Position numbers and translations under genes: made by a program. The notes beneath the pieces were generated by a model. The model ran no database searches. It worked only from the letters and a program-made list of their open reading frames with translations, and had not been told where the DNA came from. Source: Pseudomonadota bacterium (lineage in GTDB: Bacteria > Pseudomonadota > Alphaproteobacteria > SMXQ01). Taken from it: a DNA stretch of 33,526 nucleotides. The stretch lies in assembly GCA_022566265.1 (NCBI GenBank), contig JADFJG010000001.1, forward strand, positions 1-33,526, read 5' to 3'. Shown in pieces: positions 1-33,526 of this stretch. The first letter of the stretch is position 1, and each line of letters opens with the position of its first letter.

Positions 1-123
1 ATATAGGGCGACTCCGCCGCGACTCAAGAGCCAAACGGCCACGCCCATCGAGGATGTGGACGCCCGGATCGAATGATCTTACGAAGGCAACGGCGGAACG
101 AGCGGACCCCGGGGAAGTAAGTA

Positions 124-606
124 CTAGGCCGAAGAGGTCTCTTCCGGATCGCTGTTTCCCGCCTCGGCCGGAGTCCCGTCCGACGCCGCGGGTTGCTCCT
201 TGCTATCGTCGGCAACCGCTTTATCGCCGGCAATCGCGAGACCACCGGAATCCTTGGACCCCCCGTTGGCCGCCACAATCGCGTCCCTGTCGGCATCGCC
301 GTTGCCGCCGCCACCGTTGGGCCGGGGCTTGGCGTCGCCGCCGCTGTTGGCGCCGGACGAGTTGCCGTCGAAGTTAAGGATCCGGTAATAGTGCTCGGCG
401 TGTTGGTAGAAATTTTCGGCGGCGACACGGTTGCCGGACGTCGTCGCATCGCGGGCGAGCGTCAGGTATTTCTCCAGCACTTGGCTGGCCGTGCCTCGGA
501 CCTTTACGTCGGGACCGCTGCTGTCAAAGGTATGTTGCTTTGACGATGAATGCTGTCGCCGGCCGTTGCGGTTACGCAAACGCCTGGAGTTGGTGCCTTG
601 TCTCAT
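124..606 (-). CDS. DUF4167 domain-containing protein
   Basis: A 160-residue protein with the N-terminal layout of the alphaproteobacterial DUF4167 family: a very basic start (arginine/asparagine-rich, residues 1-20), then a conserved segment around residues 35-75 containing GTASQVLEKYLTLARDA and AAENFYQHAEHYYRI, then a long low-complexity Gly/Asp/Ala/Ser-rich acidic tail. The family is sometimes annotated as RNA-binding because of the basic N-terminus, but its function is not established. It follows prmC on the same strand with a gap of 217 bases, a common alphaproteobacterial order; clpB often comes next, but the window ends first. The stop codon overlaps an 11-base string (115-125) shared with the repeat core found at 26.9 and 32.2 kb, possibly by chance. 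Confidence 0.9.
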   Translation of the reverse strand: MRQGTNSRRLRNRNGRRQHSSSKQHTFDSSGPDVKVRGTASQVLEKYLTLARDATTSGNRVAAENFYQHAEHYYRILNFDGNSSGANSGGDAKPRPNGGGGNGDADRDAIVAANGGSKDSGGLAIAGDKAVADDSKEQPAASDGTPAEAGNSDPEETSSA

Positions 607-823
607 ACCGTTCAGATTTCACGTTTAATGTGTTAGACAACCCGAATATTTCTGTTCGCCCTTTTATCCGAAACCAGTCCGGCGGACCGAGGACAGCGTA
701 TTCTGGGGCAACTATCGGGATCCGGGAGCGAAAGGTACGCCTCAACCGCTCACTCCGGAAACCTAGTAGGGAACGTCAAGCATTCCAACCATTTTTTTCA
801 CTTAATTGTTACTTTATCGTTAA
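607..823. other. Intergenic region between prmC and the DUF4167 gene
   Basis: This 217-base gap is noticeably more AT-rich than its surroundings, especially at 790-830 just after the prmC stop. It must carry the end of the prmC transcript and probably the DUF4167 promoter. I see no clear stem plus T-run terminator and no convincing -35/-10 pair, so no specific site is assigned. Confidence 0.4.
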
Positions 824-1684
824 TTATCCGGTGAATTCCGCTACCAGGCACCGGGGAATGCCGGCGAGATCCGCCCGCCGACCGGTCACTTCCAATCCCT
901 GGGCGCCGAGGATCGCGGTCACGCCATCGCCCTGTCCTTCGCCGATCTCCAGAACGATCCGCGCGCCAGGCGCCATCACGCGCCGAATGTCCGCCGTCAG
1001 GGCGCGGTAACATCCAAGCCCGTCCGAGCCGCCTGAAAGGGCGAGGCTGGGTTCGAACCGCGCGACCTCGGGTTCGAGGCCGCCGATCTCATCGGCGCGG
1101 ATGTAGGGGGGGTTGGCGACGATGAGATCGAACCGCTGGCGCAATCCAATGGCCCAGTCACCGAGGCGAAAGCGCGCGCGATCGCTTAGCCCGAGAGCGC
1201 TGGCGTTGGCCGCCGCCACCTCGACAGCCTCGACGCTGGCATCGACGCCAAGCCCCCTGGCGTTGGCAAGCTCGCTCAGAAGCGCCAGCAAAAGGCATCC
1301 CGTGCCGGTGCCGAGATCGAGGATATCGATCGCCCTCTCGCGACCGCCCGCGGCCTCGAGCGCGGCCTCGATCACGGTCTCGGTATCGGGCCGTGGGATG
1401 AGCGTCGCCGCCGTAACCCGGAAGGGAAGACTCCAGAACTCAGCGTTACCAAGTATGTGGGCGGCGGGTTCGCGCGAGACCCGGCGGCGGACGGCGTTCT
1501 CGAAGCGCTTCGCGTCGGCCGGCGTCACCGGGCGGTCGGCATGGCCGAACACGGTCTCCCGGCTGAGACCAAGCGCGTGACCCATCAGCAGGCGGGCCTC
1601 CGACCGAGGACCCGGAACGCCGGCGCTCTTCAGCCGCCTGGCGGCGCGGTCGATCTCGGCCCCCATGGTGGCGCCGGTCCTCAT
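824..1684 (-). CDS. prmC: Peptide chain release factor N5-glutamine methyltransferase PrmC
   Basis: PrmC methylates the glutamine of the GGQ motif in release factors RF1 and RF2, using S-adenosylmethionine, which speeds peptide release. The 286-residue length is normal. The helical N-terminal substrate domain (about 1-90) is followed by a Rossmann methyltransferase domain with the SAM loop DLGTGTG at about 123-129 and the diagnostic NPPY motif at 191-194 that holds the substrate glutamine. Its ATG overlaps the prfA stop by 4 bases, so it is translationally coupled to the gene for its own substrate. The prfA-prmC pairing is conserved very widely in bacteria and leaves little doubt about the call. 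Confidence 0.97.
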
Positions 1685-2757
1685 GCGATCTCGGCCAGCC
1701 GGCTGGCCCGATCTTCCGCGATCAAGGCTTCGATGACCTCGTCCAGGGCTTCGCCCGCCATCACCTTGTCGAGTTTGTGAAGGGTCAGATTGATGCGGTG
1801 ATCGGTGACCCGGCCTTGGGGGAAATTGTATGTGCGGATGCGCTGGGACCGGTCGCCCGAGCCGACCTGGCTTTTGCGCTCGGCCGCGCGCTCGGCCTGT
1901 TGTTCGCTGCGCTTGTGCTCATAGATTCGCGCCAACAGCACCTTCATCGCCTTGGCCTTGTTCTTGTGCTGGGACTTCTCGTCCTGTTGGGAAACCACGA
2001 TGCCGGTGGGAAGATGGGTAATGCGCACGGCGCTGTCGGTGGTATTGACCGACTGGCCGCCGGGACCGCTGGCGCGAAACACGTCGATGCGCAAATCCTT
2101 TTCTTCGAGTGCGATATCGACCTCCTCGGCCTCCGGCAGCACCGCGATGGTCGCCGCCGAGGTGTGGATGCGCCCGCTCGTCTCGGTCGCCGGCACCCGC
2201 TGGACTCGATGGACGCCGGTTTCGAACTTGAGGCGGGCGAAGACCCCGCGACCCGAGATCAGCGCGCTTGCCTCCTTGCAGCCGCCGATGTCGGTTTCGG
2301 CGAGGCCCAGGATCTCGAAGCGCCAGCCGCGGAGTTCGGCATAGCGCTGGTACATGCGGAACAGCTCGGCCGCGAACAACGCCGCTTCGTCACCGCCGGT
2401 GCCGGCGCGGGCCTCGAGGATGGCGTTGCGCTCGTCGGCCTCGTCCTTGGGCAGCAACAGGACCTTGATTTCGTCCTCGATCTCCCCCAACCGGTCCTTC
2501 AAATCCTTGCTCTCGTCCTCGGCCATCGCCCGTATATCGGCGTCGCCGTCCTCCTCGCCGATCAGCTCGGAGAGTTCGCCGATCTCTTCTTTCACTTGGC
2601 GCAGCTTCTCGATGCTCTCGACCACCGGCGTGAGATCGGCATATTCCTTGGACAAGCGCACCAGCTCCTTGGGATCGAGGGCGGCGGCGTCGGTCATCGC
2701 TTCGCCGATTTCCCGGCGGCGGACGACGACCAGGTCCAGTTTTTCATCGAGATTCAC
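1681..2757 (-). CDS. prfA: Peptide chain release factor 1 (RF1)
   Basis: RF1 recognises UAA and UAG stop codons in the ribosomal A site and triggers hydrolysis of peptidyl-tRNA. The 358-residue protein has the helical N-terminal domain, the RF1-type codon-reading tripeptide PAT at about 189-191, and the catalytic GGQ at 233-235 within [20 protein letters not shown] rather than SPF identifies RF1 and not RF2. It overlaps hemA by 4 bases upstream and prmC by 4 bases downstream, so the three genes are very probably one transcript. GGQ is the target of the neighbouring PrmC. Confidence 0.98.
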
Positions 2758-4118
2758 TCGGATTTCTCCTCGGGATCGCCGCCGTCCCGCCCGTCGCCCG
2801 GCGCTATATCGAGATCGAACAGCCGTTCGAGCAGCCCTTCGACGGCCGCGGTCTCATCCTGGGGGCCCTGGGGGGTCGCCGTTTCAGGCCCGGCCTCGGC
2901 GGACTCGGCGGCAATGTCCCTCAGCGCCTCGGAAGGGGCGTGCAACAACCGGTTGACGAGACGTCTCGTTACCTCTTCGGCGCTGGCCCGGGGGTGGTCC
3001 GCGAGCACCTCCGCGCGGACTTCCTCGAAACGGCGGCGCAGGGCCGAAAGGGCGGGAACGGCGGCCTCGGCGGCCTTGCCGCGGCCAAACGCCGCGACCT
3101 CTTCGCGAACGATGGCGCGGGCCTTGGCGGCGGCGGCTTGGCGCCTTTCGCGGCCTTCCAAGGCGATCCGCTCGAGGTCGTTAAGGTCATAGAGGAAGAC
3201 CCCGTCGAGCTTCTCCACCGCCGGATCGATGTCTCCGGGCATCGCCGCGTCGATCAGGAACACCGGCCTGTATCGCCGCCGCTTGAGCGCGCCCTCGACC
3301 ATTTCCGCGGTCACCAGATAAGAGCCCCGGCCGATGGCGCCCAGTACGATATCGGCATCGGGCAGGGCCGCCGCAAGGGCATCGAGGGACGCCACGTGGC
3401 ATTCGAACCGCCGCGCCATGGCCTCCGCCCGGCTGTTGACCGTATCGGCGATGGTCATGCCGCCGAGTTTCGCCTCCTTCAACTTGGCGGCCACCAGTTC
3501 GCTGATTTCCCCGGCGCCGATCATCAGCGCCCGGCAACGCCCTAGATCGCCGTGGACCTCGTGCGCGACCTGGACGGCGGCGGCGGCGATGGACACCGCG
3601 CTCTCGCCGATCGTGGTCTCGAAGCGCACCCGCTTGGCGACGGCGAAGGCCGCTTGCATGATGTGCTCGAGCGCCTGGCCCATCATGCCGGCGTCGCGCC
3701 CGAGACGGTGGCTCGCCTTGACCTGGCCCAGCACCTGGGGCTCGCCGAGGACGAGGCTGTCAAGAGAGGTGGCGACGGCAAAAAGGTGCTCGAGCGCTTC
3801 CTCGCCCTCGAGCAGATAGAGCTGACCCGACAAATCGGAAGCCGATACGCCCGCCGTCTCGGCGAACCTCGAGGTGATGATTTCCGCCACCTCGTCCACG
3901 GCGCACTCGGCGGTGACGACCTCGGTGCGGTCACAGGTGGAGATCACCATCGCTTGGGAAAGCCCCGCGGCGCGCAGCGATTCAAGGAAGGCCGGCACGG
4001 CGGCGTCCGCCATGAACAAGGCGTCGCGAAGGGTCAGGGAAGCGGACTTGTGATTGGCGCCGATGACCACCGGGTAGGCGTTGACGGGTGATCCCGCCTG
4101 TCGCGAATTCGCCGCCAT
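2754..4118 (-). CDS. hemA: Glutamyl-tRNA reductase (C5 pathway), somewhat divergent
   Basis: Glutamyl-tRNA reductase uses NADPH to convert glutamyl-tRNA to glutamate-1-semialdehyde, the first step of the C5 route to tetrapyrroles. The 454-residue protein shows the catalytic domain with nucleophile Cys62 in ISTCDRTEV, His111 in [19 protein letters not shown], the NADP-binding domain with GAGE at 201-204, and a C-terminal helical dimerisation region. Three usual positions differ: the residue after Cys62 is Asp where Asn is typical, VATSLDS replaces the usual VAxGLDS, and [10 protein letters not shown] has Gly where DxAxPRDIDP is usual. Whether these matter is unknown. It starts 8 bases after hisS and overlaps prfA by 4. 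Most alphaproteobacteria use ALA synthase instead, also called HemA, so its presence is notable. Confidence 0.9.
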
Positions 4119-4125
4119 CGCCCGA

Positions 4126-5370
4126 TTACCGCCAGGGGGCGAGATGGTCCCTCAAGCCCCGAAGGGCGACCTCTTCCTGCTCGCCGGTATCCAGGTCGCG
4201 AACGGTCACGGTGCCGGCGCGAATCTCGTCCTCGCCGAGAATGACGGCGAGGCGGGCGCGCAATTTGTTGGCCCGCTTCATACGCCTGGAAAGGTTGCCG
4301 CCATAGCCGATATCGACGGTGAAACCGTCGCGGCGCAGTTCCTGGGCCAGATTGAACGCCGCCGTTTCGGCCCCGCCGCCGACGGGCACCACGGCGATCG
4401 GACGATGGGGCGCGGGCGCATCGGCGATCAGCATCGCCAGGCGCTCGATGCCCGCCGCCCATCCGACGCCCGGGGTCTCGGCCCCACCCATGGCCGCGAC
4501 CAGACCGTCGTACCGTCCGCCCGCGAGCACCGTGCCCTGGGCGCCCAAGGCTTCGGTGGTGAACTCGAACGCCGTGTGGCAGTAATAATCCAGCCCCCGC
4601 ACCAGCTTCGGGTTCAGCGCGTAGATGATGCCGAGTTCATCGAGCCCGGCGGTGACGGCCGAGAAGAATTCCGCCGCCTCGCCGGTCAGGTAATCACTGA
4701 AAAGCGGCGCATCGGCGACGACGCGCCTGTCCCCTTCGTCCTTTGAATCGAGGATGCGCAGCGGGTTAACCGCCAGCCGCTTGCGGCTGTCCTCGGAGAG
4801 TTTGTCCTTCAAATCGGAGAGATAGCCGAGGAGGACATCGCGGTAGGCCTCGCGGCTTTGCGGATCGCCCAGGCTGTTGATCTCCAGCGTCGTGCTGTCG
4901 GCGACCCCGAGCGCATCGAGAATCTGGGCGGCCATGGCGATGACCTCGATATCGCCCAGCGGCGCGCCGACGCCGAGAAGCTCGACACCGAACTGGTGGA
5001 ACTGGCGCAGCCGTCCCTTCTGGGGCCGTTCGTGGCGGAACATCGGTCCCTGGTAGAAGAACTTGAGAGGCAGGTGCTGGCCGAGGCCGCCCGAAATCAG
5101 GGCCCGGACGATGCCCGCGGTGCCCTCGGGCCGAAGCGTGATCTCCTCGCCGCTGCGGCTCTCGAAGGTATACATCTCCTTGGTGACGATATCGGAGCTA
5201 TCTCCAAGGGTGCGCTTGAACACCTCGGTGAACTCGAAAATCGGCGTCGCCACCTCGCCATAACCGTATTGCCCGGCAATCGTGCGAGCCGTCTCGGTCA
5301 CGTGGCGGTGGCGCAAGCTTTGCTCCGGCAGTATGTCGTGAGTGCCGCGGACCGGCTGCAGGGAACGCAA
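4126..5370 (-). CDS. hisS: Histidyl-tRNA synthetase
   Basis: HisRS is a class II synthetase that charges tRNA-His. The 414-residue length is typical. Visible motifs include RPEGTAGIVRALI, the motif-2 region MFRHERPQKGRLRQFHQFG, and the histidine-specific motif GLDYYCHTAFEF; a C-terminal anticodon-binding domain follows from about residue 325. The N-terminus (SLQPVRGTHDILPE) matches the family start, which places the initiation codon at a TTG (complement of 5368-5370) rather than an ATG. A strong GGGAGG Shine-Dalgarno sits six bases upstream and supports this. hemA follows after 7 bases. A 257-base non-coding gap separates it from the RodZ-like gene, where ispG is often found in relatives. Confidence 0.97.
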   Translation of the reverse strand: MRSLQPVRGTHDILPEQSLRHRHVTETARTIAGQYGYGEVATPIFEFTEVFKRTLGDSSDIVTKEMYTFESRSGEEITLRPEGTAGIVRALISGGLGQHLPLKFFYQGPMFRHERPQKGRLRQFHQFGVELLGVGAPLGDIEVIAMAAQILDALGVADSTTLEINSLGDPQSREAYRDVLLGYLSDLKDKLSEDSRKRLAVNPLRILDSKDEGDRRVVADAPLFSDYLTGEAAEFFSAVTAGLDELGIIYALNPKLVRGLDYYCHTAFEFTTEALGAQGTVLAGGRYDGLVAAMGGAETPGVGWAAGIERLAMLIADAPAPHRPIAVVPVGGGAETAAFNLAQELRRDGFTVDIGYGGNLSRRMKRANKLRARLAVILGEDEIRAGTVTVRDLDTGEQEEVALRGLRDHLAPWR

Positions 5371-5627
5371 TGGGACCTCCCGCCGGCTACGAAAGAACGG
5401 TGACGGCCATGAGCCGCCGCCATTGACGGTCCGTCATGTGGGATGGGGGCCATGCGCCCATCGAGAAATCTCCGGTACCTGAGGTCTGCAGGGTTATAAC
5501 GCAAACGTCTATGACCCGAAAGTGCGCACGGAAGTCTTACGAATCAAGAGCTTTGGGCGCTAAGACGAGGCGATAGGGAACCTAGACCCGCTCTAAAGCC
5601 GGTTCCACCCTTCCATGACAACGGGTG
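5371..5627 (-). promoter_or_regulatory. hisS upstream region with a possible -10 site
   Basis: On the minus strand a TATAAC hexamer lies at 5498-5493, about 120 bases before the TTG start of hisS, with no good -35 at standard spacing. The whole 257-base interval is more AT-rich than its flanks and holds no gene. In many alphaproteobacteria ispG occupies this place; I cannot see recognisable ispG remnants here. The promoter assignment is tentative. Confidence 0.2.
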
Positions 5628-6962
5628 TTAGTTGGCGGTCGCCAAACCCGTCTTGAGGCGGTCCGGATCGAGCGATACATCCCGGCGCACGGCGCCGAAC
5701 GGGCCGATCGGCGGCACCGGCTGGCCGTCCACCAGGATTTCCAGCGCCCCGGCATTGCCTGTCATCAGGGTCAGACCGTTGCGGTTGGGCACGCGGTAGC
5801 TGTCTCCGGCCCTGAGAATGCGGGTCAACAACAATACATTATCGGCGCCGTGAACCTGGATCCAGCTATCGCGCGTGGCCCGGAGGATGACGCGGGAATC
5901 GCTGTTGCCCTCGCCATAGACGCGCGGCTGGCGCTCAGGCAACGCCGCGCTCCGCGGCGGCACGCCGGGAATCTCGGGCACCCCGGTAAATTGGAGCTTG
6001 GTCGGGGCCGGCGGAGCGGTCGGCACCGCGGCCGCCGGCCGGGTCTGGGATGCCGGCGCGATAGCCAGAGCCTCGAGCGTTGACGCGAACGGCTCCGGCG
6101 CCGGCAGGGCAGGGGCCTCGCCGCCGCCCTCATCGGCCGGCGCGGTCGCCCCCGACATGGCGTCGGCCCCGCCCCGAGACGAAGGTCCCGGTGTGCCCGT
6201 GGAAGCGGTTTCCGGCGGCGGTGGGCGGGTGGCGGCAGGTTCCGGCGACGGCGGGCTGGTGGCGGCCGGTTCCGGCGTTTTCGCCGTCGCCTTGGGCTTC
6301 TCTTCCGTTACCGGCGCAGACGCGGTTTCCTGTTCACCGGCGCCAACCTCGGGCGCGGCCGGCGCCGTGGCGGGTTCCGGGGCGGGTTCCGGGACTGGCG
6401 CTTCCGCCGTCGGGGCGGCGTCTGGCGCCGGCGCATCCGGCTCTTTGCCCGAGATCAAGCTGGCAAGCTTTTCCGGCACCGCCGGGATGATGTCGGAGAT
6501 CGTGATATTCTTGGCGGAGAGATAGTACCAACCGCCGTAGGCGACAACCACGAGCACCACCGAGATCAACAGGATGGCGCCCCTGGGGATGCGGCTTTCG
6601 GTGATGACCTCGGGAAAGGCGAGGTCGGCCGGGCGCTCCAGCCCCGAGGCCTGCTCCTTGAAGCATCGCACCACTTCATCGGCGTCGAGGCCAAGGTGGC
6701 CGGCATAGGCGCGGACGAAACCGACGGCATAGGGCGCCCCCGGCAATTGGTCGAAATGGTCCTCCTCGATCGCCTCGAGGAAGACGCGCCTGATGCGCAA
6801 CACCGACGCCACATCGGCCAGTTCCTGGCCAAGTTTCAGCCGTGCGTCTCGCAACTCCGAGCCGATCGACGGCGAATCCCTGCCCCGAATGGGGTCTTGG
6901 CCGTCATCGGGCTCGTGCCCGTGGTCCGACCGGTCCATTGATGGCCTTTGTCGTTGCGCCAT
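5628..6962 (-). CDS. RodZ-like protein: HTH domain, one membrane span, DUF4115
   Basis: A 444-residue inner-membrane protein of RodZ architecture. A cytoplasmic helix-turn-helix of the Xre/HTH_25 type lies at about 34-95 (IGSELRDARLKLGQELADVA, then GAPYAVGFVRAYAGHLGLD). One transmembrane segment lies at about 129-147 (ILLISVVLVVVAYGGWYYL). A long Pro/Ala/Glu-rich linker (about 165-320) follows, then a C-terminal DUF4115 domain (RATRDSWIQVHGADN, YRVPNRNGLTLMTGNAGALEILVDG). RodZ couples MreB to the cell-wall elongation machinery; homologous function here is inferred. The start is the ATG at 6962, preceded by AGGAG eight bases upstream; a longer reading frame reaches 7058 but lacks a ribosome site. 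The gene follows ptsP after 210 bases. Confidence 0.85.
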   Translation of the reverse strand: MAQRQRPSMDRSDHGHEPDDGQDPIRGRDSPSIGSELRDARLKLGQELADVASVLRIRRVFLEAIEEDHFDQLPGAPYAVGFVRAYAGHLGLDADEVVRCFKEQASGLERPADLAFPEVITESRIPRGAILLISVVLVVVAYGGWYYLSAKNITISDIIPAVPEKLASLISGKEPDAPAPDAAPTAEAPVPEPAPEPATAPAAPEVGAGEQETASAPVTEEKPKATAKTPEPAATSPPSPEPAATRPPPPETASTGTPGPSSRGGADAMSGATAPADEGGGEAPALPAPEPFASTLEALAIAPASQTRPAAAVPTAPPAPTKLQFTGVPEIPGVPPRSAALPERQPRVYGEGNSDSRVILRATRDSWIQVHGADNVLLLTRILRAGDSYRVPNRNGLTLMTGNAGALEILVDGQPVPPIGPFGAVRRDVSLDPDRLKTGLATAN

Positions 6963-6984
6963 AACCAGCGCTCCTGCCCCTGAC

Positions 6985-7019
6985 AACCGCCAAATACTGC
7001 CGTCATGCCGATGGCGGTT
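6985..7019 (-). promoter_or_regulatory. Leader hairpin upstream of the RodZ-like gene
   Basis: AACCGCC (6985-6991) and GGCGGTT (7013-7019) form a perfect 7-base inverted repeat. Inside it a second imperfect pairing, GCCGTC with GATGGC, gives a compact two-part hairpin. On the transcribed minus strand it ends about 22 bases before the ATG and just upstream of the AGGAG ribosome site. There is no T-run, so it does not look like an intrinsic terminator. A role in mRNA stability or translation is possible but unproven. Confidence 0.3.
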
Positions 7020-7129
7020 AGGTGCCCACGCGATCCGCCGCCCCCCAGGGCAGGGCATGGGACCATGTCAGGGCTATTTGTCTACCTAATTAGGCTGACC
7101 TCGGCAAAAATTCAACTTCGTCATCCGCG

Positions 7130-7158
7130 AGTAGCGTCCTGTTTGCAAAAAAAGTCAA
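7130..7158 (-). promoter_or_regulatory. Possible promoter between ptsP and the RodZ-like gene
   Basis: On the minus strand, TTGACT (7158-7153) is followed after 17 bases by GCTACT (7135-7130). The -35 is good and the -10 poor. It lies just after the ptsP stop within an AT-rich patch, giving a leader of about 160 bases that contains the hairpin at 6985-7019. Confidence 0.25.
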
Positions 7159-7172
7159 TAACACGCAAGGAT

Positions 7173-9446
7173 TTATATGATCACACCGTGTTCCTTGGCG
7201 AACAGGCGAAGCCGGTCCCTGACGCTGGGATCGTCAAGCGTGAGCAACGGAGGCAGGGTCTCGCGCACCTGTTCGACGTCGAGGCTCCGGATCATCGCCT
7301 TGACCGGCCCGATCGAGATGGGCGACATGGAAATGTTGCGGAACCCCAATCCGATCAGGGCCATCGCCGCCAGCGGCTGGCCCGCCATTTCGCCACAAAG
7401 CGCCAGCGGCACGCCGGCTTTTTCGCAACTACGGACCAAGGTGTCGAGAAGCGTCAGAACGGCGGGAGAGAGGTCATCGTAACGTCCCCCCACATGCGGG
7501 TTGTTGCGGTCGGCGGCGAACAGGAACTGCAACAAATCGTTGCTGCCGACCGACAGGAAATCGACCTTTTCCAGCAACGCCGGCAATTGGAACAACAGGG
7601 ACGGGACCTCCAACATGGCGCCGACGCTGATCTCGCTGGGCATGGGGCCATCGGAGGATCGCCGGTCGTCGATCTCTGAATCGAGGATCTTCCGCGCCCT
7701 GTCGAATTCGGCGATTTCGGCGATCATCGGGAACATGATCCGAAGTGGCCGGCCCTCGGCGGCGTGCAGCATCGCCCGGACTTGATTGCGCAGCATCTCG
7801 GGACGGTCGAGCGCGATGCGAATCGCACGCCAGCCCATGGCGGGATTTTCCTCGCGCACGCCGTCGAAATAGGGCAGCAGTTTGTCGCCGCCGACATCGA
7901 GGGTGCGAAACACCACGGGTTTGCCGCCCGCCCTTTCGAAAATCTTGCGGTAGAGCTCGATCTGGGCCTCGACATCCGGATAGGTCTCTCGCACCATGAA
8001 GGGGATCTCGGTGCGATAGAGGCCGATGCCCTCGGCGCCGGTCTCATCCAGGTGCGACACCTCGATCTCGAGTCCGACGTTGACGTTGAGCGCGATTTCG
8101 ACCCCGTCGCGGGTGACGGCCGGTTCGTTCCGGATCGCGGCGTAAGCCTGCTTGCGTTCCGCCCGCGCCCGCATGGTGTCGGTGAAAGCCTTGCTGACGT
8201 CCTCGCGCGGGCGGATGAAGAGCTGGGCGTTATCGGCATCGACGATCACCCGATCCAACTCCTTGATCTTGCCGAGCACGTCCTTGACACGCCCCAATAC
8301 CGGGATGTCCAGCGCACGGGCGACGATGCAGACATGGGCCGTCGGCGAACCTTCCTCGAGTACCAGGGCGCGCAGACGGTCGGGATCGTAATCCAGCAGT
8401 TCCGCCGGCCCCAGGTTGCGCGAGATCAGCACCACGTCGTCGGGAAGCTCGCGTTCTTCCTGTCCGTTGGCCCCCTGAGCAAGGTGCTGGGACAGGCGGT
8501 TGGCGAGACCGTCGAGATCGTGGAGCCGTTCGCGCAGGTAGGGATCGCCGATCTGGCCTATGCGGGCGCGGGTGCTTTCGCGAACCTGCTGGACCGCCGC
8601 CTCGGCGGTGAGTCCGGTCTTGATCGCATCGCGGATGCGGCCGAGCCAGCCGGTGTCGGCGGCGATCATGCGGTAGGCTTCCAGCACGTCGCGATGTTCG
8701 CCGGCGGACGCCAGCCGGCCGGCCGTCATGACCTCCTTCAGCGCACTGTCGGTGCCGCGAATGGCGTCCTCGAGGCGCCTCAACTCTTCCTCCGGGTCTT
8801 CGGCGACGATTCTCCGGATCAAGATGTTCGGCTGGTGCAGGACCGCCGTTCCGGTGGCCAGCCCGGCGTTGAGCCGCATCCCCTCGAGGCTCACCGGCAA
8901 CAACGCATCCCTCTCGGCGGCGAGTTTCTCCTCCGGCGACACCAGCTCGCCGCTGGCCACCAGCTCGGCCAGCACCATGGCGGTGATCTCGAGGGCCTCG
9001 ACCTCTTCATCGGTATAGTGGCGCCAGGTCTTGTTCTGCACCACGAGCACACCGATGACGCGTCCGCCGCGCAGGATCGGCACGCCCATCAGCGAATGGT
9101 AGATTTCCTCCCCGGTCTCCGGCCGGTAGGCGAAAGAGGGATGGGACTGGGCGTCGGACAGGTTAAGCGGCAGGGCGTCGGCGGCGATGTCGCCGACCAG
9201 GCCCTCGCCGACCTTGAGGCGGGTGTGGTGGACGGCGGTGGGATTCAGTCCCTCGGTAGCAAAAAGTTCAAGCACATCGCCGGCGCGCCGGACATAGATC
9301 GAGCACACTTCCGCCACCATGTCGGCGGCGATGACCGTCACCACCTGGTCCAGGCGCTCCTGGGCCGAGGCCGGACCGGCCATGACGTCGCGAAGACGCC
9401 TGAGCAGATGGCGCGGTCCTTTGAGGGCCGGGCTGAGCTCGGTCAT
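7173..9446 (-). CDS. ptsP: PEP-protein phosphotransferase PtsP (nitrogen-PTS enzyme I)
   Basis: PtsP is the GAF-containing enzyme I of the regulatory nitrogen phosphotransferase system; it takes phosphate from phosphoenolpyruvate and passes it to NPr and EIIA-Ntr. The 757-residue protein has an N-terminal GAF domain (about 25-165), then the phosphohistidine/HPr-binding region with active His371 in GSPTAHVCIVAR, then the PEP-binding TIM barrel with FLSVGSNDLLQFLFAADRN and the catalytic Cys684 in ALCGEMAG. The usual serine before the active histidine (TSH) is alanine here (TAH). Its ATG overlaps the stop of the nitronate monooxygenase-like gene by 4 bases, and lysC is next upstream; lysC followed by ptsP is a typical alphaproteobacterial order. 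Confidence 0.96.
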   Translation of the reverse strand: MTELSPALKGPRHLLRRLRDVMAGPASAQERLDQVVTVIAADMVAEVCSIYVRRAGDVLELFATEGLNPTAVHHTRLKVGEGLVGDIAADALPLNLSDAQSHPSFAYRPETGEEIYHSLMGVPILRGGRVIGVLVVQNKTWRHYTDEEVEALEITAMVLAELVASGELVSPEEKLAAERDALLPVSLEGMRLNAGLATGTAVLHQPNILIRRIVAEDPEEELRRLEDAIRGTDSALKEVMTAGRLASAGEHRDVLEAYRMIAADTGWLGRIRDAIKTGLTAEAAVQQVRESTRARIGQIGDPYLRERLHDLDGLANRLSQHLAQGANGQEERELPDDVVLISRNLGPAELLDYDPDRLRALVLEEGSPTAHVCIVARALDIPVLGRVKDVLGKIKELDRVIVDADNAQLFIRPREDVSKAFTDTMRARAERKQAYAAIRNEPAVTRDGVEIALNVNVGLEIEVSHLDETGAEGIGLYRTEIPFMVRETYPDVEAQIELYRKIFERAGGKPVVFRTLDVGGDKLLPYFDGVREENPAMGWRAIRIALDRPEMLRNQVRAMLHAAEGRPLRIMFPMIAEIAEFDRARKILDSEIDDRRSSDGPMPSEISVGAMLEVPSLLFQLPALLEKVDFLSVGSNDLLQFLFAADRNNPHVGGRYDDLSPAVLTLLDTLVRSCEKAGVPLALCGEMAGQPLAAMALIGLGFRNISMSPISIGPVKAMIRSLDVEQVRETLPPLLTLDDPSVRDRLRLFAKEHGVII

Positions 9447-10480
9447 TCGGCCGCCTCGATCGATGCCCGGGCAAGAAAAACGGCCGCGGCCTGATCGACC
9501 AGTTCCTCGATGATCTCCGCCGCCGGTTGCTCCGCCGTCACCATGCCGACACTCTGTCCCGCCATCAGCGAGCCGTTCTCCATGTCGCCCTCGATCACCG
9601 CCCGGCGCAGGGCGCCGACCCAGAAGTATTCGATCTCGAGCTGCGCCTGTTTCTGATCCAGCTCGCCTTCCCGGAAACGGGCGATGACCTCATGCTGGGT
9701 CTCGACGAAACGTGCGCTGGCCTCGTTGCGCAACGCCCGAACCGGGATGACCGGGAACTTCGGGTCCACCTGGACCGAAGTCACCGCATCGCGGGCGGAA
9801 GCGCGGATGAAGGCCTGCTTGAACCGGGGATGGGCGATGGATTCGGTGGCGCAGACGAAACGGGTGCCGAGCTGGACCCCCGACGCCCCCATCTCGAGAT
9901 AGGCGAGAAGCGCCTCGCCGCGGCCGATCCCGCCGGCGACGAACACCGGCACCTCGCGGATCACCGGCAGGATCTCCTGGGCGAGCACGCCGGTCGACAC
10001 CGGTCCGATATGGCCGCCCGCCTCCATACCCTCGATGACGATGGCATCGACACCGATGCGCACCAGTTTCCTGGCGATGGAGAGCGCCGGCGCGAAACAG
10101 ATGACCTTGGCGCCGCCGTCCTTGAGGCGGGCGATGGTCGCCGACCGGGGCAGCCCACCGGCCAGCACCACGTGGGAGACGCCCTTGGCGATGCAGGTAT
10201 CGCAAAGCGCCTCGAGATCGGGGTGCATGGTCACGAGATTGACGCCGAAGGGCTCCTCGGTCAGCGCCAAGGTGCCGTCGATCTCGTCCGCCAGTTGATC
10301 GGGCGCCATGGCGCCGTTGGCGATGACGCCGAAGCCGCCGCCGTTGGAAAGCGCCGCCACGAGACGTCGTTCGGAGACCCAGGTCATGGCCCCGCCCATG
10401 ATGGCGTAGCGGGTGCCGAGGCACTCCAGGCCGCGGCGCCACAATCCGTCCAACTGGTCCCGGGCTTGCTTCGGGTTCAT
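9443..10480 (-). CDS. Nitronate monooxygenase / FabK-like flavoprotein
   Basis: A 345-residue FMN-dependent TIM-barrel protein of the 2-nitropropane dioxygenase superfamily, which includes nitronate monooxygenases and FabK-type enoyl-ACP reductases. Supporting segments are PIMGGAMTWVS-like RYAIMGGAMTWVSERRLVAA near residues 24-45, GVNLVTM, DAIVIEGMEAGGHIGP (about 142-157), the phosphate-binding FVAGGIGRGEALLAYLEMGA and VQLGTRFVCATES. The substrate cannot be read from the sequence, so the name is a family label. It begins 4 bases after the lysC stop and overlaps ptsP by 4 bases, so the three genes are very likely co-transcribed. No operon partner suggests nitroalkane metabolism. Confidence 0.88.
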   Translation of the reverse strand: MNPKQARDQLDGLWRRGLECLGTRYAIMGGAMTWVSERRLVAALSNGGGFGVIANGAMAPDQLADEIDGTLALTEEPFGVNLVTMHPDLEALCDTCIAKGVSHVVLAGGLPRSATIARLKDGGAKVICFAPALSIARKLVRIGVDAIVIEGMEAGGHIGPVSTGVLAQEILPVIREVPVFVAGGIGRGEALLAYLEMGASGVQLGTRFVCATESIAHPRFKQAFIRASARDAVTSVQVDPKFPVIPVRALRNEASARFVETQHEVIARFREGELDQKQAQLEIEYFWVGALRRAVIEGDMENGSLMAGQSVGMVTAEQPAAEIIEELVDQAAAVFLARASIEAAE

Positions 10481-10484
10481 CGGC

Positions 10485-11705
10485 TCAAACCGCGTCCAGT
10501 CGATAGGCAGTGTGCAGCGCGCGTAGCGCCAACTCGGTATATTCCTCGGCGATCAGGACGCTGACCTTGATCTCGGAAGTGGAGATGACCTGGATGTTGA
10601 TGCCCTTCTCCGCCAGGGTCTTGAACATCAGTTGGGCGACGCCGGCGTGGCTGCGCATGCCGACCCCGATCACCGACACCTTGACCACGTTGGCATCGGT
10701 GTTGAGCGCGGCATAGCCGAGTTCCTCCTGCTTGCCCTCCAAGACCTTCAACGCCGGTTCGAGATCGGCTTGGGCGACGGTGAAGGTCAGGTCGGTCGCG
10801 CGGCCGTCCTCGGAGACGTTCTGAACGATCATGTCGACGTTGATCGAGCCGTCGGCGAGAGGACCGAAGATGCTCGCCGCGACGCCGGGGCGGTCGGGCA
10901 CGCGGGTCAAGGTGATCTTCGCCTCGTCCCGTGAATAGGTAATGCCGCTGACTAATTCCTGTTCCACGATGTCATCCTCATCTACCACCAAGGTGCCGGG
11001 CACGGAATCGAAACTCGAGCGCACATGGAGGCTCACGCCATGCTTCATCGCCAGCTCTATGGCTCGGCTATGCAGTACCCTGGCCCCGAGCGAAGCCATT
11101 TCGAGCATCTCTTCATAGGTGATTTTATCGAGCTTTCGCGCCTTGGCAACGATACGCGGATCGGAGGTGTAGATACCGTCCACGTCGGTGAAAATGTCGC
11201 ACCTCTCCGCCCCCAGGGCGGCGGCGAGGGCGACGGCGGAGATGTCGGACCCGCCCCGGCCAAGCGTGGTGATGCGATTGTCGGTGCCGATGCCCTGGAA
11301 GCCGGCCAGCACCGGCACCTCGCCGTTATCGAGGCGCCGGTCGAGTTCGGCGGTGTCGATCCCCTCGATGCGGGCCCGGCCATGGGTCGAATCGGTGTTG
11401 ATCGGCACTTGCCAGCCGAGCCACGAACGCGCGCTCACCCCAAGGTCTTGCAACGCCATCGCCAGAAGCCCGCTGGTGATCTGCTCTCCGGTGGCGACGA
11501 CGACATCGTATTCGCGGGCGTCGTAGAGGTTCGCCACCTCGCCGGCCCAATCGACCAGATGGTTGGTGACGCCGGCCATGGCGGAAACCACGACGGCCAC
11601 CTGGCTGCCGGCGTCGACCTCCGACTTCACGTGCTCGGCCACGGACTTGATACAGCCGATGTCGGCGACCGAAGTGCCGCCGAATTTCTGAACGATGCGT
11701 GCCAT
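10485..11705 (-). CDS. lysC: Aspartate kinase with two ACT domains
   Basis: Aspartokinase phosphorylates L-aspartate, the first step towards lysine, threonine, methionine and diaminopimelate. The 406-residue protein begins MARIVQKFGGTSVAD, the canonical aspartokinase N-terminus with the KFGGTS nucleotide-binding motif. Further kinase motifs are TLGRGGSDISAVALAAALGA and DIFTDVDGIYTSDPR (about 150-190). Two C-terminal ACT domains (about 265-400) imply feedback regulation by lysine and/or threonine. The frame is open much further upstream, to 12050, but the family start at 11705 is clear. It diverges from ubiG across about 200 bases and heads the lysC-NMO-ptsP cluster. Confidence 0.97.
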   Translation of the reverse strand: MARIVQKFGGTSVADIGCIKSVAEHVKSEVDAGSQVAVVVSAMAGVTNHLVDWAGEVANLYDAREYDVVVATGEQITSGLLAMALQDLGVSARSWLGWQVPINTDSTHGRARIEGIDTAELDRRLDNGEVPVLAGFQGIGTDNRITTLGRGGSDISAVALAAALGAERCDIFTDVDGIYTSDPRIVAKARKLDKITYEEMLEMASLGARVLHSRAIELAMKHGVSLHVRSSFDSVPGTLVVDEDDIVEQELVSGITYSRDEAKITLTRVPDRPGVAASIFGPLADGSINVDMIVQNVSEDGRATDLTFTVAQADLEPALKVLEGKQEELGYAALNTDANVVKVSVIGVGMRSHAGVAQLMFKTLAEKGINIQVISTSEIKVSVLIAEEYTELALRALHTAYRLDAV

Positions 11706-11901
11706 TTCGACTTTCCCGGCCGCGGAGTTCCCGCGGTGAGCGGACAAAGCGCCTAATCCGTTTGCGCCTCGGCGCGGTCCAGCCACTGATCTTCGCACTC
11801 CAAAAATTGGGCGCGAACCGCTTGCCGCCGCAAGGGCGCGTATACATACTCTGATAGCCTGCCCCAGGCAAGCCCGGCGGGCAGTGAAAGGAACGGTTAA
11901 G

Positions 11902-12663
11902 GTGCGCGAGGATACAAGCGGTGATCGCCTGAGTGACTCGGTCGACGCCGGGGAGATCGCGCGGTTTGCGGCCCTGGCCGAGGAATGGTGGGAGCCCAAG
12001 GGCAAGTTCAGGCCACTCCACGCGCTCAACCCGACCCGCTTGGCGTTCATTCGCCAACGCCTGGTCTCTCATTACGGCCGCGATGGCAACCAACCGCGCC
12101 CCTTCGAGGGCTTGAGCCTGCTCGATGTCGGCTGCGGCGGCGGGCTGTTGACGGAACCGATGGCGCGCCTCGGCGCCGGCGTTCTCGGCATCGACGCCGG
12201 CGCCGAAGCCATCCGCGTCGCCGGCGCCCACGCGAAGGAAAGCGGCCTCGCCATCGACTACCGGTGCCTGACGGCGGAGGCCCTGGCCGCCGAAGGACAC
12301 CGTTTCGACGCGGTCCTCAACATGGAGGTGGTCGAGCACGTCGCCGATCTTGACGCCTTCCTTTCCGCCAGCTGTACCCTGTTGAAGCCGGGAGGGGCGA
12401 TGGTGGTGGCGACGCTGAACCGGACGGCCAAGGCCTACGCCCTCGCCATCGTCGGCGCCGAATATGTGCTCGGGTGGCTGCCGCCGGGCACCCATGACTG
12501 GCGCAAGTTCGTGACCCCGTCCGAACTTACCGCCAGGCTCGCCAAGAATGGTGTGAAGGTCACCGAGACGACCGGGGTCATCTACAACCCGTTGTCGGAC
12601 CGCTGGAGCTTGGGCCGTGACCTCGGCGTCAACTACATGGCGTTCGCCATCAAGGAAGGGTAG
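11902..12663 (+). CDS. ubiG: Ubiquinone biosynthesis O-methyltransferase UbiG
   Basis: UbiG catalyses both O-methylations of the ubiquinone ring using SAM. The protein (253 residues from this start) carries the family signature EIARFAALAEEWWEPKGKF, then RPLHALNPTRL, the SAM loop LLDVGCGGGLLTEPMARLGA, and the downstream FDAVLNMEVVEHVAD. The C-terminus with GTHDWRKFVTPSEL and YNPLSDRWSLG is also typical. I prefer the GTG at 11902, which has AAGGA nine bases upstream, over the in-frame GTG at 11884. It diverges from lysC, as in many alphaproteobacteria, and converges with the following minus-strand gene with only 9 bases between stops. Confidence 0.95.
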   Translation: MREDTSGDRLSDSVDAGEIARFAALAEEWWEPKGKFRPLHALNPTRLAFIRQRLVSHYGRDGNQPRPFEGLSLLDVGCGGGLLTEPMARLGAGVLGIDAGAEAIRVAGAHAKESGLAIDYRCLTAEALAAEGHRFDAVLNMEVVEHVADLDAFLSASCTLLKPGGAMVVATLNRTAKAYALAIVGAEYVLGWLPPGTHDWRKFVTPSELTARLAKNGVKVTETTGVIYNPLSDRWSLGRDLGVNYMAFAIKEG

Positions 12664-12672
12664 GGGGAACGC

Positions 12673-13233
12673 CTATGGCGCCTTCCCCTTGCGCTTCTTG
12701 AGCGCCGCCTGGATGTCGCCCGCGAGCTTGGCGTTGAAGCCCATGACCTGCCACTGGGTCACTTCGAGCTGCCTTTCGATCAAGCCGATATGCTGCTTGA
12801 AATTCTGCTCCAAATGCTGCTCCTCGAACTCGGTCAGCAAAAAACAGATGTGCAGCTCGCCATCGACGATGTCGGCCTGTGGCTGGTGCATGTTGTAGAT
12901 CGAGGGACGCCCTTCGAACAGGGATGCGTCGCCCTTGATCGGAATGGCGATGGTGATGGCCTTGTATTTGGCGATGTCCTCGGGCGCTAGATTGGCGGCT
13001 TCGAACTCTTCCGAATCGCCGGGTCCGAGTCGGCGCTCGGCGACGAAATAGGACTTGTCGAGACGCATCCCCGGATCGGCCAGGCGGAAACGGGCGAGGA
13101 GTTCATCGCCATCCGCTTGGCGCGCCTCCTCAGGCCCCATCGCCTCTATGGCCTGGCGCATTTCCTGGCGGCGCGCCTCGAAGATTTCGTCGAGATCCGT
13201 CCCTGAGAAAAGGTAGTTGCCCGCTATATACAT
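12673..13233 (-). CDS. Uncharacterised 186-residue protein
   Basis: I do not recognise this family. The 186-residue product is acidic overall with a basic last segment (ALKKRKGKAP). It has no signal peptide or membrane span. The N-terminal half (about 12-75) looks helical and charged; the middle has a strand-like stretch YKAITIAIPIKGDASLFEGRP-type sequence around 95-115; the C-terminal part contains IYNMHQPQADIVDGELHICF and then charged helices. Base composition matches its neighbours, arguing for a real resident gene. The ATG at 13233 has no Shine-Dalgarno; the bases before it are C-rich. It lies 62 bases downstream of the DUF1178 gene on the same strand, so the two may share a transcript. 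Confidence 0.7.
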   Translation of the reverse strand: MYIAGNYLFSGTDLDEIFEARRQEMRQAIEAMGPEEARQADGDELLARFRLADPGMRLDKSYFVAERRLGPGDSEEFEAANLAPEDIAKYKAITIAIPIKGDASLFEGRPSIYNMHQPQADIVDGELHICFLLTEFEEQHLEQNFKQHIGLIERQLEVTQWQVMGFNAKLAGDIQAALKKRKGKAP

Positions 13234-13295
13234 TTGTCAGAGGGGGGGCGACCGCGCGAGTGCCCTGGCGCCTGGCCGGCGGCGCCATGGCGATC

Positions 13296-13736
13296 TCATG
13301 CGTCGCTTTTCGGCAGGCGCGGCAGGCGGTGGAATTCGATCCCTTCGTCCTCGAGGTCGCCGGCCTCCATATCGGTCGCCTCGCCGTAGATGCCGCGCTT
13401 CTCGACCTCGCCGTAATGGATTTTGCGCGCTTCCTCGGCGAAATTCTCGCCGACGTAATCACAATTCTCTTCGACCTTGTGTTGCAACGCCTCGATCACC
13501 TGCTTGGCGGCGGCGATGTGCTCCGCTTCGGGGTCCGGCGTCCCGTTCGACGACCGCCCCTCGCCCGCCCGGCGCCGGGCAAGCCGGGGCGCCATCGGCG
13601 CCTTGGTGATGTCACGGGTGGCGCAAACCGGACAAAGGATCTTACCGGTCTTGCTTTGGACCGTGAAGCTATCGCCGTCCTTGAACCAGGCTTCGAACAC
13701 GTGGTCCTTGGCGCATTTGAGGTCGAATAGAATCAC
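13296..13736 (-). CDS. DUF1178 family protein
   Basis: A 146-residue protein with the DUF1178 signature: start MILFDLKCAKDHVFEAWFKD, then a CPVC pair at 35-38, which with Cys8 suggests metal binding. A variable Arg/Glu/Pro-rich middle follows, then a conserved acidic C-terminal half including NCDYVGENFAEEARKIHYGE and EKRGIYGEAT. The function of the family is unknown. The GTG at 13736 is the best start because it begins exactly at the family N-terminus and has AAGG nearby; the open frame upstream is not family sequence. In many alphaproteobacteria it sits with a Nit amidase, grxC and comF; here a methyltransferase gene on the other strand lies between. Confidence 0.92.
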   Translation of the reverse strand: MILFDLKCAKDHVFEAWFKDGDSFTVQSKTGKILCPVCATRDITKAPMAPRLARRRAGEGRSSNGTPDPEAEHIAAAKQVIEALQHKVEENCDYVGENFAEEARKIHYGEVEKRGIYGEATDMEAGDLEDEGIEFHRLPRLPKSDA

Positions 13737-13896
13737 GTCCGCAACCTTTTGCCTTCGGCTAACGTCTCTGTTATCAAAATATGCCGCCCACTGGCAAGCC
13801 CCCACTGGAAAGCCTATGTCCTTAATATATGTGGGAAAGTCCGCCGTCGAAACAACTTCCGACAACGGATAAAAGACGAAAACGCGTCGCCGATCC

Positions 13897-14493
13897 ATGT
13901 CCGCCAAGACTCCCCACCCGCAACATCCGCCATCCCAATGGGTCAGGCGCTTCGCGCCGCTGATCCCCAAGGCGGGCGGCGGCAAAACATGGGTGCTCGA
14001 CCTCGCCTGTGGCGGCGGACGCCACACCCGCCATCTCCTCGAACTCGGCCACAAGGTTCTCGCCGTCGACCGTGACGTCGGCGGTCTCGCTGACCTCGAA
14101 CCCGGGCCGGACCTCGAGATACTCGAAATCGACCTCGAGGACGGTGGCCCCTGGCCGCTGGGCGAGAGACGGTTCCACGGCGTCGTGGTGACCAACTACC
14201 TCCACCGGCCCCTGTTCCCGGCCCTGCTGGCGGCGATCGATGAAGGCGGCGTGCTGATCTACGAGACCTTCGCCCGTGGCAACGAGCGCCACCACCGTCC
14301 GCGCAATCCCGATTTCCTCTTGAACAGCGGCGAACTCCTGGAACTGGTGGGCGCCGCGTTCCACATCGTCGCCTTCGAGCAGGGCGTGGTCGAACGCCCG
14401 CGCCCGGCCGTGGTCCAACGCATCTGCGCGGTCAAGCAACCGGCCGGCGGCGAGGACGGCGCGGGGCCCCATCCGCTGGCGCCGGGATCTTAA
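13897..14493 (+). CDS. Class I SAM-dependent methyltransferase (TehB-like)
   Basis: A 198-residue small methyltransferase. The SAM-binding loop is VLDLACGGGRHTRHLLELGHKVL-type sequence at about residues 33-55, followed by an acidic residue in AVDRDVGG. Further motifs are VVVTNYLHRPLFPAL and GVLIYETFARGNERHHRPRNPDFLL; the YETFARGNE pattern is typical of a TehB-like bacterial family of unknown substrate. It diverges from the DUF1178 gene, 160 bases away, and converges with the Nit gene, the two stop codons overlapping by 3 bases at 14490-14493. The methyl acceptor cannot be inferred. Confidence 0.88.
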   Translation: MSAKTPHPQHPPSQWVRRFAPLIPKAGGGKTWVLDLACGGGRHTRHLLELGHKVLAVDRDVGGLADLEPGPDLEILEIDLEDGGPWPLGERRFHGVVVTNYLHRPLFPALLAAIDEGGVLIYETFARGNERHHRPRNPDFLLNSGELLELVGAAFHIVAFEQGVVERPRPAVVQRICAVKQPAGGEDGAGPHPLAPGS

Positions 14494-15326
14494 TCCGCCG
14501 CCTCGGGCTCGGTGAACGGGCGGTCATGGCCGAGCGACGGGATCATGCGCCTGGCGTCATCGACCTTGGCCGGGTCGATCTCGGCCGTGATGATGCCGAC
14601 CTCGGTGCCGCCGTCGGCCAGCACCTCGCCCCAGGGGTCGATGATCAGGGAATGACCGAAGGTCTGGCGTCCCTCGGCATGCTCGCCGCACTGCGCCGGG
14701 GCGATGACGTAACAGCCGTTCTCGATCGCGCGGGTGCGCAAAAGGACGTGCCAGTGGGCCTCGCCGGTGACACGGGTGAAGGCCGAGGGCACCGTCAGGA
14801 ACCGGGCCCCCGCCTTGGCGAGGACGCGGTAAAGGGCGGCGAAACGCAAATCGTAGCAAACCGTCATGCCGAGCACCCCCCACGGGGTCGCGGCGACGAC
14901 GGCGCGTCCACCCGGCTCGAAGATCGCCGATTCGCGGTAGGATTCGCCGCCCGGCAGATCGACGTCGAACATATGGATCTTGTCGTACCAGGCGACGATG
15001 GCGCCGTTCGCATCGAGGAGATAGGATCGGTTGGCGACCTTGTCGGCGGGGAGCTTCACCGTTAGCGATCCCACCAGCAGCCACGCACCGACCTCCCTGG
15101 CGAGGGCCTGAAAGGCCTCGAGCGCCGGGTGCGCGTCGGCCGGCCGGGCCTTCTCCCTGATCAGCCGGCCCCTCGGCTCGACCATGGAAACGTTTTCCGG
15201 CAGGGTGATGAAATCGGCGCCGGCTTCGCCCGCCTGGCGCACGAGCTTGGTAACCGCCTCGATGTTGGGCGCGATCTCGCGGCCCGAATTGGTCTGCACG
15301 CAGGCAAGCTTGAACGTCGTCATCAC
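14490..15326 (-). CDS. Carbon-nitrogen hydrolase, Nit family
   Basis: A 278-residue member of the nitrilase superfamily, Nit1/Nit2 branch, which covers deaminated-glutathione amidases and omega-amidases. The catalytic triad is visible: Glu44 in LPENVSM, Lys116 in YDKIHMFDVDLP and Cys157 in VCYDLRFAALYR. Family features FTRVTGEAHWHVLLRTRAIENGC-type sequence and GHSLIIDPWGEV are present. Amide hydrolysis of a glutathione-derived or alpha-keto-amide metabolite is the likely reaction. In many relatives this gene is next to grxC; here grxC is missing and comF ends just 9 bases upstream, so the two genes are probably co-transcribed. Confidence 0.92.
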   Translation of the reverse strand: MMTTFKLACVQTNSGREIAPNIEAVTKLVRQAGEAGADFITLPENVSMVEPRGRLIREKARPADAHPALEAFQALAREVGAWLLVGSLTVKLPADKVANRSYLLDANGAIVAWYDKIHMFDVDLPGGESYRESAIFEPGGRAVVAATPWGVLGMTVCYDLRFAALYRVLAKAGARFLTVPSAFTRVTGEAHWHVLLRTRAIENGCYVIAPAQCGEHAEGRQTFGHSLIIDPWGEVLADGGTEVGIITAEIDPAKVDDARRMIPSLGHDRPFTEPEAAD

Positions 15327-15335
15327 GCACTCACC

Positions 15336-16094
15336 TCATACCATGGGGCGGACGACGCGGGCGAGGGTGAGCACGTCGACCGCCGCGGCGCCGGCGCGCT
15401 TGAGGACCTTGGCGCAGGCGGCGGCGGTGACGCCGGTCGTCAGCACGTCATCGATCAACAGCACCCGGCGGCCGGCAAGGCACCCCTTGCGCCCGGCCTT
15501 GACGGCGAAGGCGCCCTGGACGTTCAGCGCCCGCTGGGCGCGCGACAGCCGCCCCTGGGACCGGGTGTGTTTCTTGCGCACCAAAAGGTCGGGAACGATG
15601 GCGACGCCGGAAGCCCGGGAAAGGCCGTGGCCGAGCAAGGCCGCCTGATTGTAGCGCCTGGAAAGCAGCCGCAACCGGTGTAGCGGCACCGGCGCGATGA
15701 TATCGGCGTTGCCGAGCAACGCCGCCCCGGCCCGCGCCATCCAGCCGGCGAAGGCCGGCGCCGCGTAGGTGCGGTCGGCGTGCTTGAAGCCGAGGATGAG
15801 GTCCCGGCTGGCCTCGTCATAGCGCATCACCGCGCGGGCGCGCTCATAAACCGGCGGGCGGCGGATACAGTCGCCGCAGACGGCGTCCTCGCCGTGATCG
15901 TACTCGAACGGATAACCGCAGCGGGCGCAGAGCGGCGAGCCGAGGAAATCCACCCTCTCCCAACATTCGGCGCAAAGCGTCCCCGGCTGGTCCACCATGC
16001 GGGCGCAGCCGAGGCACTGGGGCGGCAACAGGACGTTGATGGCGACGGTCGGGATGCTCCGGGCCGTGGCGCCGAGTCGGCGAAGGAATTCCAT
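15336..16094 (-). CDS. ComF family protein (phosphoribosyltransferase fold)
   Basis: A 252-residue ComF-like protein. The N-terminal half has four cysteine pairs that form a double zinc ribbon (Cys27/30, 41/44, 56/59, 73/76). The C-terminal half is a type I phosphoribosyltransferase domain with the PRPP-binding motif VLLIDDVLTTGVTA at about 211-224, and family motifs RRYNQAALLG and RKKHTRSQGRLSRAQR. ComF proteins are linked to natural transformation in some bacteria, but in alphaproteobacteria the role is not established. It is divergent from the BioC-like methyltransferase gene (147 bases) and sits 9 bases upstream of the Nit gene. Confidence 0.93.
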   Translation of the reverse strand: MEFLRRLGATARSIPTVAINVLLPPQCLGCARMVDQPGTLCAECWERVDFLGSPLCARCGYPFEYDHGEDAVCGDCIRRPPVYERARAVMRYDEASRDLILGFKHADRTYAAPAFAGWMARAGAALLGNADIIAPVPLHRLRLLSRRYNQAALLGHGLSRASGVAIVPDLLVRKKHTRSQGRLSRAQRALNVQGAFAVKAGRKGCLAGRRVLLIDDVLTTGVTAAACAKVLKRAGAAAVDVLTLARVVRPMV

Positions 16095-16241
16095 CGGCGG
16101 TCATCTGACAGGCGGCGCTTCGCCCTGTCAATCGCCACCCGCGCGAAGGGCGATTTTACCGGGTGCGCGTGGCATTCCCGCACGCCTTGCGCCACCGCCG
16201 CCCCCCTTCCTCCGCGGATAAGAAAATGCCATATAGCAACC

Positions 16242-17165
16242 ATGGCCGATGACCGAGCGCCGTTCGACCGCAAGTCGGTCCGCGCCCACCGCGACCGCGC
16301 GGCGGAAAATATCGGCGACCATGATTTTCTTCTCGGCGAGGTGGCGGCAAGGTTGAGCGAGCGTCTCGACGACATCAAGCGCGATTTCGCCCGCGTCCTC
16401 GATCTCGGCTGCCATGGCGGCGTGCTCGGCGAGATGCTGGCGGGACGCGACGGCATCGAGACCCTCGTGCAGTGCGACCTCTCGCCCGCCATGGCGCGCC
16501 AGGCGGCGGTCAACAACCGGGGCACGGCCCTCAGCCTGGCGGCGGACGAGGAGTTCCTGCCCTTCGCCGATGGCAGCTTCGATTCCGTGCTCAGCAATCT
16601 CAGCCTGCACTGGGTCAACGACCTGCCCGGCGCGCTGATCCAGATCCGCAAGGTGCTCAAGCCCGACGGGCTGTTCATCGGCGCCATGCTGGGCGGCGAG
16701 ACGCTCAACGAGTTGCGCCAGGCATTGATGGAGGCGGAGCTTGCCAACGAGGGTGGCGTCAGCCCGCGCGTCTCGCCCTTCGCCGACGTCAGGGACGCGG
16801 GCGATCTGTTGCTGCGCGCCGGCTTCGCCCTGCCCGTCGCCGACAGCGACAGGATAACCGTCACCTACCCCGACGCGCTGGCCCTGATGCGCGAGTTGCG
16901 CGCCATGGGCGAAGCCAACGCCGTGCGGTCACGGCGCCATGGCTTCAGCCGTAGCGCCACCCTATCTCAGGCCGCGGCCCTTTACCAAGCGAAGCACGCC
17001 GATCGGCGGGGGCGCATCCCGGCAACCTTCGACATCGTCTATCTGAGCGCCTGGGCGCCCGACGATAGCCAACCCAAGGCATTGAGACCCGGCAGCGCGA
17101 GGAGGCGCCTCGCCGACGCGCTGGCGACGGAGGAACGCCCCGCCGGGGACAAGGCCAAGCCGTGA
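16242..17165 (+). CDS. SAM-dependent methyltransferase, BioC/NDUFAF5-like
   Basis: A 307-residue class I methyltransferase-fold protein. It starts with PFDRKSVRAHRDRAAENIGDH-type sequence, the N-terminal pattern of the alphaproteobacterial relatives of mitochondrial NDUFAF5 and of BioC. The SAM loop is VLDLGCHGGVLGEML (about 48-62), and the typical LSLHWVNDLPGALIQIRKVLKPDGLF segment is conserved in parts at about 122-147. The C-terminus contains YPDALALMRELRAMGEANAV. NDUFAF5 acts in complex I assembly, so a role there or in biotin synthesis is possible, neither shown. The ATG at 16242 begins the conserved region; the open frame upstream is not family sequence. It is divergent from comF. Confidence 0.88.
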   Translation: MADDRAPFDRKSVRAHRDRAAENIGDHDFLLGEVAARLSERLDDIKRDFARVLDLGCHGGVLGEMLAGRDGIETLVQCDLSPAMARQAAVNNRGTALSLAADEEFLPFADGSFDSVLSNLSLHWVNDLPGALIQIRKVLKPDGLFIGAMLGGETLNELRQALMEAELANEGGVSPRVSPFADVRDAGDLLLRAGFALPVADSDRITVTYPDALALMRELRAMGEANAVRSRRHGFSRSATLSQAAALYQAKHADRRGRIPATFDIVYLSAWAPDDSQPKALRPGSARRRLADALATEERPAGDKAKP

Positions 17166-17198
17166 AAGGATTTAATCGTGCTTTTCATGATGGCGCGC

Positions 17199-18479
17199 CT
17201 AGGATTTTCCCATACGGAAGGACGGTTTCCCGAGGCAGCACCTCTTGTACTTTCTGCCGCTGCCGCAGGGGCAAGGGTCGTTCCGGCCTGCTCGACGCGT
17301 GGCTTTGGCGTCCCCGGACCACAAAAGATGCCTCATTTGCGCTTCGGAGGCTCCTGACTTCTTGAGCCTTGCCATCCTCTGCAGAAATGGCCGGCTGTAG
17401 GTGAAAAAACGTTTGTAGCCCGCACAGAGATAGTTCAGCCCCTCTTCGCCGTCCGGCGTCCGGGAAAACCGGTCTTTCGGGCATCCGCCATTGCACGAGC
17501 TGAGGACCTCGCATTCCAGGCAGAACCTGGGCAGCTCGTCCTGCTTCCTGCGTCCGAACGCCCGCTGTTCCGGGCTCTCCAGCAATTCCACCAGCCGTGT
17601 TTCGCGAATGTTCCCCAGGCGGTGTTCCGGTTCGACGAAATGGTCGCAGGAATAGAAATCCCCGTTATGTTCGACGACGACGACATCGCCGCAGGTCTCC
17701 CTCAACACGCAGAGCGCATGCTCCACCCCCAGGAAGGGTCTTATGGCCTCGTCGAAGTTCTGGATGACGATGCGTCCGATATCGTGCCTGGTCCACTCAT
17801 CGAAAACCGTGCATAGGAATTTCCCGTAATCATCCGCCGGAACCGTTTCCGCGCTTGTTCCATTACCATCCTGGCGCATCACCAGCGGAAGAAATTGCAT
17901 GAATTTGACGCCGATTTCCTTGAAAAAACTGTAGACCGCCGCAGGCTGGCGAACATTCACATGATGAACGACACAGAGCACGTCGCATTCGATCCGATAT
18001 TTCCTCAAGAGCCGATAAGCCCGCATCACCTGCTTATGGGTCGATTCCCCTCTCTTGGTTATGCGATAGCGGTCGTGGAGCTCCTTCGGACCGTCGATGC
18101 TGATTCCGACCTGGAAACCATGCCTCGCAAGGAAGCGGCACCATTCTTCGTCCAGGAGTGTGCCGTTCGTTTGAATGCCATTGAGGATCTTGCGTCCCGG
18201 GGGCCGGTGCTTTGTTTGGAGTTCGACGATCCGCCGAAAATAGTCGATTCCCAGAATAGTCGGCTCGCCGCCGTGCCATGCAAAGAAAATCAGTTCTATC
18301 GGACAAGCCTCGATGTGCTGGACGATGTATTCCTCCAGCAAGTCGTCCGCCATGCGAAACGATTCGGTCTTCGGATAGAGATCCTTCTTCCTGAGGTAAT
18401 AGCAATAGCCGCAGTCTAGGTTGCAGACCGCGCCTACCGGTTTCACCATGACCTGGAATTCCCGCGAGGCTTGGCCCAT
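17199..18479 (-). CDS. anSME-type radical SAM protein with SPASM domain and C-terminal SEC-C motif
   Basis: A 426-residue radical SAM enzyme of the anaerobic sulfatase-maturase type. The [4Fe-4S] cysteines are Cys19, Cys23 and Cys26 in CNLDCGYCYYLRKKDLYP. Further family motifs are FFAWHGGEPTILG, NGIQTNGTLLDEEWC and GISIDGPKELHDRYR. A cysteine-rich SPASM region follows (FYSCDHFV, CLECEVLSSCNGGCPKDRF). A SEC-C zinc motif, GRNDPCPCGSGRKYKRCC, closes the protein at about 398-415. Such enzymes oxidise a Cys or Ser of a partner sulfatase to formylglycine, or modify other peptides. No sulfatase or small-peptide target is visible nearby. The gene is visibly less GC-rich than its neighbours and is followed by structured non-coding DNA, suggesting horizontal gain. 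Confidence 0.9.
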   Translation of the reverse strand: MGQASREFQVMVKPVGAVCNLDCGYCYYLRKKDLYPKTESFRMADDLLEEYIVQHIEACPIELIFFAWHGGEPTILGIDYFRRIVELQTKHRPPGRKILNGIQTNGTLLDEEWCRFLARHGFQVGISIDGPKELHDRYRITKRGESTHKQVMRAYRLLRKYRIECDVLCVVHHVNVRQPAAVYSFFKEIGVKFMQFLPLVMRQDGNGTSAETVPADDYGKFLCTVFDEWTRHDIGRIVIQNFDEAIRPFLGVEHALCVLRETCGDVVVVEHNGDFYSCDHFVEPEHRLGNIRETRLVELLESPEQRAFGRRKQDELPRFCLECEVLSSCNGGCPKDRFSRTPDGEEGLNYLCAGYKRFFTYSRPFLQRMARLKKSGASEAQMRHLLWSGDAKATRRAGRNDPCPCGSGRKYKRCCLGKPSFRMGKS

Positions 18480-19114
18480 CGCGCTCTACCCTATCGCAGA
18501 AGGGCGCCATGAACGGCGTCGAACCAGCAAACTGCTCGTGGGTGACCCGAGGCATATGATAATGGTGAACTCCCAATAGCACCTAAGTCATCAAGGGCGG
18601 CGGTCATATATCGCCGTTAACCCATGCCGACGCGGTAGCAGGTATCGTAAACCAGCATTTCAGTACGCATCAAGCTGAACGGGTACTCTGATTTGAAGCC
18701 CGCCAATTCGGATACCTTTTGTCATAATCCCGGGTGAAGGAGAAGCCAGTGTGGCAATATCGGCTTCTTTCTGATGTCCGTTTTCAAGCTGTGTCGGTAA
18801 CTTTGTTCGTCCCCAGCATCGCGGGTTCGAAGAAGGCTCGAGGCTGTCGCGCATGGCAGGAGGCGAGACCATAAGACGACGGTTGATCAGACTCTGATAC
18901 GCGGGTTGGTTACCGCAAGACCGTGTAATCGTCTCGGGCCTGCCTCTGTCTAATCGCGGCCGTCGGTCGAAAACAGGCCGCGGAGGACGCCAATCCGTTT
19001 CACCCTTCGGGTTCCGCATCCGAACCGCTCTCCACCTGATCTAAGCCTCTGATTCCTGTAACAGAACCGGACAGGACAAGCATCAGACAGATCGGTCATC
19101 TGGGAAATGCGGAC
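18480..19114. other. About 630-base low-GC intergenic region rich in inverted repeats
   Basis: No convincing gene is seen. A 119-codon minus-strand frame (18660-19019) exists, but its product has no recognisable domain and several stretches are set by hairpin symmetry. The region has many stems: AGGTATC/GATACCT (18640-18646 with 18711-18717), AGAAGCC/GGCTTCT (18741-18747 with 18762-18768), GGCAGG/CCTGCC continued by GAGAC/GTCTC (18855-18869 with 18931-18944), ATCAG/CTGAT (18886-18898) and CGCGGCC/GGCCGCG (18955-18961 with 18976-18982). This density suggests a structured RNA or decayed mobile element. Confidence 0.5.
18855..18944. other. Branched stem structure (multi-way junction), possible ncRNA
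   Basis: A closing stem pairs 18855-18860 (GGCAGG) with 18939-18944 (CCTGCC) and continues with GAGAC (18865-18869) against GTCTC (18931-18935). Enclosed are two hairpins: ATCAG-ACT-CTGAT at 18886-18898 and GCGG/CCGC at 18901-18916. The result is a branched fold that could form in RNA of either strand. I do not recognise a known RNA family; group II intron domain V was looked for and not found. Confidence 0.35.
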
Positions 19115-19573
19115 TTAAAGAAAATCCCGCAGCATCGCTACCAGCGGCGCGTCGGCCGGCGGCATCGCCAGGTTTGTCATCTCGCCCGGGCGCAGCCATT
19201 TGAGTTCCTGCCCCTCCAGCGCCACCGGCGTCCCGTCCCAGACGCGGCAAACATATAGCGGCATCAGCAGGTGGAAGTCCTCGTAGCGGTGAGAGGCGAA
19301 GGTGAAGGGCGCCAGGCAGCTTTCGGTGATATCGAGGCCGAGCTCTTCCTTGAGCTCTCTGATCAGCGCCGCCTCGGGGGTTTCTCCGGCCAACAGCTTG
19401 CCGCCGGGAAACTCCCACAGCCCGGCCATCGCCTTGCCTTCGGGACGCTTGGCCAGCAACACCCTGCCATCGATATCGACAAGCGCCATCGCCGCGACCA
19501 AGACCACGGGCAGGGCCGCGGCCCCGGTGTCTTGCTCAGCTCCGGTAACTGGCATTGATGTCGATGTAGTCAT
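19115..19573 (-). CDS. mutT: 8-oxo-dGTP diphosphatase MutT (Nudix)
   Basis: A Nudix hydrolase, 152 residues from the longest start, very likely MutT, which removes oxidised dGTP from the nucleotide pool. It has LLAKRPEGKAMAGLWEFPGGK followed by the Nudix box with GETPEAALIRELKEELGL, where the EExG-type metal-binding core reads REL-EELG. The GLWEFPGGK segment favours MutT over other Nudix enzymes. The start is uncertain: ATGs at 19573 and 19555 both overlap the argJ end (by 38 or 20 bases) and neither has a clear ribosome site; starts further in, just before VVLVAAMALVDIDG, would also keep the domain. argJ-mutT is a common alphaproteobacterial pair. Confidence 0.9.
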   Translation of the reverse strand: MTTSTSMPVTGAEQDTGAAALPVVLVAAMALVDIDGRVLLAKRPEGKAMAGLWEFPGGKLLAGETPEAALIRELKEELGLDITESCLAPFTFASHRYEDFHLLMPLYVCRVWDGTPVALEGQELKWLRPGEMTNLAMPPADAPLVAMLRDFL

Positions 19574-20783
19574 GGGTCAGATCGCAGCCCCACACCCGCG
19601 CCCGGCCCCGGCCCTTGCCGCCGTTGGCGCCGACATCGACGGCGATGTCGATCTCCTTGCCCTTGAGATGCGCCGCCACCGGCGCCTCGTCGTAATCGGG
19701 CCGGACCCTGCCGGCGTCGGTGATATCGACGCCGCCGATAGCGATCTTCAGCCGGCCCTGCTCGACCCGCTCGCCGGATTTGCCGACGGCCATGACGATG
19801 CGGCCCCAGTTGGCGTCCTCGCCGGCGATCGCCGTCTTGACCAGGGGCGAGTTGGCGATGGCGAAGCCGATGCGCCGCGCCGCCCCATTATCGGCGGCGC
19901 CGGTGACGTCGATGGTGATGAACTTGGACGCCCCTTCGCCGTCGCGCACGGTCTGTTGGGCGAGGGACGCCATCACCTCATCGAGCCGGCGGCGGAAATC
20001 CTTGAAATGCGCATCGCCGAGCCGCGCGACCGGCTTGTGACGCGCGCCCTTTCCGGTGGCGCACAGCAGCACCGTGTCGCTGGTCGAGGTGTCGCTGTCC
20101 GCCGAGATACAGTTGAACGAGCGGTCATTGGCGCGCTTCAAGGCCGCCTGCAGGACCGGCGCCGGGATCCTGGCATCGGTGAAAACGAAACTCAGCGACG
20201 TCGCCATGTCGGGCGATATCATGCCGGAGCCCTTGGCGATGCCGGCGATGGTGACGGAGGCGCCACCGATGTCCGCCGTCCCGGCCGCGCCCTTGGAAAA
20301 GGTATCCGTCGTCCTGATGGCGTCGGCGGCGGCCTTCCATCCCTCCGCGCTCAACCCCTTGGCCCGGAGTTTAGGCAGGGCGGCGGTGATCTTCCCGTCG
20401 GCAAGGAATTCGCCGATCACCCCGGTCGAGGCGATGAACACCTGCTTTCGCGGACAGCCGAAGAGCTTCGCCGCCGCCGCGACCGTGCGCCCGACCGAGG
20501 CGACGCCAGGGGCGCCGGTAAAGGCGTTGGCGTTGCCGGAATTGACCACGATCGCCCGGACCCTGCCGCCCGCAAGCGCCCCGCGGCACCATTGCACCGG
20601 CGCCGAGGCCATCGACGAAGTGGTGAATACCCCCCCAACCGTCGTCCCCGGCGCCAGTTCGGCGAGCATGAGGTCGTCGCGGCCCCGGTAACGGAGGCCG
20701 CAACGCGCGGCGCCGATCCTAACGCCCTTGACGGCCGGGATGGCGGGAAAACGGGCCGGCGCCAGCGGTGATTTCTTGGCCAT
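19536..20783 (-). CDS. argJ: Bifunctional ornithine acetyltransferase / N-acetylglutamate synthase
   Basis: ArgJ moves the acetyl group from N-acetylornithine to glutamate in the cyclic arginine pathway and may also make N-acetylglutamate from acetyl-CoA. The 415-residue precursor self-cleaves before a threonine, here Thr195 in KGSGMISPDMATSL, where family members usually read NMATML. Other family motifs are VVNSGNANAFTG, ASTGVIGEFL and, near the C-terminus, DLTHDYIDINASYRS. The gene follows the parvulin gene by 105 bases that contain two 30-base palindromic repeats, and overlaps mutT. Confidence 0.96.
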   Translation of the reverse strand: MAKKSPLAPARFPAIPAVKGVRIGAARCGLRYRGRDDLMLAELAPGTTVGGVFTTSSMASAPVQWCRGALAGGRVRAIVVNSGNANAFTGAPGVASVGRTVAAAAKLFGCPRKQVFIASTGVIGEFLADGKITAALPKLRAKGLSAEGWKAAADAIRTTDTFSKGAAGTADIGGASVTIAGIAKGSGMISPDMATSLSFVFTDARIPAPVLQAALKRANDRSFNCISADSDTSTSDTVLLCATGKGARHKPVARLGDAHFKDFRRRLDEVMASLAQQTVRDGEGASKFITIDVTGAADNGAARRIGFAIANSPLVKTAIAGEDANWGRIVMAVGKSGERVEQGRLKIAIGGVDITDAGRVRPDYDEAPVAAHLKGKEIDIAVDVGANGGKGRGRARVWGCDLTHDYIDINASYRS

Positions 20784-20804
20784 TTCGGTGATCTATATTC
20801 ATTG

Positions 20805-20864
20805 GTTCACGGACGGCCCCTGGGGGCCGTGGCGGTTCAAAGACGGCCCCTGGGGGCCGTGGCG
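20805..20864. repeat. Two tandem 30-base units, each with a strong GC hairpin
   Basis: Two direct repeats of 30 bases (20805-20834 and 20835-20864) differ at only two positions. Each holds the palindrome ACGGCCCC-TG-GGGGCCGT (20813-20830 and 20843-20860), an 8-base stem with a 2-base centre. They lie between the parvulin stop (20889) and argJ start (20783), both transcribed on the minus strand, and begin about 20 bases before the argJ ATG. No T-run follows, so a classic terminator is unlikely; REP-like mRNA stabilisation or attenuation is possible. Confidence 0.7.
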
Positions 20865-20888
20865 GCGTCGAGCGGTGCGTCTCAAGGT

Positions 20889-21872
20889 TTACGGCATTAT
20901 TTTGGTGGGGTTCGGCTTTGGTTCAACGCCCTTCCCGGCGGGTGTCGCCTTCGGCTCGACGACCGGCGAGCCGTCGGGGTTGAAACGCACGATCTTGGTG
21001 GACTTCCTCAGCCTGAACATCTCCGCCTCCACCACCTCCCGGGACATTTCGGTGTGCAACTGTTCCCGCTTCTTTTCGAAACTGGGCGATTTAACCTCGC
21101 GGATATCCTCGGTCAGGATAATGTGCCAGCCGAACTGGGTCTTGACCGGCTTCTTGGTCATCTGGCCCGGCTTCAACGCGAACGCGGCTTCGGCGAATGG
21201 CGGCACCATCTGTTGGCGCTTGAAATAGCCGAGATCGCCGCCGCGCGCGGCGGAGGGACCGATCGACTTGGCCGTGGCCGTGGCGGCGAATTCGGCGCCG
21301 TTCTCAAGCTCCGCGATCACGGCGATGGCCTCTTCTTCGGTCTTGACCAGGATGTGCCGGGCGCGGGCTTCCTCGACAACCGGCGACTCCTTCACCTGGC
21401 GTTCATATCGCTTGCGCAACGCCGCCTCGGTGACCTCGATCTGGACGCGGCGGCTGAGATAGACCTCGTGAATCACGCGCTCCCTGATGTCGGCCATCCG
21501 CTTCTCCACCTCGGGATCGTTTTCGAGCCCCTGGCGGCTGACCTCGGCGCCGATCAGCTTTCTGTCGATGACCTGGTTCAGCAACATCGGGAATACGTTC
21601 TCGAACGGCAACCGCCGGTACTGCTTCGGCAGGCTCTCGGCCTGGAGTTCGACCTCCGAGCGGTAGATCGGCCTGCCGTCGAGCCTGGCGACGACGGGAT
21701 CGCCGGCTTCACCCTTCTCGGCCTTCTCGGCCTTCACTGCCTTCGCGGCCTTCGTATTTTCCGCTTCCGCCTTGGTTTCCTGCCCCTCGGCATAGCCACT
21801 CGGGCCTGCCAGCAGGACGGCCAGGAGGAGAAGTCGGACAATCTCTCCGAGGCGGAACGGTGGACGATTCAT
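20889..21872 (-). CDS. Exported parvulin-type peptidyl-prolyl isomerase (SurA/PrsA-like)
   Basis: A 327-residue periplasmic or secreted folding factor. A signal peptide is visible (residues 1 to about 29, hydrophobic core VRLLLLAVLLAGPSG), followed by a Lys/Ala/Glu-rich repetitive linker. A SurA-like N-terminal helical region spans about 55-165 (LLNQVIDRKLI). The PPIC rotamase domain lies at about 170-265, with ARHILVKTEEEA, GGDLGYFKRQQMVPPFAEAAF and FGWHIILTEDI. The start at 21872 is set by the signal peptide and an AAGGA site; the frame runs open far upstream, antisense to secA, which is a composition artefact. It is divergent from secA, an arrangement seen in other alphaproteobacteria. Confidence 0.93.
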   Translation of the reverse strand: MNRPPFRLGEIVRLLLLAVLLAGPSGYAEGQETKAEAENTKAAKAVKAEKAEKGEAGDPVVARLDGRPIYRSEVELQAESLPKQYRRLPFENVFPMLLNQVIDRKLIGAEVSRQGLENDPEVEKRMADIRERVIHEVYLSRRVQIEVTEAALRKRYERQVKESPVVEEARARHILVKTEEEAIAVIAELENGAEFAATATAKSIGPSAARGGDLGYFKRQQMVPPFAEAAFALKPGQMTKKPVKTQFGWHIILTEDIREVKSPSFEKKREQLHTEMSREVVEAEMFRLRKSTKIVRFNPDGSPVVEPKATPAGKGVEPKPNPTKIMP

Positions 21873-22038
21873 CACGAATTCCTTGCGAATAAGGGGGCCG
21901 GCGTCAGTGCCACGGCAAGTGCCGGAATGCCATCCTAGCCTACATTCCAGGGGCCGGCACGGGAAATGCACGGCCCGGCGCCACCATATCCGCATTCCCG
22001 ATTTGCCTTCCCGCTCGGCGGCGCCGCCAAGGCCGGCG

Positions 22039-22067
22039 TTGACAGAAAGGCGGGGTGTATCTATCTC
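22039..22067 (+). promoter_or_regulatory. Candidate secA promoter
   Basis: A perfect -35 TTGACA (22039-22044) is followed after 17 bases by TATCTC (22062-22067), a moderate -10. It would give a transcript start near 22074 and a 60-base leader before the secA ATG at 22134. Position in the parvulin/secA divergent region supports the call. Confidence 0.45.
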
Positions 22068-22133
22068 TCTGGTGCATTTTCGCCACTCTTCCACCCACTG
22101 CCGGGCCTGGAGCGGCGGTTGCGAGGGCAATTC

Positions 22134-24893
<2,760 letters not shown>

Positions 24894-24908
24894 GCCACCG
24901 GGATCGCG

Positions 24909-24922
24909 CCGGCACTGGCCGG
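24909..24922. terminator. Weak hairpin between convergent secA and accA
   Basis: CCGGC-ACTG-GCCGG forms a 5-base stem with a 4-base loop in the 37 bases between the two stop codons. There is no T-run on either side, so any bidirectional termination role is weakly supported. Confidence 0.25.
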
Positions 24923-24930
24923 ATCGTGCC

Positions 24931-25887
24931 CTAACCGAGCCCCTTCTTGCCCATCTCGAGGAATCTCTCGCGCCGGCGGGCGCGCAGGACGCCGCCCTCG
25001 ACGCCGATGATCTCGCGCAGGACCTTCTCGAGCGCCTCGCCGACGGCGGCGATGGTCGCCTCCTTGTTGCGCTGGGCGCCGCCGACGGGCTCGGCCACGA
25101 CCTTGTCGATGATGCCGAGTTCGAGGAGATCGGGCGCCGTAAGTTTCAGCGCCTCCGCCGCGCCGATGGCCTCTTCGCCATTGCGCCACAGGATCGAGGC
25201 GCAGCCCTCCGGCGAGATCACCGAATAGATCGCGTGCTCCAGCATGATCACCCTGTCGGCGGCGGCGAGCGCGATGGCCCCGCCCGAGCCGCCCTCGCCG
25301 ATGATGACGCTGATCAGGGGCACGCGGACATCCAGGCAGACCTCGATCGAACGGGCGATGGCCTCGGCCTGGCCACGTTCCTCGGCGCCGACGCCGGGAT
25401 AGGCGCCGGCGGTGTCGACCAGGGTGATGATGGGCAGTCCGAAGCGCTCGGCCAATCTCATCAGACGCCGCGCCTTGCGGTAGCCTTCCGGGCGCGCCAT
25501 GCCGAAATTGTGATGGAGGCGCGTCTCGGTGTCCTTGCCCTTCTCATGGCCGATCACCATCGCCGAGTAGCCGCAAAAACGCCCGAGGCCACCGATGATG
25601 GCGTTGTCCTCGGCAAAGAAGCGGTCGCCCGCGAGGGGCGTGAAATTCTCGATCAGGACGTCGGCGTAGTCGAGGAAATGGGGACGGTCGGGATGACGGG
25701 CGACCTGCACCCTCTGCCATGGCGTCAGCTTGGCGTAAGTCTGGCGCAGCAGCCTGTCGGCCTTGGTCTGGAGCTTCGAAACCTCGTCGGCGATATTGAT
25801 TTCGCCGTCGCCATCGAGGTGGCGGAGCTCCTCGATCTTGCCTTCGAGCTCGGCGATCGGTTTTTCGAAATCGAGGAACGTTGGCAT
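24931..25887 (-). CDS. accA: Acetyl-CoA carboxylase carboxyltransferase subunit alpha
   Basis: AccA with AccD transfers the carboxyl group from biotin to acetyl-CoA, giving malonyl-CoA for fatty-acid synthesis. The 318-residue length is standard. Typical segments are [19 protein letters not shown] at the N-terminus, [28 protein letters not shown], the [14 protein letters not shown] motif, [24 protein letters not shown] with parts of the CoA site, and [12 protein letters not shown]. It starts 9 bases after the malyl-CoA-lyase-like gene on the same strand, so the two are probably co-transcribed. It converges with secA. Confidence 0.98.
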
Positions 25888-25896
25888 CGGGTCTTC

Positions 25897-26883
25897 TCAG
25901 GCCTTCCCGCCGGCGGCGATCAGCTCGGCTTTCCTCACCATCACTTCCGCCTGCTTGATCGAGGCGACGTCGATCATCCGGCCGTCGAGCGCCACCGCCC
26001 CCTTGCCCTCGCGCTCGGCTTCGGCCATCGCCTCCATGATCCGCTTGGCGTTGGCCAGCTCTTCGTCCGCCGGCGTGAAGACCTCGTTGGCGATGGCGAT
26101 CTGCGAAGGGTGGATGGCCCACTTGCCCTCGCAACCGAGCGCCGCCGCCCGCTTGGCCGCGGCCCTCAGCCCGTCGGCGTCGGAATAGTCGCCGAACGGC
26201 CCGTCGACCGGGCGCAGACCATGGGCCCTGGCGGCGACGACGATGCGGGAGAGGGCGTAGTGCCACATGTCGCCCCAATGGACCGAGCGGGCGCCGTCCC
26301 CGTCGGCGTCCGCCAGCACCGAGTAATCGGCGTTCACCCCGCCCATGGTGGTGGTCCTGGCCTTGGTCGAAGCGGCATAGTCGGCGGAGCCGAAATGCAG
26401 ACATTCGTTACGCGGACTGGCGCCGGCGATGTCATTCACGTTCTTCATGCCAAGCGCGGTCTCGATGAGAATCTCGAAACCGATGCGCCGTCCGAACCCC
26501 TTGGCCGCCTCGATCTGGGATACCAGGACGTCGACCGTGTAGATGTCGCTGGCATTGCCGGCCTTGGGGATCATGATGAGGTCGAGCTTGTCCCCCGCCT
26601 GCTCGACCACCTCGATAACGTCGCGGTACATATAGGGCGTATCGAGGCCGTTGATCCTGACCGAGATCGTCTTGGCGCCCCAGTCGATCTCCTTCAACGC
26701 GCCGATCACGTTGTTCCGCGCCGTCGCCTTGTCATCGGGCGCCACCGAGTCCTCGAGGTCGAGGAAGACGACGTCGGCGGCCGAAGCGGCGGCCTTCTCG
26801 AAGAGTTCCGGGCGGATGCCGGGAACCGCGAGCTCGCTGCGGTTCAAACGCGGGACGGCCTGCTCGACCACTCGGAAGCTCAT
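25897..26883 (-). CDS. L-malyl-CoA / beta-methylmalyl-CoA lyase-like (CitE family)
   Basis: A 328-residue HpcH/HpaI aldolase-superfamily protein that closely resembles Mcl enzymes of alphaproteobacteria. These cleave malyl-CoA and beta-methylmalyl-CoA and act in the ethylmalonyl-CoA pathway and related glyoxylate metabolism. Support comes from VFLDLEDSVAPDDKATAR, SVRINGLDTPYMYRDV, LIMIPKAGNASDIY with its metal- and CoA-binding surroundings, PVDGPFGDYSD and GKWAIHPSQIAIANEVFTP. A related Mcl2-type malyl-CoA thioesterase is an alternative. Placement between xerD and accA is unusual to my knowledge, though acetyl-CoA use is a shared theme. Its ribosome site (AGAAGGGTGAG before ATG) comes from a copy of the repeat core at 26885-26909. 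Confidence 0.88.
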   Translation of the reverse strand: MSFRVVEQAVPRLNRSELAVPGIRPELFEKAAASAADVVFLDLEDSVAPDDKATARNNVIGALKEIDWGAKTISVRINGLDTPYMYRDVIEVVEQAGDKLDLIMIPKAGNASDIYTVDVLVSQIEAAKGFGRRIGFEILIETALGMKNVNDIAGASPRNECLHFGSADYAASTKARTTTMGGVNADYSVLADADGDGARSVHWGDMWHYALSRIVVAARAHGLRPVDGPFGDYSDADGLRAAAKRAAALGCEGKWAIHPSQIAIANEVFTPADEELANAKRIMEAMAEAEREGKGAVALDGRMIDVASIKQAEVMVRKAELIAAGGKA

Positions 26884-26884
26884 C

Positions 26885-26909
26885 TCACCCTTCTATGAAA
26901 GTAAGTACT
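26885..26909 (-). repeat. Solo copy of the 32.2-kb repeat core, before the mcl start
   Basis: On the minus strand this reads AGTACTTACTTTCATAG followed by AAGGGTGA. It matches the left core of the element at 32204 at 24 of 25 positions (A for G at one site) and the right core nearly as well. It ends one base before the ATG triplet's preceding G, so the AAGGG acts as the likely ribosome-binding site for the malyl-CoA lyase-like gene. The outer ends of the 32-kb element are not found here, so this is a solo core or a remnant. Confidence 0.8.
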
Positions 26910-27048
26910 GGAGCACGATCCGGGCGGGCGCCGAAAAAGAGGGTGCCATGCCCACCCGCGAAACGCCCAAAAAATCAGGATAAACGGCGAAACGGGGGCA
27001 ATTGTCAACGCCCGAGACCCTGGTCCGGCCGATCGGCCGGGCGGACGA

Positions 27049-28020
27049 TCACGGCTCGCCCTCGCCGGCGCCATCGGTAAGCGACGGCGTGGCCAGGGGA
27101 TGGTGGGCCTGGACCAGGGACCTGAGCCGTTGGTCGAGAATATGGGTGTAGATCTGGGTGGTGGATATATCGGCGTGTCCCAGCATCTGCTGGACGCTCC
27201 GGAGATCGGCGCCGTTGGCGAGAAGGTGGCTGGCGAAGGCGTGGCGGAGCACATGGGGAGAGACGCGGGCGGGATCGAGAGAGGCATCGGCGGCGAGGCG
27301 CTTGAGCAACTGGGCCAGGCGCTGGCGCGTCAGGTGCCCGCTGGCGCCGCGCGAAGGAAACAGCCACTTCACCTCCCGTCCCCGGGGCAGGAAGTGGCCC
27401 CGTACCGCGCGGTAAGCGGTCATCGCCTCGATCGCGGCGCCGCCGAGCGGCACCATGCGCTCCTTGGCGCCCTTGCCGAGCACGATAAGGACGCCGGCCT
27501 CGCGCGGCAGCGCGGAAAGCGGCAGGGTGACGAGCTCGGACACCCGCAAACCCGTGGCGTAGAGAATTTCGAGAAGCGCCGTCAGCCTGATACCTCCCGC
27601 GCCCTTGACGGCGCGCGCCGCCGCCAGCAGGGCATCGACCTCGGCTTCGCCGAGGACCTTGGGCAGGGCGCGCCCCTGGCGCGGGCTGTCGATTCCGGCG
27701 GTGGCGTCTTGGCGGCGAATGCCCTCGGCGAACAGGAAGCGGTAGAACTGCCGGAGCGAGGACAAATGCCGGGCGCTGGTCCCCGGCGCCAGCCCGGCGC
27801 GGGCGAGGTCCTGGATATGATCCCTGACCGCGTCCGTGTCGGCCGCCTCGATGGAGACGCCCCGCGCCGCGAGGCGGGCGGCAAATCGCGTAAGATCGCG
27901 CCGATAGGCCTCCAGGGTGTTGGCCGCGGCCCCGCGCTCCGCCGACAGCATCTCGAGAAACGACTCCACATGACGGAAGCCGGAGCCGAAATCTTCGTTT
28001 CCTCTTTCTTCAGGGTCCAT
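27049..28020 (-). CDS. xerD: Tyrosine recombinase XerD
   Basis: XerD works with XerC at the dif site to resolve chromosome dimers. The 323-residue protein has the SAM-like N-terminal DNA-binding domain (about 15-105) and the catalytic domain with all expected residues: Arg159 in YATGLRVSEL, Lys183 in LGKGAKERMVPL, His256 and Arg259 in SPHVLRHAFASHLL, His282 in LGHADISTTQIY and the nucleophile Tyr291. The pattern QQMLGHADISTTQIYTH suits XerD better than XerC. Neighbours (accA side, and aroK/aroB across the large exported protein) match the usual alphaproteobacterial place of chromosomal xerD, so it is not a phage integrase. Confidence 0.93.
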   Translation of the reverse strand: MDPEERGNEDFGSGFRHVESFLEMLSAERGAAANTLEAYRRDLTRFAARLAARGVSIEAADTDAVRDHIQDLARAGLAPGTSARHLSSLRQFYRFLFAEGIRRQDATAGIDSPRQGRALPKVLGEAEVDALLAAARAVKGAGGIRLTALLEILYATGLRVSELVTLPLSALPREAGVLIVLGKGAKERMVPLGGAAIEAMTAYRAVRGHFLPRGREVKWLFPSRGASGHLTRQRLAQLLKRLAADASLDPARVSPHVLRHAFASHLLANGADLRSVQQMLGHADISTTQIYTHILDQRLRSLVQAHHPLATPSLTDGAGEGEP

Positions 28021-28031
28021 ATTAAGCCGGA

Positions 28032-29918
28032 TCAGATGCCGGCGCCGATGGCGGCCTCCACGGCAAGCGCCCGGGCCTCTTTCTCGAGACCGACCTCGCG
28101 CAGGCCGGAAATCACCGCGCGGAGCAAGAGCGGATCGGCGCCGGTGGGCCCGTCCTCACCGAGGCAAATGAGGGTCAACAGAACGGTGGCGCCGATGCGT
28201 CTCTCGGCGGCGGCGGAGTTGAGGGCATGGAGCAGCGCCGGCGCCGGCAGTTTGACGCTTTCGAAATGCGGTCCCTCCAGAAGCGGCTGCCACAGCTTGG
28301 CGTCGACCGGCTTGTCGAATGCCTCAAGCAGGGTGAAAAGCGCCGTCGCCCGCGCCCGCAACCCATCGGTCCCGGCCGATTTACTGGACTCCCACCACTT
28401 GTTCAGCGCATCCGCTTCCCAGGCCAGGGAATCGGTCGCATCGGCAAGCTGGATCAACGACCAAAACGAATTCTCGGCGGCCTGGCCCGCGCCTTGGCCG
28501 GTTTGCGTACCCGCGCCCCCCATGGCGTCGGCGGCGCCCGGCGGTGACGCCTGGCGGGTCAGGGCAAGCCAGGCGGCGGCGGCCTGGTAACGCCCGGCGA
28601 TCAACAGGGCGCGGCCCGCCTCCTCGGCGAACCAAGCAAGTTCCATCGCCGGCGCGATTCCTCCAAGCGTCGGCAGATGGACACGCACCGAGGTCTGATA
28701 GCCGCCACTTTCCCGCGCCAGCGCCCAGGCCTTGCGCAGGATTTCGGCCTGGGCCGTCGGCACCGATTGGATCGCGGTCGCCTGGTAGAGAAGCGCCCGG
28801 CCGCGCGGTCCGCGGTCGGCCTCGGCTTGGGAGAACGCGTTGGCGAGCTGTTCAGGCGAGAAGGTGACGCTGGCGTAGATCTGGGCCAAGGAATCGCTCG
28901 GCAGGGCGCCGACCGCCTCGGCCCTTTCGGCGGCCTCCAGGCGCAGATCGAGGGCAGCGTTGGGGCTGATCGCGACGGTGCGCAATATCGCCGCGTCCGC
29001 CGTCTGCAACACGTCCTCGGGCAATCGTTGCCGGGCCGCGCGCAGCATCGCGAGATGAAGCGGTGCCGGCTTGGGCAGGCTCTCCACCACCGCTCCCTTG
29101 TCACCGCCGAGCGCCGCGATGAGGGTGAAAAACACCTGGTCGTCCCCGTGGCCCAGCTCGCGCAGAAGCCCGGCGCCCAGCGCCGCCCTGGCGTGCTCGC
29201 CGGCCAGCGCCTGGCAGAACGACAGGGCCTTCTGCCAGTACGCTCCCTGGTACTGGCGGATCAGGGCGCGTATCTGGGAGCACGCCCCGGCGTTGTCGTT
29301 GGTGAGAAAGGCGTTATCTATCCTCGCCCGGGCCAGGGCTTCGTCCTCGAGCCTCGACGGCGCCACCCGAAGCAGATCGCCGACCACTTTCGGATCGCCC
29401 ATGGCCGCAAGCTTTTCCACCCGCATGGCGACCAGGGAACGCCCCGATCCGGTCCCTTCGGGCGGCGTCGCGCTCGACAGCAAAAGGCGGCGCGTGAGCC
29501 CGCGCATGACGGGGGACGGAACCGCCGCTGGAAGTTTGGGCAAAAGCCTCTCGACCAGGGAACGGCTGGTGCCCTTCCACATGTCGACACCGAATCCGGA
29601 ATTGGCGTCGTCGAGCAGACCCACCGAATCAGGATCGATTTCCGGCAGTTCGCCAACCTTGATGGGCTGGCCCTTCTCCCCGTCCCCTTGGGGCGGTGGG
29701 CCGCGCAAGTCCGGTTTCGGCGTCTCGGACAGGGGTGATACGGCGCCGGCGCCGGCCGGCGATACGGCCGGTTTCGACGGCACCAGGCTCCTCGGCGCCT
29801 CGGCGGGCGGGTCCCGGGGAGCGGTTTCCTGGGCCGGCGCCGGTGCGATGGCGGCGAAGCAGAAAAGCCCCGCCCAAAGCGCGCCAAAAGCCCAGGCCCT
29901 AACGGAATATCCGGTCAT
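28032..29918 (-). CDS. Large exported helical-repeat protein of unknown function
   Basis: A 628-residue protein from the ATG at 29918. The start is chosen because it gives a clean signal peptide (MTGYSVRAWAFGALWAGLFCFAAIAPAPA, cleavage after AQ-like site; a longer frame to 30002 adds an arginine-rich non-signal segment). Residues about 30-110 are Pro/Ala-rich and probably disordered. The rest is Ala/Leu-rich and helical, with repeated patterns of a tetratricopeptide-like solenoid, for example LRLEAAERAEAVGALPSDS. No catalytic motif was recognised. It overlaps the 46-residue membrane-protein gene by 20 bases and ends 11 bases before xerD, implying one transcript. A similar large protein near aroK is common in Rhodospirillales-type genomes. 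Confidence 0.75.
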   Translation of the reverse strand: MTGYSVRAWAFGALWAGLFCFAAIAPAPAQETAPRDPPAEAPRSLVPSKPAVSPAGAGAVSPLSETPKPDLRGPPPQGDGEKGQPIKVGELPEIDPDSVGLLDDANSGFGVDMWKGTSRSLVERLLPKLPAAVPSPVMRGLTRRLLLSSATPPEGTGSGRSLVAMRVEKLAAMGDPKVVGDLLRVAPSRLEDEALARARIDNAFLTNDNAGACSQIRALIRQYQGAYWQKALSFCQALAGEHARAALGAGLLRELGHGDDQVFFTLIAALGGDKGAVVESLPKPAPLHLAMLRAARQRLPEDVLQTADAAILRTVAISPNAALDLRLEAAERAEAVGALPSDSLAQIYASVTFSPEQLANAFSQAEADRGPRGRALLYQATAIQSVPTAQAEILRKAWALARESGGYQTSVRVHLPTLGGIAPAMELAWFAEEAGRALLIAGRYQAAAAWLALTRQASPPGAADAMGGAGTQTGQGAGQAAENSFWSLIQLADATDSLAWEADALNKWWESSKSAGTDGLRARATALFTLLEAFDKPVDAKLWQPLLEGPHFESVKLPAPALLHALNSAAAERRIGATVLLTLICLGEDGPTGADPLLLRAVISGLREVGLEKEARALAVEAAIGAGI

Positions 29919-30039
29919 TCGGGATGACTTTCTCCACCGGCGTGGACGGCGGCGGGATTTCCCAGGTGGCCAGGAAAACGGCGCCTCCCAACAGAACGAC
30001 AAGAAGGACGATCAGGAGCAGGCGGGAAAGTTTGCTCAT
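29899..30039 (-). CDS. 46-residue single-span membrane protein
   Basis: A short gene encoding 46 residues: a basic start (MSKLSR), one hydrophobic span (about 7-25, LLLIVLLVVLLGGAVFLA), then a conserved-looking periplasmic tail TWEIPPPSTPVEKVIPNDR. I recall similar small proteins with a W-IPPP-PVEK-IP-DR tail beside aroK in related alphaproteobacteria. Its stop codon lies 20 bases inside the next gene, so translation is likely coupled. No clear Shine-Dalgarno precedes the ATG. Function unknown; a helper of the exported 628-residue protein is a guess based on overlap. Confidence 0.75.
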   Translation of the reverse strand: MSKLSRLLLIVLLVVLLGGAVFLATWEIPPPSTPVEKVIPNDRIFR

Positions 30040-30260
30040 TATCGAAGCACGATCGACAGTCGAGGTTTAACCGACATGGAACACCCTACGCCGCCGCGCA
30101 TTACGAACAGAGTACTGGCTAGGGTGATAATCCGCTGGCGCACGACATCCCACACTAGATATGATAAGCTCCAACCATGGCCATTTTGCGGCAAACTAAC
30201 GGCTCGCCGGGTTCCTTGCAACCACCCCGGCGGGCCGCTTGACCGGATGAGCCCTCCGAC

Positions 30261-30872
30261 ATGACCCTCCGCCTTTCCGTGCCGGCGCCCAAAACCATCG
30301 TCTTGGTCGGCCTGATGGGAGCCGGCAAGACCAGCATCGGCCGCCTGCTTGCGAAACGTCTGGACCTCGAGTTCATCGACGCCGATCGCGAGATCGAGCA
30401 GGCGGCGCAATGTTCCATCGAGCAGATCTTCGAGCGCCACGGCGAGGCGGAGTTCCGCGACGGCGAGCACCGGGTGATCGCCAGACTTCTGGCCGCGCCG
30501 GCGCATGTTTTGGCGACCGGGGGCGGCGCCTTCATGACCAAGGAGACCCGTGACGCCATCCGCGGACGGGGCATATCCGTGTGGTTGCGGGCGGATCTCG
30601 ATCTGCTGCTGCGCCGCGTCTCGCGGCGCAAGAACCGGCCGCTTCTCAGGAATAAAAATCCCAGACAGACCCTGAAGAAATTAATGGAGGAACGTTACCC
30701 GGTCTACGCCGAGGCGGATATCGTCGTCGATTCCGGCGACAAGCCGCCGGCAACCATCGTCGACACCGTCATCGAATCGCTCGAGACCTTCCTTGGCTCC
30801 GGCCTTGGCTCCGGCCTTGGCTCCGGCCTTGGCGCCGGCGCCGGTTCCGGCGGCGCCAAGGCCGCGGGCTGA
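30261..30872 (+). CDS. aroK: Shikimate kinase with a Gly/Ser-rich repeat tail
   Basis: Shikimate kinase phosphorylates shikimate at the 3-hydroxyl using ATP, in aromatic amino-acid synthesis. The 203-residue protein has the P-loop GLMGAGKTSIG (17-27), the substrate DxD region FIDADREIE, the EAEFRDGE segment, the GGGAFM loop and the lid region SRRKNRPLL. The catalytic core ends near residue 175. An extra tail of about 28 residues follows, built of LGSG repeats encoded by a 12-base tandem repeat (30791-30838); family members generally lack it. It precedes aroB by 26 bases, the usual aroK-aroB operon. Confidence 0.96.
   Translation: MTLRLSVPAPKTIVLVGLMGAGKTSIGRLLAKRLDLEFIDADREIEQAAQCSIEQIFERHGEAEFRDGEHRVIARLLAAPAHVLATGGGAFMTKETRDAIRGRGISVWLRADLDLLLRRVSRRKNRPLLRNKNPRQTLKKLMEERYPVYAEADIVVDSGDKPPATIVDTVIESLETFLGSGLGSGLGSGLGAGAGSGGAKAAG
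30791..30838 (+). repeat. 12-base tandem repeat inside aroK
   Basis: The unit CCTTGGCTCCGG occurs three times perfectly (30791, 30803, 30815) and a fourth time with one change (30827); a decayed fifth follows to 30850. The unit is a multiple of three, so copy-number changes keep the frame and alter only the LGSG tail length. Confidence 0.9.
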
Positions 30873-30898
30873 CCGGCAAGGGTGGCGAGGCAGAGGCA

Positions 30899-32014
30899 AT
30901 GACCGCTCCCGTTTCCGTTGCCGTCGAGCTTGGCGAACGGCGCTACGAAATTCTTGTCGGCTCCGGCCTGTTGGCGGAGGCGGGCGCGCATATCGGCCCG
31001 CTCATGCGCCAAAAAGACGCCATCATCGTCACCGACGAGACGGTCGCCGAGCATTATCTCGCGACCCTCCGGGCGGCGCTTCGGGCGGCGGGCATCGAAC
31101 ATCGGTCCATCGTGCTCGCGCCCGGCGAACAGGCCAAGGATTTCACCCATTTTCAGAAGCTCATCGAGGACCTTCTCGACGTTGGGATCGAGCGCGGCAC
31201 CATGCTCCTCGGCCTTGGCGGCGGCGTCATCGGGGACCTTACGGGCTTCGCCGCGGCGGTACTGCTTCGCGGCATCGATTTCGTGCAGGTGCCGACGACC
31301 CTGCTGGCCCAGGTGGACAGCGCCGTCGGCGGCAAGACCGGGATCAACACGCACCACGGCAAGAACCTGGTCGGCGCCTTTCATCAGCCCCGTATGGTGC
31401 TGGCCGACATCGATGCGCTCGGCACGCTTCCGCGGCGGCAGTTTCTCTCTGGCTACGCCGAAGTGGTGAAGTACGGCCTCATCGGCGATGCCGGGTTTTT
31501 CGACTGGCTCGAGGGTCACGCCAACGCCATTTGCCAAGGAGACATCGCCGCCAGGCAGGAAACGGTGGTGGCGAGTTGCAAGGCCAAGGCGGCGATCGTC
31601 GCCCGGGACGAACGCGAGCGAGGACCCCGCGCGCTGTTGAACCTCGGCCATACTTTCGGCCATGCGCTGGAGGCCGCGGCCGGTTTCGGACCGGACCTGC
31701 TTCATGGCGAGGCCGTCGCCATCGGCATGGTCATGGCCTTCGATCTTTCCGTTCGTCTCGGCCTGTGCCCGGCGGATGACGCCGCCCGGGTGCGCCGCCA
31801 TTTCCTCGCCGTCGGCCTGCCGGTGGATATGCGCGCCCTCGAGGCGGCGGGGCTCAACGCCCGGGTGCTGATATCCCATATGGGGCATGACAAGAAGGTA
31901 CGGGACGGCAAGGTGACTTTCATCCTCGCCCGCGGCATCGGCGAGGCCTTCATAAGCACCGACGTGGAGCCGGCGATGGTGGAGGAACTGCTGGCCAACG
32001 CACTGGCGGCGTAA
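30899..32014 (+). CDS. aroB: 3-dehydroquinate synthase
   Basis: AroB converts DAHP to 3-dehydroquinate, the second step of the shikimate pathway, with NAD and a divalent metal. The 371-residue length is standard. Key segments are LGLGGGVIGDLTGFAAAVLLRG-type NAD-binding sequence at about 101-122, VPTTLLAQVDSAVGGKTGIN (about 129-148), GYAEVVKYGLI, and the metal-binding histidine region LNLGHTFGHALE with a later MGHDKKVRDG. A GAGG ribosome site precedes the ATG. It follows aroK by 26 bases. In relatives the CorC/CNNM gene follows directly; here a repeat element of about 520 bases lies between. Confidence 0.97.
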   Translation: MTAPVSVAVELGERRYEILVGSGLLAEAGAHIGPLMRQKDAIIVTDETVAEHYLATLRAALRAAGIEHRSIVLAPGEQAKDFTHFQKLIEDLLDVGIERGTMLLGLGGGVIGDLTGFAAAVLLRGIDFVQVPTTLLAQVDSAVGGKTGINTHHGKNLVGAFHQPRMVLADIDALGTLPRRQFLSGYAEVVKYGLIGDAGFFDWLEGHANAICQGDIAARQETVVASCKAKAAIVARDERERGPRALLNLGHTFGHALEAAAGFGPDLLHGEAVAIGMVMAFDLSVRLGLCPADDAARVRRHFLAVGLPVDMRALEAAGLNARVLISHMGHDKKVRDGKVTFILARGIGEAFISTDVEPAMVEELLANALAA

Positions 32015-32037
32015 ATGCCGCCGGCGCCGCGCCCGGT

Positions 32038-32060
32038 CTAGCCCGAATAATTCATGAAGG
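32038..32060 (+). repeat. Left terminal inverted repeat
   Basis: A 23-base sequence starting CTAGCCCG and ending AATTCATGAAGG. It pairs with 32534-32556 at 21 of 23 positions. The leading CTAG is palindromic and may be a duplicated target. Confidence 0.8.
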
Positions 32061-32203
32061 CGCTCCCTCAGGATGTGTTAAGTGTTTTACTTCAAGGGCT
32101 TGATTCGTTTTGCGAAAAGGGACGCTTTGTACCCTCGTCCGCTGAACGGTTTTGCGCCGGCCCTGTTTGTCCAAATCGGCGCACCAAACCTCAAGCCATA
32201 GTT

Positions 32204-32224
32204 AGTACTTACTTTCATAGGAGG
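32204..32224 (+). repeat. Left inner core repeat
   Basis: A 21-base core beginning AGTACTTACTTTCATAG and ending in GAGG. It is a perfect inverted copy of 32450-32470 and is nearly identical to the solo copy at 26885-26909. It includes an AGGAGG Shine-Dalgarno-like string, 9 bases before an ATG at 32234. Confidence 0.9.
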
Positions 32225-32237
32225 GTGATACATATGA

Positions 32238-32332
32238 TCGCTTTTCGCGGCCTCCGGGTAGGAAGCGTCGCGCCGACGATGTCTGGACATCGTCAAGCGG
32301 CGTTGACGCCCTCCGGTGGCCGCGAAAAGCGA
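32238..32332. repeat. Left 95-base hairpin
   Basis: Outer stem: 32238-32257 against 32313-32332, 19 of 20 paired, including the perfect TCGCTTTTCGCGGCC/GGCCGCGAAAAGCGA. Inner stems: GCGTC/GACGC (32265-32269 with 32305-32309), CGCC/GGCG (32271-32274 with 32299-32302) and the tip GACGATGTC-TG-GACATCGTC (32275-32294), a perfect 9-base stem. Confidence 0.9.
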
Positions 32333-32341
32333 CCCTTCGGG

Positions 32342-32436
32342 CGGCCTTGCGGGCCCTTCGGACGTCGTCGCGCGGCCCTTGTGATGCACTAGCATCACGG
32401 CGGACCACGCTCCTAGCCGAAGAACCCGCAAGGCCG
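32342..32436. repeat. Right 95-base hairpin
   Basis: Outer stem: 32342-32361 against 32417-32436, 18 of 20 paired (CGGCCTTGCGGG with CCCGCAAGGCCG). Tip: GTGATGC-ACTA-GCATCAC (32381-32398), a perfect 7-base stem. Imperfect pairing between. It has the same length as the left hairpin and resembles it in inverse orientation. Confidence 0.88.
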
Positions 32437-32449
32437 TCAGATGTGCCAT

Positions 32450-32470
32450 CCTCCTATGAAAGTAAGTACT
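32450..32470 (-). repeat. Right inner core repeat
   Basis: A perfect 21-base inverted copy of the core at 32204-32224. Outside it, the similarity between arms continues in patches (CATAG, AAG, CGG, TGTTTGTCCAA, GAACGG) out to 32533. Confidence 0.9.
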
Positions 32471-32533
32471 GGGCTATGACTTTCGGCTTCGCACACCGCC
32501 TTGGACAAACATTGCTCGCCGCAAATTCCGTTC

Positions 32534-32556
32534 CCTTCATGAATTTTCCGGGCTAG
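32534..32556 (-). repeat. Right terminal inverted repeat
   Basis: The inverted partner of 32038-32060, ending in GGGCTAG. It lies 23 bases before the ATG of the CorC/CNNM gene, so the element must lie in that gene's leader or promoter. Confidence 0.8.
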
Positions 32557-32579
32557 CGCGCGTTCAATCGGGAACACAA

Positions 32580-33526
32580 ATGGAATCTTATCTCGTCATC
32601 TCCATTGGCGTGATCGCCGTTCTCCTGGTGCTCTCGGCATTCTTCTCGGGCGCGGAAACGGCGCTGACGGCCGCCTCGCGGCCGCTGATCCATGAGCTCG
32701 AGCGCAAGGGCGACCAGCGCGCCGGCCTGGTGAACATGTTGCGCCAGGACAAGGAACGCCTGATCGGAGCCATTTTGCTGGGCAACAACCTGGTCAACAT
32801 CCTGGCCTCGGTGCTGGCCACCAGCATACTGATCGGACTGTTCGGCGAAGCGGGGGTGATCTACGCCACCCTCGCCATGACGCTGCTCGTCGTGATCTTC
32901 GCCGAAATCTTGCCCAAGACCTACGCCATCCAGAACGCCAATCGGATGTCGCTTGCCGTTGCGCCGCTTGTGCGCAGAGTCGTCATCGTGCTGTCGCCGG
33001 TTGCCCGGATCCTGCAGATGTTCGTGCGGTTCCTTTTGCGTCTGTTCGGCATCGACATATCGGCCGACCGGGGCATGACGATGACCGCCGAGGAACTGCA
33101 TGGCGCCATTGCGCTCCATACCGGGGAGGGCGCCGGCATCAGGCCCATGCTGCACAGCATCCTCGAACTCGCCGATGTCGAGGTCGGCGAGATCATGGTC
33201 CATCGCCAGAACGTGGCGACGGTGGATGCCGACGAGAAGCCCGAGGCGATCGTCGAACAGGTGGTGAAAAGCCCGTATACGCGCCTGCCCCTATGGCGCG
33301 ATAAGCCGGAAAACATAATCGGCGTGCTTCATGCCAAGGCGGTTCTCCACGCGGTGCATGAACAGGCGCCCGATGGCGCCGCGCCCAACCTCTTGAGGCT
33401 CGCGGCCAAGCCCTGGTTCATTCCCGAATCGACAAGCCTTCTCCACCAGCTCCAGGCCTTCCGTCAACGCCGCGAGCATTTCGCCCTGGTGGTCGATGAA
33501 TACGGGGCGCTGATGGGGATCGTCAC
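32580..33526 (+). CDS. CorC/CNNM-type transporter (DUF21 and CBS domains), truncated by window end
   Basis: The first 315 codons of a HlyC/CorC-family membrane protein, homologous to CNNM and CorB-type magnesium transport proteins. The DUF21 domain covers about 1-175, starting with an N-terminal hydrophobic segment (LVISIGVIAVLLVLSAFFSGAETAL contains the FSGAETAL motif), then LLGNNLVNILASVLATS and the third and fourth spans with FAEILPKTYA. A CBS pair starts near 200 (VEVGEIMVHRQNV) and continues to LVVDEYGALMGIV, where the window stops. It has GGGA six bases or so before the ATG. In relatives it directly follows aroB; here the repeat element separates them. Confidence 0.93.
   Translation, partial: MESYLVISIGVIAVLLVLSAFFSGAETALTAASRPLIHELERKGDQRAGLVNMLRQDKERLIGAILLGNNLVNILASVLATSILIGLFGEAGVIYATLAMTLLVVIFAEILPKTYAIQNANRMSLAVAPLVRRVVIVLSPVARILQMFVRFLLRLFGIDISADRGMTMTAEELHGAIALHTGEGAGIRPMLHSILELADVEVGEIMVHRQNVATVDADEKPEAIVEQVVKSPYTRLPLWRDKPENIIGVLHAKAVLHAVHEQAPDGAAPNLLRLAAKPWFIPESTSLLHQLQAFRQRREHFALVVDEYGALMGIV

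Follow-up and report, generated by a model that had tools for sequence, protein, structure and literature searches.

We propose that the symmetric, non-coding element of 519 nt at 32038-32556 of the window (the whole stretch of 33,526 nt analysed here) is very probably two mobile elements, an outer IS1380-type MITE and an inner REPIN-like structured repeat nested at its apex. The earlier note had described a single element with several layers of symmetry, and we recover each of those layers in place: a terminal repeat pair at 32038-32060 and 32534-32556 (23 nt, 21/23 or 91% identical), inverted arms of 60 nt each at 32204-32263 and 32411-32470 whose outermost 21 nt match perfectly, and two hairpins, which the repeat search puts at 32238-32332 and 32337-32441 and a covariance model at 32236-32334 (+) and 32340-32438 (-), 99 nt each and mirrored about base 32337. 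As had been claimed, such symmetry is not due to chance; the folding energy of the 519 nt is -281.6 kcal/mol, whereas dinucleotide shuffles average -179.0 +/- 6.8 (z = -15.2), with 0/100 of them as low. The symmetry is layered because two elements are nested, and in place of one family of copies there are separate outer and inner sets. On one side lies aroB, whose identity was confirmed and which is preceded by a shikimate kinase gene; on the other is a gene for a CNNM/CBS-domain protein, earlier named corC, which scores under the cut-off of the NCBIfam CorC model and is not a proven CorC.

A search of the source genome (G000), an uncultured genome whose gene content points to a probable place in Alphaproteobacteria, with the 519 bp returned 86 matches, mostly in two sets, one spanning query positions 1-164 and 436-519 (outer) and the other about 165-435 (inner). 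These include many copies with precise ends, as the reading of a mobile element had predicted. The outer set comprises over 20 such copies, all non-coding; uninterrupted ones are 244 bp long, with the centre CCATAGCGGTGCTATGA and ends that read CCCGRATWTTTCATGAAGG inwards on both sides. In the window, outer positions 1-160/244 occupy 32042-32201 (+; 95.6% identity to the uninterrupted copy L028) and positions 165-244/244 occupy 32473-32552 (+; 98.8% identity to L028), and the CGGT of uninterrupted copies is replaced by TT (32202-32203), the inner element and GG (32471-32472). CTAG stands on both sides (32038-32041 and 32553-32556), as had been noticed, but is most likely a duplicated target outside the repeat and not its start. 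YTAR sequences flank nearly all of the 21 outer copies listed, including TTAG/TTAG, CTAG/CTAG and TTAA/TTAA beyond the window, and the TTAG/TTAG pairs are direct repeats, not inverted. In 12 of these 21 the two flanking 4-mers are identical, and in the others the differences are mostly C/T or A/G; given the biased target, flank identity alone is weak evidence (concordance p = 0.08, barely above expectation). Where flanks differ, donor flanks were possibly carried over, as piggyBac-like chemistry could allow. Flanks that often differ by C/T or A/G only are seen at L165:4425-4668, L003, L017, L056, L067 and L070, and at L165 the filled site has TTAG on one flank and CTAA on the other, against one CTAA in the sister genome. 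From its copies and flanks, the outer element is a 244-bp non-autonomous MITE at a YTAR site.

The search for a mobilising transposase suggested in the earlier note led to an IS1380-type fragment in G000 with the same terminus. At contig ends C50 and C72, a transposase of PF13701, the transposase family of IS1380, begins immediately after CTAG and CCCGGATAATTCATGAA; because the protein is a fragment, the match (E = 5e-7 over 31 residues) lies under the curated cut-off. Further PF13701 genes occur in both G000 and its same-genus sister G001. An intact IS1380 copy with a matching terminus at each end was not seen, given breaks in the assembly. An IS1380-type DDE transposase recognising the CCCGRATWTTTCATGAA termini would most likely move the outer MITE in trans. 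Among 385 genomes of the class, the outer element is present in G000 and G001 only. The corresponding region of the sister species G001, 94% identical to the window here, lacks the element between aroB and the gene downstream, so the predicted empty site exists; the single CTAG expected there is not preserved because a few bases at the join differ. The outer element thus has many copies and an empty site. It contains an internal palindrome, the central hairpin of which is the landing site of the inner element. In their shared terminus with the PF13701 fragment, their YTAR-type 4-bp flanks and their non-coding, multi-copy nature, the outer copies resemble IS1380-family MITEs; they are unlike them in that no complete parent is seen and in the use of the central hairpin as a landing site. 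No description of an IS1380 MITE with this sequence came up in a literature search.

The inner element sits at the same outer point in four composites: C111 (that of the window), C33, C142 and C80, the last cut by a contig end, and C62 carries a truncated composite. The inner element runs one way in C111 and C33 and the other way in C142 and C80. The outer part of C33 is closer to the uninterrupted L027 (2/244 differences) than to the window's outer part (about nine), and composites cluster neither by their outer nor by their inner part, in trees of low support. On these grounds the inner element was probably acquired at this apex two or more times, one way round and the other; gene conversion between outer copies is the alternative to repeated acquisition. 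The inner element entered the tip of the central hairpin with no target duplication, and the multi-level symmetry results because the dyad centre of one palindrome received a second one. It is somewhat unlikely that the composite formed once and that the IS1380 transposase then copied all 511 bp together to the four sites, which would account for the shared position of the inner element in all four, for junction bases identical within each orientation and for the different sites with YTAR-like flanks, but which sits poorly with the closeness of C33 to L027 and the ungrouped trees and demands an extra inversion for the two orientations.

The inner element is a 267-bp palindrome (32204-32470, +), of which dozens more copies occur in G000 and G001, also stand-alone. 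Two homologous hairpin units, arranged as an inverted dimer, lie within 32-nt complementary arms; the element consists of a left arm beginning AGTACTTACTTTCATAGGAGG (32204-32235, +), hairpin unit A (32236-32334, +; 90.0 bits with covariance model R1, whose training set includes this unit), the 5-nt linker CTTCG (32335-32339), the inverted unit B (32340-32438, -; 93.8 bits with R1) and a right arm (32439-32470, -), the arms being delimited by repeat search and comparison of plans. Other genomes of the class also have elements of this plan, 32-98-5-98-32 (arm, hairpin unit, linker, inverted unit, arm). In all 40 elements compared, the units are ordered + then -, and the linker is 5 nt in 34/40. 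Hairpin A aligns with the reverse complement of B at a score of 84 in G000 (shuffle maximum 59), and the two units score above every shuffle in G289, G236 and G011 as well, though not in G342.

Conservation in this family falls on the hairpins. The 31 canonical copies have two hairpins in common inside complementary arms, and one arm pair, for example, is G-C in 15 copies, A-T in 13 and A-C in 3; because the set includes one distant relative, L037, single departures within it are not within-genus changes. In an alignment of 13 divergent units from five genomes and the T subfamily, GA, AGG, GATG, CATC, ACG and CC are invariant and compensatory changes occur in 26/33 pairs. The covariation score is 0.681, against 0.235 for shuffled alignments (0/500) and <=0.19 in slid controls, and is somewhat favoured because this alignment also supplied the structure. 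A covariance model trained on the 13 units finds unit pairs in the sequences searched, some of its matches being training sequences. In the inner family, the hairpins are kept by compensatory change, with two internal-loop motifs and the apical stem fixed. The inner core occurs in 9/385 genomes of the class, covering seven genera and several families. Its exact terminus matched one MAG only, JACZQV01, and was absent from the viral contigs searched, and plasmid searches with the composite and two relatives gave no match. The earlier note recognised no described family, and we likewise found no Rfam match at gathering score for the element and no match to its sequence strings in a literature search covering open papers, so that an earlier description elsewhere is possible.

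Nesting is repeated at more than one scale: in larger inner versions (about 300, 344, 379 and 421 bp), the apex of hairpin A holds additional hairpins, and several of these small units are found with identical boundaries at other places. A hairpin repeat of 29 bp, CTGCCCTCCGTACNACTTCGGGAGGCGGG, has exact ends at many places in G001 (L300:3462, L262:2196, L117:4270 and others) and is also found inside larger inner elements. A second subfamily, T, with ends TAGAGCRCTATCCGGCCAG, has the same core plan (L196:1415-1681, L299:13034-13302 and L161:1537-1875), and in L161 an inner element is inserted in the internal-loop CTAG of the T element. Three more arm sets surround the same core in G001 (L277:7201-7401, L327:2866-3066, L269:2599-2804 and L283:12115-12324), one of which resembles IS1380 termini. 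A general exchange of shells between cores by nesting was considered and rejected; most subfamily arms align over 32 nt from AGTRC, so plain divergence of the arms explains most cases, and the sequences suggest possible core/arm exchange only for the IS1380-like and TATACCAAAGG subfamilies.

Its copies, empty sites and class-wide relatives establish the inner element as mobile. At seven or more copies, empty inner sites in the sister genome reveal no target duplication, in a two-way comparison of sister genomes in which either state could be the ancestral one. At L007, the empty CC[TG]GG corresponds to the filled CC[C-inner-A]GG; at L158, GG[CTAG]GTCC corresponds to GG[TC-inner-AA]CTCC. Relative to the empty site, one or two bases on each side of the inner element are usually different, in most cases by exchange within the pyrimidines or within the purines, a pattern that fits no simple model. 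The dinucleotide YY precedes 134/158 inner end sites (24.6% expected), and 19/158 inner-end flanks lie in other palindromic elements, compared with 12/4000 random positions (~40x chance), the associated p-values being nominal because both ends of one copy were counted separately. Most of the palindromic targets are the outer apex, internal-loop CTAG sites of the T and S3 subfamilies, or T ends. The inner element has a clear preference for YY|RR sites and other palindromic repeats. A pure hairpin-loop rule for the target was discarded, as the complementarity of the joined flanks (mean 3.1) is barely higher than in controls (2.8).

These observations bear on what kind of element the inner one is. 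Were it an ordinary DDE-type MITE, its 32-nt arms would be the TIRs of an unseen transposon and its hairpins passive cargo; complementary arms at both ends, beginning AGTRC in most subfamilies, and the IS1380-like arms of one subfamily (L283:12115, CTAG CCCGGATTTCTCAC) fit this account, yet the empty sites lack a target duplication, the hairpin core is retained between genera whose arms have diverged, and no transposase gene was recognised between such arms, and we consider it unlikely. More doubtful still is the idea that the element works as a structured RNA gene or as a regulatory element and is conserved as RNA. Its strong covariation, fixed loop motifs, fixed lengths and often intergenic position could be so explained, but presence and absence vary between sister genomes at the same sites, there are many copies per genome, and Rfam has no match. 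Our reading of the 31-copy table is that no single transcribed strand is favoured, because G-U and A-C departures are alike when constant G-U columns are set aside. A conserved regulatory RNA between aroB and corC is ruled out by the empty site in the sister species, and the same DNA is not conserved at this locus across genera.

For the inner element as a mobile structured repeat, we infer that, in REPIN-like fashion, a trans-acting transposase would recognise the hairpin units and move the element as a folded strand, and that the element would favour YY|RR sites, notably fixed positions within other palindromic elements. The leading, weakly supported candidate for this role is a Y1/RAYT transposase. 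Y1_Tnp (RAYT-type) genes are found in 8/9 core-bearing genomes and in 0/8 same-family genomes lacking the core (Fisher p = 0.0004). This co-occurrence serves as a lead only, because the genes are unflanked (units beside Y1_Tnp genes were looked for and none found), G205 has the core and no Y1_Tnp gene, and the eight core-lacking genomes all belong to one family. G000 encodes Y1 proteins at C6 (near 33.6 kb) and C106 (near 8.3 kb). Beside a Y1 transposase gene of G000, short tandem repeats of the GPKMET and RPKASRPGGPF types lie in open frames (L359:1968-2564 (-) and 2778-3323 (-)).

Cyanobacterial small dispersed repeats are small hairpins found within other repeats and have no known transposase; their sizes and sequences are unrelated to the inner element, in a comparison by description only. 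MITEs and REPINs are known kinds of element (PMC10969869, PMC3116915, PMC3733652), and the earlier suggestion of a MITE or a large REPIN-like hairpin pair divides between our two elements, the former applying to the outer 244 bp and the latter to the inner plan. Like REPINs and GTAG REPs with RAYTs (PMC3116915, PMC3733652), the inner element has an inverted hairpin pair, no target duplication, likely mobility in trans and a YAG-G motif on the 5' side of the upper stem, which reads GTAG in 5/7 A-type units. Here the REPIN-like reading meets its limits: REP units measure 20-40 bp, whereas inner units are 98 nt and have extra 32-nt complementary arms, the GTAG that stands at the hairpin foot in REPs is not terminal in the inner element and is absent from B-type units, and no RAYT gene flanked by units accompanies it as in REPINs. 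CGTC-tagged REPs share with it a palindromic nature, abundance in alpha-Proteobacteria and the want of a known dedicated transposase, but have stems of 8-9 bp and a terminal CGTC tag (PMC3733652), and the inner stems and length are far larger and its tag not terminal. Correia, ERIC and other intergenic MITEs, which are able to alter mRNA (PMC10969869), are likewise intergenic, palindromic, multi-copy and 100-300 bp long; their sequence is unrelated, and the inner element is an inverted dimer at which no TA duplication was seen.

We therefore class the outer element with the IS1380-type MITEs and treat the inner one as a distinct, though REPIN-like, family of structured mobile repeats. More tentatively, and at a little under even confidence, we suggest that the inner element founds an undescribed class-wide family of structured mobile elements defined by the fixed 32-98-5-98-32 plan, recognition through hairpin cores and not through terminal repeats, preferential spread into fixed positions of palindromic elements and the making of multi-level palindromes. 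On this reading, nesting of the inner element at the apices of foreign MITEs generates such palindromes. The nested pair in the window also offers a simple origin for structures that seem impossible, insertion of a palindrome at the dyad centre of a second one. The family now has a recognisable core, a covariance model and natural pairs of filled and empty sites, and how palindromic repeats without a transposase multiply becomes testable through protein binding to the conserved internal loop.

Inner-family ends also occur alone. Bare ends of 17-20 nt are inserted at places where the sister genome is empty, and tandem repeats of inner ends (16-23 bp) are seen here and in the distant genome G342; bare or tandem ends lie at L115:5530 (G001), L117:6879-6919, L143:1382-1405 and L401:1501-1517, and look like aborted or repeated insertions. 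Within the window, a solo 25-nt end at 26885-26909 (-), 96% identical to inner positions 1-25, lies immediately upstream of the start codon of an HpcH/HpaI-type aldolase gene, for which it provides the ribosome-binding site; the sister species has a plain AGGAGGGCGAG ribosome-binding site there.
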